From: Alphaproteobacteria bacterium
Lineage (GTDB): Bacteria > Pseudomonadota > Alphaproteobacteria > Ferrovibrionales > Ferrovibrionaceae
Reading direction: 5' to 3'
Assembly (NCBI GenBank): GCA_017307375.1
Contig: JAFKFH010000024.1
Span: 1-64,000 of the forward strand
DNA: 64,000 nucleotides
This document shows positions 1 through 64,000 of this stretch, piece by piece. The notes below the pieces were generated by a model. It did no database searches, was not told the DNA's origin, and saw only the letters and a program-made list of their open reading frames with translations. The position numbers were made by a program, and so were the translations under genes. Position 1 is the stretch's first letter, and each line of letters begins with the position of its first letter.

Positions 1-161
1 GGCGCCTTGTCGATCTGGTCGTACGCCGTGAACGTCGCCCCGCCCGTCTCCGCCAGAACCTTCGTGATCGCCGCCGTCAGCGACGTCTTGCCATGGTCAA
101 CGTGACCAATCGTCCCGATGTTGCAATGCGGCTTCGTGCGCGAAAATTTCTCTTTGGCCAT
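1..161 (-). CDS. tuf: Elongation factor Tu, N-terminal fragment
   Basis: This is the first 53 or so codons of EF-Tu, the GTPase that delivers aminoacyl-tRNA to the ribosome; the rest lies beyond the window edge. The reading begins [20 protein letters not shown] and contains the P-loop GHVDHGKT at about residues 19-26, which is specific to EF-Tu. The gene lies directly downstream of tRNA-Tyr and tRNA-Gly on the same strand, a classic tRNA-tufB arrangement, so it is probably expressed from the promoter at 517-545. A bacterial genome often has two tuf copies; which one this is cannot be told here. Confidence 0.97.
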
Positions 162-246
162 CTCTAGAACTCGCTCTGGTCGCGGACCGTGACGGTCTCT
201 CGCAGGTTTCAGCCGTTAGTCGCGGCTGTCGCCGCGTCAGTCGATT

Positions 247-320
247 TGGAGCGGGTGATGGGAATCGAACCCACGTGTCCAGCTTGGAAGGCTGGCGCTC
301 TACCATTGAGCTACACCCGC
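247..320 (-). tRNA. tRNA-Gly (anticodon TCC)
   Basis: The minus strand folds into a complete cloverleaf: acceptor GCGGGTG, D-arm with AGCTCAATGGTAGAGC, anticodon loop CTTCCAA giving anticodon TCC, and T-arm with GGTTCGATTCC. The 3' CCA is encoded (247-249). It sits between tRNA-Tyr and tuf and is probably processed from one primary transcript with them. Confidence 0.97.
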
Positions 321-396
321 CGAAGCCGCTGCTCCGCTGCCGGGGCGCCGACCCCCGATATTGCTACCGGGGGGTCGCCTCCTCGCTTCGACGGGA

Positions 397-482
397 TGGT
401 GGAAGGGGTAGGATTCGAACCTACGTAGGCGTACGCCAACGGGTTTACAGCCCGTCCCCTTTAGCCACTCGGGCACCCTTCC
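397..482 (-). tRNA. tRNA-Tyr (anticodon GTA)
   Basis: A class II tRNA with a long variable arm on the minus strand. The acceptor GGAAGGG pairs with CCCTTCC-type sequence, the anticodon loop is CTGTAAA giving GTA, the T-arm reads GGTTCGAATCC, and CCA is encoded at 397-399. It is first in the tRNA-Tyr, tRNA-Gly, tuf unit, 28 nt or so downstream of the predicted transcription start. Confidence 0.97.
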
Positions 483-516
483 ATCTCTTGGCCCCGTCGC
501 CGCGAACGGCGTGGCG

Positions 517-545
517 CACTATCGAGATTTACCGTCGAATGTCAA
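517..545 (-). promoter_or_regulatory. Promoter of the tRNA-Tyr/tRNA-Gly/tuf unit
   Basis: On the minus strand a consensus -35 TTGACA (540-545) is followed after exactly 17 bp by ATAGTG (517-522). The stretch after the -10 is GC-rich (CGCCACGCCG), the kind of discriminator found at growth-rate-controlled stable-RNA promoters. The predicted start near 510 leaves a short leader before tRNA-Tyr. The boxes are seen; activity is inferred. Confidence 0.75.
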
Positions 546-609
546 CCGCGAAGCTGACGTCTTTTGGCGCCTTCCACGACCCGGCGGCCCGGGGGCCTTC
601 GCGTCGTGG

Positions 610-638
610 TTGTTGCCGAATTGGCGGCGGACTATAAG
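610..638 (+). promoter_or_regulatory. Promoter of rlmB, probably giving a leaderless mRNA
   Basis: TTGTTG (610-615), a 17-bp spacer and TATAAG (633-638) form a good sigma-70 type promoter. The rlmB ATG at 646 begins only 7 nt after the -10 box, where transcription would start, and no ribosome-binding site precedes it. Confidence 0.55.
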
Positions 639-645
639 CACGGGC

Positions 646-1461
646 ATGGTCCGACGCAAGCGAAATGGCAATTCACCCAAACCCCTTGGCAACAAAGGGT
701 TTTCCCCCTCCGGCGGCCGTACGGACGCCCCGCGCCGGCCGACCCCGCCGGGGGGCACCGTATGGCTTTACGGCCGCCACGCGGTCGAAGCCGCACTGGC
801 GAATCCGGCCCGCACCTGGCGGCGCCTCGTCGTCACCGAGGAGGCGCGCGCCACCCTGGCCCCTGACGTCGCGGCCAAGGCCGAGCCGGCCGACCGCGCC
901 CAGATCGACCGCCTGCTGCCGGAAGACGCCGTCCACCAGGGGTTCGCCCTGCTGGCCGACCCGCTGGACGAGCCCGACCTGCAGGATGTCGCCGCCCCCC
1001 TGCCCGGCCGGCGCAACGTCGTGCTGGTGCTGGACCGGGTGACCGATCCGCGCAATGTCGGCGCGATTCTGCGCTCGGCGTCCGCCTTCGGCGCCCGGGC
1101 GGTGGTGGTGACCGAACGCCATGCGCCGGAGGCGACCGGCGCGCTGGCCAAGGCCGCGTCCGGCGCGCTCGACCGCGTGCCGCTCTGCCGGGTGACCAAC
1201 CTCGCCCGCTGCCTCGACGACCTCGCCGCCCTCGGCTACTGGCGAATCGGCATGGATGCCGCTGCCGAGAAGACGCTGGCGGCGGTGGCGGCCGATCTCG
1301 ACAAGGCGGTGCTGGTGCTGGGCGCCGAGGGCGAGGGCCTGCGGCGGCTGACCGCCGAGCGCTGCGACTTCCTGGCCCGGCTGCCGATCGCGGTCGAGGC
1401 CGAAAGCCTCAACGTTTCCAACGCCGCGGCCGTGGCGCTCTACGAGCTTGCCAGGGCCTGA
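646..1461 (+). CDS. rlmB: 23S rRNA (guanosine 2251-2'-O)-methyltransferase family (SpoU/TrmH)
   Basis: A 271-residue SPOUT-class RNA 2'-O-methyltransferase, most likely RlmB acting on Gm2251 in the 23S rRNA P-loop. A basic N-terminal tail (about 35 residues) precedes the substrate-binding domain starting WLYGRHAVEAAL. The knotted catalytic domain has motif 1 TDPRNVGAILRSA (about 131-143), motif 2 LVLGAEGEGL (about 222) and motif 3 LNVSNAAAVALYEL (about 254-267). The frame is open upstream to 511, but ATG 646 fits both the family start and the promoter just before it. It is divergent from the tRNA/tuf unit and followed after 34 nt by tRNA-Thr. Assignment to RlmB over another TrmH-family member rests on context and length. 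Confidence 0.88.
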   Translation: MVRRKRNGNSPKPLGNKGFSPSGGRTDAPRRPTPPGGTVWLYGRHAVEAALANPARTWRRLVVTEEARATLAPDVAAKAEPADRAQIDRLLPEDAVHQGFALLADPLDEPDLQDVAAPLPGRRNVVLVLDRVTDPRNVGAILRSASAFGARAVVVTERHAPEATGALAKAASGALDRVPLCRVTNLARCLDDLAALGYWRIGMDAAAEKTLAAVAADLDKAVLVLGAEGEGLRRLTAERCDFLARLPIAVEAESLNVSNAAAVALYELARA

Positions 1462-1495
1462 GGGCGCCCGTACAGTCGCGCCGAAGCTCGGGCGT

Positions 1496-1571
1496 GCCCC
1501 TATAGCTCAGCTGGTAGAGCAACTGATTTGTAATCAGTAGGTCGCGGGTTCAAATCCTGCTGGGGGCACCA
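1496..1571 (+). tRNA. tRNA-Thr (anticodon TGT)
   Basis: A complete 76-nt cloverleaf with encoded CCA. Acceptor GCCCCTA pairs with TGGGGGC, the D-arm reads AGCTCAGCTGGTAGAGC, the anticodon stem-loop ACTGATTTGTAATCAGT gives TGT, and the T-arm reads GCGGGTTCAAATCCTGC. It follows rlmB by 34 nt and may be cotranscribed with it. Confidence 0.97.
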
Positions 1572-1593
1572 TTTCCGTCCCGATCGCCGTTGG

Positions 1594-1968
1594 TCAGTGG
1601 CCGATCACGACCCGGAAGTAGTGGTCGATCCGGGCCGCGTCGATGCTTTCGCGGCAGTTGTAGCGCCCGGCCGCCTCGCCGCCCGCCACGCGCAGCACCG
1701 TCAGGAAGCCGTGGAACTGGATGCGCTGCACCCGGTAGTCGTCGATCACCACGTCGATCGGCACGACCATGCCGATCTCGAACTCCGACTCCACCGGACC
1801 GAACTTCAGGCCGAGCCGGCTCCAGTCGGCGATCCGATAGCGCCTGGTGTTGATGGTGACGAAGGCCGAGCCCAGCGGCACGGCCCGGGGCGCCTTGCGC
1901 CGTTCACTGGCCGCCAGCATCTTCGCCTTGAGATCCGGCGGGGCGATCACCGTAACAAGCTCACTCAT
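1594..1968 (-). CDS. PilZ-domain protein
   Basis: A 124-residue protein that is almost entirely one PilZ domain. The two hallmark c-di-GMP contacts are present: the RxxxR element R24-K-A-P-R28, preceded by E22-R23, and the D/NxSxxG element D48-W-S50-R-L-G53 (DWSRLG). PilZ proteins bind c-di-GMP and usually adjust motility, polysaccharide export or surface behaviour through a partner, which cannot be named here. It is divergent from the Sel1/EAL-like gene at 2159, itself a candidate c-di-GMP-related protein. The ATG at 1968 has no clear Shine-Dalgarno and is preceded at once by a 9-3-9 inverted repeat (1973-1993). Confidence 0.85.
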   Translation of the reverse strand: MSELVTVIAPPDLKAKMLAASERRKAPRAVPLGSAFVTINTRRYRIADWSRLGLKFGPVESEFEIGMVVPIDVVIDDYRVQRIQFHGFLTVLRVAGGEAAGRYNCRESIDAARIDHYFRVVIGH

Positions 1969-1972
1969 GAGC

Positions 1973-2005
1973 TTATGTTGCCATGCAACATAACTGGACT
2001 CCAGT
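1973..2005. promoter_or_regulatory. Two abutting inverted repeats upstream of the PilZ gene
   Basis: TTATGTTGC and GCAACATAA (1973-1981 and 1985-1993) form a perfect 9-bp inverted repeat around a 3-bp spacer. It is followed directly by ACTGGA-C-TCCAGT (1993-2005), a perfect 6-1-6 inverted repeat. They lie 5-37 nt upstream of the PilZ start, in the divergent region shared with the Sel1/EAL-like gene. They could be operators or mRNA hairpins in the PilZ leader. The symmetry is seen; the role is unknown. Confidence 0.5.
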
Positions 2006-2158
2006 TCCCTTTATCGGCAAACCCCGGCGTAAATCGCTAAAAATCCGCCTGAATTGCGCCCAAATATTTCGGTGTTCTGTGATGGTAACCAACCCTTGAC
2101 CACTTGAGTTCATGCTTTTGTCACGACAGACAAAGAGTTGTCGCGATAGGGAATGGAA

Positions 2159-3808
2159 ATGTCGGACTACCGGGCGGGGGCGATCGCCTACGACCAGGGC
2201 CAGTACGAGGCCGCCCGCAAGCTGTGGCAGCCGCTGGCCGAGCGCGGGCATATGGTTGCGCAAAAAAGTCTCGCCACCCTCTATTCCAAGGGCCAGGGCG
2301 TCGCCGTCGACCTGGGCAAGGCCGCCTACTGGTTCGAGCAGGCCGCCGCCCAGGGCCATGCCTCGGCCCAGTACAAGCTGGGCGTGATCTACGCCTTCGG
2401 CACCGGCGTGCCGCGCGACCCGGTCAAGGCCCGGGTCTGGCTGGCCAGGGCGATCGCCGCGCATCCGCCCGGCCTGCATCGCGAAAAGGCGGCGGAACTC
2501 GCCGAAATGCTCGACGGGGCGATGACCGCGACCGAACGGTCGTCGGTGGCCGACGAGATGAACCGGCTGCGCCTGGCCGGCGCCCTGGTGCCCAACGAGC
2601 GCCCGCCGCAGCGTCTCGATCCGCGCGACCCTGAGGGGTTCCGGCGCGAGGTGCTGGGCTATGTCAGGCGATCGCGGCTCGGCGGCGACACGCTGTTTGC
2701 CGGTTCGGTGCAGGTGCTGGGGCTGGAGCAGGTCCATGCCCGCATGGGGGCAAGCTGGGCGGAGGTGCGGCCGCATATCCACCAGGTCGTCTACCAGACG
2801 GTCGAGCGCCACCTGACCGACCTCGATCTCTACGTGCGGGTTTCCGAAGACCGGGTCATCCTGCTGTTCGGCAACGCGCTGAAACCCGAAGCCGAGGCGA
2901 CCGCGCGCTCGATCGCGGTGGAAATCGAGAACCGCCTGGCCGACCTGGTGCCCGGCGGCGCCGAGATCTCCGTCGCCTCGGTCGCTGTGCCGATCGATCC
3001 GGGCATCGACGGGGCGGCGGTCACCTCGGTCGAATCGCTGGCGCGCACGCTGGACCGCGCCGTCGCCCGGCGCGAGCGCGAATCGGAAGCGGCGGCGGCG
3101 GAGATGGCGGCGACCACCGCGCCGCGCTACTGGCCGATCGCGCAGCTGAAGAAGCGCATGGTCTCGGCCTACCGGATCGAGCTGGTCGGCAACGGCAGCG
3201 TCGACGATGAGGTCGCGTTCGCCACGCCCGACCAGTTCGGCCAGATCGTCGCCGATCTCGACCGGCTGATCGTCGAGACCGCCGCCCGCGACCTGACGGC
3301 GACCGGCATGCTGCACCTGAAGGCGATGATGCTGATCCCCGTCCATTACGAGACGCTGGCCAACAAGCTGCTGCGCGATCGCTATGTCCAGGCGCTGAAG
3401 CGGCTGCCGCCGACGTCGAAGCGGCGGGGGATCGTCCATCTGCTGGACATGCCGGCCGGCGTGCCGCAGTCGCGGCTGTTCCAGATCCTGTCGGTGGTGG
3501 CCCCGTTCTTCCGCTCGGCCGCCTTGCGCGTGCCGGTGCGGTTCCAGGATTTCGACCGCCTGGCCGGATCAAAGATCGGTCTGCTGACGCTCGACAGCGG
3601 GCGGTTCAATGCGCTGGGCAAGGCGGAGCTGACCGATATCGCCGCATTGGTGGGCCAGGCCCGGCGGCGCCGGATGCGGGTCTTCTTCGAGGCCGCACCG
3701 ACGCCGGAGACCGCCCTGGCGGTCAAGCGAAGCGGCGTTCACTATGTCGATGGCCCGGGGGTGGCCCCCGCGGTCAAGAGTTTCGGGCGTGCCCACCGCC
3801 TGGGGTAA
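2159..3808 (+). CDS. Sel1-repeat protein with degenerate GGDEF/EAL-like region
   Basis: A roughly 549-residue protein without a signal peptide. Residues 1-110 carry Sel1-like repeats (AYDQGQYEAARKLWQPLAER, then LATLYSKGQGVAVDLGKAAYWF and LGVIYAFGTGVPRDPVKARVWL). The middle (about 200-300) has the length and pattern of a GGDEF-type fold without GG(D/E)EF. The C-terminal 200 residues resemble an EAL domain without its catalytic acids: MLIPVHYETL, then FQDFDRLAGSKIGLLTLDS, then VFFEAAPTPETALAVKRSGV where AEGVET normally stands, ending YVDGPGVAPAV. It is therefore probably an inactive, ligand-binding or scaffold protein; the PilZ neighbour makes a c-di-GMP link plausible. AGGGA lies 6 nt before ATG 2159; ATG 2153 is an in-frame alternative with poorer spacing. 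Confidence 0.7.
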   Translation: MSDYRAGAIAYDQGQYEAARKLWQPLAERGHMVAQKSLATLYSKGQGVAVDLGKAAYWFEQAAAQGHASAQYKLGVIYAFGTGVPRDPVKARVWLARAIAAHPPGLHREKAAELAEMLDGAMTATERSSVADEMNRLRLAGALVPNERPPQRLDPRDPEGFRREVLGYVRRSRLGGDTLFAGSVQVLGLEQVHARMGASWAEVRPHIHQVVYQTVERHLTDLDLYVRVSEDRVILLFGNALKPEAEATARSIAVEIENRLADLVPGGAEISVASVAVPIDPGIDGAAVTSVESLARTLDRAVARRERESEAAAAEMAATTAPRYWPIAQLKKRMVSAYRIELVGNGSVDDEVAFATPDQFGQIVADLDRLIVETAARDLTATGMLHLKAMMLIPVHYETLANKLLRDRYVQALKRLPPTSKRRGIVHLLDMPAGVPQSRLFQILSVVAPFFRSAALRVPVRFQDFDRLAGSKIGLLTLDSGRFNALGKAELTDIAALVGQARRRRMRVFFEAAPTPETALAVKRSGVHYVDGPGVAPAVKSFGRAHRLG

Positions 3809-3834
3809 GGCCCGCTTGGCCGCGCTTCAGCCGG

Positions 3835-4041
3835 TCAGGCCACCGGCCGGAACAGGGTCTTGTCGAGCAGCGCGTCGACCGAGACGGTCTTGGTGGTCGA
3901 CGGATCGCGCTCGTTCACCAGTTGCACATGCCGCATATCCTCGCCCGGGAAGGCGATCACCCTGACCACGCGCCAAGTGAAGCTGCCCCGCTGTTCCCAG
4001 CGCTGGCCCGGCGTGATGTCGTCGATGGTAATCTTGGCCAT
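3835..4041 (-). CDS. Small conserved-looking hypothetical protein
   Basis: A 68-residue acidic-to-neutral protein starting MAKITIDDITPGQRWEQRGS, with alternating hydrophobic and charged residues suggesting a small all-beta fold, perhaps SH3- or KOW-like. There is no signal peptide, membrane segment or cysteine. It stands alone between the convergent Sel1/EAL-like gene, 26 bp away, and the sulfur operon. I do not recognise its family. GC-typical codon use and a clean ATG favour a real gene over chance. Confidence 0.6.
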   Translation of the reverse strand: MAKITIDDITPGQRWEQRGSFTWRVVRVIAFPGEDMRHVQLVNERDPSTTKTVSVDALLDKTLFRPVA

Positions 4042-4143
4042 GTCTGTACCCGCAACCGGCAGTCATTACTGATCAAAGAAAGTCTGCCGATCATGTGTAA
4101 GCGGTCAAGCCCCGTGGATCAACCATCCTCAGGGCGTGCCGGG

Positions 4144-5004
4144 TCAGAGCCGGTTCAGCGGAATCTTGAGATAGGCGGTTCCGTTGGCCGCCGGCGGCGG
4201 CAGGTGGCCGGCACGGATATTGACCTGCACCGACGGCAGGATCAGGCGCGGCAGGGCCAGCCGGGCATCGCGCGCCTCGCGCATCGCCACGAAATCATCC
4301 TCGGCCACACCGTCGTGGACATGCACGTTCGATGCCCGCTGCGCGGCCACCGTCGTCTCCCAGGCATGCGGGCGGCCGCCCGGCGCGTAATCATGCCCGA
4401 CAAACATGCGCGTCGCGGGATCGAGGGCCAGCATGCGGCGGATCGAGCGATAGAGCATGCGGGCGTCGCCGCCGGGAAAATCGCAGCGCGCCGTGCCGTA
4501 GTCGGGCATGAACAGCGCATCCCCGACGAACAGCGCGTCGCCGACCAGATAGGCGACGCAGGCCGGCGTATGGCCCGGCACATGCAGCACGACGATCGGA
4601 ATATGGCCGAGCGACAGCTGCTCCCCGTCGGCCACCAGCCGGTCGAACTGCCGGCCGTCGGCGACGAAGCCGGGCTCGACGTCGAACACCGCGCCGAAAT
4701 GCCGCTGGACCGCGGTGACGTGCTGCCCGATCACCACCGGCGCGCCGAAGCGCGTCCTGGCGGCCTGCGCCGCGCTCAGGTGATCGGCGTGGACATGGGT
4801 CTCCAGGATCCAGTCGACGGCCAGCCCGGCACCGTCGACCGCCGCGGCGATCGCCTCGAACGAGCCCGTCGCCGTGCGGCCCGCCGCCTCGTCGTAGTCG
4901 AGCACGGCATCGACGATCGCGGCCCGCCCGGTCGCCGGATCGGCGACGAGATAGCTGACCGTCGAGGTCGCCTTGTCGAAGAACGCGGTGACGGTCGGCT
5001 GCAT
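4144..5004 (-). CDS. MBL-fold hydrolase, persulfide-dioxygenase-like (Blh/ETHE1 type)
   Basis: A 286-residue metallo-beta-lactamase-fold enzyme. The metal motif THVHADH falls at residues 69-75, with later ligands in VPGHTPACV, FVGDALFMPD and FVGHDY. The ETHE1/Blh group uses one Fe(II) to oxidise glutathione persulfide to sulfite. It is last of four genes after soeA, soeB and soeC, only 14 nt behind soeC, which supports a sulfur function: it would make the sulfite that SoeABC oxidises. ATG 5004 is preceded by GAGGAG at ideal spacing; an upstream GTG at 5022, overlapping the soeC stop, is less likely. A glyoxalase-II-type hydrolase is the main alternative. Confidence 0.75.
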   Translation of the reverse strand: MQPTVTAFFDKATSTVSYLVADPATGRAAIVDAVLDYDEAAGRTATGSFEAIAAAVDGAGLAVDWILETHVHADHLSAAQAARTRFGAPVVIGQHVTAVQRHFGAVFDVEPGFVADGRQFDRLVADGEQLSLGHIPIVVLHVPGHTPACVAYLVGDALFVGDALFMPDYGTARCDFPGGDARMLYRSIRRMLALDPATRMFVGHDYAPGGRPHAWETTVAAQRASNVHVHDGVAEDDFVAMREARDARLALPRLILPSVQVNIRAGHLPPPAANGTAYLKIPLNRL

Positions 5005-5018
5005 GGCGGTCTCCTCGC

Positions 5019-5957
5019 TCACACCGGCTGGGCGTCGTAGTAGAGCGTCACGCTGTGGCGCGCCTCGGCGAAGAACAGCCAGCGTTCAACGACAAGGCCG
5101 AGCGACATTGCCGCCGCGGCCACCACCGCGGCCGTCGCCGCCAGCCCGGGGCTGCCCACGAGCGCCACGGCCGACAGCATCGAGGGCACGACGAAGGCCA
5201 GGGCAAGCGCGTAGCCGCGCAGCTTCGCCGCGTGCCTGCGCGCGACGCGATAGCCCATTTCGTTCAGCAGGTAGTTGGCCGAGGTGTGCGGGGGATCGAG
5301 CGGGCGCACCCGCCCGAATCGCCCCAGCCCGGTCGCGGTCTCGGCCGTCGAGGCGGCGCGGCCGGTATCGACCGCGCGCCAGTAGGCCAGCTTGACGATC
5401 AGCCCCACCGCCGGCAGCAGGACCGCCGCGGCCGTGACCATCGGGTCCGCCCGGCCCCACAGCGCCTGCCACATCTGCAGCCAGGCCGCGCCGGCCTGGC
5501 CGGCAAAAACCACATAGCCGAGGGGTACCAGCGGATGATGCCAGTGCCGGATCGGCCGCAGGCTCGCATAGATCATCGCCGTGGTCGCCACCGTCGCGAT
5601 CGAGATCGCGATCGTCGCAACCGCGAGGCCGGCGGTACCCGCCAGGCCGAAGATCCGGCCGGCCGCGAAGCCCAGCGCGACCGGAAAGCTCAGGCAGGCC
5701 AGCACGCCTTCGCGCGACAGCCAGGACGTGCGCCACTGGCTGAAGGCACGCCAGGCCCGTTCGGGCCGGCCGAGATGGAAAGTCGAGCTGAGCAGCCCGC
5801 CCGCGATCAACGCCAGGGCCAGGGCGACGAGGCCGCCGAGAAACCAGGCGTCGCCGGGCAGCCGGCCCAGCAGGCTGAACAGCGCGGCGAACGCCAGCAG
5901 GCCGTAGCCGGTGCCCGAGGCGGTGGTGAACAGGATAACCGAATAGGCGGGATGCAT
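5019..5957 (-). CDS. soeC: Membrane anchor of sulfite dehydrogenase (DmsC/SoeC-like)
   Basis: A 312-residue polytopic membrane protein of the DmsC/NrfD-like anchor group, with about eight hydrophobic spans from residue 8 to near the end. STFHLGRPERAWRAFSQWRTSWLSREG (split here as STFHLGRPERAW and SQWRTSWLSREG) is the family loop that couples quinone to the iron-sulfur subunit. It would pass electrons from SoeB into the quinone pool. It starts 8 nt after soeB. A dimethyl-sulfoxide or polysulfide reductase anchor is the alternative; the Soe assignment leans on a cytoplasmic catalytic subunit and on the persulfide dioxygenase next door. Confidence 0.78.
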   Translation of the reverse strand: MHPAYSVILFTTASGTGYGLLAFAALFSLLGRLPGDAWFLGGLVALALALIAGGLLSSTFHLGRPERAWRAFSQWRTSWLSREGVLACLSFPVALGFAAGRIFGLAGTAGLAVATIAISIATVATTAMIYASLRPIRHWHHPLVPLGYVVFAGQAGAAWLQMWQALWGRADPMVTAAAVLLPAVGLIVKLAYWRAVDTGRAASTAETATGLGRFGRVRPLDPPHTSANYLLNEMGYRVARRHAAKLRGYALALAFVVPSMLSAVALVGSPGLAATAAVVAAAAMSLGLVVERWLFFAEARHSVTLYYDAQPV

Positions 5958-5965
5958 GCCGGCCC

Positions 5966-6700
5966 TCAGCGCGACAGGATGCGGTCGAGCCAGCGCAGGA
6001 AGCCGGAGGCCGGCGCGGGCTCCGCCTCGACCGGCGGCAGCGCGCCTGCGACCGGCGCCTGGCGGCGCGGCGGCAGGTACTTGTTGGTCGGCCGATAGCC
6101 CATTTCCGGCATCAGGTCATAGCCTCCGCGGCCGGCAGTCAGGCGCGAGACCGACGAGTCCGGATCGTTGAAATCGCCGAAATGCCGCGACTTGGTCGGG
6201 CAGACCGAGACGCAGGCGGGAATGCGCTCGGCCTCCGGCAGGTTTTCGTTGTAGATGCGGTCGACGCAGAGGGTGCATTTCTTCATCACCCCCTCGGCCT
6301 GGTCGAACTCGCGCGCGCCGTAGGGGCAGGCCCACGAACACAGCTTGCAGCCGATGCACATCGATTCATCGACCAGCACGATCCCGTCCTCGCCGCGCTT
6401 GTACGAGGCACCGGTGGGGCAGACCGTGACGCAGGCCGGTTCCGCGCAATGCAGGCAGGACCGGGGGAAATGCACGGTGAGGCCGTCGCCGCCCTCGCCC
6501 GCCTCGTAGGAATGGATGCGGTTGAACCAGACGCCGTTGGGTGCCGCGCCGTAGGGATCGAGATCGGTCAGCGGCGCGGCATGGCCGCCCGAGTTCCATT
6601 CCTTGCAGGCGACCGCGCAGGCATGGCAGCCGACGCAGCTGTCGAGATCGATGGCGAGGCCGAGCGCGACGCCGGTCGTGGTGGAGGGCAGGCTGGTCAT
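5966..6700 (-). CDS. soeB: Iron-sulfur subunit of sulfite dehydrogenase (SoeB-like, four [4Fe-4S])
   Basis: A 244-residue ferredoxin-like electron-transfer subunit. Four cysteine groups are visible: C22-x2-C25-x2-C28-x3-C32 (CVGCHACAVACK), CLHCAEPACVTVCP, CIGCKLCSWACP and CTLCVDR with CVSVCPTKSRHFGD. These bind four [4Fe-4S] clusters that wire the molybdenum subunit to the membrane anchor. Its ATG overlaps the soeA stop as ATGA (6697-6700), so translation is coupled. The frame stays open far upstream inside soeA, but that part is antisense-like filler and not part of the gene. Confidence 0.85.
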   Translation of the reverse strand: MTSLPSTTTGVALGLAIDLDSCVGCHACAVACKEWNSGGHAAPLTDLDPYGAAPNGVWFNRIHSYEAGEGGDGLTVHFPRSCLHCAEPACVTVCPTGASYKRGEDGIVLVDESMCIGCKLCSWACPYGAREFDQAEGVMKKCTLCVDRIYNENLPEAERIPACVSVCPTKSRHFGDFNDPDSSVSRLTAGRGGYDLMPEMGYRPTNKYLPPRRQAPVAGALPPVEAEPAPASGFLRWLDRILSR

Positions 6701-9582
6701 GCGTTCTCCCGCCGGCGGCGAAACCAGGCACCGTAGGACAGGATGCCGGGACGCGGCTTGGCATGGGGCAAGGGCTTGAGGGCGGGATATTGCGGGGCCG
6801 AGACGCCGGCTTCGTCCGCCTCGCATCTGCGGATGCGGACACGCAGGTCGTACCACGCCGCCTGGCCGGTGACCGGGTCGCAATTGCCGCGCCGGCCATC
6901 GGGCAGCAGGTCCGAGATCAGGTGATTGAGCAGCACGCCGCGCCGGGCCTCGGGCGCGGCGGGATCGAGGCCCCAGGCCCCTGCCCGCTTGCCGACCGCA
7001 TTCCAGGTCCACAGCGTCTCGGGGTTGCAGCCTTCCATCAGCCGGACCTGACCCTTGATGCGGCCCTTGTGGCTCTCGACCCAGATCCAGTCGTCCTCGG
7101 CGATGCCCAGACGCTCACCGGTCGAACGGGCCAGATAGAGCCGGTTCTCGCCGAGGATCTGGCGCTGCCAGGCATTCTGCGAATCCCAGGCGTGATACAT
7201 GATCATCGGCCGCTGGGTGATGGCAGCCATCGGATAGTCGTCCGGCGACAGCGCCTCGCCCTCGAGCGGCGCATACCAGATCGGCAAGGGATCGAAGAAA
7301 CGGCGGATGCGCTCGCGCTCGGCGTCCGGCGGCTGGACCGGCCCGAACCCTTCGGCCGCCAGCCGGAAACGCTGCAGCGGTTCGGCATAGATCTGCATGA
7401 TCACCGGGTCCGGCGTGGCGATGTAGCCCATGCGCGCGGCGATCTCGAGATAGTCGCGGTTGGCATGCTTGAAGAACCGCGCGCTCTCGGGAAACTTCTG
7501 GTGCCAGAAGCAGCCATTGGCGATGTAGGCCTCGAGTTGCGCAGGGTTGGGGGCGCCGACGCCATGCTGGTCGCCGTTCGGGCCGCGCCAGCCGGCCAGC
7601 ATGCCGATGCCGGGGCGGCGCTGGTGGTTGACCATGTAGTCGGGAAAGCCGCCGGGATAGAGGGCCGAGCCGTCGTCCCTGACCAGCCCCGGCAGCCCGA
7701 GGCGGACGCCGAGGTCGAGCAGCACGGTCTGGAACGGCCGGACGTCGCGGTCCAGCGGCAGCACCGGCCGGCGGATCGAATCGGCCGGGCCGTCCGGGTC
7801 CGAGATCGGCCGGTCGAGCAGCGAAATCGAATCGTGGCGTTCCAGATAGGTGGTGTCGGGCAGGACCAGATCGGCATAGGCGACCATCTCGGAGGCGAAG
7901 GCATCGGCGTAGATGATCTTCGGTATCCGGTACTCGCCGCTTTCCGGATCGCGGTCGGTCAGCATCTGCAGCGTTTCGCCGATGTTCATCGCCGAATTCC
8001 AGCTCATGTTGGCCATGAACAGGAACAGCACCTCGATCGGATAGGGATCGGCGGCCCAGGCATTGCGGATCACGTGGTGCATCAGGCCGTGGGCCGCGAT
8101 CGGTGCCTCCCACGAATAGGCCTTGTCGATGCGCAGCGGCGTCCCCGCCGCATCGACCAGCAGGTCGGCCGGCCCCTGGACGAAACCGAGCGGCGGGCCA
8201 CCGGCGAGCTTCTCGCCGGGCCGGACCTCGCCGACCCGGCCGCCAGGGCGCGGCGGCGGCGGCACCGGCTTGGGGAAAGGCGGCTTGTAGCGGAAACCGC
8301 CGGGGCAATCGATGGTGCCCAGCACCATCTGCAGCACGTGCAGCGCCCGGCAGGTGTGAAAGCCGTTCGAATGGGCCGAAATGCCGCGCATCGCATGGAA
8401 GCTGACCGGCCGCCCGACCATCTTGTCGTGGCGGCGCCCGGCCCAGTCGGTCCAGGGCACGTCCAGCGTGATCGTCTCCTCGAACGCCACCCGCGCCATC
8501 TCGGCCGCCAGGCCGCGGATGACATCGGGTGCGATGCCGCAGGCGGCAGCCGCGGCCTCGGGCAGGTATTCGGACGCCAGGAAGCGTTCGGCCATCAGCG
8601 CGAAGGCCGGCCGGGCCCGCCGCCCGTCATCCAGCACGACATCGCCGGCCAGGCGCGGGCTGGTGCCGGCGACATGGGCATCGACCACCTCGTTGCGCAC
8701 CCCGTCCCACAGCAGGGGCCGCCCTTCGGCATTGCGTGCGAACAGCCCGTGATCTGCCGTGCCGGGCGCGTCGATCACCAGCCAGGGGGCGTTGGTGTAA
8801 CGGGCCAGGAACTCGAAATCGATCCGGTCTGCCCGCAGCAATTCGCCGATCAGTGCGCCGATGAACAGCCCGTCGGTGCCGGGCCGCAGGCCGATCCACT
8901 GGTCGGCGATCGCCGAATAGCCGGTCCGCACCGGGTTGACCGAGACGAAACGCGCACCATTAGCCTTGAGCCTGGCCAGGCCGAGCTTGATCGGGTTGGA
9001 ACCGTGATCCTCAGCCACGCCGAACATGACGAACAGCTTGGTCCGCTCGAAATCGGCCTCGCCGAACTCCCAGAACGAGCCGCCGATCGTATAGAGGCCG
9101 GCAGCCGCCATGTTGACCGAACAGAAGCCGCCATGGGCGGCATAATTCGGCGTGCCGAACTGTTCGGCCCACCAGCCGGTCAGCGCCTGGGACTGGTCGC
9201 GGCCGGTGAAGAAGGCCAGGCGCTTCGGATCGGTGCGCCGCACCTGTCCCAGCCAGTCGGCGGCAAGGGCCAGCGCCTCGTCCCACTCGATTTCGCGAAA
9301 CTCGTTCGACCCGCGCGGGCCGGTGCGCAGCAGGGGCTTGGCCAGCTTGGCCGGCGATTCCTGCTTCATGATGCCGGCAGCACCCTTGCCGCAGATCACG
9401 CCGCGGTTCACCGGATGGGCCGGGTTGCCGTCGATATAGCGGATGCGTCCATCCTTGAGATGGACGCGGACACCGCAGCGGCAGGCGCACATGTAGCAGG
9501 TCGTGGTCCGGATCTCGTCGGCCACGTCGGGCGACCGCGCAATCGGACGGTCTGATGATGAGGAGTCGGGCGGTCGCGTCAT
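6697..9582 (-). CDS. soeA: Molybdopterin catalytic subunit of sulfite dehydrogenase (SoeA-like)
   Basis: A 961-residue enzyme of the DMSO-reductase family holding Mo-bis-MGD. The N-terminal [4Fe-4S] site is C29-x2-C32-x3-C36-x27-C64, followed by the Mo-cofactor domains (GRDQSQALTGWW, NPIKLGLARL, GLRPGTDGLFIGAL) and the C-terminal dinucleotide-binding domain (NRLYLARSTGERLGI). There is no twin-arginine signal, which fits the cytoplasmic SoeABC type and argues against periplasmic DMSO or thiosulfate reductases. The expected reaction is sulfite to sulfate with electrons to quinone. It is first in a four-gene operon with soeB, soeC and an MBL hydrolase. Substrate is inferred from architecture and neighbours. 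Confidence 0.8.
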   Translation of the reverse strand: MTRPPDSSSSDRPIARSPDVADEIRTTTCYMCACRCGVRVHLKDGRIRYIDGNPAHPVNRGVICGKGAAGIMKQESPAKLAKPLLRTGPRGSNEFREIEWDEALALAADWLGQVRRTDPKRLAFFTGRDQSQALTGWWAEQFGTPNYAAHGGFCSVNMAAAGLYTIGGSFWEFGEADFERTKLFVMFGVAEDHGSNPIKLGLARLKANGARFVSVNPVRTGYSAIADQWIGLRPGTDGLFIGALIGELLRADRIDFEFLARYTNAPWLVIDAPGTADHGLFARNAEGRPLLWDGVRNEVVDAHVAGTSPRLAGDVVLDDGRRARPAFALMAERFLASEYLPEAAAAACGIAPDVIRGLAAEMARVAFEETITLDVPWTDWAGRRHDKMVGRPVSFHAMRGISAHSNGFHTCRALHVLQMVLGTIDCPGGFRYKPPFPKPVPPPPRPGGRVGEVRPGEKLAGGPPLGFVQGPADLLVDAAGTPLRIDKAYSWEAPIAAHGLMHHVIRNAWAADPYPIEVLFLFMANMSWNSAMNIGETLQMLTDRDPESGEYRIPKIIYADAFASEMVAYADLVLPDTTYLERHDSISLLDRPISDPDGPADSIRRPVLPLDRDVRPFQTVLLDLGVRLGLPGLVRDDGSALYPGGFPDYMVNHQRRPGIGMLAGWRGPNGDQHGVGAPNPAQLEAYIANGCFWHQKFPESARFFKHANRDYLEIAARMGYIATPDPVIMQIYAEPLQRFRLAAEGFGPVQPPDAERERIRRFFDPLPIWYAPLEGEALSPDDYPMAAITQRPMIMYHAWDSQNAWQRQILGENRLYLARSTGERLGIAEDDWIWVESHKGRIKGQVRLMEGCNPETLWTWNAVGKRAGAWGLDPAAPEARRGVLLNHLISDLLPDGRRGNCDPVTGQAAWYDLRVRIRRCEADEAGVSAPQYPALKPLPHAKPRPGILSYGAWFRRRRENA

Positions 9583-9618
9583 GGCCGCGACTGTAGCAAA
9601 GCCACCCCGCCGCGACAG

Positions 9619-10185
9619 CTATTTCACAGACGGCTTGCGTCTTTTGCGGTGCGTCTGCGCGGCGAGCACCAGAAGGCTTGGCGCATTGGCGACGATTTCG
9701 CCAAGTATATGATGCGCCGTCGATATCTGGTCGCGTACGTCCGGCGACACCAGCGCCGCGAAATCGGGATCGCGCAGGCTTTCGAGGGCTTTCGACAATT
9801 CGTGCAGTTCGACCAGAAAGACCTCGCGACCACCGATCGGCAGGGTGCCGGCATCCGACAGGCCGTTGAAGATCTCGACCGAGGCCTCGGCCCGCATTTC
9901 CAGCATGCGCGCCATCAGCTTGTTGAAACGCGCCTCGACGGCATGGGCATCCGAATCGACGACCCAGGGCAGCTTGTCCTGCAGGACGGTCGAGATACCA
10001 GCGATATTGGTCATCGCCTCGCGATAGCGCTCATACCCCTGGAACGACAGGTGCCGGACCTGCTCGGCGGCGATCTCGCCGGCATGGCGGGCGTCACGAA
10101 TCTGGCGCGCGAAGGCTTCGAACAGCGTTTCGAGCTCCGCCGCCGTATAAAGCCGGCCGACCGATCCGGACTTTGCCGCGGTCAT
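9619..10185 (-). CDS. Hypothetical helical protein
   Basis: A 188-residue soluble protein I do not recognise. It is predicted mainly alpha-helical, with amphipathic stretches such as LYTAAELETLFEAFARQIRD and FNKLMARMLEMRAEASVEIF, and ends in a basic tail (THRKRRKPSVK). No signal peptide, membrane segment or catalytic motif is seen. It ends 36 bp upstream of the soeA start on the same strand, so it could in principle lead the soe transcript, and is divergent from the gene at 10320. A role in the sulfur pathway is not supported by its sequence. Confidence 0.6.
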   Translation of the reverse strand: MTAAKSGSVGRLYTAAELETLFEAFARQIRDARHAGEIAAEQVRHLSFQGYERYREAMTNIAGISTVLQDKLPWVVDSDAHAVEARFNKLMARMLEMRAEASVEIFNGLSDAGTLPIGGREVFLVELHELSKALESLRDPDFAALVSPDVRDQISTAHHILGEIVANAPSLLVLAAQTHRKRRKPSVK

Positions 10186-10319
10186 GATCCCTTACCGATC
10201 TCGAAAACTCGTTGCCTCTGGCGGAGAGTGCGTTATCGGCACGCCGACGGCAAGCCCCTTGGGTGGCGCCGCGCGACATGGCAATGATGGGGGCCTCGGG
10301 GTCCTGGAAGGAAGGCGGC

Positions 10320-11045
10320 ATGACCAGCGATGCGGCCGATCGGGTCGAAAATCTGCGCCAGCGCTTCGACGCGCTGGCCGACGACGATGCGGTCGCGCTC
10401 GGCCAGGTGGAATGGCAGGCGCGCCAGCTCATCCAGCGCCACGGCAACGATGTCGAGGCGCGAGCCCTGCATATCGCGATCCTCGCCCGGCTGGGGCGAC
10501 GGGCCGAGGCAATCGAGGCGCTCGACGCCGCGCTGCCGCTGCTGCCCTGGTCGACCACGCCGCTGACCGCGCTGCGCCTGGCCGGCTCGGCCGTCGGTTT
10601 CGGCCGCGCCGCGCAGGCGGCGGGGCTGGTCCGGCGCGTCCTCGGCCGCCGCGGCCAGTTGCCGGCCCCGGCGATGCCGCTGCTGGCGCTGATCCCGCTG
10701 GTGGCGGGCGAAGCCGGGTTGCTGGCCGAGATCGCCGAACGGGTGAACAAGAAGGATCCGGCTGCGGCCCCGGTCCTGGTTCACACGATGCTTGGCCATG
10801 CCGAACTGGCCGACCATCAGCGGATCGTGCTCGCCCGGGTCGGGGCCGAACTTTGCGAGGTCCGTATCGGCATCGACCGGGCGGGCGAAGAACCGATGGT
10901 GACGATCGACTACCGGCTGACCATCGACCCGGCCGACCGGCCGCCGACCGTCGTGCCGCTCGCCGCCACCGCCCTGTCGCCCCGGCTGGTCGAACGGTTC
11001 GGGCAGGTGGCCGCCCTGGCCCATTTGCCGCAGAACGAGGGATAG
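10320..11045 (+). CDS. Hypothetical protein with tetratricopeptide-like helices
   Basis: A 241-residue protein of unknown function. Residues 10-130 look like paired helices of TPR type (VEWQARQLIQRHGNDVEARA, AILARLGRRAEAIEALDAAL). The C-terminal 80 residues are more beta-like (ELCEVRIGIDRAGEEPMVTI). ATG 10320 is chosen because GGAAGGA sits at good spacing before it; the open frame to 10212 has no such site. It lies 34 nt upstream of ccdA on the same strand and may be cotranscribed, but no functional link is visible. Confidence 0.6.
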   Translation: MTSDAADRVENLRQRFDALADDDAVALGQVEWQARQLIQRHGNDVEARALHIAILARLGRRAEAIEALDAALPLLPWSTTPLTALRLAGSAVGFGRAAQAAGLVRRVLGRRGQLPAPAMPLLALIPLVAGEAGLLAEIAERVNKKDPAAAPVLVHTMLGHAELADHQRIVLARVGAELCEVRIGIDRAGEEPMVTIDYRLTIDPADRPPTVVPLAATALSPRLVERFGQVAALAHLPQNEG

Positions 11046-11079
11046 CGTCACGGGGGCCGTCTGGGCTAGGGTCCGCGCC

Positions 11080-11820
11080 ATGGCCGTCGACATCACCTAT
11101 GCCGCCGCCGCCGGCGGCGGCCTGCTCAGCTTCCTCAGCCCCTGCGTCCTGCCGCTGGTGCCGTCCTATCTGTGTTTCATCGCAGGCGCCAGCCTCGACG
11201 ATCTCGTCGCCCAGGACGGGCGCGACCAGGGCACGACGCGCCGCGTGGTGCTGGCCGCGCTGGCCTTCGTGCTCGGTTTCTCCACCGTGTTCGTGGCGCT
11301 CGGCGCCTCGGCTTCGGCAATTCACGCGCTGCTGTTCGAGCATATCGACGTCATCGGCAAGGTCGCCGGCGCCCTGATCATCGTGCTGGGCATCCACTAT
11401 ATCGGCATCTTCCGCATCCCGTTCCTCGACCGCGAGGCACGGATGCAGGTCGAGGCGCGGCCGGTCCACTGGCTCGGCGCCTATGTCGTCGGCCTGGCCT
11501 TCGCCTTCGGCTGGACGCCGTGCATCGGCCCGATCCTGGCGACCATCCTGACGGTGGCCGCGACCCAGGACAGCCTCGGCTATGGCGTCAGCCTGCTCGC
11601 GACCTATGCCGCGGGCCTCGGCATTCCCTTCCTGCTGGCAGCACTCGCCCTGCGCCCGTTCCTGCGCTTCGCCGCCCGCTTCCGCCGGCATCTGAAGAAG
11701 GTCGAGATCGCTGCGGGGTTGATGATGGTCGTGACCGGCGTCATGATCATCACCAATACGTTCAGCCAGCTGGGCCTCTGGCTGCTGGAATGGTTTCCTG
11801 CCCTGGGTTCGATCGGATGA
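11080..11820 (+). CDS. ccdA: Cytochrome c biogenesis / thiol-transfer protein CcdA
   Basis: A 246-residue inner-membrane protein of the CcdA/DsbD transmembrane family, which carries reducing equivalents from cytoplasmic thioredoxin to periplasmic thiols for cytochrome c maturation and related tasks. Six hydrophobic spans are visible. The two catalytic cysteines sit in the family motifs LSFLSPCVLPLVP (about residues 16-28) and FGWTPCIGPILA (about 145-156). It lies between a TPR-like hypothetical and a flavodoxin-fold reductase, with no ccm genes near. Confidence 0.9.
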   Translation: MAVDITYAAAAGGGLLSFLSPCVLPLVPSYLCFIAGASLDDLVAQDGRDQGTTRRVVLAALAFVLGFSTVFVALGASASAIHALLFEHIDVIGKVAGALIIVLGIHYIGIFRIPFLDREARMQVEARPVHWLGAYVVGLAFAFGWTPCIGPILATILTVAATQDSLGYGVSLLATYAAGLGIPFLLAALALRPFLRFAARFRRHLKKVEIAAGLMMVVTGVMIITNTFSQLGLWLLEWFPALGSIG

Positions 11821-11833
11821 GGCAAGCGCGGCG

Positions 11834-12424
11834 ATGAAGGTTCTGGTGGTGCATGCCCATCCCGTCGAGGAAAGCTTCAACACCGCCCTGCGTCGCACCA
11901 TCGTCGAGACGCTGATCCGCGGCGGCCACGACGTCCGCCTGCTCGACCTCTATGCCGAGGGGTTCTCCCCGGCCCTCACCCGGCGCGAGCGGCTCGATTA
12001 TCACGACCCGGCAATCAACGTGACGCCAGTCCAGGCCTATGTCGACCAGTTGCACTGGGCCGAGGGGCTGGTGCTGGTCTATCCGACCTGGTGGTACGGC
12101 ATGCCGGCGATGCTCAAGGGCTGGTTCGACCGGGTCTGGCTGCCCGGCGTCACCTTCGACGTGGTGCCCGACCAACCGATCAAGCCCCACAAGATGTCGA
12201 ACATCCGCCGCTTTGCCGTCGTCACCACCTACGGCTCGCCCTGGTGGCTCGTGCGCTTCTATCTCGGCGATCCCGTGCGCAAGGTGCTGGGCCGCGGCGT
12301 CCGCCGTCTGATGGCCCGCGACTGCCGCTTCGACTGGCACGCCCTTTACCGGATGGACGATGTCGGCCAGCCCGAACGGGCGGCCTTCCTCGCCAAGGTG
12401 ACGGCGGCGTTCAGCCGGTTCTAG
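11834..12424 (+). CDS. NAD(P)H:quinone reductase-like flavodoxin-fold protein
   Basis: A 196-residue protein of the Flavodoxin_2 / NQO1-like family. It opens with the FMN/FAD phosphate loop region MKVLVVHAHPVEESFNTAL, followed by VLVYPTWWYGMPAMLKGWFD (about 77-96), the isoalloxazine-contact and dimer segment typical of MdaB/KefF/NQO-type reductases. It would reduce quinones or nitro/azo compounds with two electrons using NAD(P)H in the cytoplasm. It begins 13 nt after ccdA. Its stop codon overlaps that of the convergent FAD oxidase by 4 bp (CTAG at 12421-12424). Confidence 0.82.
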   Translation: MKVLVVHAHPVEESFNTALRRTIVETLIRGGHDVRLLDLYAEGFSPALTRRERLDYHDPAINVTPVQAYVDQLHWAEGLVLVYPTWWYGMPAMLKGWFDRVWLPGVTFDVVPDQPIKPHKMSNIRRFAVVTTYGSPWWLVRFYLGDPVRKVLGRGVRRLMARDCRFDWHALYRMDDVGQPERAAFLAKVTAAFSRF

Positions 12425-13776
12425 GAAACCCAACCCTTCATCTTGCCGGGATTGAGCAGGCCCAGCGGATCGGTGCGGCGACGGAAATCGACCTGCGCCT
12501 GATCGACCTTCTTCATGCCGCCGTCCTCCAGGATGAAGGTGTGCGGATCGAAGATCAGGATGCCGCGTTCCTCGTGCGCGCGGATGATCTCGTAGAGCCG
12601 CTCGTCGGTCGTGTAGCGCACCAGCGGCAGCGCCGCGCAGGTCGCGCGCCCGCCGGCGCGCAGGAATTCACAATGCATGATGTAGTCGTCGGGGAAGCGC
12701 GACCGCATCTCCTCGACCAGGTCGAGGCCGCCATCGGCGGGAAACAGCGCCTGCAGATAGGTGATGCCCTTGTCGACCTTCAGCGCCTGCAGCGTCGTGT
12801 GGTTCCAGGTATATTCGTAGAGCGGCACGCCGCCCGCCTCGGTCTCCGGCGTGGCCAGGCGATAGCTTTCGACGCCGCCGAAGTCGCGGGCCAGCATCGC
12901 ATAGTCGCTGAGGAACGGTTCGGCGATCATCAGCAGCGCGGCATGCTTGCCGGCCGGCAGATGGTCGGCCAACCCGCGGAAATAGCCGGTCGCGGCGGCG
13001 TCGATCGTCGTCACCAGCTTCTTGACCACGCCGTCGGCGTCGGCGATGGCCTGGGCAAAGCGGTTGCAGCGGGCGAAGTCGTCGAACAGCACGACCACGT
13101 CGACCCAGTCATAGGCCGGGGCCATCGGCATCTTCAGCTCGGTGATGATGCCGGTGCAGCCATAGGCATGATTGGCAAGCTGGACGTCGTCGCCGCTCAG
13201 CACGAGCACCTCGGGTTCGTCACCAAGAGTGACGAGGCGCAGGCCGAGCAGGTTGCCGCGATCGCGCAGCTGGCCCCACATCACCGAGCCGATACCGCCC
13301 GACCCGCCGGCGATGAAACCGCCGATAGTGGCCGTACGCTTGGTCGAGGGATGCATGCGCAATTCCCAGCCCAGCGGCCGGCAGGCGGCGTCGATGTCGC
13401 GCAGCTTGGCACCGGCTCCGACCGTCAGCACCCCCTTTTCGACGGCGCCGATCTGCGCCAGCCGGCTGACATCGAGCACGATGCCGCCATGCAGCGGCAT
13501 GGCCTGGCCGTAATTGCCGGTACCTGCCCCGCGCACCGTCAGCGGCACCCGGAACTGCCGGGCGACGCGGGCGGCATGGAGCACCTCGTCCTCGCTGGCC
13601 GGCAGGACCAGCAGGTCGCCGCTGAGATGATTCATCTGCCGCTTCAGGATCGGCGAATACCAGAAGAAGTCGCGGCTCTTCTGGCGAACCATCGCCGGAT
13701 CGTCGATCACCGTCAGCGGGCCGAGGGCTGCGGCGACCGCCGGCCAGTCGACCTGGTCGCGGGGCAAGAAGGTCAT
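12421..13776 (-). CDS. FAD-binding oxidoreductase, VAO/GlcD-like
   Basis: A 451-residue flavoenzyme of the VAO/PCMH family. The FAD-binding half shows LPASEDEVLHAARVARQFRV, then VRGAGTGNYGQAMPLHGGIV, then ATIGGFIAGGSGGIGSVMWG with the pyrophosphate-binding glycines. The C-terminal half ends with the family signature DPLGLLNPGKMKGW. Relatives oxidise 2-hydroxy acids or related alcohols. It is the last gene of the operon with the ABC transporter and amidohydrolase and overlaps the latter as ATGA, so it probably acts on the imported compound or its hydrolysis product. The actual substrate is unknown. Confidence 0.78.
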   Translation of the reverse strand: MTFLPRDQVDWPAVAAALGPLTVIDDPAMVRQKSRDFFWYSPILKRQMNHLSGDLLVLPASEDEVLHAARVARQFRVPLTVRGAGTGNYGQAMPLHGGIVLDVSRLAQIGAVEKGVLTVGAGAKLRDIDAACRPLGWELRMHPSTKRTATIGGFIAGGSGGIGSVMWGQLRDRGNLLGLRLVTLGDEPEVLVLSGDDVQLANHAYGCTGIITELKMPMAPAYDWVDVVVLFDDFARCNRFAQAIADADGVVKKLVTTIDAAATGYFRGLADHLPAGKHAALLMIAEPFLSDYAMLARDFGGVESYRLATPETEAGGVPLYEYTWNHTTLQALKVDKGITYLQALFPADGGLDLVEEMRSRFPDDYIMHCEFLRAGGRATCAALPLVRYTTDERLYEIIRAHEERGILIFDPHTFILEDGGMKKVDQAQVDFRRRTDPLGLLNPGKMKGWVS

Positions 13777-15104
13777 CGGGCGGGTTCCTCCGCTGCGGCA
13801 AACCAGGGATCGAGTTCACGATAGTCGGGATGGATGGCGTCGAGCCGCTGCCCGTCGCGCAGCACGACACGATCGGCCTGCGGGCGGGAGAACAGTTCGG
13901 GGAAGTTGCGGGCGCGGCAAAGCACCAGATCGGCCGCAAGGCCCGGGGCGACCAGCCCGAGCCAGGAGAGGCCCATCGCCTCTGCCGGGCCGCGCCCGGC
14001 CAGGCCGACCCAGTCGCCGGTCGGATGGTCGAGATGCCCCAGCCGCACCGCGTCGGTCAGCACCGCGAGCATGTCGAGGTCGCCGAAGATGTAGAAGGGA
14101 TCGAGGCTGTTGTCGCTGCCGGTGCCGAGCGTGATGCCGGCCGCCTTCATCTCGTGAATCAGGGTCAGACCGCGATAGCGCGGGGTGCGGCCGGCCCGGC
14201 GATCCTGCAGGTAGAGATTGGTGGGCGGCAGGGTGACGACGTGGATGCCCGCTTCGGCAACAGCCGCGATGGTCGCGGCCTGGACGGCTTCGTCCTGCAG
14301 GGTCAGGGCGCAGCAATGGCCGCAGGTGACGCGGCCCTCGTAGACGTGGCGCAACGTCGCCCCGGCGATCGCCGCCAGTTCGGACGATGCGGGATCAAGC
14401 GTCTCGTCGGCGTGGAAATCGAGGTCCAGGTCGAACTCGGCGGCCAGCGCGAAGATACGGTCGACCACCGCCTCGGTCTCGCCGGCAAAGCGCATCCCGA
14501 CGCTGCCGAGGATGCCGCCGTGGTCGGCAACCAGGCGGGCGATGCGTCGCCCGTCCGGCCCGACCAGATGCTGGGCCGGGGCGATGGCGGCGAGTTGCAC
14601 GGTGATCCGGCTGCCCCAGTCGTCGCGCAGTTCGGCGAGATTGGGCCAGGACATCTCCATGATCTCGGGTGTCGTGTCGACGAAGCTGCGCAGGGCGCGG
14701 GTGCCGTGCGCCTCGGCGCAGCGCAGCGCGAATTCGGCCCGTGCCCGCTGTTCGTCGGCCCGCCAGCGCGCGTGATCGGCGGTGTTGGTGGCCAGCGCCC
14801 CGTCGAAACTGCCGTCGGGGTTGGGGGCGCGGATGGCGGAAAAGGCCTTGTCGAGATGGGTATGGGCATCGACGAAGGCCGGCAGCACCATCGCCCCCGC
14901 CAGATCGACCGCAACCGGCCCCTCGGTGGTGCCCGCGGGGGTGGTGCCGGCGATGCGCCCGTCGGCGATGTCGATATCGAGCCGGACCAGGCCGTCGGGC
15001 CCGGCTGCAGGCAACAGCGCCCCTCGCACGACCGATCCCGGGACCGTCGCGTCGGCCAGGCGGAAGCGCCCGCCCGGCGGCAGGTTGAACCAGCCGGCCA
15101 TCAT
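13773..15104 (-). CDS. Amidohydrolase, cytosine-deaminase-like
   Basis: A 443-residue member of the metal-dependent amidohydrolase superfamily closest in motifs to CodA/AtzC-type deaminases. Metal ligands appear in FVDAHTHLDKAF (about 80-91), FHADETLDP (about 218) and TCGHCCAL (about 247), with the catalytic aspartate in GTGSDNSLDPF (about 318). Enzymes of this type hydrolyse C-N bonds in pyrimidines, triazines or cyclic amides. It sits between an ABC permease and an FAD oxidase with ATGA overlaps on both sides, so it likely handles the transported substrate. The substrate cannot be read from sequence. Confidence 0.8.
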   Translation of the reverse strand: MMAGWFNLPPGGRFRLADATVPGSVVRGALLPAAGPDGLVRLDIDIADGRIAGTTPAGTTEGPVAVDLAGAMVLPAFVDAHTHLDKAFSAIRAPNPDGSFDGALATNTADHARWRADEQRARAEFALRCAEAHGTRALRSFVDTTPEIMEMSWPNLAELRDDWGSRITVQLAAIAPAQHLVGPDGRRIARLVADHGGILGSVGMRFAGETEAVVDRIFALAAEFDLDLDFHADETLDPASSELAAIAGATLRHVYEGRVTCGHCCALTLQDEAVQAATIAAVAEAGIHVVTLPPTNLYLQDRRAGRTPRYRGLTLIHEMKAAGITLGTGSDNSLDPFYIFGDLDMLAVLTDAVRLGHLDHPTGDWVGLAGRGPAEAMGLSWLGLVAPGLAADLVLCRARNFPELFSRPQADRVVLRDGQRLDAIHPDYRELDPWFAAAEEPAR

Positions 15105-15925
15105 TGCTCTCGCTTCACCGCGCTCTCATGCCAGTGGCGCAGGGCCAGATGGCTGATCGCGCTGAACAACAGGAAGATCAGGATGCCGGCGACCGAGATC
15201 AGGATCAGCGCGGCAAAGAGCCGCGGAATCTGCAGGCGATAGCCGGCTTCGAGAATCCGGAAGGCCAGGCCGGTTGCAGTGCCGCCGGCCCCGGCGGCAA
15301 ACTCGGCGACGACGGCGCCGATCAGGCTGAGACCGCCGGCGATACGCAAGCCCCCCAGGAAATACGGCATCGCCGCCGGCAGGCGCAGGTTCCACAGGAT
15401 CTGCCAGCGGCTGGCCCCATAGAGCTGGAACAGGTTGACCAGGTTGTGGTCGGCAGAATTCAGCCCCAGCGTCGTGTTGGCGAGGATCGGGAAGAATGCC
15501 ACGATCCAGGCGCAGATCAGCAGGGCGGCCGTCGTGTTGTCGACGTAGATGATGATCAGCGGGGCGATCGAGATGACCGGCGTCACCTGCAGCATCACCG
15601 CATAGGGAAACAGCGACAGCTCGATCAGCCGCGACTGGGCGAACAGCAGCGCCAGCCCGACGCCGCCGACCACCGCCGCGGCCAGCGCCAGAAAGGTCAG
15701 CCGCAGCGTCACCACGAGGCTCGGCCACAGCGAGGGCCAGTCGCTGACCAGCGTCTGGGCGATGACCGACGGTGCGGGCAAGATATAGGGTGGAATGCCG
15801 TTGGCACGGACCACGTATTCCCAGCCGCAGATCACCAGGACGAAGATCGCCAGCGGCAGGATGATGCGCAGCACCGGCAGCGCACGGTCGAGGGCGGAGA
15901 TGTCGTCGAGATCGCGCGTGGTCAT
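15101..15925 (-). CDS. ABC transporter permease (TauC/SsuC/ThiX-like)
   Basis: A 274-residue inner-membrane permease with about six spans. The EAA loop that docks on the ATPase is visible as LFQLYGASRWQILWNLRLPAAMPYFLGG (read in parts: GASRWQILWNLRLPAAMP), the signature of the nitrate/sulfonate/taurine/pyrimidine importer class. ATG 15925 overlaps the ATPase stop as ATGA, which fixes the start; an open frame runs further upstream. It pairs with the ATPase at 15922 and the NMT1-like binding protein at 16701. Confidence 0.88.
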   Translation of the reverse strand: MTTRDLDDISALDRALPVLRIILPLAIFVLVICGWEYVVRANGIPPYILPAPSVIAQTLVSDWPSLWPSLVVTLRLTFLALAAAVVGGVGLALLFAQSRLIELSLFPYAVMLQVTPVISIAPLIIIYVDNTTAALLICAWIVAFFPILANTTLGLNSADHNLVNLFQLYGASRWQILWNLRLPAAMPYFLGGLRIAGGLSLIGAVVAEFAAGAGGTATGLAFRILEAGYRLQIPRLFAALILISVAGILIFLLFSAISHLALRHWHESAVKREQ

Positions 15926-16689
15926 GCCGCCCCGCCCATCGCCTGATGCAGCGCCGCGGACACCGCGCGGCAATGGCTGTTGTAGAGATCAGAGGTGCGG
16001 AACGCCTCGGTGCGGGGATAGGGCGCATCGATCGCGATATCGGCGACCACGCGCCCCGGCCGGGCCGCCATCACCACGATCCGGTTCGACAGATAGACCG
16101 ATTCATAGACGCTGTGCGTGACGAAGACGACGGTCAGCGGGTTGTCCTGCCAGACCGTCAGCAGGTCGTTGTTGAGACGGAAGCGGGTGATCTCGTCCAG
16201 CGCGGCAAATGGTTCGTCCAGCAGCATCAGCGACGGGCTGGTGACCAGGGCGCGGGCGATCGAGACCCGCATCTTCATGCCGCCGGACAATTCGCGGGGG
16301 TAGACGCCGGCAAAGCCGGCGAGGCCGACGCGGGCCAGCGCGGCTTCGACCACGCCGCGCGCCTGGCCCTTCGACACACCCTTCAGTTTCAGCGGCAGGC
16401 GCACGTTGTCGAACACGGTTGCCCAGGGCATCAGCGTCGGTTCCTGGAACACGAAACCGATCTCGGGCGGCCGGCCCGAGGTGCCGGGCCAGTCGATCCG
16501 GCCGGACGTCGGACGCCCCAACCCGGCAAGCAGGCGCAGCGCCGTGCTCTTGCCGCAGCCGGACGGACCGAGCAGGCTGACGAACTGACCGGGCTCGATC
16601 GCGAGATCGAGCCCTTTCAGGGCGGTCGTGCCGTTGGCGAAAACCTTGTCGACGCCGCCGAAGGCGACGAGCGGCGCGGGGCCGTGCAA
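15922..16689 (-). CDS. ABC transporter ATP-binding protein (TauB/SsuB/ThiZ-like)
   Basis: A 255-residue importer ATPase with Walker A GPSGCGKST (about 41-49), Q-loop VFQEPTLMPWATV, signature LSGGMKMRVSIARAL and Walker B LMLLDEPFAALD, followed by the switch histidine in FVTHSVYES. It energises uptake through the permease whose ATG overlaps its stop. It starts 11 nt after the binding-protein gene, so the unit is a single operon. Confidence 0.93.
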   Translation of the reverse strand: MHGPAPLVAFGGVDKVFANGTTALKGLDLAIEPGQFVSLLGPSGCGKSTALRLLAGLGRPTSGRIDWPGTSGRPPEIGFVFQEPTLMPWATVFDNVRLPLKLKGVSKGQARGVVEAALARVGLAGFAGVYPRELSGGMKMRVSIARALVTSPSLMLLDEPFAALDEITRFRLNNDLLTVWQDNPLTVVFVTHSVYESVYLSNRIVVMAARPGRVVADIAIDAPYPRTEAFRTSDLYNSHCRAVSAALHQAMGGAA

Positions 16690-16700
16690 TGCCGCCGCCT

Positions 16701-17708
16701 TCAGTTCATGCCGTGCTTCTTGTTGACGAACTGGGTGGTGTAGGCGGCCTTGAAGTCGAAATCGGCCGGGAACATGCCCACTTTGACCGACTTGTCGAAG
16801 AACGACTTCCAGCGGGCGTCGGTCATGGCGCCAAGGCCCTGGGTGGTGGCGTCGCCCGAGATGGCGATGCCGTACTCCTTCATCGCCTTGATCGAATAGG
16901 CGATCTGGTCGTCGGTCATGTCCGGGTTGTCCTTCTTGATCAGGACGTTGCCCGGCGCGGGATCGCCGTTCAGGTAGTCGTACCAGCCCTCGATCGTCGC
17001 ATTGACGAAGCGTTGCACCAGGTCGGGCTTTTCGGCGATCATCTTGTTCATCGCCACGATCGTCGTCGAATAGGTGTCGAAGCCGTGGTCGGCCAGCAGG
17101 AAGACCACAGGCTTGAACTTCGCTTCCTTCTCGATCACGTAGGGCTCGGAGGTGACGTAACCCTGCTGGGCGGAATTCTTGTCGGCGAGGAACGGACCGG
17201 GATTGAAGGTGTAGGGCTTGATCTGACTGTCGGAAAAGCCGTAGGCCGCCTTCAGGAATTGCCAGTAGCCGGTCACCGCATCCGACGAGATCAGGATGGG
17301 CTTGCCCTTGAGATCCTCGATCTTGTCGTTGCCGACGCCGGGATGGGCCATCAGCACCTGCGGATCCTTCTGGAAGATCGCGGCGACGACCTTGGCCGGC
17401 ACGCCGGCCTTGACCATGTTGAAGGCCTCGAGGTCCGAATTGCCCATGTAGAAATCGATCTTGCCGGCGGCGAAGAGTTGCAGATGATTGATCTGCGGCC
17501 CGCCCTGGCGAATTTCCACGTCCAGGTTGTGCTTTTTGTAGAAGCCCTTGGCGACGGCCTGGTAATAGCCGCCGTGTTCGGCCTGCGCGCGCCAGTTGGA
17601 ACCGAAAACGATCTTGTCCTGGGCCATGGCCGGCAGGGCGCCGGCGATGGCGGGGGCTGCGACCGAAAGGGCCAGCAGCAGGCGACGGGTGAAAGCGGCA
17701 GCGACCAT
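16701..17708 (-). CDS. ABC transporter substrate-binding protein, NMT1/THI5-like
   Basis: A 335-residue periplasmic binding protein. Residues 1-29 form a signal peptide with a likely cut after AMA (A29). The mature part has the NMT1/THI5 pattern: GGYYQAVAKGFYKKHNLDVE, then QLFAAGKIDFYMGNSD, then PAKVVAAIFQKDPQVLMAHP. Homologues bind formylaminopyrimidine, nitrate, sulfonates or similar small anions and heterocycles. Together with the CodA-like amidohydrolase a nitrogen heterocycle is a reasonable guess. It is the first gene of the operon; the roughly 218 bp before it hold no riboswitch I can identify. Confidence 0.85.
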   Translation of the reverse strand: MVAAAFTRRLLLALSVAAPAIAGALPAMAQDKIVFGSNWRAQAEHGGYYQAVAKGFYKKHNLDVEIRQGGPQINHLQLFAAGKIDFYMGNSDLEAFNMVKAGVPAKVVAAIFQKDPQVLMAHPGVGNDKIEDLKGKPILISSDAVTGYWQFLKAAYGFSDSQIKPYTFNPGPFLADKNSAQQGYVTSEPYVIEKEAKFKPVVFLLADHGFDTYSTTIVAMNKMIAEKPDLVQRFVNATIEGWYDYLNGDPAPGNVLIKKDNPDMTDDQIAYSIKAMKEYGIAISGDATTQGLGAMTDARWKSFFDKSVKVGMFPADFDFKAAYTTQFVNKKHGMN

Positions 17709-17926
17709 GTTCACGAACCCCCCGGGGTATGGTGTGAAAGCCTCTCGCGATACAATTGTTGAAAGGCTATCTTTTTGCGCTGCAAAAGCAAGACGCCCCG
17801 GTGGCCGTGCCGGCATATCGTCAAGGAGAAGCCGGGCCGTGCGGTGGCCGGTTACCGGGCGCCGCGGCAGGCAATCCCTGCTGCGCGACCACCCGGCAAA
17901 GCACCGCGCCTGACGCGGCAGAGGGC

Positions 17927-18460
17927 TTACTTGAGCGTGACCCGGTGGGTGAAGCTCATCCCGTCGCTGATCACGATCGACTTGAAGCCGAGCAGCTTGG
18001 CCAGGTCGAAATAGGTGAACAGGTCATCGACCGCCATCTGCTGGAACAGGTCGGTCGTGCGCGCGACGTTGGTCATCAGCGCCAGCTGGGCGCGGGCCTG
18101 GTAGATGTTCTTGAAGGTCTGGTCGCCCAGCCCGACGATGATCATCCGGTCGGCGTCATCGCCCTTGGCGAAGACCGAATAGGTCGGCGCGTAGGGCTGC
18201 TGCAGCTGGCCACGGGCCATCGCCGCCAGAAAAGCCAGCCGGGCCTCGCGCGAGGCACTCTCGGCGACCTCGGCGCGGGCCTCGTAGGTTTCCGACGAGG
18301 TGGTCTTCGGATAGTAATAGCCGACGTAGCGGTCGGCGGCGACCGCATCGGCCTTGGCCGGTGCCGCCGGCGTCTTCTTGGCCTGCGCCAGCGCCGGTCC
18401 GGCAAGCGCCACGACCACGGCGGCGGCGGCCACGGCCGCCATCAGGTTCTTTGCACGCAT
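17927..18460 (-). CDS. Secreted hypothetical protein
   Basis: A 177-residue protein with a clear Sec signal peptide (hydrophobic core 8-20, likely cut after ALA at residue 25), then a Lys/Ala/Pro-rich linker and a globular domain of about 130 residues. The body contains RYVGYYYPKTTSSETYEARA, MARGQLQQPYAPTYSVFAKG and VDDLFTYFDLAKLLGFKSIV, and lacks cysteines. I do not recognise the family. It lies downstream of the rpoH-like gene on the same strand (67-bp gap) and could be read through from it. The ATG follows a GAGGG-type ribosome site. Confidence 0.65.
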   Translation of the reverse strand: MRAKNLMAAVAAAAVVVALAGPALAQAKKTPAAPAKADAVAADRYVGYYYPKTTSSETYEARAEVAESASREARLAFLAAMARGQLQQPYAPTYSVFAKGDDADRMIIVGLGDQTFKNIYQARAQLALMTNVARTTDLFQQMAVDDLFTYFDLAKLLGFKSIVISDGMSFTHRVTLK

Positions 18461-18527
18461 CCCTCTAATCCCCTCTCTGATCCGCGACTCGCGCAGTACG
18501 GCGCGGATCATAGCGAGGGCCAGCCGA

Positions 18528-19400
18528 TTACGCGACGGCGCCGTCCTGGCTTTTCCGCAACACCGATTCCTGCAGCTTGCGGAATGCCTTGGCCTCGATC
18601 TGGCGCACCCGCTCCTTGGTGATGCCGAGCCGCACCCCGAGATCCTCGAGCGTCGCCCGATCGTCCGACAGCATGCGTTCACGGACGATCAGCTGCTCGC
18701 GCTGGCTCAGTTCGGTCAGCGATTCGGTCAGCCAGCGGGCGCGGACGGTACCGTCCAGCCGGTCCATCACCTGCTCCTCCGGCGTCGGGGCGGGATCGGT
18801 CAGGAAGTCCTCCCATTCCTCGCCGCCTTCGTCGCCGATCGGGGCATTGAGCGACTGGTCGCGCGCCGACAGGCGCAGCGCCATCGCGTCGACCTCGCTG
18901 GCCGGGACCTTCAACGTGCGGGCGATCTGGTCGCGCGCCCCCGATGTCAGCTGGGTCTGACCGTCCCGCTCGATCTTGGCGCGCAGCCAGCGCAGGTTGA
19001 AGAACAGCGCCTTCTGCGACGCCGAGGTGCCCGAACGCACGATCGACCAGTTGCGCAGGATGTATTCCTGCATCGCCGAGCGGATCCACCAGCTGGCATA
19101 GGTCGAAAAGCGGACCAGGCGCTCGGGCTCGAACCGCGCCGCCGCCTGCATCAGACCGACGCAACCTTCCTGCACCAGGTCGCCCACGGGCAGCCCGTAG
19201 CCGCGATAGCGCGAGGCTGTCGCGATCACCAGCCGCATGTAGGAGGTGACCAGTTCGTGCAACGCATGTTCGTCACGATGATCGCGCCAGGCCAGCGCCA
19301 GCGACTGTTCATGATCGGCTTCAAGCAGCGGTGCGTTCATCGCCCGGGCGACGAAGCGGCGATTGTCGCTGTCGGAATGGGTCTTGAGGCTCGTAGCCAT
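18528..19400 (-). CDS. rpoH: RNA polymerase sigma factor, RpoH (sigma-32) family
   Basis: A 290-residue group 3 sigma factor. Region 2 shows the core-binding and -10-melting segment GDLVQEGCVGLMQAAARFEP and FSTYASWWIRSAMQEYI. The RpoH box QKALFFNLRWLRAKI follows at about 128-142, marking heat-shock type sigma factors. Region 4 ends with the helix-turn-helix TLEDLGVRLGITKERVRQIE (about 250-270). Alphaproteobacteria often carry two or more RpoH paralogues, one serving oxidative or singlet-oxygen stress; which this is cannot be told. AAAGGAG lies upstream of ATG 19400. It is divergent from a MarR regulator, with repeats between the two genes suggesting control. Confidence 0.9.
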   Translation of the reverse strand: MATSLKTHSDSDNRRFVARAMNAPLLEADHEQSLALAWRDHRDEHALHELVTSYMRLVIATASRYRGYGLPVGDLVQEGCVGLMQAAARFEPERLVRFSTYASWWIRSAMQEYILRNWSIVRSGTSASQKALFFNLRWLRAKIERDGQTQLTSGARDQIARTLKVPASEVDAMALRLSARDQSLNAPIGDEGGEEWEDFLTDPAPTPEEQVMDRLDGTVRARWLTESLTELSQREQLIVRERMLSDDRATLEDLGVRLGITKERVRQIEAKAFRKLQESVLRKSQDGAVA

Positions 19401-19445
19401 AGGTATTCCACTCCTTTCCTGCCGCCGGACGACGATGCAATTTTC

Positions 19446-19519
19446 TAGCGGCTCGATATAATAGCGACTCGATGCTAAAATGCCGCCGGGGTGGTTGCAA
19501 GGCAAATAGCGACCCGCTA
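19446..19519. promoter_or_regulatory. Three TAGCG-type repeats between rpoH and the MarR gene
   Basis: Three related 12-mers lie in the divergent promoter region: TAGCGGCTCGAT (19446), TAGCGACTCGAT (19462) and TAGCGACCCGCT (19507). The first two start 16 bp apart. The third is part of a perfect inverted repeat TAGCG-ACC-CGCTA (19507-19519), and the second extends into TAGC..GCTA. The third lies inside the spacer of the MarR promoter and the first two flank the TATTAT-like stretch on the rpoH side. They are good candidates for operators of the MarR protein. The repeats are seen; binding is inferred. Confidence 0.6.
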
Positions 19520-19523
19520 CAAT
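19495..19523 (+). promoter_or_regulatory. Promoter of the MarR gene, probably leaderless
   Basis: TTGCAA (19495-19500), a spacer of exactly 17 bp and TACAAT (19518-19523) form a near-consensus sigma-70 promoter. The ATG at 19530 stands 6 nt beyond the -10, so transcription would begin at or near the start codon. A TAGCG inverted repeat fills most of the spacer. Confidence 0.65.
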
Positions 19524-19529
19524 TCCTAC

Positions 19530-20162
19530 ATGGATACGCATGGGCTGGGTGACCAGCCGCACTACGCCGAAAGGATCGCCGAGCTTCTGGACCGCGTCTC
19601 ACGACTGGCGCGCGAACTGCAGTTCGTCGACGGACTCAACCCGGCACAATGGGAAGCGTTGCGCTTCGTCTCGCGCGCCAATCGCTATTCCCGCTCGCCC
19701 GGTGCCTTTGCCGAATTCATCGGCACGACCAAGGGCACGGCCTCGCAGACCCTGATCGCGCTGGAACAGAAAGGCTTGCTGGAGCGCGCGCGCTCGGCCG
19801 CCGATCGCCGCCAGGTCGAACTGCGCCTGACAGCCGAGGGCGAGGCCATGCTGGCCCGCGACCCGATCGCCAATATCGAGCAGGTGGCCGAGCTGCTTAC
19901 GCCGGACGTCGGAATGGCCATGGTCCGCGGCCTGACCCGGCTGTTGCACGATCTGCAGGCACGTCATGGGCTCAAGACCTTCGGCGTCTGCGGGGATTGC
20001 AACCTGAACTGTGTGACGACGGAGGCGGTTCCCACCAAGCAGTGCGGCCATACCGGGGAATCGCTGGACGCCCGCGACATGCGCCAGATCTGCGTCGACT
20101 TTGTCCCCTGCCCCGAGGGTCCCGCAGGCACCCGGCGCGACATACCGCGCCGCGACGACTGA
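19530..20162 (+). CDS. MarR-family regulator with a C-terminal cysteine cluster
   Basis: A 210-residue winged-helix protein. Residues 10-145 are MarR-like: LNPAQWEALRFVSRANRYS, recognition helix region TKGTASQTLIALEQKGLLER, and the wing SAADRRQVELRLTAEGEAML. A tail of about 65 residues follows that normal MarR proteins (about 140-150 aa) lack. It carries six cysteines: FGVCGDCNLNCVT, then TKQCGHTGE, then MRQICVDFVPCPEG. Such spacing could hold an iron-sulfur cluster or zinc, or form disulfides, making it a possible redox or metal sensor. It is divergent from the RpoH sigma gene with putative operators between. The exported CPHCGG protein follows 31 bp downstream. Confidence 0.8.
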   Translation: MDTHGLGDQPHYAERIAELLDRVSRLARELQFVDGLNPAQWEALRFVSRANRYSRSPGAFAEFIGTTKGTASQTLIALEQKGLLERARSAADRRQVELRLTAEGEAMLARDPIANIEQVAELLTPDVGMAMVRGLTRLLHDLQARHGLKTFGVCGDCNLNCVTTEAVPTKQCGHTGESLDARDMRQICVDFVPCPEGPAGTRRDIPRRDD

Positions 20163-20193
20163 CGACAGGCCCTCGGCCTGCTACGATAGGCGG

Positions 20194-20634
20194 ATGATGC
20201 GCCGCCGCGACCTGCTGATGCTGGGGGCTGCGCTGGCTGCCGGGTGCCCGCATAGGGCACTGGCGCAGCCCGCCAAGCTCGGCCTCGACCAGCTCTATGA
20301 TCCGCCCGACCTCGCGGCGACCAATTTTGCTGCGCCGGTCCGCGCCTTGGCCGGCCGTGAGGTCGTCGTCGACGGCTTCGTCGCCCCGCATGTCTCGGGC
20401 AATGCCCCGTTCCACATCGTCACCGCCCGCCCCGTCGCCTCGTGCCCGCATTGCGGCGGCCAGGCAATGCCGGCCGAGGCCCTGCTCGCCTACATCCCGC
20501 TTCGGGAACAGGCGCTGCCCGTCGGCCGCCGGACCCTGGTTTCCGGACGGCTGGAACTCGGCGCCGCCCGCGACGTGACCACCGGCTTCCTGTCGACCGC
20601 ACGGCTCAGGGATGCGCAGCTGATCCTGTTCTAA
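20194..20634 (+). CDS. Exported hypothetical protein with a CPHCGG motif
   Basis: A 146-residue protein with an export signal starting MMRRRDLLMLGAALAAG; the arginines before a short hydrophobic core make a Tat signal possible. The mature part includes GREVVVDGFVAPHV and ASCPHCGGQAMPAEALLAYI, so a C-x2-C pair is present that could bind metal or act as a thiol pair. The beta-rich pattern recalls small periplasmic OB-type or DUF3299-like proteins, but I cannot assign a family. It follows the Cys-rich MarR gene by 31 bp and is probably cotranscribed. Its stop overlaps that of the convergent Sel1 gene by 4 bp. Confidence 0.65.
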   Translation: MMRRRDLLMLGAALAAGCPHRALAQPAKLGLDQLYDPPDLAATNFAAPVRALAGREVVVDGFVAPHVSGNAPFHIVTARPVASCPHCGGQAMPAEALLAYIPLREQALPVGRRTLVSGRLELGAARDVTTGFLSTARLRDAQLILF

Positions 20635-21596
20635 TCCGGGATCGGCAGCTTCGGATTCGGCCGGGTGATCCGCCAGGCTTGGGTCATTTCGAAAGCGCGC
20701 TTGCGTTCGGCCGCGGACATTGCCGGTTCCAGCACCGCGATCAGGTCGGCCACCCTGGCCTGCATCGGCCGTTCGCCCAGCCGGCCTGCCACCAGGAACC
20801 ATGACATCGCGGCACCGCGATCGGCGGCAATTCCCCGGCCGGAGAGCAGCGCACCGGCGTAGTTGAACGCGCCGGCAGCGGAGTTGCCGGCGGCCGCCCG
20901 CGCATAGAAATCCGCCGCCCTGACGGGATCGACAATGACGCCGTCACCCTGGTCGTAGCGATTGCCCAGCACGTTGCAGGCCTCCGGGTGGCCTGCGGCG
21001 GCCGCGGTCTCGTACAGGCGCAGCACCGCGGCCGGGGCCAGCGGGGGGCCGATGCCCTGATCGGCCAGGGCCGCCCGCAGATAGGCGCCCTCGGGCTCGG
21101 CCAGCGCCCCATCGATCAGGATGACCGCGCGGGCCTGCGCCCTGGCGCCGCCCGTCGCCAGCAATGCCTTGGCCAGGTTGAGGGCGGCGGTCGCATCGCC
21201 CCGACCGGCCGCCTGATCGAACCAGCGCAGCGCTTCCTCGCCCGAGGCCGGGCCGCCGAAGCCGTCGCGCCAGGCGACGCCGCAGGCGTTGCCGGCCGCG
21301 GCATCGCCCGCCTGCGCCAGGTCGCACATCACGCGCCGCGCCGCACTTTCATAGCCGGAGCGCCAGAGCAGCGCGCCGATGAAATAGCGGGCGCCGGGAT
21401 CGCCGAGCCGGGCGGAAGGGTTGAGCAGCCGGGCGGCGCGCCGGAAATCGCCTTCGCGATAGGCGGCGATGCCTTCCTCGATGCGCAGTTCGCGCACCAT
21501 CTGTTCGGGAGTCTGCAGCGATGTCGCGGCGACGGCCGGCATGGCCCCGGCGAGACCCAAGATTACCAGATGGCGGAGGGCGCCGCGCCAGCGCAT
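20631..21596 (-). CDS. Exported Sel1-repeat protein
   Basis: A 321-residue protein with a signal peptide (likely cut near AVAA, residue 24) followed by Sel1/TPR-like repeats, for example EGIAAYREGDFRRAARLLNP, GFGGPASGEEALRWFDQAAG, LGNRYDQGDGVIVDPVRAAD and GALLSGRGIAADRGAAMSWF. Sel1 repeats form an alpha-solenoid used for protein-protein contact, here probably in the periplasm. The start codon overlaps that of the divergent helicase (CATG at 21594-21597). Partner unknown. Confidence 0.8.
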   Translation of the reverse strand: MRWRGALRHLVILGLAGAMPAVAATSLQTPEQMVRELRIEEGIAAYREGDFRRAARLLNPSARLGDPGARYFIGALLWRSGYESAARRVMCDLAQAGDAAAGNACGVAWRDGFGGPASGEEALRWFDQAAGRGDATAALNLAKALLATGGARAQARAVILIDGALAEPEGAYLRAALADQGIGPPLAPAAVLRLYETAAAAGHPEACNVLGNRYDQGDGVIVDPVRAADFYARAAAGNSAAGAFNYAGALLSGRGIAADRGAAMSWFLVAGRLGERPMQARVADLIAVLEPAMSAAERKRAFEMTQAWRITRPNPKLPIPD

Positions 21597-24036
21597 GCTC
21601 GTCCCCGTGAAATCCGTCGTCCCCGAGTCTAGCGCAAAGCCGCTGCCGCACCAGATCGAAAGCTGGTTTGCCCAGCGCGGCTGGGCGCCGCATCCGCATC
21701 AGCGCGCTGTCATCAAGGCGGCCGGCGACGGCCGCTCGGTGCTGCTGATCGCCCCGACCGGCGGCGGCAAGACGCTCGCCGGCTTCCTGCCGATCCTGGC
21801 CGATCTGATCCGCCGGCCCGGCCAGGGTACCCGCGCCCTCTACATCTCGCCGCTGAAGGCGCTGGCGGTCGACATCGCCCGCAACCTCGAAACCCCGGTC
21901 GCGGAAATGCAGCTCGACATTTCGGTCGAGACGCGCACCGGCGACACCTCGGCGGCCAAGCGCCAGCGCCAGCGGCTGAAACCGCCGGACATCCTGCTGA
22001 CCACACCCGAACAGCTCGCGCTGATGCTGTCCTACCCGGACGCGGCGCGGCTGTTCGACGATCTCGGCTTCGTCATCCTCGACGAGCTTCACGTGTTTCC
22101 GAATTCGAAGCGCGGCGATCTGCTGGCCCTCGATCTCGAGCGGCTGCGGACCTTGCGGCCGGATCTGCAGACCATCGGGCTGTCGGCGACGGTGGCCGAG
22201 CCGCGCGACCTGCTGCCCTGGCTGGGTCCGGAAGACCGCTCGACGCTGGTCGTCGGTCGCGCCGGGGCCAAGCCCAAGGTCACGATCCTCGCCTCCGACG
22301 CCCGGGTGCCCTGGGCCGGCCACCTCGCGCTCTATGCGCTGCCGGAAGTCTACGCGGCGATCCGCCAGTCGCGCACGGCGCTGGTCTTCGTCAACACCCG
22401 GATGCAGGCCGAGCTGATCTTCCAGGAACTGTGGAAGCTCAACGACGACAACCTGCCGATTGCCCTGCATCACGGCTCGCTCGACGTGCAGGCGCGCCGC
22501 AAGGTCGAGGCGGCGATGGGCCGGAATGCGCTGCGCGCGGTGGTCTGCACCGCGACCCTCGATCTCGGCATCGACTGGGGCGAGGTCGATCTCGTCGTGC
22601 AAATCGGCGCCCCCAAGGGCATCGCCCGTACCGTGCAGCGCATCGGCCGCGCCAACCACCGGCTGGACGAGCCGAGCCACGCGCTGCTGGTGCCGTCGAA
22701 CCGCTTCGAGATGCTCGAATGCCTGGCCGCGCGCGAGGCGATCGCCGAAGGCCAGCTCGACGCCTCATCCCCCAAGCCCGGCGCGCTCGACGTGCTGTGC
22801 CAGCATCTGCTGGGCATGGCCTGCTCGGCCCCGATCGAACCGGAGGCGATCTATGCCGAAGTGCGCCGCGCCCCGCCCTATCGCGCCTTGCCGCGCGAGG
22901 ATTTCGACAAGGCGCTCGCCTTCGTCGAGAACGGCGGCTACGCGCTGCGCGCCTATGAGCGGTTCAAGCGGCTGCGGCGCACGCCGGAAGGCCTGCTGAC
23001 CGCCGCGCATCCGAAGGTCGCGCAGCAATACCGGATGAACATCGGCACCATCGTCGAGGCGCCGATGCTGAAAGTCCGGCTGGGCCGCGGCCGGGTCTTG
23101 GGCGAGATCGAGGAAGGCTTCGCCGAACAGCTGGTGCCCGGCGACACCTTCGTCTTCGCCGGCGAGGTCTGGCGCTTCGAGGGGATCCGCGATCTGTCGG
23201 TGATCGTGGCGCGTGCGCCCGGCGCCGATCCCCGGGTGCCTTCCTATGCCGGCGGCAAGTTCCCGCTGACCACCGAACTGGCCGAACGCGTGCGGCGCAT
23301 GCTGGCCGACGACCGGCTGCACCGCCGCCTGCCCGAACAGATTCGCGAGTGGCTGCGGCTGCAGACCTGGCGATCGGTGCTGCCGGCGGCCGACCAGCTG
23401 CTGGTCGAGACCTTCCCGCGCGGCAAGCGCCAGTTCCTCGTCGCCTATCCGTTCGAGGGCCGCCTGGCCCACCAGACCCTCGGCATGCTGCTGACCCGCC
23501 GGATGGAGCGCGCGGGCTTGCGCCCGCTCGGCTTTGTCGCCGGCGAATACGCGCTGGCCATCTGGAGCCTGCGGCCGGTGCCCGACCTCGACGGCCTGTT
23601 CGCCGAAGACATGCTGGGCGACGACCTGGAAGCCTGGCTTGCCGAATCGAACCTGCTGAAGCGCGCTTTCCGCAATGTCGCGGTCATCGCCGGGCTGATC
23701 GACCGCCGGCGGCCAGGCGAGGAAAAGACCGGGCGTCAGGTCACCTTCTCGACCGACCTGATCTACGACGTGCTGCGCCAGCACGAGCCCGGCCACATCC
23801 TGATGCGCGCCACCTGGGGCGACGCGGCGGCCACCCTGCTCGACCTGCCCCGCCTCGGCGACCTGCTGCGCCGGATTCGCGGCCATATCCTGCATCACCC
23901 CCTCGACCGCGTCTCACCGCTGGCCGTGCCGATCCTGCTCGATATCGGCCGCGAGAGCGTGCCCGGCGTCAATGTCGACGACATGCTGGCCGAGGCGGCC
24001 GAAGACCTCATTGCGGAAGCGACGCGGTTGATCTGA
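21595..24036 (+). CDS. Lhr-type DEXH helicase, ligase-associated DNA damage response group
   Basis: An 813-residue superfamily 2 helicase. Motif I is APTGGGKT (about 56-63), motif Ia LYISPLKALAVD, motif II DELH (about 163), motif III GLSATVAEP, and motifs V-VI TATLDLGIDWGEVDLVV and QRIGRANHR. A C-terminal half with the Lhr winged-helix and beta domains follows (GKFPLTTELAERVRR, FVAGEYALAIWSL). The size and the PdeM gene 72 nt downstream place it in the ligase-associated repair helicase group. ATG 21595 overlaps the divergent Sel1 start; GTG 21607 is a possible alternative. The DNA ligase and exonuclease that usually accompany this pair are not in the window. Confidence 0.88.
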   Translation: MLVPVKSVVPESSAKPLPHQIESWFAQRGWAPHPHQRAVIKAAGDGRSVLLIAPTGGGKTLAGFLPILADLIRRPGQGTRALYISPLKALAVDIARNLETPVAEMQLDISVETRTGDTSAAKRQRQRLKPPDILLTTPEQLALMLSYPDAARLFDDLGFVILDELHVFPNSKRGDLLALDLERLRTLRPDLQTIGLSATVAEPRDLLPWLGPEDRSTLVVGRAGAKPKVTILASDARVPWAGHLALYALPEVYAAIRQSRTALVFVNTRMQAELIFQELWKLNDDNLPIALHHGSLDVQARRKVEAAMGRNALRAVVCTATLDLGIDWGEVDLVVQIGAPKGIARTVQRIGRANHRLDEPSHALLVPSNRFEMLECLAAREAIAEGQLDASSPKPGALDVLCQHLLGMACSAPIEPEAIYAEVRRAPPYRALPREDFDKALAFVENGGYALRAYERFKRLRRTPEGLLTAAHPKVAQQYRMNIGTIVEAPMLKVRLGRGRVLGEIEEGFAEQLVPGDTFVFAGEVWRFEGIRDLSVIVARAPGADPRVPSYAGGKFPLTTELAERVRRMLADDRLHRRLPEQIREWLRLQTWRSVLPAADQLLVETFPRGKRQFLVAYPFEGRLAHQTLGMLLTRRMERAGLRPLGFVAGEYALAIWSLRPVPDLDGLFAEDMLGDDLEAWLAESNLLKRAFRNVAVIAGLIDRRRPGEEKTGRQVTFSTDLIYDVLRQHEPGHILMRATWGDAAATLLDLPRLGDLLRRIRGHILHHPLDRVSPLAVPILLDIGRESVPGVNVDDMLAEAAEDLIAEATRLI

Positions 24037-24108
24037 TCCTCGGCTTTCGCTAGGGTCGCGGCCTGAACGAAATACGAACAGCCACCCGCAAGCAATGAAC
24101 CCCCGCCC

Positions 24109-24774
24109 ATGCTTCTGAACGGTGTCCGCCTGATGCCCGATGCGACGGGCGCATTGTGGTGGCCGGCGACGCGCACGCTGATCGTGGCCGACCTGCATCT
24201 CGAAAAAGGTTCAGCCTACGCCGCGCGCAGCCGCCAGTTCCTGCCGCCCTACGATACGCGCGCGACGATCGGGCGGCTGGAGGCACTGCAGCGGCGGCAT
24301 CGCCCTGCCCGCTGGCTCTGCCTGGGCGACAGTTTCCACGACCAGGCAGCCGCCGAACGGCTGGCCGACGAAGATGCCGACCGCCTGCGCCGGCTGACCG
24401 GCCAGTCCGACTGGGTCTGGCTTTGCGGCAATCACGATCCGGCCCCGCCCGCCACGCTTGGCGGCAGGATCGTCGAGGAACTGGCCGAAGACGGGCTGGT
24501 CTTCCGCCACCAAGCGGCCGAGGGGCGGCAGCCCGGCGAGGTTTCCGGCCATTTCCACCCCAAGGCGTCGGTCGTGGTGCAGGGCAAGCGGCTGACCCGC
24601 CGCTGTTTCGTGTCGGACGGCATCCGGCTGGTCCTGCCGGCGTTCGGGGCCTATGCCGGCGGGCTGGACGTGCTCGACCGCGACTTCGCGCCGCTGTTCA
24701 ACCGCATGTTCCACGCCTGGCTGCTGGGCGACGCCAACGTCTTTGCGGTGCCGCGCGACCGGCTGGCGGTCTAA
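24109..24774 (+). CDS. pdeM: Ligase-associated DNA damage response endonuclease PdeM
   Basis: A 221-residue calcineurin-fold phosphoesterase. Metal-site motifs are VADLHLEKGSA (about 25-35), CLGDSFHD (about 71-78), CGNHDPAP (about 106-113) and GHFHPKASV (about 147-155), matching the PdeM family that is encoded with Lhr-type helicases. It is thought to act as a nuclease or phosphodiesterase in DNA repair. It starts 72 nt after the helicase. Its TAA overlaps the stop of the convergent kinase fusion by 4 bp (24771-24774). Confidence 0.87.
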   Translation: MLLNGVRLMPDATGALWWPATRTLIVADLHLEKGSAYAARSRQFLPPYDTRATIGRLEALQRRHRPARWLCLGDSFHDQAAAERLADEDADRLRRLTGQSDWVWLCGNHDPAPPATLGGRIVEELAEDGLVFRHQAAEGRQPGEVSGHFHPKASVVVQGKRLTRRCFVSDGIRLVLPAFGAYAGGLDVLDRDFAPLFNRMFHAWLLGDANVFAVPRDRLAV

Positions 24775-26297
24775 AGCGCCGCCCGGGCCGCTGCGAGTGT
24801 GGTGGCGGCATCGCCGCCCGAGACCAGCCTGGTCCAGCCGATCTCGCCGAGGTCGTAATCCAGTTGCTGATGAAGCACTTTGGCATCGGCATCCGATGCA
24901 TCGTCGCGCCGGGCATCCAGCCGGCGGGTCAGCACGTCGACCGGCGCTTCCAGCCAGAAACCGGTGAACGGCACGCCGGCCGCGGCCGCCAGGTCGGCAA
25001 GCGCGGCGCGCTCGTCCGGCCGGGCATGGACGGCATCGGCGATCACGGCCTGGCCCGCGTCGAGGCAGATGCGCGCCCGCGCCCGCATTTCGGCATAGAC
25101 CGCGATGCTGGCCTCGGCGGTGTAGTGTTCCTGGCCGAGCTTGCCGGTCGGGCCGGCCCCGGCGAGTTCACGGCGGATCACGTCCGAGCGCAGCACCACG
25201 GCCCCCGGCGCCCGGCCGACATAGGCCGCCAGCGCGCGCGACAGGACCGACTTGCCGGTGCCCGACAAGCCGCCGACGGCCACGAGGCGCGGGGCCGCCG
25301 GCCGGAGGAATTCGAGGGCCCGATGGACGTAGTTGCGGGCCGCGGTCAGGTGCTTCTCGCGCATGACGCCGTCCCTGGCCGATTCGGCCATGCTGCCGCC
25401 GACATGGGCGCGGATCGCTGACCGCAGCGCGAGATAGAGCGGCATCAGCGCCAGACCACCGAAATCGCCCGACTGGCCGAGCCATTCGTTGAAGATGCGG
25501 TTGGCCTGGACCGGCAGGTCGTGCAGCAACACGTCCATCAGCAGGAAGGCCAGGTCGTAGAGCTGGTCGGTGACGGTGAACAGGTCATAGAATTCGATGG
25601 CATCGAACGGCAGCGGCCGCCCCTGGTAGAGGCAGATGTTTGCCAGATGCAGGTCGCCATGGCCGACGCGGACGAACCCGTCGATGCGCCGACGGTCAAG
25701 TGCCGGGCGCACTGCTGCCAACGCCGCATAGGTCTCGTCGCATAGCGCGTTGACCGGTTCAAGCAGGTCCAGCGCCCGGGCATGGCGCTGCAGTTCGCCG
25801 TAATTCACCAGCACGGTCCGCTCGACCTCGTCGGCGCCGCCCATGTCGTGGCGGCGCGCGGCGCCGGCATGAAAATGCGCGACGGCGCGGCCCAGTTCGT
25901 CGGCGAGCGCATCGGTCAGTTCGCCCCGCCGCGCCAGGCGGTCAAGCTGCTGGTCCTGTTCGAACCGCGCCATTTCGACCAGCCAGTCGACGGGATCGCC
26001 CTGCCCGCCCACGGCCAGGCGGCCGTCGGCCTCGCGCGTTACCGGGATGGCGGCACGATAGAGCTCAGGCGCGGTGCGGCGGTTCAACCGGACCTCGGCC
26101 TTCACCAGCGCCTCGCGCCGGGCGGGCGTCGAGAAATCCATGTAGGGAAACTTGACCGCGCGCTTCAGCTTGAAGGCCTTGCTGCCGGTCAGGAACACCT
26201 GGCTGCCATGGGTGGCGATGACCTCGACCTCAGCCCCCCAGGTCGCGGGATCGGAGAGGAAGGCGATGACGTCGCGCTGATCGTCCGGGGCCGTCAT
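24771..26297 (-). CDS. Fused aminoglycoside-phosphotransferase-like and P-loop kinase protein
   Basis: A 508-residue two-domain protein. The N-terminal 300 residues resemble APH-type kinases: LTGSKAFKLKRAVKFPYMDF for the nucleotide lysine, the Brenner-type catalytic loop VRVGHGDLHLANICLYQG and the metal-binding FDAIEFYDLF. The C-terminal part (about 330-508) is an AAA_33-like kinase with Walker A VGGLSGTGKS and LRSDVIRRELAG. Homologues are widespread but their substrate is unknown; antibiotic resistance should not be assumed from the name. ATG 26297 overlaps the stop of the upstream CDF gene as ATGA. A longer open frame to 27077 crosses that gene and is not used. Confidence 0.82.
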   Translation of the reverse strand: MTAPDDQRDVIAFLSDPATWGAEVEVIATHGSQVFLTGSKAFKLKRAVKFPYMDFSTPARREALVKAEVRLNRRTAPELYRAAIPVTREADGRLAVGGQGDPVDWLVEMARFEQDQQLDRLARRGELTDALADELGRAVAHFHAGAARRHDMGGADEVERTVLVNYGELQRHARALDLLEPVNALCDETYAALAAVRPALDRRRIDGFVRVGHGDLHLANICLYQGRPLPFDAIEFYDLFTVTDQLYDLAFLLMDVLLHDLPVQANRIFNEWLGQSGDFGGLALMPLYLALRSAIRAHVGGSMAESARDGVMREKHLTAARNYVHRALEFLRPAAPRLVAVGGLSGTGKSVLSRALAAYVGRAPGAVVLRSDVIRRELAGAGPTGKLGQEHYTAEASIAVYAEMRARARICLDAGQAVIADAVHARPDERAALADLAAAAGVPFTGFWLEAPVDVLTRRLDARRDDASDADAKVLHQQLDYDLGEIGWTRLVSGGDAATTLAAARAAL

Positions 26298-27172
26298 ATC
26301 TCGCTCGGGTCCTGGTGGATGGTGATGTCGGCGTCGGGAAAGGCGTCCTGGACCGCGCGATGGACCGACAGTGCGATCGCATGAGCCTGGCTGAGCGGCG
26401 CATGACGGTCGATCGTCAGGTGGAACTGGATGAACTGGCGCATGCCGGATTCGCGGGTGCGCAGGTCGTGGATGTCGATCACGCCGTACTGGCGGGCGGC
26501 GATCGCCTTGATCCGGTCGCGCGCCTCGTCGGACAATTCGCGGTCCATCAGATGGTCGAGCGAACGGCGGCCGATGCCCCAGGCGCCGTAAAGAATATAG
26601 AGAGCGACGCCCAGGCCGAACAGCGGGTCGGCGAGCGTCCAGCCGAGATAATGGGCGAGGACCAGGGCGACGATCACTGCCGCGTTGAGCAGCAGGTCGG
26701 ACAGATAGTGCAACCGGTCGGCCGCGACGACCAGCGACCCCGACAGCCGGACGACGTGACGCTGGTAGAGGACGAGACCGCCGGACAGCACGATCGCCAG
26801 CAGCGAGACGGCGACGCCCTCGCGCGCATCGCCGACCGGCAGCGGATCGGCGATGCGCCGCCCGGCCTCGAGCAGCAGGAACAGGGCCGAGCCGGCGATG
26901 ACGGCGCTCTGGGCAAGGCCGGCCACCGCCTCGGCCTTGCCATGGCCGAAGCGGTGCTCGCGGTCGGCCGGGGTCAGCGCCAGGCGCAGCGCCAGCAGGT
27001 TGATAACCGACGCCGCGGCATCGAGCGTCGAATCGACCAGCGAGGCCAGCATCGCCGTCGACTGGATATGCAGCCACACCGCGGCCTTGGCCAGGATCAG
27101 GATCGAGGCGACCGCAACCGAGGCGTAGGTCGCCCAGCGCATCATCCGTTCGATGCGGGCGCGCTCGGTCAC
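26294..27172 (-). CDS. fieF: Cation diffusion facilitator, FieF/YiiP-like
   Basis: A 292-residue CDF exporter with six membrane spans and a cytoplasmic C-terminal domain. The transport site residues appear in LVDSTLDAAASV (TM2, D-x3-D) and DRLHYLSDLLLN (TM5, H-x3-D). The HRFGHGKAEAV loop and the C-terminal IDIHDLRTRESG and DADITIHQDP match FieF/YiiP, which expel Zn(II), Fe(II) or Cd(II) in exchange for protons. A D-x3-D with H-x3-D site fits zinc or iron rather than manganese. The start is a GTG, 10 nt after pdxH, and translation is coupled to the kinase fusion downstream. Confidence 0.88.
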   Translation of the reverse strand: MTERARIERMMRWATYASVAVASILILAKAAVWLHIQSTAMLASLVDSTLDAAASVINLLALRLALTPADREHRFGHGKAEAVAGLAQSAVIAGSALFLLLEAGRRIADPLPVGDAREGVAVSLLAIVLSGGLVLYQRHVVRLSGSLVVAADRLHYLSDLLLNAAVIVALVLAHYLGWTLADPLFGLGVALYILYGAWGIGRRSLDHLMDRELSDEARDRIKAIAARQYGVIDIHDLRTRESGMRQFIQFHLTIDRHAPLSQAHAIALSVHRAVQDAFPDADITIHQDPSEI

Positions 27173-27182
27173 GGCTGCGGGC

Positions 27183-27770
27183 TCACGGATAGAGCTTCAC
27201 GGTGCTCCACCCCTCGCCGTCGCGGACGAAGACGGTGCGGTCATGCAGGCGGAACGGGCGGTCGGCCCAGAATTCGATGCGGCGCGGGATGATCCGGCGT
27301 CCCGCCCAGTAGGCCGGGCGCGGCACGGTGCCGATCGCATGCTTGGCTGCAAACAGTGCGACCGCCTTCTCCAGGGCGAACCGGCTTTCCAGCGGCCGCG
27401 ACTGCTGTGATGCCCAGGCGCCGATCTGGCTGTCACGCGGGCGCGAATGGAAATAATCGTCCGATTCCTGCGCCGAAACCGCCTCGACCTGGCCCTGGAT
27501 GCGCACCGCTCGGCGCAGCGTCTTCCAGTGGAAACCGAGCGCTGCCTGCGGATTCCGGGTCAGTTCCTCGCCCTTGCGGCTCTCCATGTTGGTATAGAAG
27601 ACGAAGCCGCGCTCATCCACGCCCTTCAGCAGCACCATGCGCACGTTCGGCATGCCGTCGGTATCGGCGGTCGCCAGCGACATCGCATTGGCGTCGTTCG
27701 GCTCGGACTTCTCGGCCTCGGCAAGCCAGGCCTTGAACTGGGCGATCGGATCGGCGGGCGTATCGGTCAT
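27183..27770 (-). CDS. pdxH: Pyridoxamine 5'-phosphate oxidase
   Basis: A 195-residue FMN enzyme that oxidises pyridoxamine or pyridoxine 5'-phosphate to pyridoxal 5'-phosphate. Family features are [20 protein letters not shown] (FMN binding, about 42-61), [25 protein letters not shown] (about 108-124) and the C-terminal [17 protein letters not shown] with the terminal motif KLYP. Full length for the family. The open frame extends to 27884, but ATG 27770 fits. It leads the pdxH, fieF, kinase-fusion run. Confidence 0.95.
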
Positions 27771-27859
27771 GGCGCTACTCTGGCGTAATGGAACGGAACA
27801 ACGCGGGCACGCGCTATTAATAGGGGTGCGGGCGCCGGCTTGTCGACCGTTGCCGCGCC

Positions 27860-27887
27860 TTGCCTCCGCGATGAATTGCCCCATAAT
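27860..27887 (+). promoter_or_regulatory. Promoter of the glycine-zipper lipoprotein
   Basis: TTGCCT (27860-27865), a 16-bp spacer and CATAAT (27882-27887) precede the lipoprotein start at 27923 by about 35 nt, leaving room for the GGGAGA ribosome site. Confidence 0.45.
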
Positions 27888-27922
27888 CCGCCACCATGTT
27901 CGCCGTTTACGGGAGACCCCAG

Positions 27923-28426
27923 ATGCTCGTTTCCGCCCCTTTCCGCCGCGCCACCGCCGCCCTGGCCCTCATCTCGGCCTTCGGGCTTGCCGCCTGCTCG
28001 GGTGACGGCGGCGGGTTCGAGCTGAACAAGCAGACCGGCGGCGCCGTGCTCGGCGGCATCGGCGGCGCCGCGCTGGGCTCGCAGTTCGGCAAGGGCACCG
28101 GCCAGATCGTCGGCGTCGCCGCCGGCACGCTGCTCGGCGCCTTCATCGGGTCGGAGGTCGGCAAGTCGCTCGACCGCGCCGACAAGACGGCGATGGAGCA
28201 GGCCAACCAGAAAGCCCTCGAATCGAGCCAGACCGGCCAGACCTCGACGTGGCGCAATCCGGACAGCGGCAACTCCGGCACGATCACCCCGACCAAGACC
28301 TACCAGACCGCGGCCGGCCAGAACTGCCGCGAATACCAGCAGACCATCATCGTCGGCGGCAAGACCGAGCAGGCGCACGGCACCGCCTGCCGTCAGCCCG
28401 ACGGGTCGTGGCAGGTCGTGAACTGA
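27923..28426 (+). CDS. Glycine-zipper outer-membrane lipoprotein (17-kDa antigen-like)
   Basis: A 167-residue lipoprotein. The signal peptide ends in the lipobox LAAC (cysteine 25). A glycine-zipper segment follows ([18 protein letters not shown] and [17 protein letters not shown], about 38-80), as in the Rickettsia 17-kDa antigen family. The C-terminal domain ([35 protein letters not shown]) contains two cysteines that may pair. Such proteins are usually outer-membrane associated and stress related. ATG 27923 is preceded by GGGAGA. A Sel1 gene follows 14 nt downstream. Confidence 0.87.
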
Positions 28427-28440
28427 CGAACGATCGCCGC

Positions 28441-29628
28441 GTGCGCAGGACCCGCAGCCTCGCCGTCGGGGCGCTCGCACTCTCCCTAATGCTTGCTGCA
28501 GGGCCGGCGGCGGCCGATTTCGCCGCCGGGACCGCGGCCTACGACGCGGGCAACTACGTCCTGGCGATGCGCGAATGGCTGCCGCTGGCCGAAGCCGGCG
28601 ACGTCGCCGCGATGCGCAACGTCGGCCATCTCTACCGCATGGGCCGCGGCACCGTGCCCGACCCGGAGAAGGCGGCGCGCTGGTACCGGCGCGCGGCCGA
28701 GCGCGGTTTCGATCGCGCGATGGTCAACCTCGCCGCCCTCTATCTTGCCGGCCAGGGTGTCACCCAGTCCGACCGCGAGGCCGCGATCTGGCTGGCACGC
28801 GCCGCCGATGCCGGCAACGACGTCGCGGCCTTCAACCTGGCGATGCTCTACGAACTCGGCCGTGGCGTGCCGCTCGATGCCGCGGCAGCCCTGCGCTGGT
28901 ACGAAGCGTCGGCCGCCAAGGGCAACACGGCAGCAGCCGATCGCCTGGCCCAGTTGAACCGCCAGTCCGCGGCGGTCGCCGCCCCGGTGACACCGTCCGT
29001 TCCTGCCCCGGCGGTTCCGGTTCCGACGGCGCCGCCAGCCGTTCAGGCGGCACCGCCACCACCGGCGACGGTTGCTGCCGTCGACTCGCCGCCGGCGCCT
29101 GCGCCGGAGACGCCGACGGCGGCCGAGGCGCCGGTGACGGCACCATCAGCGGCGCCGGCGCCGGCGCCGGCGCCGCCCAAGCAGGAATCGGGTGGCGACA
29201 TCTTCACCAGCATCTGGCGGTCGCTGACCGGCCCGGCCACGCCAACGGCCCCGCCGCCCCCGCCCGTACAGGCGGCCAGCACCGCGCCGGCCGACCCGAT
29301 GCCGGCCGCCAGCGGCGACAGCCCGGCAGTCGCCGCCGGCCGCGCCGCTTACGATCGGGGCGAGATGGCCAAGGCGCTGGAGTCCTGGCTGGGGCCGGCC
29401 CGGGCCGGCGACACCCGGGCGCAATACCTGGTCGGCAAGCTCTACGTCCGCGGCGACGGCGTCCCGGCCGACCGGATCACCGCGGCAACCTGGTGGACGG
29501 TGGCCGCCCAGCGCGGCGACGTCCAGGCCCGCGGCGCGCTGGAAGCCGAATTCAACCCGCCCTTGACGCCCGCCGAGCGGGCCGAGGCCGAGCAGCGCGC
29601 GGCTTCTTTCCGTCCAGTGACAGGATAG
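28441..29628 (+). CDS. Exported Sel1-repeat protein with a Pro/Ala linker
   Basis: A 395-residue protein starting at GTG 28441. A signal peptide (likely cut at AAA, near residue 25) is followed by four Sel1-like repeats (AAYDAGNYVLAMREWLPLAE, LYRMGRGTVPDPEKAARWYR, LYLAGQGVTQSDREAAIWLA, LYELGRGVPLDAAAALRWYE). A roughly 125-residue Pro/Ala-rich linker comes next, then two more repeats near the C-terminus (AGRAAYDRGEMAKALESWLG, GKLYVRGDGVPADRITAATW). The layout suggests a periplasmic adaptor with two solenoid pieces on a flexible tether, possibly envelope-linked like the lipoprotein 14 nt upstream. Confidence 0.8.
   Translation: MRRTRSLAVGALALSLMLAAGPAAADFAAGTAAYDAGNYVLAMREWLPLAEAGDVAAMRNVGHLYRMGRGTVPDPEKAARWYRRAAERGFDRAMVNLAALYLAGQGVTQSDREAAIWLARAADAGNDVAAFNLAMLYELGRGVPLDAAAALRWYEASAAKGNTAAADRLAQLNRQSAAVAAPVTPSVPAPAVPVPTAPPAVQAAPPPPATVAAVDSPPAPAPETPTAAEAPVTAPSAAPAPAPAPPKQESGGDIFTSIWRSLTGPATPTAPPPPPVQAASTAPADPMPAASGDSPAVAAGRAAYDRGEMAKALESWLGPARAGDTRAQYLVGKLYVRGDGVPADRITAATWWTVAAQRGDVQARGALEAEFNPPLTPAERAEAEQRAASFRPVTG
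29151..29174. repeat. Four tandem GGCGCC units in the linker of the Sel1 gene
   Basis: Four exact copies of the hexamer GGCGCC run in tandem inside the Pro/Ala linker of the Sel1 gene and encode an Ala-Pro run. Such a tract could vary by slippage in whole hexamers without breaking the frame. Confidence 0.7.
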
Positions 29629-29703
29629 GGCGAGCAATCTGGCGATCGCCTCCCTATATTACAGGGAACCTCTATCCACCACAGATTGGCATACCCGCCT
29701 CCC

Positions 29704-30636
29704 ATGCGTGACCCTTACGACATTCTCGGCGTCAAGCGCACCGCGACCCACGACGACATCAAGAAGGCCTACCGCAAGCTCGCCAAGGAGTTGCATCCCG
29801 ACCGCAACCAGGGCGACGCCAAGATCGCGGAGCGCTTCAAGGAAGTATCCGCCGCCTACGGCATCGTCGGCGACGAAAAGCAGCGCGGCCGGTTCGACCG
29901 CGGCGAGATCGACGCCCAGGGCAACGAACGGGCACCGTTCGGCTTCGGCGCCGGCGGCCCGCGCAGCCGGCCCGGCGCCGGTGCCGGCGGCGGTGGCGGC
30001 CGGCGTTTCCATTTCGAAGATCAGGAAGGTTTCGACGACGACATCTTCGCCGACTTCTTCCGGGCCAATCGCGGCGGCGGCCCGCGCAGCGGCGGCCGCG
30101 GCAACGATCGCAAGTACAACCTGGCGGTCGCCTTCCTCGATGCGGCGCGCGGGGCCAAGCGCCGGGTGACGCTGGGCGACGGCCGCACCCTCGACATCTC
30201 GATTCCCGCCGGCATCGTCGAGGGCCAGTCGATCCGCCTGAAGAACCAGGGCGATCCCGGCGTCGGCGGCGGCCAGCGCGGCGACGCGCTGATCGAGATC
30301 TCGATCGAGCCGCACGCCTTCTTCACCCGCAAGGGCGACGACATCCATGTCGAAGTGCCGGTCAACCTGCGCGAGGCGGTGCTGGGCGGCAAGATCACCG
30401 TCCCGACGATCGACGGTCCGGTCGCCTTGACCGTACCCCGCCGCGCCAACAGCGGCACGACCCTGCGGCTCAAGGGCCGTGGCGTGACCAAGCGCGGCGA
30501 AGCGGCCGAGCGTGGCGATCAGTACGTCAAGCTCAAGGTCGTGCTGCCCGCGCAGCCCGATGCCGCGCTGGAGAAATTCGTCGAAGGCTGGAGCGGCGGC
30601 GACGAGGATCCGAGGGCCGGCATGGAGGTTGAATGA
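29704..30636 (+). CDS. DnaJ-like co-chaperone, CbpA/DnaJ C-terminal type
   Basis: A 310-residue J-protein. The J-domain (1-68) has the HPD motif in KELHPDRNQG. A Gly-rich linker (about 80-130) follows, then two DnaJ C-terminal beta domains (TLGDGRTLDISIPAGIVEGQ, HAFFTRKGDDIHVEVPVNLR, VPTIDGPVALTVPRRANSGT). There is no zinc-finger CxxCxGxG set, so it is the CbpA/DjlA-like type II form. It would stimulate the ATPase of an Hsp70 and bind unfolded clients in the cytoplasm. TTG 29686 is an alternative upstream start. It stands alone between the Sel1 gene and the chemoreceptor. Confidence 0.9.
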   Translation: MRDPYDILGVKRTATHDDIKKAYRKLAKELHPDRNQGDAKIAERFKEVSAAYGIVGDEKQRGRFDRGEIDAQGNERAPFGFGAGGPRSRPGAGAGGGGGRRFHFEDQEGFDDDIFADFFRANRGGGPRSGGRGNDRKYNLAVAFLDAARGAKRRVTLGDGRTLDISIPAGIVEGQSIRLKNQGDPGVGGGQRGDALIEISIEPHAFFTRKGDDIHVEVPVNLREAVLGGKITVPTIDGPVALTVPRRANSGTTLRLKGRGVTKRGEAAERGDQYVKLKVVLPAQPDAALEKFVEGWSGGDEDPRAGMEVE

Positions 30637-30723
30637 TGCAGTGCAAAAAAGTTTTGATATCGGACAATTAGATCCCCAACTATCATCTGTACATCTGTCC
30701 GACGCTTTGGGGAGAGTTCGTCG

Positions 30724-32868
30724 ATGGGTGTGCTTGCGCGTCTGGGTATCACCGCCAAGATTCTGTTGATCAGTGCGGCGGGCATCGCGCTCGCCGTCAT
30801 CGCCACCGTTTCCGCCAGCGTCATCCTGTCGCGGGCGCTGGTCGACCAGGCGGTCGAGAATGAACTGACCACCGCCAAGGCCGGGCTTGAAACGGCCCTG
30901 GCCGGCGAGGCGCGGCGGGCCCTCAGCCTCGCCGCGGCGACCGCCGAAAACCGCGAGATCATGCGGATATTTGCCGCGGGAGACCGTGACGGACTGGCCC
31001 GGATGCTGACCCCCGGGTTCGCTGCCTTGCGCGACGGCCACGGGGTCCGCCAGTTCCAGTTCCACACCGCGCCCGCCAGATCGTTCCTGCGGGTGCACCG
31101 GCCCGATCGCTTCGGCGACGACCTCTCGGGCTTCCGCCATACGGTGGTCGAAGTGAACCGGACCGGCAAGCCGATCCACGGCCTGGAAAGCGGTGTCGAG
31201 GGCCTCGGGATTCGCGGCGTGGTTCCGGTCAGGCTCGATGGCAAGGCGGTCGGCTCGCTCGAATTCGGCCTGGCACTGGACCAGTCATTCTTCGACGGCT
31301 TCAAGCGGGCGACCGGCGTCGACGCCGCCCTGTACACCCGCGAGGCCGGCAAGGAAGCGGTGCGCTTCGCCTCGACCCTGGCCAAGGACGCGAACCTGCC
31401 TGCCGACCTGCTGACCCGCGGCCTGGCTGGCGGCAGTACCGCCGAAGGCGATGTCGGCGGTCGCCCCTTCGCCTTCCTCGCCGCCCCGGCCCGCGACTAC
31501 CAGGGGCAGGTCTTCGGGGTCTATGTCCTCGGCATCGATCGCACCCCGTTCGCCGCCCAGCTTGCCCAGGCCCGCAATATCGGCATTGGTGTGGGCATCG
31601 GCGTCCTCATCCTTGCGCTGGGCCTTGCCCTTGTCGTCGGCCGCTCGATCACCCGTCCGCTGGTTGCCCTCAGCGGCGCGATGGACCGGCTGTCGGCCGG
31701 CCGTACCGACATCGACATCCCCGCCACCTCGCGTCGCGACGAAGTCGGCGCGATGGCCCGGTCGCTGGCGGTGTTCCGCGAGAATGCCCTGGAGCGCACG
31801 CGGCTGGCCGAGGAAGCCGAGGCGGCGCGCCGGGTCGCGGTCGAGCGTGAGGAGCGTGAACGCCAGCGGCAGGTCGAGGCCGAAAACCAGGCACGCGCCG
31901 CGGCCGAGGAGCGCCGGATCGCCGAGGAAGCCGCGGCTGCGACCGAAGCCGAGCGCGAACGCCGTGCCGCCGATGCGGCGATCGAGCGCGAGCGGCGCGA
32001 GGCGGCCGAACGCGAGGCCAGGGCCGGGCGTATCGGCGCGCTGATCGCAGGCTTCGACCGCGAGGTCGCGGCGGCCCTGGCGGAAGTCACCGCTGCGGTC
32101 GATGGCCTGCGCCGGACTGCCGGCGTCATGGTCGCGACCGCAGCCGCCACCGGCCAGCGCGTCGGCATTGTTGCCGCGACCGCGGCCGAAGCGACCGGCA
32201 ATGTCCAGACCGTCGCGGCGGCCGCCGAAGAACTGTCGGCTTCGATCAACGAGATCGGTCGGCAGGTCGGCCAGTCGTCGAAGGTGGCTGCGGCCGCCCG
32301 GGCCGACGCCGAGCGGACCGACGGCATGATCCGTACGCTGTTGACGGCGTCGCAGCGGATCGGCGATGTCGTCGGTCTGATCAACGCGATTGCCGGCCAG
32401 ACCAACCTGCTGGCGCTGAACGCGACGATCGAGGCGGCACGGGCCGGCGAGGCCGGCAAGGGTTTTGCCGTGGTTGCCAGCGAGGTCAAGAACCTTGCCA
32501 ATCAGACCGCCAAGGCGACCGAGGAAATCTCGGGCCAGATCGGCGAGATGCAGTCGGCGACAGCGCAATCGGCCGATGCGGTGCGGCAGATCGGCGGGGT
32601 GATCGCCGAGATCAACACGATCACCACCTCGATCGCCGCGGCGGTGGAGCAGCAGGGATCGGCCACCGGCGAGATCGCGCGCAATGTCGCCCGGGCGGCC
32701 GACGGGACGATGGCGGTATCGACCCAGATCGGCGCGGTCTCGCAGGCCGCAACCGAAACCGGCGAGGGCGCGGCCGCGGTGCAGAATGCCGCGGCGGGGC
32801 TCGAGAACCTGGCGCTGCGTCTGCGGGGCGACATCGAACGCTTCCTCGGCGCGGTCCGTCAGGCGTAG
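30724..32868 (+). CDS. Methyl-accepting chemotaxis protein
   Basis: A 714-residue transmembrane chemoreceptor. TM1 spans about 14-36 and TM2 about 283-305, enclosing a large periplasmic sensor of double-Cache size with [20 protein letters not shown] and [16 protein letters not shown]-like elements. The HAMP domain is at about 305-354 ([20 protein letters not shown]). An unusually long Ala/Glu/Arg-rich coiled coil (about 355-440) follows before the signalling domain. The hairpin tip contains [20 protein letters not shown] and [18 protein letters not shown]. Ligand unknown; the double-Cache_3 type in relatives senses small organic molecules. GGGGAGA precedes ATG 30724. No che genes lie nearby. 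Confidence 0.93.
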
Positions 32869-32897
32869 GATCACGAGGACGAAGACGGAGGCGCGGG

Positions 32898-33461
32898 ATG
32901 CTGACGCGGCGGTTGTGGCTGATGACGATGGCGGGGCTGACCCTGGTGGGTCTGGGCCCTGCCCGGGGTGAGGAGCGCAAGGCGGTGAACTGGGCCGATC
33001 AGAAACTCGAGGCGATCGAGGGCGGGCCGCTCGACCCCGCGATTCTAACCGGCAAGGTCGTGCTGGTGGTCAACACCGCGTCGTTCTGCGGCTTCACCAA
33101 GCAGTATGCCGGGCTGGAGAAGCTGTGGGAAACCTATCGCGACCGCGGCTTCGTGGTGCTCGGCATCCCCTCGAACGACTTCGGCGGCCAGGAACCCGGG
33201 GCGGAAGACAAGATCAAGGAATTCTGCGACGCCAATTTCGGGATCGATTTCCCGATGACGACCAAGCAGGTCGTCTCGGGCGACAAGGCCATGCCGCTCT
33301 ACAGATGGGCGGCCGAGCAGACCGGCCCGCTCGGCGTGCCGCGCTGGAACTTCCACAAGCTGCTGATCGCCCGTGACGGCCGGCTGGTCGACTGGTTCTC
33401 GACCGTCACGGACCCGAATTCCGACAAGGTCACCCGCGCTATCGAGCAGGCGCTGGGCTGA
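32898..33461 (+). CDS. Glutathione-peroxidase-family protein, exported
   Basis: A 187-residue thiol peroxidase of the GPx family with an N-terminal signal peptide (about 1-24), so probably periplasmic. The peroxidatic cysteine is C64 in VNTASFCGFTKQYAGLE, with the catalytic glutamine in NDFGGQEPG and the tryptophan and asparagine in RWNFHKLL. The second motif reads IPSNDFGGQEP, with serine where many GPx proteins have cysteine. It would reduce peroxides with a thioredoxin-like donor. Its last 23 nt overlap the 3' end of the convergent MFS gene. Confidence 0.9.
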   Translation: MLTRRLWLMTMAGLTLVGLGPARGEERKAVNWADQKLEAIEGGPLDPAILTGKVVLVVNTASFCGFTKQYAGLEKLWETYRDRGFVVLGIPSNDFGGQEPGAEDKIKEFCDANFGIDFPMTTKQVVSGDKAMPLYRWAAEQTGPLGVPRWNFHKLLIARDGRLVDWFSTVTDPNSDKVTRAIEQALG

Positions 33462-34686
33462 GCCCCGGCATGTCGCCCGCACGGCTGTCGTCCATGAACC
33501 ACTGCAGCGCGAAGGCCGACAGGCCGATGGCGATCATCGACGCCCAGGCGATGTCGTAGACGCCGGTCAGGTCGTAGACCAGGCCACCGGCCCAGGCGCC
33601 GACGAACGAGCCGATCTGGTGGCTGAAGAACATCACACCGTAGAGCAGGTTGAAATTGCCCAGGCCGAACAGCCGGCCGATCAACCCGGAGACCAGCGGC
33701 GTCACGCTGAGCCACAGGAAACCCATCGTCGCGGCGAAGATCATCGTCGAGGGGATCGAGATCGGCAGCGCCAGGTAGAGGCCGATCGTGATCGTGCGCA
33801 GCAGGTAGATCAGGGCCAGCAGCTTCTTCTGGCTGAAGCGCGCCCCCAGGATGCCGATCACGTAGGAGCCGACCGCGTTGCCCAGCCCGATCAGCCCCAG
33901 CGCGGTCGCGCTGGCCGCCGGCGGAATGCCGCACAGCGCCAGATAGGTCGGCAGGTGGATGACGATGAAGATCAACTGGAAGCCGCAGGCGAAGAAAGCG
34001 ATCGCCATCGCGATGAAGCCGCGATGGCGGCCGGCCGCCGACAACGCCTCGCCGACCGGACGGACCATGTCGGCCGCCGCCTGGGCAGCGGTCCGCGGCG
34101 CGTGCCGGCCCATCCCGAACGCGAATAGGGCCATCAGCGCCGAGATCGCAGCGAAGGCGAGCAGCGCGTTCTGCCAGCCATAGCCGTCGATCAGCGCCTG
34201 GCCCAGCGGGGCCAGCACCAGGGTGGCAAGCGAACCGACGCCGGAAACCAGCCCGACCGTCTGGCTGCGCCGCGCCGGCGGCACCGCCTGCGAGACCGCG
34301 CCGAGCAGCACGCCGAAGCCGCTGCCCGCAACGCCGATACCGATCAGGATGCCGCCGCCGATGTCGAGGCCCCAGGTACCTCCGAGCGCCATGACCGCGA
34401 GCCCGGCGACATAGATGCCGGCCGAGACGAACACGACCGGCCTGGCGCCGTAGCGGTCGGCCAGCACCCCGACGAACGGCTGGCTGATGCCCCAGACGAT
34501 GTTCTGCAGCGCCATGGCGAAACCGAAGGCCGAGGCGGAAACGCCGATATCGACGTTCATCGGCCGCAGGAACAGGCCGAGGCTCTGGCGCAGGCCCATG
34601 CACAGCGACAGGATGATGCCGGCCGAGACCAGCAGGACGAGCGCGTTGCGGCCCAACGGGGCCGCCCGGGACGCGGACTGGGACAT
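33439..34686 (-). CDS. MFS transporter
   Basis: A 415-residue 12-span major facilitator transporter. The loop between TM2 and TM3 carries a typical signature (VGVLADRYGARPVVFVSAG), and further spans are regular to the C-terminus. The family pattern resembles OFA/NNP-like or CynX-type permeases; direction and substrate are not evident. ATG 34686 is chosen because GGAGGAAGCG precedes it at ideal spacing; the frame opens at 34725. It is divergent from a TetR regulator, with a shared palindrome at 34736-34761, so it is likely a repressed exporter. Confidence 0.85.
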   Translation of the reverse strand: MSQSASRAAPLGRNALVLLVSAGIILSLCMGLRQSLGLFLRPMNVDIGVSASAFGFAMALQNIVWGISQPFVGVLADRYGARPVVFVSAGIYVAGLAVMALGGTWGLDIGGGILIGIGVAGSGFGVLLGAVSQAVPPARRSQTVGLVSGVGSLATLVLAPLGQALIDGYGWQNALLAFAAISALMALFAFGMGRHAPRTAAQAAADMVRPVGEALSAAGRHRGFIAMAIAFFACGFQLIFIVIHLPTYLALCGIPPAASATALGLIGLGNAVGSYVIGILGARFSQKKLLALIYLLRTITIGLYLALPISIPSTMIFAATMGFLWLSVTPLVSGLIGRLFGLGNFNLLYGVMFFSHQIGSFVGAWAGGLVYDLTGVYDIAWASMIAIGLSAFALQWFMDDSRAGDMPGLSPAPAR

Positions 34687-34735
34687 CGCTTCCTCCGAAA
34701 CTCTCTTGGCCCGAGACTGCGCCATCGGTAAGATG

Positions 34736-34761
34736 AAGTATACACACTAGTCGGTATACTT
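34736..34761. promoter_or_regulatory. Palindromic TetR-type operator between the MFS and TetR genes
   Basis: AAGTATAC (34736-34743) and GTATACTT (34754-34761) are perfect inverted arms around a 10-bp spacer with the centred palindrome ACTAGT. The TATACT in each arm can also serve as a -10 box, one for each divergent gene, so bound repressor would block both. The symmetry is seen; binding by the adjacent TetR protein is inferred. Confidence 0.75.
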
Positions 34762-34767
34762 ACCGCC

Positions 34768-35394
34768 ATGCCACGCGATGCCACCGTCACCCGCCAGCGT
34801 ATCCTGACCGCCGCCGAGGATCTTTTCTACGGCGAGGGCATCCGGGCGACCGGGGTCGACCGCATCGCCGCCCGGGCCGGCGTCACCAAGCGCACCCTCT
34901 ATCAGCATTTCGCGTCGAAGGACGACCTGATCACCGCCTATGTCGAGGGCACCGAACGCCCGGCGCTGGGCCGCTACCAGGCGTTGGTCGCCGACGTCGC
35001 GGCGGCCCCGGACCGGATCGGGCGGATCTTTGCCAATCTCGGCCGGGTCGCCGCCGATCCGCGCTGGAAGGGGTGCAGCTTCGCGCGCGTCGCCGCCGAA
35101 CTGGCGGGATCGCCGGGCCACCCCGCATTGCAGGCCGCATCGCGGCACAAGCAGGCCTTCGAAGCCTGGATCGCCGAGATGCTGGCCGAAACGGTGCATC
35201 GCCCGGCCGAGATCGCGCGGCAGGTGATGATCCTGCTGGACGGCGCGATCACCGAGATCCTGATCCACCGCGACGCCGGCTATGCCGCTGTCGCCGGCCG
35301 CGCGGCGGCGACACTGATCGCGGGCGATTCGGTCGGACGCTCCTCTTCCACATCGCGATTCGGGAGTGCGGAAGCCCCGATTTCCCGCCCCTGA
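34768..35394 (+). CDS. TetR-family transcriptional regulator
   Basis: A 208-residue regulator. The N-terminal helix-turn-helix is ILTAAEDLFYGEGIRATGVD followed by IAARAGVTKRTLYQHFASKD (about 12-52). The C-terminal helical ligand domain (about 60-190) includes RWKGCSFARVAAELA with one cysteine. Its ATG lies 7 nt past a TATACT box in the shared palindrome, so its mRNA may be leaderless and autorepressed. It most likely controls the divergent MFS gene. Confidence 0.92.
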   Translation: MPRDATVTRQRILTAAEDLFYGEGIRATGVDRIAARAGVTKRTLYQHFASKDDLITAYVEGTERPALGRYQALVADVAAAPDRIGRIFANLGRVAADPRWKGCSFARVAAELAGSPGHPALQAASRHKQAFEAWIAEMLAETVHRPAEIARQVMILLDGAITEILIHRDAGYAAVAGRAAATLIAGDSVGRSSSTSRFGSAEAPISRP

Positions 35395-35437
35395 AGGCCG
35401 GCGCGACGCGCCCTGGCATCCGCCTAGGCCCGGAAGT

Positions 35438-35465
35438 TTGCCCCTTTTGGGCTTTCGTGTAGGAT
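35438..35465 (+). promoter_or_regulatory. Promoter of the fabI operon
   Basis: TTGCCC (35438-35443), a 16-bp spacer and TAGGAT (35460-35465) lie in the 109-bp gap after the TetR gene and 38 nt before the fabI start. No other good promoter is seen in the gap. Confidence 0.5.
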
Positions 35466-35503
35466 GCCGAAACTTTTTCGCCTGTATTCCTTCCGAGGTT
35501 TTC

Positions 35504-36343
35504 ATGTCCAATCCCCAATCGTTGATGGCCGGCAAGCGTGGTCTGATCATGGGTGTCGCCAATGATCGGTCGCTGGCTTGGGGTATCGCCAAGGCCGTCG
35601 CCGCGCAGGGGGCCGAGCTCGCCTTCACCTATCAGGGCGACGCGCTGGCCAAGCGGGTGATCCCGCTGGCCAACGAGATCGGCGCCAAGCTGACGCTTGA
35701 TTGCGATGTGACCGACGCAGGCTCGATCGACCGGGTGTTCGAGACGCTGGAAAAGGAATGGGGCAGGCTCGACTTCGTCGTGCATGCGATCGCCTATTCC
35801 GACAAGGACCAGTTGAAGGGCCGCTACGTCGACACGACCTACGACAACTTCGCGCTGTCGATGAACATTTCATGCTTCTCGTTCACGGCTGTCGCCCAGC
35901 GCGCCGAGAAGCTGATGACCGACGGTGGCTCGCTCGTCACCCTCACCTATCTCGGCGCCGAACGCGTCATGCCCCATTACAACGTGATGGGTGTGGCCAA
36001 GGCGGCGCTGGAAGCGTCGGTCCGCTACATGGCCGTCGATCTCGGCCCGAAGAACATCCGTGTCAACGCGATCTCGGCCGGCCCGATCAAGACGCTCGCC
36101 GCCTCGGGCATCGGCGATTTCCGCTACATCCTGAAGTGGAACGAGCTGAATTCGCCGCTGCGCCGCAACGTCACCATCGAGAATGTCGGCGGGGCCGGCC
36201 TCTATCTGCTGTCCGATCTCGGTGCCGGCGTCACCGGCGAGATCCATCATGTCGATTCGGGCTATCATGCCGTCGGCATGCTCGCGGTCGACGCCTCCCA
36301 GCAGGTCGCCGAACTCCTGCAGGGGCTGAAGCCGAAGGCATGA
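35504..36343 (+). CDS. fabI: Enoyl-[acyl-carrier-protein] reductase (NADH)
   Basis: A 279-residue short-chain reductase that completes each elongation cycle of fatty acid synthesis. The N-terminus has the FabI nucleotide pattern [19 protein letters not shown]. The catalytic pair is Y159-x6-K166 in [13 protein letters not shown], the spacing that sets FabI apart from ordinary SDR enzymes. The C-terminus has [15 protein letters not shown]. It is first in a run with aroC, whose ATG overlaps its stop as ATGA. Confidence 0.95.
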
Positions 36344-37440
36344 GCGCGAACAGCTTCGGTACGCTGTTCCGCGTCACCACCTGGGGCGAAAGCCACGGAC
36401 CTGCGATCGGTTGCGTCGTCGATGGCGTGCCCCCCCGGCTCGCCATCGACGAGGCCGGCATCCAGCACTGGCTGGACCGCCGGCGTCCCGGCCAGTCGCG
36501 CTTCACCACCCAGCGGCGCGAGCCCGACCAGGTCCGGATCCTCTCCGGGACCTTCGAGGGGCTGACCACCGGCACGCCGGTGGCGCTGCATATCGACAAT
36601 GTCGACCAGCGCTCGAAGGACTACGGCGACATCGCCGTCAAGTTCCGGCCGGGCCATGCCGACTACACCTACTGGGCCAAATACGGCATCCGCGACTATC
36701 GCGGCGGTGGCCGTTCGTCGGCACGCGAGACCGCAACCCGGGTCGCGGCAGGGGCGATCGCCAGGGTCGTGCTGGCCGACGCGATCGGTCCCCAGGTCCG
36801 GATCCGCGGCGCCCTGGTGCAGGTCGGGCCGCACCGGATCGACCGGTCGCGCTTCGACTGGGACGAGATCGAGAACAACCCGTTCTGGTGCCCCGATCCG
36901 GTCGCGGCGACGGAGTGGGAGGCCTATCTCGACGGCGTGCGCAAGGCCGGGTCGTCGGTCGGCGCGGTCATCGAAGTCGTGGCCTCGGGCATTCCGGCCG
37001 GGCTGGGCGCGCCGATCTACGGCAAGCTCGATACCGATCTCGCCGCGGCGATGATGTCGATCAACGCGGTCAAGGGTGTCGAGATCGGCGAGGGTTTTGC
37101 CTCCGCCGCCCTGACCGGCGAGGAGAATGCCGACGAGATGCGCGCGGGCAACGGCGACGGCAGCAACGCCGGGCCGCGCTTCCTGTCGAACCATGCCGGC
37201 GGCATCCTCGGCGGTATCTCGACCGGCCAGGACATCGTCGTGCGCTTCGCGGTCAAGCCGACCTCGTCGATCCTGCAGCCGCGCCGGACCATCGACACGG
37301 CAGGGCACGAGACCGAAATCGTCACAAAAGGGCGTCACGATCCCTGCGTCGGCATCCGTGCGGTGCCGGTCGGCGAGGCGATGATGGCCTGCGTTCTGGC
37401 CGATCACCTGCTGCGCCATCGCGGCCAGGTTGGCGGCTGA
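36340..37440 (+). CDS. aroC: Chorismate synthase
   Basis: A 366-residue enzyme making chorismate from 5-enolpyruvylshikimate 3-phosphate with reduced FMN, the last common step of aromatic amino acid synthesis. Signatures are [20 protein letters not shown] (about 6-25), [33 protein letters not shown] and [17 protein letters not shown]. Full family length. The overlap with fabI fixes the start at 36340, although the frame is open far upstream. An AhpD-like gene follows 22 nt later. Confidence 0.96.
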
Positions 37441-37462
37441 AGCGCCTGAAGGGAGAGAAACG

Positions 37463-38041
37463 ATGAGCCAGCCCAAGCATATCCACGCCCTCGACCTGCC
37501 GCAGCCCGACCGGTCGGCGCTGGATGCCGACATCCAGAAGTACTTCGCCAAGTGCGACGAGAAGCTTGGCATGGTGCCGAACGTGCTGCTCGCCTACTCC
37601 TTCGACCAGGAGAAGCTGCGCGGTTTCATGACCATGTACAACGAGCTGATGCTGGGCAAGTCGGGCCTGTCCAAGCTCGAGCGCGAACTGATCGCCGTCG
37701 TCGTCTCCTCGATCAACCATTGCTACTACTGCCTGACCGCGCATGGCGCCGCGGTGCGCCAGCTGTCGGGCGACCCGAAGCTGGGCGAGCTGATGGTGAT
37801 GAACTATCGCGCGGCCGAACTGGCCCCGAAACAGCGCGCGATGCTCGACTTCGCCGCCAAGCTGACCGAGACGCCGGCCAAGATGACCGAGGCCGACCGC
37901 CAGGGCCTGCGCGACGCCGGCTGGACCGATGCCGACATCTGGGACATCGCGGCGACCGCCTCGTTCTTCAACATGTCGAACCGCATGGCCGCGGCCATCG
38001 ACATGATGCCGAACGTCGAATATCACGCGATGGCGCGCTGA
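37463..38041 (+). CDS. AhpD-like peroxidase-related protein
   Basis: A 192-residue alkylhydroperoxidase-D / carboxymuconolactone-decarboxylase-fold protein. The redox site is C87-x2-C90-x3-H94 in SSINHCYYCLTAHG, the conserved AhpD-type pattern. Size and the N-terminal region match the uncharacterised peroxidase-related enzyme group. It probably reduces hydroperoxides or acts as a thiol carrier in the cytoplasm. GGGAGAG precedes ATG 37463, 22 nt after aroC. Confidence 0.85.
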   Translation: MSQPKHIHALDLPQPDRSALDADIQKYFAKCDEKLGMVPNVLLAYSFDQEKLRGFMTMYNELMLGKSGLSKLERELIAVVVSSINHCYYCLTAHGAAVRQLSGDPKLGELMVMNYRAAELAPKQRAMLDFAAKLTETPAKMTEADRQGLRDAGWTDADIWDIAATASFFNMSNRMAAAIDMMPNVEYHAMAR

Positions 38042-38091
38042 CAGGTCGTCGCTGAACGAACCGAGGCGGCAGGTCCGCCACGCCGGGGGGA

Positions 38092-39636
38092 ATGACGATG
38101 TTGCGTTTGAGCCGCCGCAGCCTGCTCGGATCCCTGCCCGCCTTCGGCGCGGCCATGGCGCTGTCGGGGCGGCTGAATGCCGCCCCGCCGGATGGCCAGA
38201 CCGTCACCTTCCTGCATTTCAACGACATCTACGAGATCAGCCCGCGCGAGGGCCGTGGCGGTTTCGCGCCGCTGATGACGCTGCTGAAGGCCGAGCGGGC
38301 GAAGGCTTCGCAGTCGATCACCACCTTCGGCGGCGACCTCTTGTCGCCGTCGCTGCTGTCGGGCGTGCTGAAGGGCGCGCAGATGGTCGACCTGATGAAC
38401 GCGGTCGGCGTCGATATCGCGGTCCCGGGCAATCACGAATACGATTTCGGCGCGGGCATCGCTGTCGAACGCTTCGCCGCCTCGAAATTTCCCTGGATCG
38501 CCGCCAACGTCTTCACCCAGGACGCGGCGACCATCGCGCCCGGCCTCGCCGCGTCGGGCGTGCGCCAGATCGGCGACTACAAGATCGGCTTCTTCGGCCT
38601 GCTGACGCCCGAGGCCGCCAAGCTGACCTTCGGCGCCCGCGACTACGTCTTCCGCCCGCCGGTCGAGGTGGCGCGCGAACAGGTTCGTGCGCTGCGCGAG
38701 GCCGGGGCCGAGATGGTGGTCGCGCTGACTCATCTCGATATCGCCGACGATCTGCGCGTCGCCCGGCAGGTCCGCGGCATCGACCTGATCCTGGGCGGTC
38801 ACGACCACGACCCGATCACCTATCTCGAATCCGGCACGCTGGTCTTCAAGGCCGGTGTCGACGGCTACTGGCTCGGCGCGGTCGACGTCAATCTGCGGCG
38901 CGTCGCCACCAAGGACGGCCAGAAGGTCGTCGCCACCCCGCTGGCCTGGCGGCTGACGGCAACCGACGGCGTCGCCGCCGATCCCGCAATCGAGACCAAG
39001 GTCGCCGCCTACAACGCGGAGTTGGACCGGTCGATGGCCATTGCCATCGGCGTCACGAAGACCGAACTCGATTCACGGCGCGATACCGTACGCGCCAAGG
39101 AAGCGGCGATCGGCAACCTGATCACCGATGCGATGCGCGCGCTGGTCGATGCCGACGCGGCAATCACCAATGGCGGCGGCATCCGCGCCAACCGGCTCTA
39201 CGAACCGGGCACGCAGCTGACGCGCAAGGACGTGATCACCGAACTACCCTTCGGCAATGTCGTCATGCTGCTGTCGCTGACCGGTACGCAGATCCGCGCC
39301 GCGCTGGAGAACGGGGTTTCGCAGGTCGCGGAAAAGGCCGGCCGCTTCCCCCAGGTCTCCAACATCCGATTCAGCTACGACCTGACGCGCGAGCGCGGCC
39401 AGCGCATCACCGAGATCTCGATCGCGGGCAACCCGCTCGACGAGCGGCGGACCTACAAGGTCGCCGTGCCCGACTTCCTGCAGGTCGGCGGCGACGGCTA
39501 TACCGTGCTGAAGGAAGGCAAGGTGCTGATCGATGCTTCCGGCGCCACCCTGCTCGCCAATGCCGTCATCGCCTATATCGAGGCCCGCAAGGAAGTGGCC
39601 CCGGTCGTCGAGGGCCGTATCGTAGAGCAGCATTGA
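38092..39636 (+). CDS. 5'-nucleotidase/UshA-like metallophosphatase, exported
   Basis: A 514-residue two-domain phosphoesterase. The N-terminus LRLSRRSLLGSLPAFGAAMA looks like a Tat signal. The calcineurin-like domain has FLHFNDIYE (about 39-47), TFGGDLLSPS, VPGNHEYDFG, ALTHLD and LGGHDHDP, supplying the two-metal site. The C-terminal 5'-nucleotidase domain contains the substrate motif TNGGGIRANRLYEPG and FLQVGGDGYTVL. It would hydrolyse nucleotides or cyclic nucleotides in the periplasm. ATG 38098 fits the GGGGGG ribosome site better than ATG 38092. An esterase gene follows after 1 nt. Confidence 0.9.
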   Translation: MTMLRLSRRSLLGSLPAFGAAMALSGRLNAAPPDGQTVTFLHFNDIYEISPREGRGGFAPLMTLLKAERAKASQSITTFGGDLLSPSLLSGVLKGAQMVDLMNAVGVDIAVPGNHEYDFGAGIAVERFAASKFPWIAANVFTQDAATIAPGLAASGVRQIGDYKIGFFGLLTPEAAKLTFGARDYVFRPPVEVAREQVRALREAGAEMVVALTHLDIADDLRVARQVRGIDLILGGHDHDPITYLESGTLVFKAGVDGYWLGAVDVNLRRVATKDGQKVVATPLAWRLTATDGVAADPAIETKVAAYNAELDRSMAIAIGVTKTELDSRRDTVRAKEAAIGNLITDAMRALVDADAAITNGGGIRANRLYEPGTQLTRKDVITELPFGNVVMLLSLTGTQIRAALENGVSQVAEKAGRFPQVSNIRFSYDLTRERGQRITEISIAGNPLDERRTYKVAVPDFLQVGGDGYTVLKEGKVLIDASGATLLANAVIAYIEARKEVAPVVEGRIVEQH

Positions 39637-39637
39637 G

Positions 39638-40546
39638 ATGAGAGGTCCGGCCGCCCTGCTTCTCGCCGCCATGCTGTCCGCGGCCCCGGCCGCGGCGCAC
39701 GACGGCTACGGCTTCGGGTCGAAGTACTACGACATGACCGTAGACGGCCGTCCCCGCCGAATCTTCGTCAACGTCCCTGATGCGGTCTTCGCCGGCGGCA
39801 AGATGCCCCTGATCGTCGCCTTGCATGGCACCGGGTCGTCGCCCGAGGGGATGGTGGCGGCCGCCAATCTCTATCGCCTCAGCGCGACCGCCGGCGCGGT
39901 CGTGGTGGCGCCGCAGGCGGTGGGCGCCGCCTTCAACGATGGTTCGGGCCGTGGGGGGCCGGCGGCGGACGGCGTCGACGACGTCCGCTTCATCGAGGCG
40001 GCGATCGAAGAGGTGCGCAGCCACGCGCCGATCGATGCGCAGCGCATCTATCTCGTCGGCTTTTCGTCGGGCGCCGCGATGGCCCAGCGCTTCCTGGCCG
40101 ACAGCACCTATCCGGTAGCAGCCGTCGCCGCGCCGGCTGACGGCAGCTACGCCGGTTCCGACACGCCGAAGCGCCCCCGGCCGCTGATGCTGTTCTGGGG
40201 CACCGACGACAAGCTGAACCCCCTCGGCGGCGGGGCGGTTACCTACCCGCAGTTCAAGGTCACCCTGCAGAAGCCGGCACTGCAGGAAATCGCCACCCGC
40301 TGGGCCGGCCGCTTCGGCTGCACCAGCGACAAGATCGACTACGACCAGGGCATCACCACGCGGGTCTGGACCGGCTGTGCCGGCAATGCCGAGGTCGAAT
40401 TCCACCTGGCCGACGGGCTCGGCCATCACTGGCCGGGCGGGCGGCCGACGCCGATCCCGGCATCGGCCATCGGTCCCTATACCGACAAGCCCGACCTGAC
40501 CGCGATGATCTGGCGGTTCTTCAGCCGGCATCCCCTGCCGAATTAG
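39638..40546 (+). CDS. PHB-depolymerase-family esterase (LpqC-like), secreted
   Basis: A 302-residue alpha/beta hydrolase with a signal peptide (about 1-20). The oxyanion region is IVALHGTGSSPEGM, the nucleophile S143 lies in VGFSSGAAMAQ (G-x-S-x-G), and the catalytic histidine in DGLGHHWPGG. The family includes poly(3-hydroxybutyrate) depolymerases, feruloyl and acetylxylan esterases; the substrate is not evident. It begins 1 nt after the 5'-nucleotidase stop. Its own stop overlaps that of the convergent catalase by 4 bp. Confidence 0.87.
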   Translation: MRGPAALLLAAMLSAAPAAAHDGYGFGSKYYDMTVDGRPRRIFVNVPDAVFAGGKMPLIVALHGTGSSPEGMVAAANLYRLSATAGAVVVAPQAVGAAFNDGSGRGGPAADGVDDVRFIEAAIEEVRSHAPIDAQRIYLVGFSSGAAMAQRFLADSTYPVAAVAAPADGSYAGSDTPKRPRPLMLFWGTDDKLNPLGGGAVTYPQFKVTLQKPALQEIATRWAGRFGCTSDKIDYDQGITTRVWTGCAGNAEVEFHLADGLGHHWPGGRPTPIPASAIGPYTDKPDLTAMIWRFFSRHPLPN

Positions 40547-42633
40547 CCCGGCGTGCGCAGAAGGGGCTCGCGATCCCAGATGCGCTGACGCCTGGCGACG
40601 GTGAGGAAGCCCTTGACAGCGGCGCCCTTGCCCGCGACCGAAATTGTCCCCGCATCCGCGTCCATGTCGATGCCGGCCTTGTCGAACAGCGGCTTGGCGG
40701 CAGGCACATGGCCGATCACCTTGAGATGGCCGAAGGCGTCGCGCAGCCAGTCGATGGCCGCGGCCTCGCGCAGCAGCGCGGCAACCCCGTCCTGGCCGGG
40801 TGCCACCACGACCGCATCGAACAGTGTCGACGGGGCACCGGACAAAGCCTGATCGGCCAGCACGGCCGAGCCGTCCGCGGCCGTGATGCCGCCGATGGCG
40901 GGGGCGACCAGCGCGACCTGTGCCCCCTCCGCCTTTGCGGCCTTGGCGATCGCAGCCAGCAGCGCCGCGTCGGTGCCGTCGGTCATCAGCACGCCGATCT
41001 TGCGGCCGGCAACCGTTTCCGGTGCCTTGGCAATCAGACTGAGCGCCGGGGACGGCTTGAGGGTCTTCGGCGCGACCGTCGGCGTAACCGCCTCGGCCTG
41101 TCCGACCATGCCGAGTGCGGCGGCCACCCCCTCGCCCAGCTTTTCGTGGACGACATCGAGATGGCCCAGCATCCGCTTGCGGATGGCACCTGTTTCCACC
41201 TTGGCGAGTTCGAAGGCGAAGGCCGACACGATATGCCGCTTTTCCGGCTCGGTCATCGACAGCCAGAACTGGCGGGCCTGGCTGTAGTGATCGGCAAAGC
41301 TCTCAGGCCGCAGCCGCAGCTTCTCGCCGGCTTCGCCCGACGGGAAAGAACGGAAGCCCTGTGCCGGATCTTCACGCGGGCCGGCAGGATCCAGGCTGTT
41401 GGGTTCGTAGTTGACGCGGCCCGGCTGGCCGGCCATGCGCATGATGCCGTCGCGCTGGAAATTGCGCATCGGGCAGACCGGGCGGTTGATCGGGATCTCG
41501 TGAAAATTCGGCCCGCCGAGCCGCGACAGCTGGGTGTCGAGATAGGAAAACAGCCGGCCCTGCAGCAGCGGATCGTTGGTGAAGTCGATGCCCGGCACCA
41601 CGTGCCCCGGATGAAAGGCCGCCTGCTCGGTCTCGGCGAAGAAATTGCCGGGATTGCGGTTCAGGACCATCTTCCCGATCATGCGCAGCGGCACGACCTC
41701 CTCCGGGATCAGCTTGGTCGGATCGAGGACGTCGAAGTCGAGGCCATCGGCGGTTTTCTGATCGAAGGCCTGGATGCCCAGCTCGAATTCCGGGTAGTCG
41801 CCGTTGTCGATCGCGGTCCACAGGTCGCGCCGATGAAAGTCGCTGTCGGCCCCCGCGATCTTGACCGCTTCGTCCCAGATCAGCGACGCCGAGCCGATGG
41901 TCGGTCGCCAATGGAACTTGACGAAGGTCGAGCGTCCCTCGGCATTGACCAGCCGGAAGGTGTGGACACCGAAACCTTCCATCATCCGGTACGAACGCGG
42001 GATCGCGCGATCCGACATCGTCCACATCACCATGTGAATCGATTCCGGCATCAGCGAGATGAAGTCCCAGAAGGTGTCGTGGGCCGAGGCGGCCTGGGGA
42101 AAGCCCCGATCGGCTTCCATCTTCACCGAATGGACAAGGTCGGGAAACTTCATCGCGTCCTGGATGAAGAATACCGGGATATTGTTGCCGACGAGGTCGA
42201 AATTCCCCTCCTCGGTATAGAACTTGACCGCGAAGCCGCGGACGTCGCGCGCCGTATCGATCGAGCCCGCCCCCCCGGCAACGGTCGAGAAACGCACGAA
42301 CACCGGGGTCTTTGCTCCCGGATCCTGCAGGAAGCCGGCGCTCGTCAGTTCGGCCAGCGGTTCGTAGACCTGGAAGTAACCATGGGCACCCGAGCCGCGC
42401 GCATGGACGATGCGCTCGGGAATCCGTTCATGATCGAAATGAGTGATTTTCTCGCGGAGAATGAAGTCTTCCAGCAGCGTCGGGCCACGGGCGCCGGCCT
42501 TCAGTGAATTCTGGTTGTCGGCGATGACGACCCCTTGATTGGTGGTGAGCGCCTCGCCGTTCTGCTGGTGGGTTTCGCCGGCGTTGCCGGGACGGTTCGT
42601 CAGCGCCGCTTTCGCGGCTTGCTTGCGTGCCAT
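40543..42633 (-). CDS. katE: Large-subunit haem catalase (KatE/HPII type)
   Basis: A 696-residue monofunctional catalase. Active-site residues are H77 in [16 protein letters not shown] and N150/N151 in [17 protein letters not shown]; the proximal haem tyrosine lies in [20 protein letters not shown] (about 364). The extra C-terminal flavodoxin/GATase-like domain (about 545-690, [20 protein letters not shown]) marks the large clade 2 catalases such as E. coli HPII. It destroys hydrogen peroxide in the cytoplasm. GAGGGAAGCGC precedes ATG 42633. The long upstream frame overlaps the next gene region and is not used. Confidence 0.95.
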
Positions 42634-42691
42634 GCGCTTCCCTCGATGTCGCGGTCCGCGCGAGAAACGCGAAGGAAGCGGCCCGGTTCCT

Positions 42692-43945
42692 CTATCTGCG
42701 GAACACCGCGGCCAGTTCGACATGGCCGGTATGGGGAAACTGGTCGACGGGATGCACGCTCTCCAGCCGGTAACCGCCGTCGACGAGGAGGCGGGCATCG
42801 CGCGCGAAACTCGACGGATCGCAGGAAACCGCGGCCACGACCGGCACGTCGGATTTCGCCAGCAGCGCGGTCTGCTCGCGCGCGCCGGCGCGCGGCGGAT
42901 CGAACAGTACCGCTTCGACCTTCTTCAACTCCGGCAGGTCGAGCGGCCGCCGGCTGAGGTCGCGAACCTCGGCCTTCACCCGCCCCCCGAGACCGCCCTG
43001 CCCCGCCGCCAGCGTCAGCGCCCCGATTGCCGGGGCCGCATCGTCATAGGCGCGCACGACCGCGCCGCCGGCGGCGAGCGGCAGGGTGAAGGTGCCGCAG
43101 CCGGCATAGAGATCGACGACATGGCGGGCGGCGCCGACGAAGTCCCGCACCAGACCGGTCAGTGCCTGCTCGGCCGCCGGGCTGGCCTGCAGGAAGCCGG
43201 CGGGCGGCGGGGTCACGCCGATGCCGCCGAAGCGCACCACCGGGGTGCGCCGTACCGCCACCGGTTCGACCCAACCCCGGCCGCGCAGCGACAGCCGGGC
43301 GAGATCGAGTTCGTCGGCCAGGGCGCTGAGCCCCGGCAATGTCTCGCGCGGCCAGGTGCCGGAGAGGACCAGGTCGATCCCGCTTTCGGTCACCGTCGCA
43401 TGCACGTCGATGGCGTCCCCGGTCGCCATCATCGGCTTCAGGGCCGCGCGCAGCCCGGGCAGCAGCGCCACCAGCGCGGGATTGAGGACGAGGCAGTCGG
43501 CAACGTCGACGACCCGCAGGCTTTCCCGCTCGTGAAAGCCGAGCAGCACGCCCTTGGGCACGCGGCGGGCGACGAATTCGGCGCGGCGGCGATCATGGGG
43601 CGGCGGGTGGAACAATGGCGCCACCGCGGGCGCCAGGTCGCGGCGGGCCAGCGCCTGGACCACGAGATCGCGCTTCCAGTCGCCATAGGCGACAGGGGCC
43701 AGTTGCTGCAGCGTGCAGCCGCCGCAGGCATGAAAATGCTGGCAGCCGGGCTCGACCCGATCAGGACCGGGCGCCATGACCTCGCGCAGGTCGGCGGCAA
43801 AGCCGTCGCCGCGCGCCTTGCCCCCGGCGATGCGGACGCGGTCGCCGGGCACGGTATAGGGCACGTAGAAACGCCCGCGATCGGTATCGACAACCCCGTC
43901 GCCACGCCCGCCCAGCCGGCCGACCACCCCTTCGACTTCACGCAT
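42692..43945 (-). CDS. RNA (uracil-5-)-methyltransferase, RlmD/TrmA family
   Basis: A 417-residue enzyme. An N-terminal TRAM-like segment (VEGVVGRLGGRGDGVVDTDR, FYVPYTVPGDRVRIAGG) precedes the cysteines of an iron-sulfur site, C68-x5-C74-x2-C77 (CQHFHACGGCTL), with a fourth Cys near residue 149. The C-terminal methyltransferase domain has the SAM loop VDLYAGCGTFTLPLA, FDPPRAGA and the catalytic-cysteine motif VAAVSCDPSSFARD. It makes m5U in 23S rRNA or tRNA; which site is uncertain. It overlaps tlyA by 8 nt, so they form one unit. Confidence 0.88.
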   Translation of the reverse strand: MREVEGVVGRLGGRGDGVVDTDRGRFYVPYTVPGDRVRIAGGKARGDGFAADLREVMAPGPDRVEPGCQHFHACGGCTLQQLAPVAYGDWKRDLVVQALARRDLAPAVAPLFHPPPHDRRRAEFVARRVPKGVLLGFHERESLRVVDVADCLVLNPALVALLPGLRAALKPMMATGDAIDVHATVTESGIDLVLSGTWPRETLPGLSALADELDLARLSLRGRGWVEPVAVRRTPVVRFGGIGVTPPPAGFLQASPAAEQALTGLVRDFVGAARHVVDLYAGCGTFTLPLAAGGAVVRAYDDAAPAIGALTLAAGQGGLGGRVKAEVRDLSRRPLDLPELKKVEAVLFDPPRAGAREQTALLAKSDVPVVAAVSCDPSSFARDARLLVDGGYRLESVHPVDQFPHTGHVELAAVFRR

Positions 43946-44684
43946 GGCGCGCCCCGATCAGAAATTCGACATTGCCGTCCGCCCCGGTAATCGGGCTTTC
44001 GGTCACCCCCAGCACGGTCCAGCCGGGCTGGGCCGACAGCCAGGCGACGATGCGGTCGCAGGCCTCGGCCCGTGCCACCTCGTCGCGCACGATGCCGCCC
44101 TTGGCGACCTTGTCCGGCCCGACTTCGAACTGCGGCTTGATCAGCCCGACCAGGAAGGCACCGGGCGCGGCAAAGGTCAACGGCGTCGCCAGCACGGTCG
44201 CAAGACCGATGAACGAGGCGTCGCAGACGATCGCCCCGACCGGCTCCGGAATCTGAACATCGGTCAGATGGCGGGCGTTCTGCTTTTCCAGTACCACGAC
44301 GCGGGGATCCTGGCGCAGGCTCCAGGCCAGCTGGCCATGGCCGACATCGACCGCATAGACGCGGGCGGCGCCCCGGCGCAGCAGCACGTCGGTGAAGCCG
44401 CCCGTCGAGGCGCCGACGTCGAGGCCGACCACGCCCGTCGGGTCGAAGCCGAAATGATCGAGGCCGCGCACGAGCTTGAGCCCGCCGCGCGAGACATAGG
44501 GATGGTCGCGGCCGCGCACGACGATCGCGGTGTCGTCCGGCAGGGTCTGGCCGGGCTTGTCCAGCCGGCGCTCGCCATTGAAGACCAGGCCGGCCAGGAT
44601 CAGCGCCTGCGCGCGCGCCCGGCTCTCGGCCAGGCCACGGGCGACCAGGAGTGCGTCCAGACGGGCTTTCGGCGCCTTGCTCAC
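43938..44684 (-). CDS. tlyA: TlyA-family rRNA 2'-O-methyltransferase
   Basis: A 248-residue protein: an S4 RNA-binding domain (RLDALLVARGLAESRARAQA, about 8-27, through residue 65) followed by a Rossmann methyltransferase domain (GLDVGASTGGFTDVLLRRGA, VYAVDVGHGQLAWSL, FLVGLIKPQFEVGP). TlyA methylates ribose of 16S and 23S rRNA; it was once named a hemolysin. The start is GTG, overlapping the MATE stop. tlyA is commonly adjacent to dxs, but here dxs is about 3.8 kb away. Confidence 0.9.
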   Translation of the reverse strand: MSKAPKARLDALLVARGLAESRARAQALILAGLVFNGERRLDKPGQTLPDDTAIVVRGRDHPYVSRGGLKLVRGLDHFGFDPTGVVGLDVGASTGGFTDVLLRRGAARVYAVDVGHGQLAWSLRQDPRVVVLEKQNARHLTDVQIPEPVGAIVCDASFIGLATVLATPLTFAAPGAFLVGLIKPQFEVGPDKVAKGGIVRDEVARAEACDRIVAWLSAQPGWTVLGVTESPITGADGNVEFLIGARHA

Positions 44685-46069
44685 GAAGCCGCCCTACCGA
44701 TCCGGAACCGGTCGCGCAAGGCGAAGCGGCCGATCATCAATCCCGCCGTGGCGGTAAGACCGGCGGCGAGACCGAGCCAGACCCCGACGCCCTCGACGCC
44801 GAGGCGGAAGCCCAGGATCCAGGCAACCGGAAAACCGATCGCCCAGTATCCGAACGCCGCCATCATCATCGGCCAGCGGGTATCTTTCAGCCCGCGCAGC
44901 GCGCCGGCGCCCAGCGCCTGCAGCGCGTCGACGATCTGGAAGGCGGCGGCGACGACCAGGAATGCCGACGCCAGCCGCACGACCTCGGCGTTCGCCTCGT
45001 CGTGCACGTCGATGAACAGGCCGATCAGCGTCCGCGGGATGGTGACGAACAGGGCCGCGGAAACGACGACGAACGAGGTGCCGAGGGCGATGCCGGTCCA
45101 GCCGGCCCGGGCGATCCAGCCGGGGTCGCCGGCACCGGCCGCGATGCCCACGCGCACAGCCACCGCCTGCGACATGCCCAGCGGCACCATGAAGGCAAGC
45201 GAGGCGAGTTGCAGCGCGATCTGATGTGCGGCCAGCGAGTCGGCGCCGAGGATGCCCATCATGAAAACCGCCGCCGAGAACAGCCCGACCTCCATCAGCA
45301 CGGTCAGGCCGATCGGCACGCCCAGCCGCAGCACATCGCGGAAGCGGCGCCAGTCGGCGCGCCAGAACCGGCCGAGCAGATGATAGCGCCGCAGCGTGCG
45401 CTGGGTATAGCAATAGGCCAGCAGCAGCAGAAACATGAACCAGGAGGTCGCCGCGTAGGAGATGGCGATGCCCTGAACCCCGAGGCCGGGCAGCCCCGGC
45501 CGCTCCTGCGACAGACTCCAGCCGAGGCAGACGTTGAAGATCACGGCACAGACGGCGATGACCATGACGACGCGGGGGCGCGACAGCGCGGTGACGAAGT
45601 TGCGCAGCGCGATGAACCACAACGCAGGCACCAAGCCGCAGGCCATGATGCGCGCGTAGGGCGCGGCCTTCTTGGCCAGCAGCGGCGCCTGGCCGAACGC
45701 CACCAGGATCGGTTCGGCAAACCACAACAGCGTCATGCCGCAGAGACCGACGGCCAGCGCGACCCAGAATCCCTGGCGCACCGTGCGGCGAACGTCGCGC
45801 ACCATCTGCCGTTTGCGGCCGACCGCCTGCGCGACCATCGGCGCGATCGCGGTGACGACGCCCAGCGAGAACATGAAAGCCGGGTAATAGAGATTGTTGG
45901 CGAGCGATACGACGGCAATGTCGAGCCGGCTGAGCTTGCCAGCCAGCGCGATCGCCGTGGTCGTCAAAAGCGTCATCGCCACCTGGGTCAAAACGATCGG
46001 CCAGCCCAGCGCAAAGGTCGCCCGCGCCTCGGCGCCCCAGCGCCCTGCGTCATCTTTCCCTGAGTTCAT
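44681..46069 (-). CDS. MATE-family efflux transporter
   Basis: A 462-residue, 12-span multidrug and toxin extrusion transporter with two homologous halves. Landmarks are WPIVLTQVAMTLLTTTAIAL near the start, FSLGVVTAIAPMVAQAVGRK, and in the second half FMVPLGMSQAVAVRVGIAAG. It belongs to the NorM-like branch, exporting cationic compounds in exchange for Na+ or H+. Its stop overlaps the tlyA GTG. A 60-bp gap separates it from the RraA-like gene upstream on the same strand. Confidence 0.92.
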   Translation of the reverse strand: MNSGKDDAGRWGAEARATFALGWPIVLTQVAMTLLTTTAIALAGKLSRLDIAVVSLANNLYYPAFMFSLGVVTAIAPMVAQAVGRKRQMVRDVRRTVRQGFWVALAVGLCGMTLLWFAEPILVAFGQAPLLAKKAAPYARIMACGLVPALWFIALRNFVTALSRPRVVMVIAVCAVIFNVCLGWSLSQERPGLPGLGVQGIAISYAATSWFMFLLLLAYCYTQRTLRRYHLLGRFWRADWRRFRDVLRLGVPIGLTVLMEVGLFSAAVFMMGILGADSLAAHQIALQLASLAFMVPLGMSQAVAVRVGIAAGAGDPGWIARAGWTGIALGTSFVVVSAALFVTIPRTLIGLFIDVHDEANAEVVRLASAFLVVAAAFQIVDALQALGAGALRGLKDTRWPMMMAAFGYWAIGFPVAWILGFRLGVEGVGVWLGLAAGLTATAGLMIGRFALRDRFRIGRAAS

Positions 46070-46129
46070 CGGCTGTATATAGCCGCGAAGTTGACCGGCT
46101 GGTCGAAAAACTTGCCGCGTCGGCCGGTA

Positions 46130-46735
46130 TCAGGGCCCGTAGGTGTCGCGTACCGACTTGCCGCTGGCCAGGCTCGCCTCCCACTGCGCCTCCAGGGCAA
46201 GCTTGGCTTCGGCAGCCCCGATGCGTTCGCGCTGCAAGGCGGGGGTCAGGGCTACCAGGCCGTCGTCGTCACCGATGATCAGGTCGCCGGGCGAGACCAG
46301 ACAGCCGCCGACGACGACGGCAGCATTGACCGCTCCCTTGCCACCGGCGACCGGCCCGCGCGGGGTGATCGCCCGGGTGAACACGGCAAAATCGTCCCAG
46401 CGCGCCAGGGTGCCGGCGTCGCGTACCGCTCCATCGCAGACGAGACCGGCCGCGCCCCGCCGGCGCAGATGCCCGGTGAGGATGTCGCCGATCATCGCGG
46501 TCTCGGCATGGCCGCCGGCGGCGATCACCAGAACCTCGCCCGGCCCGGTCAGGTCGACGGCCTGACGCACGGCTGAGAAATCGGGCGGCACGCACAAGGC
46601 GGTGACCGCGCGGGCGAACAGCCGGGGCTGGAGACCGGCCGGGCGCAACGGCCGGATCGCCGGATCGATCTGCCCCTCGCGGCAACAATCGACGGCAACG
46701 GCCACCGGCACGTCGCGCCAGCGCTCGATCGCCAT
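46130..46735 (-). CDS. RraA-like / HMG-aldolase-family protein
   Basis: A 201-residue protein of the RraA fold. The conserved core is IGDILTGHLRRRGAAGLVCDGAVRDAGTLA (in parts: GHLRRRGAAGLVCDGAVRD), where G-x20-R-D positions bind Mg and pyruvate-like acids in the class II aldolases of this family. Members are either 4-hydroxy-4-methyl-2-oxoglutarate aldolases or regulators of RNase E. The link with the aminotransferase, whose TGA overlaps this ATG as TGATG, favours a metabolic role on 2-oxo acids. Exact substrate unknown. Confidence 0.78.
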   Translation of the reverse strand: MAIERWRDVPVAVAVDCCREGQIDPAIRPLRPAGLQPRLFARAVTALCVPPDFSAVRQAVDLTGPGEVLVIAAGGHAETAMIGDILTGHLRRRGAAGLVCDGAVRDAGTLARWDDFAVFTRAITPRGPVAGGKGAVNAAVVVGGCLVSPGDLIIGDDDGLVALTPALQRERIGAAEAKLALEAQWEASLASGKSVRDTYGP

Positions 46736-47913
46736 CACGCGGCCACCTCCATCTTCCGCAGGACCGAGGCCAGCCGCCGGACCCCCTCGGCCAGCCTGTC
46801 CGGCGGATTGAGGGTGAAGTTGAGGCGCAGGGCACGGCGGTAGCTGCCGGCGGGATCGAACACGCTGGAGGGCGCGACGCAGACCCCGGCCTCCAACCCG
46901 GCGGCAAACAGCCTGTCGGTATCGAGCCCGGGATCGCGGGCCACGGCCCAGACGAACATGCCGCCGACCGGCACCTCCCACTCGAACCAGGCGGCCAGAT
47001 GCTCGGCGAGTGCGGCGCAAAGCGCGTCGCGCCGCTCGCGATAGAGCGCGACGATCGCGGGCTGCAGCCGCTCGATCAGTCCGCCCTCGATCGCGGCCAG
47101 CGCAATGCGCTGGGTAACGCCGGATGTGCACATGTCGGTGCATTGCTTGGCCATGGTCAGCGCATCGATCAGGTCGCGCGCACCGATGATCCAGCCGATG
47201 CGCAGACCCGGCGCGATCTGCTTGGACAGCGTGCCGAGATAGGCGACCGGGCCATCGGCGGTGCCGGCCAGTTCGATGACCCGCGGCAGCGGTTCGCCAT
47301 CGTATTGCAGCGTGCCGTAGGGATCGTCCTCGATCAGCCAGGTATCCGTCGCGACTGCGGCCGCGGCAAGGTCGCGGCGGGTGACGAGGTCGACCAACCG
47401 GCCCGTCGGGTTCGAGAAATTCGGCACGACATACCCGAACCGCGCGCCGGCAAGGCCGGCTGCCGCATCGAAGGCCGGATCGTCGAGCAGCAGCGTCCGG
47501 TAGGTCGGGTGATGCGGCCGCCAGGCGTCGATGGCACCGAGATAGGTCGGGTAATGCCCGGCGATCAGGCCGCCCGGCTCCAGCAGCACCTTGCCCAGGA
47601 GGTCCAGGCCGTGCATGCCGCTCGTCGTGATCAGCACGTTCTCGGGCGCGATCTCGAGGCCATTGCGACTGAAGCGCGCCGCCACCGCGGCACGGAGTTC
47701 GGGCAGGCCGTCGATCGGGCCGTATCCCAGCGTCTCCTGCGGATGGTCGGCAATCACCTGGCGCGCGATCTCGGCCAGTTCGGCCGCCGGATAGGTCTGC
47801 GGCGCCGGCAGCCCGCCGGCGATATTGATCAGGCCGCGTATGCGGCCTGCCGCGAGAAAGCGGCGCGTGACGTCGTTGGTCGAATTCAGCCAGCGGGCAA
47901 AACCGGGGCGCAT
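46735..47913 (-). CDS. PLP-dependent aminotransferase, class I/II (2-aminoadipate type)
   Basis: A 392-residue fold-type I aminotransferase. Visible are NIAGGLPAPQTYPAAEL, GYGPIDGLPELRAAVAARFS, the PLP aspartate region VVPNFSNPTGRLVDLVTRRD and IEDDPYGTLQYDGEPLP, and the Schiff-base lysine in YLGTLSKQIAPGLRIGWI. The pattern matches LysN and the aminotransferase half of MocR proteins, without the GntR domain. ATG 47913 is chosen as the family start. It is divergent from an Lrp regulator and coupled to an RraA-like gene, suggesting an amino acid catabolic step controlled by Lrp. Confidence 0.87.
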   Translation of the reverse strand: MRPGFARWLNSTNDVTRRFLAAGRIRGLINIAGGLPAPQTYPAAELAEIARQVIADHPQETLGYGPIDGLPELRAAVAARFSRNGLEIAPENVLITTSGMHGLDLLGKVLLEPGGLIAGHYPTYLGAIDAWRPHHPTYRTLLLDDPAFDAAAGLAGARFGYVVPNFSNPTGRLVDLVTRRDLAAAAVATDTWLIEDDPYGTLQYDGEPLPRVIELAGTADGPVAYLGTLSKQIAPGLRIGWIIGARDLIDALTMAKQCTDMCTSGVTQRIALAAIEGGLIERLQPAIVALYRERRDALCAALAEHLAAWFEWEVPVGGMFVWAVARDPGLDTDRLFAAGLEAGVCVAPSSVFDPAGSYRRALRLNFTLNPPDRLAEGVRRLASVLRKMEVAA

Positions 47914-48020
47914 CGGGCGATCCTCAATCTCTGATTGACCGAAGATATCACTCAGGATCGGAGCAAGTCCGTGCAAAATGGCGGATAATTCGGCCATGCT
48001 TGAGTTATACTCGCTACATC

Positions 48021-48518
48021 ATGGCAAAATCAGAGAGAAAACCGCTCAGCCTCGACGCGACCGACCACAAGATCCTCGCCGCCCTGGTCGAGGACGGACG
48101 GATGTCGACGCTGGATCTTGCCGATCGCGTCGGGCTGTCGCCGACGCCCTGCAGCCGGCGATTGCGGCGGCTGGAAGAAAGCAGGGTGATCGAGGGCTAC
48201 ACGGCGCGGATCAACCACGCAGCACTCGGCCTCAATATCTGCGTCATGGTCACCATAAGGCTGGCCCGGCACGGGCCGGAAACCGCCGGCCAGTTCCTGC
48301 AGGCGATCCAGGGCCGGCCGGAGATCACCGAATGCCTGCTGGTCACCGGCAACATCGACTATCTGCTGCGCGTCTGGGTGCGCGACGTCGAGGCGCTGCG
48401 CGACTTCATCAAGGACGCGCTGCAGTCGATCCCGGCGGTCGCGGAAACCTCGACGATGGTGATCCTCGACATGACCAAGTCGGCCGGCCTGCTGACGGCG
48501 AGTGCGACGCCTTCTTAG
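48021..48518 (+). CDS. Lrp/AsnC-family regulator
   Basis: A 165-residue regulator with the N-terminal helix-turn-helix [20 protein letters not shown] and [20 protein letters not shown] (about 12-52), then the RAM ligand domain ([40 protein letters not shown]). Such proteins sense amino acids and often control a divergent gene, here the aminotransferase. ATG 48021 lies after a short AT-rich stretch. Its stop overlaps that of the convergent dxs by 4 bp. Confidence 0.92.
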
Positions 48519-50443
48519 GCCCGGGCCGGCTGGGTCGTCGCGCGGCCGAGGGCGGCAAGCGCGGTCGCCACGATCTGCGGCGCGTTCAGCGCGGCTTCGT
48601 CGTACTGCTTCAGCGGCGCATCATGGTCGATGAAGATGTCGGGCAGGTTGAGCGGCCGGATCTTCAGGCCATGGTCAAGCAGGCCCGCCGTCGCCAGGAA
48701 CTGCAGCACATGGCTGCCGAAGCCGCCGACCGCGCCTTCCTCGACGGTGATCAGCACCTCGTGATTCTGCGCCAGGCGCCGCACCAGGTCCTCGTCGAGC
48801 GGCTTGCAGAACCGCGCGTCGGCCACGGTCGTCGACAGGCCGTGGGTGGCGAGGATGTCGGCGGCCTTCAATGATTCGCCAAGCCGCGTGCCGAAGGAAA
48901 GGATCGCGACGGCGGTGCCCTCGCGGATGATGCGGCCCTTGCCGATTGCGAGCGGCGTGCCCCGGCTGGGCAGTTCGACGCCGACACCCTCGCCGCGCGG
49001 ATAGCGGAACGAGCTGGGTCGATCGTCGATGGCGACGGCGGTGGCAACCATGTGCATCAGTTCGGCCTCGTCGGCCGCGGCCATCACGACGAAGCCCGGC
49101 AGGCAGGCGAGATAGGTGGTGTCGAACGATCCGGCATGGGTCGCGCCGTCAGCCCCGACCAGCCCGGCGCGATCGATGGCGAAGCGCACCGGCAATTGCT
49201 GGATCGCCACGTCGTGGACGACCTGGTCGTAGCCGCGCTGCAGGAAGGTCGAATAGATCGCGCAGAAGGGCTTGTAGCCCTCGGTCGCCAAGCCGGCGGC
49301 GAAGGTCACCGCATGCTGCTCGGCAATACCGACATCGAAGGTACGCTTGGGAAAACGCTGACCGAACAGGTCGAGGCCGGTGCCCGACGGCATGGCCGCG
49401 GTGATCGCGACGATCTTGTCGTCGGCCGCGGCCTCGGCCATCAGCGCCTCGGCGAAGACCTTGGTGTAGCTGGGCGGGCCCTGGCGCGGCTTGACCTGGG
49501 CGCCGGTGACCACGTCGAACTTCGAGACACCGTGATACTTGTCGGGCGCGGCCTCGGCCGGCGGATAGCCCTTGCCCTTCTGGGTGCGGACATGGATCAG
49601 CACCGGGCCGGTTTCCTCGGAATCCCGGACGTTGCGCAGCACGGGCAGCAGATGCTCGAGGTTGTGACCATCGAGCGGGCCGACGTAGTAGAAGCCGAGC
49701 TCCTCGAACATCGTGCCGCCGGTCAGCATGCCCCTGGCATATTCCTCGGCCAGTTCGGTCTTCTCGGTCAGCCGACGCGAGATCATTTCGGTCAGATGCC
49801 GGGCCGCCTTGCGCATCGACATGTAGGAGCGCGAGGAGAGCAGCCGCGACAGATAGGCGCTCATCGCCCCGACCGGCGGGGCGATCGACATGTCGTTGTC
49901 GTTGAGAATGACGATCAGCCGCGCATCCATCGAGCCGGCGTTGTTCATCGCCTCGTAGGCCATGCCCGCCGAGATCGAGCCGTCGCCGATCACGCAGATG
50001 ACATGGTTCTGCCGGCCATCGAGGTCACGGGCGACCGCCATGCCCAGCCCGGCCGAGATCGAGGTCGAGGAATGGGCCGCACCGAACGGGTCGTAGGGGC
50101 TTTCCGAACGACGGGTGAAGCCCGAGAGGCCACCGCCCTGGCGCAGCGTGCGGATGCGGTCGCGCCGGCCGGTCAGCACCTTGTGCGGATAGGCCTGGTG
50201 GCCGACATCCCAGATCAGCCGGTCGCGCGGGGTGTCGAAGACATGGTGAAGCGCGACGGTCAGTTCGACGACGCCGAGACCGGCGCCGAGATGGCCGCCG
50301 GTCAGCGAAACCGCCTCGATCACTTCCTGCCGCAGTTCCGCGGCAAGCTGGGGTAACTGGCTGTCGTCGAGACGGCGCAGATCGGCCGGCTCGACCACAC
50401 GATCGAGCAACGGCGTCTTACTGGTCATCGGCGGCTTGGCCAT
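48515..50443 (-). CDS. dxs: 1-deoxy-D-xylulose-5-phosphate synthase
   Basis: A 642-residue TPP enzyme joining pyruvate and glyceraldehyde 3-phosphate at the head of the MEP isoprenoid pathway. Signatures are [20 protein letters not shown], the TPP motif [50 protein letters not shown] and [18 protein letters not shown]. Full length. No start has a convincing ribosome site; ATG 50443 is taken, ATG 50458 or 50428 are possible. It follows ispA on the same strand, giving xseB, ispA, dxs. Confidence 0.94.
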
Positions 50444-50492
50444 GACAGGCCGTCTCATGCAGGCAAGGGGTCATCGGTTCAGTATGGCAGGG

Positions 50493-51383
50493 CTATTTGC
50501 GGCGGGACACCACGAATTCCGCCAGATCGCGCAGCAGCGACGCCCTGGGGCCGAACGGGTCGAGATGGACGGCCGCCTGGGCGGCGAGCATCCGGGCCTG
50601 GGTCCGCGCCTGATCGAGACCGAGCAGCTTGACCAGGGTCGCCTTGTTGGCGGCATCGTCCTTGCGCACCGCCTTGCCGGTTTCCTCCCGGCTGCCCTCG
50701 ATATCGAGGAGATCGTCGGTGATCTGGAAGGCCAGGCCGATATCGTGGGCATAGGCGCGCAACGCATGGCGCCGCGTGGGGTCGGCATGGCCCAGGATGG
50801 CGCCAGCCTCGCAGGAATAGGCGATCAGCGCACCGGTCTTGAGGTTCTGCAGCCGGGTGATGGCGCCGATGTCGAGGTCGTGCTTCTCGGCGGCAAGATC
50901 GATCGCCTGCCCGCCGACCATGCCGGCCGCGCCAGCAGCGCGCGACAGCCCCCTGATCAGTTCGAGACGAACTTCCGCCGACGGGTGGGTGGCCGGGTCG
51001 GCCAGCACCTCGAAAGCCATGGTCAGCAGGGCGTCGCCGGTGAGCACGGCGGTGGCCTCGTCGAACTTGACGTGGACGGTCGGCTGGCCGCGGCGCAGAT
51101 CGTCGTCGTCCATGCAGGGCAGATCGTCGTGGACCAGCGAATAGGCGTGAACCAGTTCAACCGCGGCAGCCACACGTACAGCATGGTCCTGCGGCACGTC
51201 GAACAGATCGGCCGAGGCCATCACCAGGAACGGCCGCAGCCGCTTGGCCGGCACCAGCGTGGTGTAGCGCATCGCCTCGATCAGCCGGCCCTCCGGCAGA
51301 TCCGTCAGTGCCGGCAGCAGCCGGCCCATTTCCTCGTCGACCTTGCGGGCGACGACCGACATCGCCTTGTCGAGCAGCGTCAC
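50493..51383 (-). CDS. ispA: Farnesyl/geranylgeranyl diphosphate synthase
   Basis: A 296-residue short-chain prenyl transferase. The two aspartate-rich motifs are LVHDDLPCMDDDDLRRG (DDxxD type with the IspA-specific spacing) and FQITDDLLDIEG; VPAKRLRPFLVMA gives the basic substrate site. It condenses isopentenyl diphosphate with allylic diphosphates. The start is GTG 51383 with GGAGGGG ahead; the longer frame to 51494 overlaps xseB and is rejected. It lies between xseB and dxs, as in many proteobacteria. Confidence 0.93.
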   Translation of the reverse strand: MTLLDKAMSVVARKVDEEMGRLLPALTDLPEGRLIEAMRYTTLVPAKRLRPFLVMASADLFDVPQDHAVRVAAAVELVHAYSLVHDDLPCMDDDDLRRGQPTVHVKFDEATAVLTGDALLTMAFEVLADPATHPSAEVRLELIRGLSRAAGAAGMVGGQAIDLAAEKHDLDIGAITRLQNLKTGALIAYSCEAGAILGHADPTRRHALRAYAHDIGLAFQITDDLLDIEGSREETGKAVRKDDAANKATLVKLLGLDQARTQARMLAAQAAVHLDPFGPRASLLRDLAEFVVSRRK

Positions 51384-51397
51384 GACAGCCCCTCCCC

Positions 51398-51658
51398 TCA
51401 GCCGAAGGCCGCCGGCTCGGCGGATACCGCGCCATCCGGGCCGATCACGATCTTCTCGATACGCTCCTGCGCCGATTGCAGCTTGGCCTCGCAATGCCGC
51501 TTCAGCAGCACGCCGCGGGTATAGATATCGATCGATTCCTCAAGTGCGACGCGGCCGCCCTCCAGCCGCTGGACGATCTGGTCGAGTTCGGCCAGCGCCT
51601 GCTCGAAGCTCAGCGCGGCGATGTCTGCAGGCAGGCCGGCTTCAGCGGTCTTGGACAT
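51398..51658 (-). CDS. xseB: Exodeoxyribonuclease VII small subunit
   Basis: An 86-residue protein with the XseB core [20 protein letters not shown] followed by [20 protein letters not shown], a helical hairpin that binds the large subunit XseA. The enzyme degrades single-stranded DNA from either end. It is first in the xseB, ispA, dxs group, 14 nt before ispA. xseA is not in the window. Confidence 0.93.
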
Positions 51659-51683
51659 CAGGGGGTCTCCGGAATGATCGCTC

Positions 51684-52613
51684 TCAGGCCCGCTTGAGCG
51701 CGCGGACATGCGCCTGGACGGAGCGGCCGAGGGCGGCGAGGTTGTAACCGCCCTCGAGCGCGGAGACAATGCGTTTCCCGCACAGCCGGTCGGCGGTCTC
51801 GACCAGTCGCTCGGTGACCCAGCCGAAGTCTTCGTCCTCGAGCGAGAGATTGGCCAGCGGATCGTCGACATGGGCGTCGAAACCGGCCGAAATCATCAGC
51901 AGGTCCGGCCGGAACGCGTCCAGCGCCGGCAGCACGTCGCGCTCGACCGCGCGGCGGAATTCGGCCCCGCCGGCAGCCGGCGGCAGCAGCACGTTCAGGA
52001 TATTGCCGTGGGCGCCCCGCTCGTTACGCGATCCGGTACCGGGATAAAGCGGCCACTGATGGGTCGAAAGGTAGAGCAGTTCGGGGTCGTCCTCGAACAT
52101 CGCCTGGGTGCCGTTGCCATGGTGAACGTCGAAATCCACCACCGCGACCCGGTGCCAGCCGTGGACGTCGCGGGCATGCAGCGCGCCGACCGCGATGTTG
52201 TTGATCAGGCAGAAGCCCATCGGCCGGTGCGGCTCGGCGTGATGGCCGGGCGGGCGCACCGCGCAGAACGCGTTCGTCACCTCGCCGGCGGCGACCGCGT
52301 CGATGGCGGCGACCACGGCGCCGGCAGCACGTAACGCAGCTTCGCCCGACCCCGGCGATACGACGGTATCCGAATCCAGCATGGCGAGGCCGGCGACCGG
52401 AATGTCCGACAGCAGACGCTCGGCATAGCCGACGCTGTGAACCCGGCCGATCTTGGCAAAGTCGACCATCGGCGCCTCGCGCCGGTCGAGATCGGCGAAT
52501 TCCGGCGCCTCCAGCGCCGCAAGCACCGCCCGCAGCCGGTCGGACCGCTCAGGGTGGCCATTGCCGGTTTCGTGGCGCAGGCAGGCCTGGTGGGTGAACA
52601 ACGCCGTCGACAT
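51684..52613 (-). CDS. Histone-deacetylase-family amidohydrolase
   Basis: A 309-residue arginase/deacetylase-fold zinc enzyme. The catalytic motifs are [20 protein letters not shown] (the paired histidines), [18 protein letters not shown] with the zinc Asp and His, and [18 protein letters not shown] with the second zinc Asp. The class II-like bacterial members deacetylate acetylpolyamines or acetylated proteins. GGGAG spaced before ATG 52613 sets the start. It lies 25 nt upstream of xseB on the same strand. Confidence 0.9.
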
Positions 52614-52849
52614 CACCATACTCCCGAGCATCAAGCAGAATGAACGCTACTGAACGACGAGCGAAGTGGCCGCTCAGGACAAGATATTGCGCCGAAAGAC
52701 GCCGATTTGCCACCCCGCCCTCACAACTGTGTAACAGGCCGTAACAATCGCGATCTACGTATCCGCGAACGCTTGTTCACATGATATATTCGGCGAAACC
52801 AGGGTTGCCCCCCGGCGGCATCTGCCGTTCCAGAATCTGTGGAGTAGGT
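52614..52849. other. Divergent intergenic region with a GTAACA direct repeat
   Basis: This 236-bp gap separates the deacetylase-like gene from the RND adaptor. It holds GTAACA at 52731-52736 and again at 52741-52746, a direct repeat with one-helical-turn spacing of the kind used by OmpR/PhoB-type regulators, and a TATATT at 52785-52790 without a good partner -35. A 34-codon ATG frame from about 52640 has no ribosome site and is not called. Confidence 0.4.
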
Positions 52850-54007
52850 ATGCGACTCGTCACTCAGGTCGCCGTTGTGGCGATCATTGCCGGCGTCGGC
52901 GCCGGTGCCTGGGCTTACCGGGATCAGCTCCCGTTCCTCACCGCCAAGACGGCGACCAGTGCCGCGACGCCCCAGGTGCAGCGCACGCCGGTCGAGACGG
53001 CCAAGGCCCGCACCGAGGAGGTGCGCAAGCAGATCGATGCGGTGGCAACGACCCTGGCCAACGAGGCGGTGACGGTCACGGCAAAGACCGCGGGCATCAT
53101 CCGCCGGATCAATTTCCACGACGGTCAGAAAGTTCCCGCCGGCTTCGTGCTGGTGGAACTCGACGCCGGCGAAAGCCAAGCCAAGATCGACGAAATGCGC
53201 TCGGCGGTCGAGAACGCCCGGGCCAACCTGGACCGCGCCAACCAGTTGCTCAGCACCAACAACGTCGCCAAGGCCAAGGTCGACGAACTGAAGACGACAT
53301 TCTCGGCGGCCGAAGCGCGCCTGCGGGCCGAGCAGGCGAAGTTCAGCGACTACATGATCAAGGCCCCGTTCGGCGGCAAGATCGGCCTGCGCAACATCTC
53401 GCTCGGCGCGCTGATCCGTCCCGGCGACGTGGTGACGACCCTCGACGACATCTCGATCATCAAGCTCGAATTCGATGTGACCGAAGCCGATTTCGGCACA
53501 GGCCAGGTCCGCGTCGGCCGTACGGTTCATGCCACCGGCGCGGGCATCCCCGGGCAGCAGATCGAGGGCAAGGTCACGGCGATCGATACCCGCCTCGACC
53601 CCGTCACCCGGACCGTACGCGTGCGCGCCGAGATCCAGAATGGCGACGAGGTCCTCAAGCCCGGCATGTTCATGAATGCGCGGCTGGTGCTGGAACGCCG
53701 GCCCGATGCGGTGGTGGTGCCGGAACAGGCGATCCTGTCGCGCGGTTCAGACCAGTTCGTCTATATCGTGCGCGACGGCGTCGCCCACATGACACCGGTA
53801 ACCCTCGGTCAGCGCATGGTCGGCAAGGTCGAGATCGCGCAGGGCGTCAAGGCCGGCGACGACGTGGTTACCGCCGGGCTGCAGCAGGTTCGCGACAAGG
53901 CGCAGGTGCGTCAGGCGACCGCCGCGAACGAGCAGCCGAAGCCGGCGTCGGGCCAGCCACCGGCCCAGCCCGGCCAGCCGCAGCCCGCCAAGCCGAAGGC
54001 CGGCTGA
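52850..54007 (+). CDS. RND efflux periplasmic adaptor subunit (membrane fusion protein)
   Basis: A 385-residue adaptor with an N-terminal signal/anchor (about 1-22). The biotinyl-lipoyl halves are VTVTAKTAGIIRRINFHDGQ and YMIKAPFGGKIGLRNISLGA, separated by a short helical hairpin (AKIDEMRSAVENARANLDRA, AKVDELKTTFSAAEARLRAE). A beta-barrel and membrane-proximal domain follow. The last 30 residues form a Gln/Pro/Ala/Lys-rich tail. It links the RND pump to an outer-membrane channel, none of which is encoded here. GGAG lies 5 nt before ATG 52850, and the pump gene follows after 29 nt. Confidence 0.93.
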   Translation: MRLVTQVAVVAIIAGVGAGAWAYRDQLPFLTAKTATSAATPQVQRTPVETAKARTEEVRKQIDAVATTLANEAVTVTAKTAGIIRRINFHDGQKVPAGFVLVELDAGESQAKIDEMRSAVENARANLDRANQLLSTNNVAKAKVDELKTTFSAAEARLRAEQAKFSDYMIKAPFGGKIGLRNISLGALIRPGDVVTTLDDISIIKLEFDVTEADFGTGQVRVGRTVHATGAGIPGQQIEGKVTAIDTRLDPVTRTVRVRAEIQNGDEVLKPGMFMNARLVLERRPDAVVVPEQAILSRGSDQFVYIVRDGVAHMTPVTLGQRMVGKVEIAQGVKAGDDVVTAGLQQVRDKAQVRQATAANEQPKPASGQPPAQPGQPQPAKPKAG

Positions 54008-54036
54008 CGGTCGGCGCGGCAGGAGGGGGACGCAAC

Positions 54037-57000
54037 ATGGTGCTTTCCGACGTTTCGATCAAGCGACCGGTGTTTGCCACCGTGCTGTCGCTGGTGCTGA
54101 TCATCTTCGGCGTCTTCGGCTACCAGAAGCTGCCGATCCGCGAATACCCCAACATCGATCCGCCGATCATCTCGATCAACACGATCTACAAGGGCGCATC
54201 GGCCGAGATCATCGAAAGCCAGATCACCCAGATCATCGAGGACGCGGTCGCCGGGGCCGAAGGCATCCGCCGCGTGACCGCGACCAGCCGAGAGGAAAGC
54301 TCGACCGTCACGATCGAGTTCGTGCTGACCCGCGACATCGAAAGTGCGGCCAACGACGCCCGCGACCGCATCGCCCGCATCCTGTCGAAGCTGCCGGCCG
54401 ACGCCGATCCGCCCGCGATCGCCAAGGTGGATTCCGATTCCCGTCCGATCGTCTGGCTGGCGCTGTCGTCGGAGCGGATGACGCCGCTCGAGCTGACCGA
54501 CTATGCCTCGCGTTACCTGGTCGACCGTTTCTCGACCGTGCCCGGTGTCGCCTCTGTGACGATCAACGGCGAGCGCAAGTTCGCGATGCGCGTCTTCCTC
54601 GACAAGGCGGCGCTGGCCGCCCGCGGCCTGACCGTTCAGGATGTCGAAAGCGCGATCCGCCGCCAGAACGTCGAACTGCCTTCGGGCCGGATCGAATCCT
54701 CGCAGCGCGAATTCACCGTCCGGACCGAGACCGGGCTGAAGACGCCCGAGGAATTCCGCGCCATCACGGTGCGTGAGCAGAACGGCTACAAGACCCGTCT
54801 CGGCGAAGTCGCAACCGTCGAACTGGCTGCCGAGTCCGAGCGCAGCGCGATGCTGATCAACGGCCGCTCCACCGTCGGCCTCGGCATCCTGCGGCAGTCG
54901 ACCGCCAATGCGCTGGAAATCTCGGAAGGCGTCAAGGCGATGATGGAGCGGGTGAAGGAAAACCTGCCCGCCGGCCTGGAACTGACCATCCGCTTCGACC
55001 AGTCCGACTTCATCAAGCAGTCGATCTATGAGGTCTTCCACGCGCTGATCGTGGCGATGGCGCTGGTGATCGGGGTGATCTTCCTGTTCCTGCGCTCGTG
55101 GCGGGCGACGCTGATCCCCGCGCTGGCGATCCCGGTCTCGATCCTGTCCTCGTTTATCGTGCTCGCCGCCTTCGGCTTCTCGATCAACGTGCTGACCCTG
55201 CTGGCACTGGTGCTGGCCATCGGCCTCGTGGTCGACGACGCGATCGTCGTGCTGGAAAACATCCATCGCCGGATCGAACTGGGCGAGCCGCCGCTGCTGG
55301 CCTCGATGCGGGGCGCGCGCCAGATCGGCTTCGCGGTCATCGCCACGACCGTCGTGCTGATGGCGGTGTTCGTGCCGATCTCGCTCTTGGAAGGCAATAC
55401 CGGCCGGCTGTTCCGCGAATTCGGCATCGCGGTCGCCGCCTCGGTGTTCTTCTCGGGCTTCGTCGCGCTGACCCTGACGCCGATGATGTGCTCGGTGCTG
55501 CTGCGCGGCCACGCCGATGACGGGCTGCTCTACCGGATGACCGAGCCGGTGTTCGTCGGCATGACCAACGGCTATCGCTGGCTGCTGAACAAGGCGATGC
55601 GGATGCCGGTCGTCATCATCGCGATGGGCGTCGGGGCCTCGGCCCTGGCCTACGGCCTCTACCTGATGATCCCGCGCGAGTTCGCGCCGCTGGAAGACCG
55701 CGGCTCGTTCATCGTCAACCTGACCGGTCCGGAAGGGTCGTCGATCGACTACACCACGCGCTATGCGCTGCAGATCGAGAGTATCCTGAAGCCCCTGGTG
55801 GACCGCGGCGACGCCCAGGGCGTGCTGACCATCATCGCCCCGTCTTTCAACCGTCCCGGCCCGGTCAATTCGGCCTTCTCGATCGTCAACCTGACCCATT
55901 GGTCGGAGCGCCACACCAAGCAGCAGGAGATGGTGAAGGAGGTCTTCCCCAAGATCCTCGGCATCCCCGGCGTGCGCGCCTTCGCGATCAACCCGCCCAG
56001 TTTCGGCCAGTCCTCGTTCCAGGCGCCGGTGCAGCTGATCGTCGGCGGCGCCTCCTATCCCGAGATCGAGGCCTGGACCGATCGGATCATCGCCCGCATC
56101 AATCGCGAGAACCCGCGGCTTGCCAACGTCAATCGCGACTACCAGCCGACCCGGCCGGAAATCCGCGTCCGCGTCGACCGGACCCGCGCCGCCGATCTCG
56201 GCGTGCCGCTCGACGTGCTGGGCCGTACCCTCGAAACCCTGTTCGGGTCGCGCAACGTCACGACCTTCGACCGGACGGGCAAGCAGTACAACGTGGTGGT
56301 GCAGGCCAAGCCCGACGACCGCTCGTCGCCGCAGGACCTGCAGAACATCTTCGTCCGTGCCTCGACCGGCAAGCTGGTCCCGCTTTCCAATCTGATCCAG
56401 GTGACGGAAGGCGCCAACTCGCGCGAACTCTACCGTACCGACCGCCTGCGCACGATGACGGTGACCGCGTCGCTCGGCCCCGACTACGCGCTGGGCGATG
56501 CGCTGACCTATCTGGAAAAGGTCGCGCAGGAGGAACTGCCCCCCGATGCCCGCGTCTCCTGGGGCGGACAGAGCCGCGAGTTCAAGGATTCGTCCGGCGC
56601 GCTCTACTTCACCTTCACCATGGCGCTGCTGATCGTCTTCCTGGCGCTGGCCGCCCAGTTCGAGAGCTGGATCCATCCGACGGTCATCATGATGTCGGTG
56701 CCGCTGGCGGTGACGGGCGCGCTCGGCGCCCTGGTGTGGACCGGGTTGTCGCTGAACGTCTACAGCCAGATCGGCATCATCATGCTGGTCGGGTTGATCG
56801 CGAAGAACGCGATCCTTATCGTCGAATTCGCCAATCAGCTGCGCGACGAGGGGATGGACGTCTTCCAGGCGGCGCTCGAATCGTCGGTCGTGCGCCTGCG
56901 CCCCATCCTGATGACCACGATCGCCACCGTGTTCGGCGCGGTGCCTCTGGCCATGGCCCATGGCGCCGGCGCGGAATCGCGTCAGGCGCTCGGCGTCGTG

Positions 57001-57210
57001 GTGATCGGCGGCATGGTGTTTGCGACCATCCTCAGCCTGTTCCTGGTGCCGGTCATCTACTCGCTGCTGGCCCGCTATACCAAGCCGGCCGGCGACATCG
57101 CCCGGCGGCTTTCGGACATGGATGCGCGGGTCAAGCCGGTCGATGGCCATGATGCCGGGCACGGCGGCGGCCACGGGCATGGTCATGCCCCCGGCCAGCC
57201 GGCGGAGTGA
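54037..57210 (+). CDS. RND multidrug efflux transporter (HAE1/AcrB-like)
   Basis: A 1057-residue inner-membrane pump with 12 spans and two large periplasmic loops. Landmarks are SDVSIKRPVFATVLSLVLII at the start, GLVVDDAIVVLENIH with the proton-relay D400-D401, and the late GLIAKNAILIVEFANQLRDE. With the adaptor it expels hydrophobic drugs from the periplasm and membrane. The C-terminus departs from relatives: after KPVDG it ends in a His/Gly-rich tail (HDAGHGGGHGHGHAPGQPAE). No TolC-type gene is adjacent. An Hpt-like gene follows 2 nt later. Confidence 0.95.
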   Translation: MVLSDVSIKRPVFATVLSLVLIIFGVFGYQKLPIREYPNIDPPIISINTIYKGASAEIIESQITQIIEDAVAGAEGIRRVTATSREESSTVTIEFVLTRDIESAANDARDRIARILSKLPADADPPAIAKVDSDSRPIVWLALSSERMTPLELTDYASRYLVDRFSTVPGVASVTINGERKFAMRVFLDKAALAARGLTVQDVESAIRRQNVELPSGRIESSQREFTVRTETGLKTPEEFRAITVREQNGYKTRLGEVATVELAAESERSAMLINGRSTVGLGILRQSTANALEISEGVKAMMERVKENLPAGLELTIRFDQSDFIKQSIYEVFHALIVAMALVIGVIFLFLRSWRATLIPALAIPVSILSSFIVLAAFGFSINVLTLLALVLAIGLVVDDAIVVLENIHRRIELGEPPLLASMRGARQIGFAVIATTVVLMAVFVPISLLEGNTGRLFREFGIAVAASVFFSGFVALTLTPMMCSVLLRGHADDGLLYRMTEPVFVGMTNGYRWLLNKAMRMPVVIIAMGVGASALAYGLYLMIPREFAPLEDRGSFIVNLTGPEGSSIDYTTRYALQIESILKPLVDRGDAQGVLTIIAPSFNRPGPVNSAFSIVNLTHWSERHTKQQEMVKEVFPKILGIPGVRAFAINPPSFGQSSFQAPVQLIVGGASYPEIEAWTDRIIARINRENPRLANVNRDYQPTRPEIRVRVDRTRAADLGVPLDVLGRTLETLFGSRNVTTFDRTGKQYNVVVQAKPDDRSSPQDLQNIFVRASTGKLVPLSNLIQVTEGANSRELYRTDRLRTMTVTASLGPDYALGDALTYLEKVAQEELPPDARVSWGGQSREFKDSSGALYFTFTMALLIVFLALAAQFESWIHPTVIMMSVPLAVTGALGALVWTGLSLNVYSQIGIIMLVGLIAKNAILIVEFANQLRDEGMDVFQAALESSVVRLRPILMTTIATVFGAVPLAMAHGAGAESRQALGVVVIGGMVFATILSLFLVPVIYSLLARYTKPAGDIARRLSDMDARVKPVDGHDAGHGGGHGHGHAPGQPAE

Positions 57211-57212
57211 CG

Positions 57213-57710
57213 ATGCCAAGCCGCAACGACACGCAGGCGGGTGACGTCGAATTCATCAAGGCCCCGCCCGGCCTGCGCCAGAAGACCGGGGCGGTGACGC
57301 TCGACCTCGATGCCATCGCCCGCGCCGAGAAACACCTCGCCAACCTTGCCAGCGAGTATGTCTTCTGGGTCGAGAACGATCTGCAGAAGCTGCGCCAGGC
57401 CTTCGACGACGCCCGGGCGGCGACCGACGAGGCGACACGCGGCGTGCATGTCGAAGCACTTTTCCAGGTCGCACATGACATGCGCGGTCAGGGCACGACC
57501 TTCGGCTATCCCTTCGTCTCCCAGATCTGCGACATCCTCTGCCGCTATCTCGACGGGGCTAAGGGCCAGGGCCAGGTCGACCTGATGCTGGTCAGCCCGT
57601 TCATCGACGCCTTGCGGGCGATCGTCAATAATCGTGTCGCGGGTGAAACCGACGCGATCGGCCAAGCCATGGTCAAGGGCCTGCAGATGGCCGTGGCCAA
57701 GCGCGGCTGA
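57213..57710 (+). CDS. Hpt-like histidine phosphotransfer protein
   Basis: A 165-residue helical protein. The segment ALFQVAHDMRGQGTTFGYPF (about 82-101) matches the Hpt motif in which H88 receives phosphate, followed by ICDILCRYLDGAKGQG and LVSPFIDALRAIVNNRV helices of a four-helix bundle. It would shuttle phosphate in a multistep phosphorelay or act as a chemotaxis-type helper; no kinase or response regulator gene is near. Its ribosome site GGAG overlaps the end of the RND gene, so the two are translationally linked. Confidence 0.72.
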   Translation: MPSRNDTQAGDVEFIKAPPGLRQKTGAVTLDLDAIARAEKHLANLASEYVFWVENDLQKLRQAFDDARAATDEATRGVHVEALFQVAHDMRGQGTTFGYPFVSQICDILCRYLDGAKGQGQVDLMLVSPFIDALRAIVNNRVAGETDAIGQAMVKGLQMAVAKRG

Positions 57711-57717
57711 CACGCTC

Positions 57718-57747
57718 GTGACTCCGGGTGCCCGGAGGTGCTATAGC
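57718..57747 (+). promoter_or_regulatory. Hairpin and possible leaderless promoter before ribonuclease D
   Basis: A perfect inverted repeat CTCCGGG-TG-CCCGGAG (57722-57737) lies between a weak -35 GTGACT (57718-57723) and TATAGC (57742-57747), 18 bp apart. The rnd ATG at 57755 is 7 nt beyond the -10 and has no ribosome site. The hairpin could also end transcription from the RND operon, though no T-tract follows. Confidence 0.4.
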
Positions 57748-57754
57748 GCCAGTC

Positions 57755-58915
57755 ATGAACATCATAACGACCACTGACGACCTGTCGGCGCTGTGCGCCC
57801 GTCTGGCCGGTGCCCCGTTCATCACCGTCGACACCGAGTTCATGCGGGAGTCGACCTACTGGCCGAAATTGTGCCTGGTGCAGATTGCCGGCCCCGACGA
57901 GGCCGCCGCGATCGACCCGCTGGCGCCCGGGCTGTCGCTCGAGCCACTGCTGGCGATGATGCGCAACCGGGACCAGTTGAAGGTCTTCCATGCCGCGCGC
58001 CAGGATCTGGAAATCTTCTACCACCTGATGGGCGAGGTGCCGGCGCCGATCTTCGACACGCAGGTCGCGGCGATGGTCTGCGGCTTCGGCGAACAGGTCG
58101 GCTACGAGACGCTGGTCAACACGCTGGCCGGGGCGACGATCGACAAGACCTCGCGTTTCACCGACTGGTCGAAACGCCCGCTGACCGAGCGTCAGGTGAC
58201 CTACGCGCTGTCCGACGTCACCCATCTGCGCACGATCTACAAGAAGCTGGTCGCCCGGATCGCCAAGAGCCAGCGCGACAGCTGGCTCGGCGAGGAGATG
58301 GCGATCCTGGCCGAACCCAAGACCTATCTGGTCGAGCCGCAGGAAGCCTGGATGCGGCTGAAGACGCGCTCGACCAACCCGAAGTTCCTCGCCGCACTGC
58401 GCGCCGTCACCGCGTGGCGCGAGATCGAGGCACGCGCCCGCGACATTCCGCGCAGCCGCATCCTGCGCGACGAGGCGCTGCTCGAGATCGCCGGCGATCC
58501 GCCTTCGACCGTCGAGGGCCTGCTGCGCGTGCGCGGGATGAGCCGCGGCCTGGCCGAAGGCAGTGCCGGCGCCAACCTGCTGCAGGCGCTGACCGCCGCT
58601 TTTGCGGCCGGGCCGGCCAGCTGGCCCCAGGTCGAGAAGACCGAGCCGCTGCCGAAAGGCATCGGCCCGCTGATCGAACTGCTGAAGGTGCTGCTCAAGC
58701 TCAAATGCGACGAGCATGACGTGGCGCAGAAGCTGGTCGCCTCGACCGCGGATCTCGAAGCCATTGCGGTATCAGACGACGCCAACGTTGCCGCCCTGCA
58801 TGGCTGGAGGCGCGAGTTGTTCGGCGAGGATGCGCTGGCGCTCAAGCACGGCAAGCTGGCGCTGGCCGCTCAGGGCAAGCGCATCCGGCTGATCCGGCTC
58901 GATTCGGCGGCTTGA
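57755..58915 (+). CDS. rnd: Ribonuclease D
   Basis: A 386-residue 3'-5' exoribonuclease trimming tRNA and other small RNA ends. The DEDDy acidic residues are D26 and E28 in TVDTEFMRE, D84 in FHAARQDLEIFY, and Y150 with D154 in VTYALSDVTHL. An HRDC domain follows (about 205-290, FLAALRAVTAWREIEARARD and LLRVRGMSRGLAEG). Full length. ATG 57755 stands near the predicted transcription start. The downstream transporter begins at a TTG that overlaps its TGA stop. Confidence 0.93.
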   Translation: MNIITTTDDLSALCARLAGAPFITVDTEFMRESTYWPKLCLVQIAGPDEAAAIDPLAPGLSLEPLLAMMRNRDQLKVFHAARQDLEIFYHLMGEVPAPIFDTQVAAMVCGFGEQVGYETLVNTLAGATIDKTSRFTDWSKRPLTERQVTYALSDVTHLRTIYKKLVARIAKSQRDSWLGEEMAILAEPKTYLVEPQEAWMRLKTRSTNPKFLAALRAVTAWREIEARARDIPRSRILRDEALLEIAGDPPSTVEGLLRVRGMSRGLAEGSAGANLLQALTAAFAAGPASWPQVEKTEPLPKGIGPLIELLKVLLKLKCDEHDVAQKLVASTADLEAIAVSDDANVAALHGWRRELFGEDALALKHGKLALAAQGKRIRLIRLDSAA

Positions 58916-60114
58916 TCGACGCGGCGGCCGGCCTCGTTCCGCTGGCCCTGCTGTTTGCCACTGCGCTGGCGCTGTCGCGCGCCGCGGTGGCGGTCGACGG
59001 CGCGCCGCTTCTGCTCGGCCATGTTTCGCGCCTTGCGGGTGACAGCCCGCGCCGGCTTTTGCTTGGCCTGCTCGCGCTGACCGCGGCGATCTCGGCGCTG
59101 CTGCCGAACGCGGTCACCGTGCTGGTCATGCTGCCGCTGCTACCCCGGTTCGTCGCCCGCTTCGACGTTCCCCCGGATCATGAACGGTTGTTTGCCACTG
59201 CCGCGGCAGCAGCCGTGATGTGGGCCGCCAATATCGGCGGCATGGCCACGATCATCGGCTCGGCGGCCAATGCCATCCTGGTCGTCTACCTGCGCGCAAC
59301 CGCCGTACCGGGGGTCGAGCGCCTGAACTTTGCCACCTGGGCGGCGTGGGGCATCCCGCTGTCGATCACCCTGACGCTCGCGGCCTGGGGCATGCTGTGC
59401 CTGGGGTTCCGCCGGACCCTGCAGGCGGCCCGCCCCCTGCCCCAGCCCGGGCAGCCGGCAGCAACCCCGGCTCAGCGGCGCCTGGTCGGGCTGACCGTCG
59501 CCTATCTCGCCTTCTGGACCGGCTTGTCGGTCGCCGATACCACCTTCGGCGACAGCGAACGGATCGGGCTTGCCGGCGCGGCGCTGGCCTTCTCAGCGTG
59601 GTTCCTGTGGCGATTGCGCCCGCTGGGGCTGACCCTGGCGGGCAGCATGGCTGCGCTCCCCTGGCGCGGCGGCGTACTGATCGTCGCGGCGATCGTGCTG
59701 TCCTACGGCCTGATCGCCGGCCTCGACCTCGACGGCCGTGTCGGCGCCCTTGCCGCCGCCGCCGACCATCTCGCCTGGCCGCCGCTGATAATCCTGAGCC
59801 TCGTGATCCTTGCCGTCGTGCTGGCGACCGAGGTGATGTCGAACAGCGTCGTCGCGCTCACCGTGTTTCCGCTGGTCGCGGCCGCGGCGCCGGCCCTTGG
59901 CACCAGCCCGCTGGTCGGGCTGATCCTGGTCAGCCTGGCCTCGACCGCGCCCTACATGACCGCGCTGGGCGCACCGTCGAACGCGTTGCTGGTCGGCGAA
60001 GCCGGGCGGCTCGACCTGATCAGGCTGGCGCTGCTCGGTTTCCTCATGAACGTGGTGTCGGCGCTGATGCTGGCGGCCTGGGGACTGTGGATCATGCCCA
60101 AGATCCTCGGATGA
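58912..60114 (+). CDS. SLC13/DASS-like anion transporter
   Basis: A 400-residue membrane protein of the ion-transporter superfamily (ArsB/NhaD/SLC13 fold) with about ten to eleven spans. Two similar halves each carry an SNT/ANA-type hairpin: LLPNAVTVLVMLPLLPRFVA with AANIGGMATIIGSAANAILV, and VLATEVMSNSVVALTVFPLV with MTALGAPSNALLVGEAGRLD. This suggests Na+- or H+-coupled carriage of sulfate, dicarboxylates or similar anions. The best start is TTG 58912 overlapping the rnd stop as TTGA; no better ATG exists near the N-terminus. Confidence 0.78.
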   Translation: MIDAAAGLVPLALLFATALALSRAAVAVDGAPLLLGHVSRLAGDSPRRLLLGLLALTAAISALLPNAVTVLVMLPLLPRFVARFDVPPDHERLFATAAAAAVMWAANIGGMATIIGSAANAILVVYLRATAVPGVERLNFATWAAWGIPLSITLTLAAWGMLCLGFRRTLQAARPLPQPGQPAATPAQRRLVGLTVAYLAFWTGLSVADTTFGDSERIGLAGAALAFSAWFLWRLRPLGLTLAGSMAALPWRGGVLIVAAIVLSYGLIAGLDLDGRVGALAAAADHLAWPPLIILSLVILAVVLATEVMSNSVVALTVFPLVAAAAPALGTSPLVGLILVSLASTAPYMTALGAPSNALLVGEAGRLDLIRLALLGFLMNVVSALMLAAWGLWIMPKILG

Positions 60115-60170
60115 TATCATCTGACGAAACGGCTTTTGCCTGTTGACCAGGTGCTACCGGCCGGTAGAGT
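60115..60170 (+). promoter_or_regulatory. Promoter and conserved 33-bp element before the thioesterase gene
   Basis: Positions 60115-60147 match 61600-61632 at 27 of 33 bases with no gaps. The shared core is TCATCTGA(C/T)GAAACG, then TTTTGCC, then TTGAC. TTGACC (60143-60148) with TAGAGT (60165-60170) and a 16-bp spacer forms a fair promoter. The element begins at the end of the transporter gene, next to a 10-bp palindrome ATGATATCAT (60111-60120). A shared regulator for the thioesterase and the acyl-CoA synthetase is inferred. Confidence 0.65.
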
Positions 60171-60200
60171 GGCAGCCCGAACCGATCAAGCCGAGGTCCA

Positions 60201-61463
60201 ATGACGTCAGAAAACTCGACCGCCCTCGTCACCGTCGCGCTGCGGCCGGCCCAACTCGATCTCGGCGGTGCCCTCGGCGCCGAGGCCACGGTCGGCCTGA
60301 TGACCGACGCGCTGCACGCAGCCCTGGCTCGCACCGGGATCGATCGCGCAGCACTTGCCAGGGCATCCGCGCAGATCCGGGTCAGCGGCATCGAGGTCGA
60401 GGCGGGCCCGGCCCGGCCTGGCGAAGGGATGCGGGTCAGCGTGCACGCCGATGAAACCCCGACCGGGACGGCCGGCCGCTTGCCCCTGACCGTCGTCGAC
60501 TCTGCCGGCGCCGTCGCGGCGCGCGGCGTGGTCGGATGGGCGCTCAGCACCGCCGTGGAAACGTCCGGTCCGATCGCCCCGCCCGACGACCTGCCACCGC
60601 CTGTCGCGGCGCGCCTGATGAAGGGCGAGCATTGCGACCAGGCCGGTCATGTCAATGTCCAGGTCTTCCTCGACCTTGCCGACGATGGTCTGGCCGGTAT
60701 CGCCGAAGCCCTGAAGCTTGCCGAGGCTGGCGGCCGCCTGCGGTTCACCGCGGCACGCGTGCAGTTCAAGTCGGAGTTGTTCGCCGGCGACAGCGTCTCG
60801 GTTCGCTCGTTCGTGCGCGGCACCAGCCCCGACGGGCTGCTGGTCACCCATGCCATCACCCGCGTGCCTGGCGGGCCGGCAGCCTGCGTCGTCGAGACCA
60901 CGGCGGCGCCGGTCGGTGCCGATGGCCGCGCCCTGGCGCTGCCCGCCGCCTGGATCGCCGCCGCCGAGGGCGCGGTGGCCGACTGGTCCGGCGCTGCCCC
61001 GCCCAAGCCGCTGGGCGAGCCAGGGGTGCCCGCCGCCCCGCCCGCCAATGCCGTCGAGACCTGCCGCGAAACCATCGATACCTGGGATGTCGACGGCGAC
61101 GGCCTGCTATCCTCCCGGGCCATGATCCGCTGGTTCTCGACCGGCGCGCGCCAGTATCTCGGCACCATCGGGCTCGACGGCGCGCGCTTTGCCCGCGACC
61201 AGATCACGGTCGCCGCCGTCGACTATGCGATCACGGTGCCGGCGCGCCCGCCCCTGGGCGCCAATATCGTGCTGCGTTCCGCCCCGCTGGATATCGGCGC
61301 CAAGTCGATGCGCTTCTTTCATCACATGGCCGATGCCGATACCGGCGAGATCTATGCGACAGTACTGATCACCGGCGTCATGCTCGACCTCAAGATCCGG
61401 CGCTCGATGGAAGTGCCGGCCGACGTGCGGGAGCGTCTGAAGGCGCTGCTCGAATCGATATAA
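60201..61463 (+). CDS. Tandem hotdog-fold acyl-CoA thioesterase-like protein
   Basis: A 420-residue protein with at least two hotdog domains. The second-third of the chain (about 150-260) has the 4HBT motif EHCDQAGHVNVQVFLDLADD. A similar domain (about 295-420) has DTWDVDGDGLLSSRAMIRWF, where DQAGHVN is replaced by DVDGDGL. The N-terminal 150 residues may hold a third, degenerate copy. Such proteins release free acids from acyl-CoA or bind acyl thioesters. The adjacent acyl-CoA synthetase and the shared 33-bp element suggest paired control. A terminator follows. Substrate unknown. Confidence 0.75.
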   Translation: MTSENSTALVTVALRPAQLDLGGALGAEATVGLMTDALHAALARTGIDRAALARASAQIRVSGIEVEAGPARPGEGMRVSVHADETPTGTAGRLPLTVVDSAGAVAARGVVGWALSTAVETSGPIAPPDDLPPPVAARLMKGEHCDQAGHVNVQVFLDLADDGLAGIAEALKLAEAGGRLRFTAARVQFKSELFAGDSVSVRSFVRGTSPDGLLVTHAITRVPGGPAACVVETTAAPVGADGRALALPAAWIAAAEGAVADWSGAAPPKPLGEPGVPAAPPANAVETCRETIDTWDVDGDGLLSSRAMIRWFSTGARQYLGTIGLDGARFARDQITVAAVDYAITVPARPPLGANIVLRSAPLDIGAKSMRFFHHMADADTGEIYATVLITGVMLDLKIRRSMEVPADVRERLKALLESI

Positions 61464-61488
61464 GATAATATTCTTAGGTGCGCTGCAG

Positions 61489-61523
61489 CAGGCCTCGCCC
61501 TCGGGCGAGGCCTGATTCTTTTG
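61489..61523 (+). terminator. Intrinsic terminator after the thioesterase gene
   Basis: A perfect 12-bp stem CAGGCCTCGCCC / GGGCGAGGCCTG (61489-61500 and 61503-61514) is followed by ATTCTTTTG. It lies 26 nt after the thioesterase stop and separates it from the acyl-CoA synthetase unit. It is the only textbook Rho-independent terminator I found in the window. Confidence 0.85.
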
Positions 61524-61599
61524 TAGCAAGTCATTCCTAACGCTCGACGGGACGCATCGATAACGCGACGCCCGGCGCTGACGACCGCCTTAACAGTTG

Positions 61600-61633
61600 T
61601 GTCATCTGATGAAACGAGTTTTGCCAATTGACA
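61600..61633 (+). promoter_or_regulatory. Conserved 33-bp element before the acyl-CoA synthetase
   Basis: This is the second copy of the element at 60115-60147. It contains the odd palindrome TCATC-T-GATGA (61602-61612), GAAACG, TTTTGCC and a consensus -35 TTGACA (61628-61633). No strong -10 follows at 16-18 bp, so activation may be needed. It lies about 50 nt upstream of a small leader ORF. Confidence 0.65.
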
Positions 61634-61684
61634 CGCGCGGCGCGGCCATGCCAGTTTCGCCCCAACAAGGACCGGAGGAACGCC

Positions 61685-61759
61685 ATGGCTTGCCCGATGC
61701 TTCGCATCACGACGCCGTCCGTCTGTCGCGGACATGCGAAGACCCGGGGCTGCCGCTGA
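61685..61759 (+). CDS. 24-codon leader ORF overlapping the acyl-CoA synthetase start
   Basis: GGAGG (61674-61678) lies 6 nt before ATG 61685, the best ribosome site in the neighbourhood, yet that ATG is not in the frame of the synthetase. It opens a 24-codon frame beginning MACPMLRITTPSV and ending RGCR, with three cysteines and several arginines. Its TGA overlaps the synthetase ATG as TGATG (61757-61761). The synthetase has no ribosome site of its own, so the leader likely brings ribosomes by coupling. It could be a regulatory leader peptide or merely a loading device. Whether the peptide is made is not known. Confidence 0.55.
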   Translation: MACPMLRITTPSVCRGHAKTRGCR

Positions 61760-63390
61760 TGTCGGGCCTGTTCCGGACTTCCGACCCCCGCATTGCCGAT
61801 ACCGCCGCCTGCGTACTGCGCTACCTGCTCGAGGCGCGCGCCGAGACGACGCCGGATGCGCCCTATGCCGTGTTCGACAGCGGTGAACGCTGGTCCTACG
61901 CCGAGACGCTGCGACAGACCCGCCGCGCCGCCGCCGGTCTGCAGGCCCTGGGCGTGCGCCAGCATGACAAGGTGCTGATCGCCCTGCCCAACGGCACCGA
62001 CGCCTTGCGCGTCTGGTTCGGCGCCAACTATCTCGGTGCCGCGGCCGTGCCGGTAAACCTGGCCTACAAGGGCGGCCTGCTCGAACGCGTGGTGACGAAC
62101 TCGGAAGCGACCGTCCTGGTCACGACCCCGGAATTCGCGGCGCGCCTGGCCGATGTCGACCGCGGCCGGCTCGCCACCGTCGTGGTCTTCGGCGAGGCGC
62201 CATCGGCGATCGACGGCGTGAATTTCATGGCCGCCGCAGCCCTCGACGCCGCCGGCGAGAACCCGTCGCCGCCGCCCGAGCCGATCAAGCCCTTCGACCT
62301 GCAGTGCATCATCTACACGTCGGGCACCACCGGCCCGTCCAAGGGCGTGATGTGCAGCTATCTGCATCTGCACACCGCCGGCCGCGCAGTCTACTTCATG
62401 ACCCCGCAGGACCGCTACATGGTGAACCTGCCCATGTATCACGTGTCGGGCGTGCTGCCCTGCATGATGATGATGGCGCTGGGTGGTTCGGTCGCGATCG
62501 TCGAACGCTTCCGCACCGATGAATTCTGGGCCACTGTCGAACGCACCCAGGCGACCTTCGTCATCCTGCTCGGCGTGATGACGCGCTATCTGCTGTCGCG
62601 GCCGGCATCCGAGCAGGAGCGGCGCTCGACCTTGCGCCACATCATCGTCCAGCCGTTCGATCCGGATGCGCTGCTGCTGAAGGAACGCTTCGGTTTCGAC
62701 GTCTATACCTCGTTCAACATGACCGAGATCTCGCTGCCGATCGTGTCCGGGCCCAATCCGACGGCGGTCGGTGCCTGCGGCAAGGTTCGCGCCGGCGTCG
62801 AGGTCCGCATCGTCGACGACTATGACTGCGAAGTTCCGGTCGGCGAAATCGGTGAACTGATCATTCGGACCGACCAGCCATGGTCGATGAACCACGGCTA
62901 CTATCGCGAACCGGAGGCGACGGCCAAGGCCTGGCGCAACGGCTGGTTCCATACCGGCGACGGCTTCCGCCGCGACGCCGACGGCAACTTTTATTTCGTC
63001 GATCGCCTGAAGGACACCATCCGCCGGCGCGGCGAGAACATCTCCTCCTTCGAGGTCGAGGCCGAGGTCATGGGCCATCCCGCGGTCCGCGAGGCAGCGG
63101 CCGTAGCGGTCAGGAGCGAGATCAGCGAAAGCGAAGTCCTGGTCGTCGTATCGCTGCAGCCCGGCGTCAGCCTCGATCCGGTCGAGATGATCGATTTCCT
63201 GCGCCCGCGGCTGCCCTATTTCATGATCCCGCGCTATATCCGCGTGCTCGACGAATTGCCGAAGACGCCGACCCAGAAGATCGAGAAGCACGTGCTGCGC
63301 AGCGTCGGCCTGGCCGCGGGCGACGTCTGGGACCGCGAAGCGGCGAACGTCACCGTCGCGCGTGACGGCGCCACCGCCCGCCGCGCCTGA
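61759..63390 (+). CDS. AMP-forming acyl-CoA synthetase / CoA ligase
   Basis: A 543-residue member of the ANL adenylating family. Motif A3 is IIYTSGTTGPSKGVM (about 182-196). Later motifs are YTSFNMTEIS (A5), GWFHTGDGFRRDADGNFYFV (A7) and FVDRLKDTIRRRGENISSFE (A8), with the catalytic lysine in PKTPTQKIEKHVL near the end. It activates a carboxylic acid to acyl-AMP and then acyl-CoA. The pattern recalls crotonobetaine/carnitine-CoA ligase-like enzymes (CaiC), but the substrate is unsure. ATG 61759 matches the family start and overlaps the leader ORF as TGATG; the frame is open to 61597. livF follows 8 nt later. Confidence 0.9.
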   Translation: MSGLFRTSDPRIADTAACVLRYLLEARAETTPDAPYAVFDSGERWSYAETLRQTRRAAAGLQALGVRQHDKVLIALPNGTDALRVWFGANYLGAAAVPVNLAYKGGLLERVVTNSEATVLVTTPEFAARLADVDRGRLATVVVFGEAPSAIDGVNFMAAAALDAAGENPSPPPEPIKPFDLQCIIYTSGTTGPSKGVMCSYLHLHTAGRAVYFMTPQDRYMVNLPMYHVSGVLPCMMMMALGGSVAIVERFRTDEFWATVERTQATFVILLGVMTRYLLSRPASEQERRSTLRHIIVQPFDPDALLLKERFGFDVYTSFNMTEISLPIVSGPNPTAVGACGKVRAGVEVRIVDDYDCEVPVGEIGELIIRTDQPWSMNHGYYREPEATAKAWRNGWFHTGDGFRRDADGNFYFVDRLKDTIRRRGENISSFEVEAEVMGHPAVREAAAVAVRSEISESEVLVVVSLQPGVSLDPVEMIDFLRPRLPYFMIPRYIRVLDELPKTPTQKIEKHVLRSVGLAAGDVWDREAANVTVARDGATARRA

Positions 63391-63398
63391 GGCCGACG

Positions 63399-64000
63399 AT
63401 GCTGCAGATCCGCAATGCCCGTATTCTCTATGGCCGCGCCATCGAGGCGGTGCGCGACGTCTCGCTCGACGTCGCGAGAGGCCGCGTCGTCGCGCTGCTC
63501 GGCACCAATGGCGCCGGCAAGTCGACGATCCTGAAGGCCGTCACCGGCCTGCTCGCCTCCGAGGACGGCGAGGTCGTGTCCGGCTCCGTCACCTTCGAGG
63601 GCCAGTCGCTGCTGGGCCAGCGCCCCGACGCCGTGATGCGGCATGGCATCGCGCTGGTGCCGGAAGGACGGCGGCTGTTCACCAAGCTGACCGTGCGCGA
63701 CAACCTGGTCATGGGCGGCTTCATCCGCTCGCGCGGCGATTTCTCGGCCGGGCTCGATTCCGTCATCGCGCTGTTTCCGGCCCTCGCCAACAAGCTTGAC
63801 CGCACCGCCGGTTTCCTCTCGGGCGGCGAGCAGCAGATGGTGGCGATCGGCCGCGCGCTGCTGTCGGGGCCGCGCCTGCTGATGCTCGACGAACCCTCGC
63901 TCGGCCTGGCGCCGCTGATCGTCGAGGAGATCTTTGCCAGCCTGCGCCGCCTGCGCGACGAACGCGGCCTGACGATCCTGGTGATCGAACAGAACGCCCG
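63399..64000 (+). CDS. livF: Branched-chain amino acid type ABC transporter ATPase, LivF-like (3' end cut)
   Basis: The first 200 or so residues of a LivF-type ATPase; the end lies beyond the window. It shows Walker A LGTNGAGKST (about 34-43), Q-loop region VPEGRRLFTKLTVRDNLVMG, signature LSGGEQQMVAIGRAL and Walker B LLMLDEPSLGLAP, followed by VIEQNA with the LivF-type E-Q-N. It starts 8 nt after the CoA ligase, so an import system for an organic acid or amino acid is probably coupled to CoA activation. The rest of the transporter presumably lies downstream. Confidence 0.92.
   Translation, partial: MLQIRNARILYGRAIEAVRDVSLDVARGRVVALLGTNGAGKSTILKAVTGLLASEDGEVVSGSVTFEGQSLLGQRPDAVMRHGIALVPEGRRLFTKLTVRDNLVMGGFIRSRGDFSAGLDSVIALFPALANKLDRTAGFLSGGEQQMVAIGRALLSGPRLLMLDEPSLGLAPLIVEEIFASLRRLRDERGLTILVIEQNA

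Follow-up and report, generated by a model that had tools for sequence, protein, structure and literature searches.

The two copies of a 33-bp element found in the window, the 64,000-nucleotide stretch of DNA analysed here, are probably (about 0.83) operators of a single IclR-family factor, which is encoded at G000:C5:412228-412962 on the minus strand and most likely activates three promoters. The predicted regulon comprises the promoter of a thioesterase gene, that of a run of acyl-CoA synthetase, liv and carboxylase genes, and that of an operon on contig C5, and it would serve to take up an organic acid and degrade it in CoA-dependent steps. Co-regulation of the thioesterase and synthetase genes is well supported at the level of sequence. 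What began as a repeat spotted by eye has led to the proposal of a regulon, in which a specific regulator gene is named, three promoters are predicted and a motif recurs across lineages; a pathway located on two contigs thereby becomes testable as one unit. In addition, two CoA-handling genes would be tied to a wider carbon-use pathway in several other bacteria.

Positions 60115-60147 and 61600-61632 match without gaps at 27 of 33 bases, as stated in the original prediction, and TTGAC is present at the end of both copies. The copies are arranged in tandem on the same strand with a spacing of 1485 bp, and their flanks, which had been described as differing, are indeed unrelated. Downstream of each copy lies an ATG with a purine-rich ribosome-binding site in front of it, and the element-to-ATG gap is 53 bases for copy 1 and 52 bases for copy 2. 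A full self-comparison of the 64-kb window revealed seven direct pairs with at least 27/33 identities, while a reversed-copy control gave none. The match had been considered far above chance, a statement that needs qualification, as seven pairs of equal identity in the window, where a binomial estimate from its composition predicts about 0.56, mean that identity alone is not decisive. The six further pairs are G+C-rich by eye, while the 60115/61600 pair is not. The weight for the element comes from its position, from a third copy beside the regulator gene and from conservation. A chance resemblance of two -35 promoters, for which the seven pairs and the general occurrence of TTGAC in promoters could be cited, can be regarded as refuted, since three copies are found genome-wide versus no control matches and the window pattern outscores shuffled sequences in several other genomes.

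The genes following the two copies are those originally called. The thioesterase gene (60201-61463, plus strand; 420 aa) matches the 4HBT_2 profile (PF13279) and stands alone, and the acyl-CoA synthetase gene (61759-63390, plus strand; PF00501 and PF13193) is the first of a same-strand run that continues with livF, livG, a second AMP ligase, livH, livM, livK and a fused biotin carboxylase/carboxyltransferase. The second gene of this run, a livF-type ABC ATPase (63399-64000, plus strand), runs off the window, and most of the run lies beyond the window end. For the synthetase, 61759 is the preferred start, because the match to its Mesorhizobium relative begins at residue 7 counted from there. 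A terminator-like hairpin with an 11-pair stem and a T-rich tail (61489-61514, plus strand) separates the two target genes, which are therefore likely to be separate transcripts, each needing its own operator. The closest relatives of the thioesterase in 142 other genomes are 31-35% identical, and none of them qualifies as an orthologue. In the window's own genome, two adjacent matches to the 4HBT_2 protein, with 30% and 33% identity, are found at G000:C16:636795-638158. Translation also revealed a leader ORF of 24 aa with a strong ribosome-binding site (61685-61759, plus strand), the TGA of which overlaps the synthetase ATG (TGATG), and short ORFs were seen by eye before the Mesorhizobium and Acuticoccus synthetases as well. 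The leader ORF could serve translational coupling or encode a leader peptide.

In their layout the 33-bp copies agree with the three-box operators of IclR-family regulators, and they are candidate sites of this kind. According to the available text of Suvorova and Gelfand (2021, PMC8222616), such operators consist of GKTYCRY-W3-4-RYGRAMC and a third box, with boxes of alternating direction, and were predicted for 32 orthologous groups. In copy 1, all boxes being given on the plus strand, box 1 ATATCAT (60114-60120) matches the published IclR group-1 box GKTYCRY at 5/7 positions, and box 2 ACGAAAC (60124-60130), which is inverted relative to box 1 across a 3-nt spacer, matches RYGRAMC at 7/7; box 3 CTTTTGC (60133-60139) follows box 2 after 2 nt and agrees with GKTYCRY at 5/7, the best of four offsets. 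Similarly, copy 2 is composed of GTGTCAT (61599-61605, 6/7), ATGAAAC (61609-61615, 7/7) and GTTTTGC (61618-61624, 6/7), with the same 2-nt spacing before box 3. The palindrome TCATC-T-GATGA originally noticed in copy 2 is real and corresponds to the core of boxes 1 and 2. In both window copies 3 nt separate box 3 from TTGAC, and the proposed operator layout would be GKTYCRY, 3 nt, RYGRAMC, 2 nt, a degenerate GKTYCRY-like box, 3 nt and TTGAC. The thioesterase promoter has a -35 hexamer TTGACC (60143-60148, plus strand) paired with a -10 TAGAGT (60165-60170, plus strand), which is the only promoter-like site found in 59900-61900. The -35 hexamer of the synthetase promoter is TTGACA (61628-61633, plus strand), and the scan of the same interval found no consensus -10 for it.

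Boxes 1 and 2 together agree with GKTYCRY-3/4 nt-RYGRAMC at 12/14 positions in copy 1, 13/14 in copy 2 and 14/14 in the C5 copy, and the weakest of the 15 sites scored reaches 8/14. The element thus conforms to the group-1 pattern, although its spacer is not A/T-only, unlike the published W3-4. Outside Mesorhizobium, box 3 lies at the 2-nt offset with a score of 5-6/7 in all 11 sites (best of four offsets), while in the four Mesorhizobium sites its offset varies and its score ranges from 3 to 6 of 7. The third box, the alternating direction and the fixed spacing of the three-box type are all present. The operator type is already known; compared with the operators in the available text of Suvorova and Gelfand (PMC8222616), the box layout is the same, but here the spacer is not A/T-only and box 3 is degenerate. 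The same text reports that the third half-site is required for binding in the case of PcaU, where the extra box is called a direct repeat (PMC8222616). The element would provide a concrete case of a predicted three-box IclR operator at a set distance from the -35 box.

The candidate regulator was located by synteny, through a Mesorhizobium synthetase gene beside an IclR gene, before the third element copy was seen. A scan of species genomes confirmed two relatives of the window synthetase, one of them close, and the closest is that of Mesorhizobium microcysteis with 67% identity. In the same Mesorhizobium gene run, a fused carboxylase (54% identical), an MBL-fold protein and an IclR-family regulator are also encoded. 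A plasmid search found a synthetase relative in 22 records, from which the Acuticoccus one, with 66% identity, was taken for examination. The Mesorhizobium IclR protein has 17 matches in the window's genome, the best of which, C5:412228-412962, lies on a different contig from the window and reaches 286 bits with 56% identity, the next one having 106 bits. This protein belongs to the IclR family by both of its domains, HTH_IclR (PF09339, 47.2 bits versus a cut-off of 22) and IclR_C (PF01614, 110.5 bits versus 24). In a tree of 20 rows, from which 6 of the 16 other IclR loci of the genome are missing as they gave no alignment, it groups as sister to the Mesorhizobium protein (support 98/97), and the pair is nested in a 10-member clade that also includes the proteins from Azospirillum, Tistrella, G302 and Acidiphilium (95/98). 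The best NCBIfam model is TIGR02431 (PcaR/PcaU/PobR) with 127.2 bits versus a cut-off of 284.75, and the BhcR model NF045644 yields 102.5 bits versus 350; being below both cut-offs, the C5 regulator is filed under neither group.

A third copy of the element, at C5:413077, occupies the divergent promoter that iclR shares with an MBL-fold gene. It differs from the two-copy window pattern at 4 of 27 positions; the next unrelated place in the 36 kb around the C5 iclR has 10 mismatches. The genome search proposed in the original prediction thus brought the total to three copies: when up to 3 mismatches are allowed, the three-copy consensus matches these three places and no others in 7,539,962 bases, and the reversed pattern matches nowhere. 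The earlier idea of one shared regulator encoded outside the window is likewise supported, in the form of an IclR protein with an element copy of its own. The exact 22-base core was found in the window's own genome only, out of 143 genomes including it. Eight other places in this genome match a 15-mer at 2 mismatches (two in the reversed control), and they were rejected as additional sites, since by eye the rest of the element is absent from them. Two paralogous modules of the genome, with a synthetase and a fused carboxylase, at C5 206000-225000 and C35 1000-18000, contain no significant element copy; their synthetases are 57% and 53% identical to that of the window. Synthetase loci were fetched at one per genome plus these two paralogues, and of the 29 loci scanned for the promoter one starts at a contig end; at the 28 other loci with upstream sequence the element is absent within 500 bases (best 11 mismatches), the synthetases being at most 57% identical.

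The operon next to the third copy encodes an MBL-fold lactonase-like enzyme, a GlcD-like flavin oxidase, a LeuCD-type hydratase, a PrpB-type lyase and a liv transporter, and Pfam assigned Lactamase_B, FAD_binding_4, Aconitase and PEP_mutase to the four C5 enzymes tested. It is collinear with, and 64-79% identical to, an Azospirillum lipoferum operon that is also divergent from iclR and has the order MBL-fold, flavin oxidase, aconitase-like, LeuD-like, PrpB-like lyase, binding protein, livHM and two ATPases. The location of the third copy on a different contig beside iclR bears on whether a local duplication of a promoter segment could have left the element in both places by descent, with no shared regulator. 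The tandem arrangement of the window copies 1485 bp apart on one strand, and their ATG distances equal within one base, would suit such an event, but the unrelated flanks, the third copy and the similar sites before related operons in other lineages have largely refuted it, leaving it very improbable.

Conservation was assessed in Azospirillum lipoferum, A. ramasamyi, Tistrella (two loci in each of two genomes; an inferred name for genus g40) and G302, where the best match of a 31-base pattern per locus of about 19-25 kb lies upstream of the iclR-tied operon. The site precedes the MBL gene in Azospirillum and the aconitase-like gene in Tistrella locus 1. In Tistrella locus 2 it precedes a transporter-like gene; the aconitase-like gene follows on the same strand 5.4 kb further downstream, and the two are taken as belonging to one operon. 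In G302, sites flank iclR on both sides (L123:7378-8326), one before a gene that is TRAP-type binding protein-like by eye and the other before an aconitase-like gene. A non-circular test used a pattern derived solely from the two window copies and compared it with shuffled sequences at 11 loci. None of 60 shuffles reaches the observed match in C5, L116, L119, L121, L122 and L123, and two and one of 60 do so in L124 and L125, respectively. The pattern gave a null result in three of the 11 loci, namely Mesorhizobium L054 (14/60), Acuticoccus L115 (36/60) and Acidiphilium L117 (53/60), and without TTGAC it remained at 0/60 only at C5 among the 11.

A leave-one-lineage-out matrix ranked the site top in 9/9 loci and above each of 40 shuffles per locus, a result that is not fully independent because the matrix sites were chosen with the window pattern; for the same reason the ungapped register is in part an effect of selection. 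The matrix built from the other lineages picks both window copies with scores of 45.7 and 27.5, the next unrelated place having 7.0. When the TTGAC columns are removed, the site is first in five of nine loci and second in four, and only those five exceed all 25 shuffles. In Mesorhizobium, which is out of sample for the matrix, four sites in two divergent pairs score 20.4-27.2 versus a maximum of 12.2 in 25 shuffles, and they lie before MBL-aconitase-LeuD-lyase genes, a gene thiolase-like by eye, a flavin oxidase and a liv-type run. Once the TTGAC columns are dropped, the top scores there are 13.2 and 13.0, below the shuffle maximum of 14.8. The names of the thiolase-like, TRAP-type and ABC binding-protein genes in Mesorhizobium, G302 and Tistrella were given by eye. 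The Mesorhizobium synthetase promoter contains only a reversed three-box match with 4 mismatches, the next best having 6. Conservation upstream of orthologues, the lack of which had originally been named as a point against the element, is therefore seen, with copies before C5-operon orthologues or iclR-linked genes in Azospirillum, Tistrella, G302 and Mesorhizobium.

Among 385 genomes of the class, the regulator (E <= 1e-45) is present in five and the element in the same five, with none in the control. The pattern was drawn from four of these (the window's own genome, G050, G178 and G302) and the fifth, G275, is congeneric with two of them, hence the overlap is partly by construction and the 380 empty genomes are its informative part. 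The cut-off was 3 mismatches, and the Tistrella locus-1 sites lie beyond it. A search for a further regulator in seven genomes of the family of G302, this one included, added none. The shared distribution, together with half-sites that match the published IclR consensus, argues against the element being bound by a different factor with a regulon overlapping that of the IclR protein. Such a factor could share the divergent promoter in which the C5 copy lies, and in Acidiphilium a regulator homologue (43%) is present at a locus with no significant site, but this explanation appears improbable. The Acuticoccus locus, with its 66%-identical synthetase, also contains no significant site.

What the sequence itself establishes is the sites, their conservation and the regulator synteny; binding, the sign of control, the inducer and the substrate are inferred. 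The C5 protein, when bound just upstream of the -35 box, would most likely recruit RNA polymerase in the presence of a pathway metabolite, and it may control its own gene through the element copy in the divergent promoter of iclR. Three points favour activation. The whole operator is located upstream of the -35 box; copy 2 has no consensus -10, as is expected for an activated promoter; and the nearest models are PcaR/PcaU/PobR and BhcR, of which the last, in the available text on it, activates transcription and has a potential palindrome upstream of -35 (PMC11323563). The same operator might instead serve a repressor, which would obstruct the -35 region until inducer binding releases it, given that the operator abuts the -35 box and that IclR and AllR are described there as repressors of the same family (PMC11323563). 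On the three grounds above, repression is rather unlikely.

The beta-ketoadipate regulators PcaU and PobR belong to the best NCBIfam model of the C5 regulator, yet it scores below the cut-off, and there is no beta-ketoadipate gene among the genes examined. According to the available text, BhcR of Paracoccus denitrificans is an IclR-type activator of the beta-hydroxyaspartate cycle that acts at a divergent promoter (PMC11323563). It shares with the C5 regulator the alphaproteobacterial origin, the IclR type, the divergent promoter and the palindrome upstream of the -35 box, but differs in that the C5 protein falls below the BhcR model cut-off and that BhcR's own target in this text is the beta-hydroxyaspartate cycle. 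A literature search did not find the regulator, the regulon or the pathway in the printed texts covered, which did not extend to supplementary tables such as the list of the 32 groups (PMC8222616).

The gene content tentatively suggests, at somewhat less than even odds, that one IclR-type regulator marks an undescribed alphaproteobacterial catabolic pathway. An imported acid might be converted to its CoA ester, carboxylated by the fused biotin-dependent acyl-CoA carboxylase, released by the thioesterase, and then processed by the lactonase-like enzyme, the GlcD-like flavin oxidase, the LeuCD-type hydratase and the PrpB-type carbon-carbon lyase; the order of these steps is a guess. Such a route might resemble that of dimethylmalate. 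If this reading is true, the shared operator would be a sign that scattered operons form one route.

Finally, a conserved two-box site is present in the two Azospirillum species (L116:14551-14584 and L119:12561-12594), where it separates divergent genes for an alpha/beta hydrolase and an AMP ligase. TTGAC is not in register there, and with the TTGAC columns omitted this site ranks above the main one. It is possibly a further target of the same regulator.
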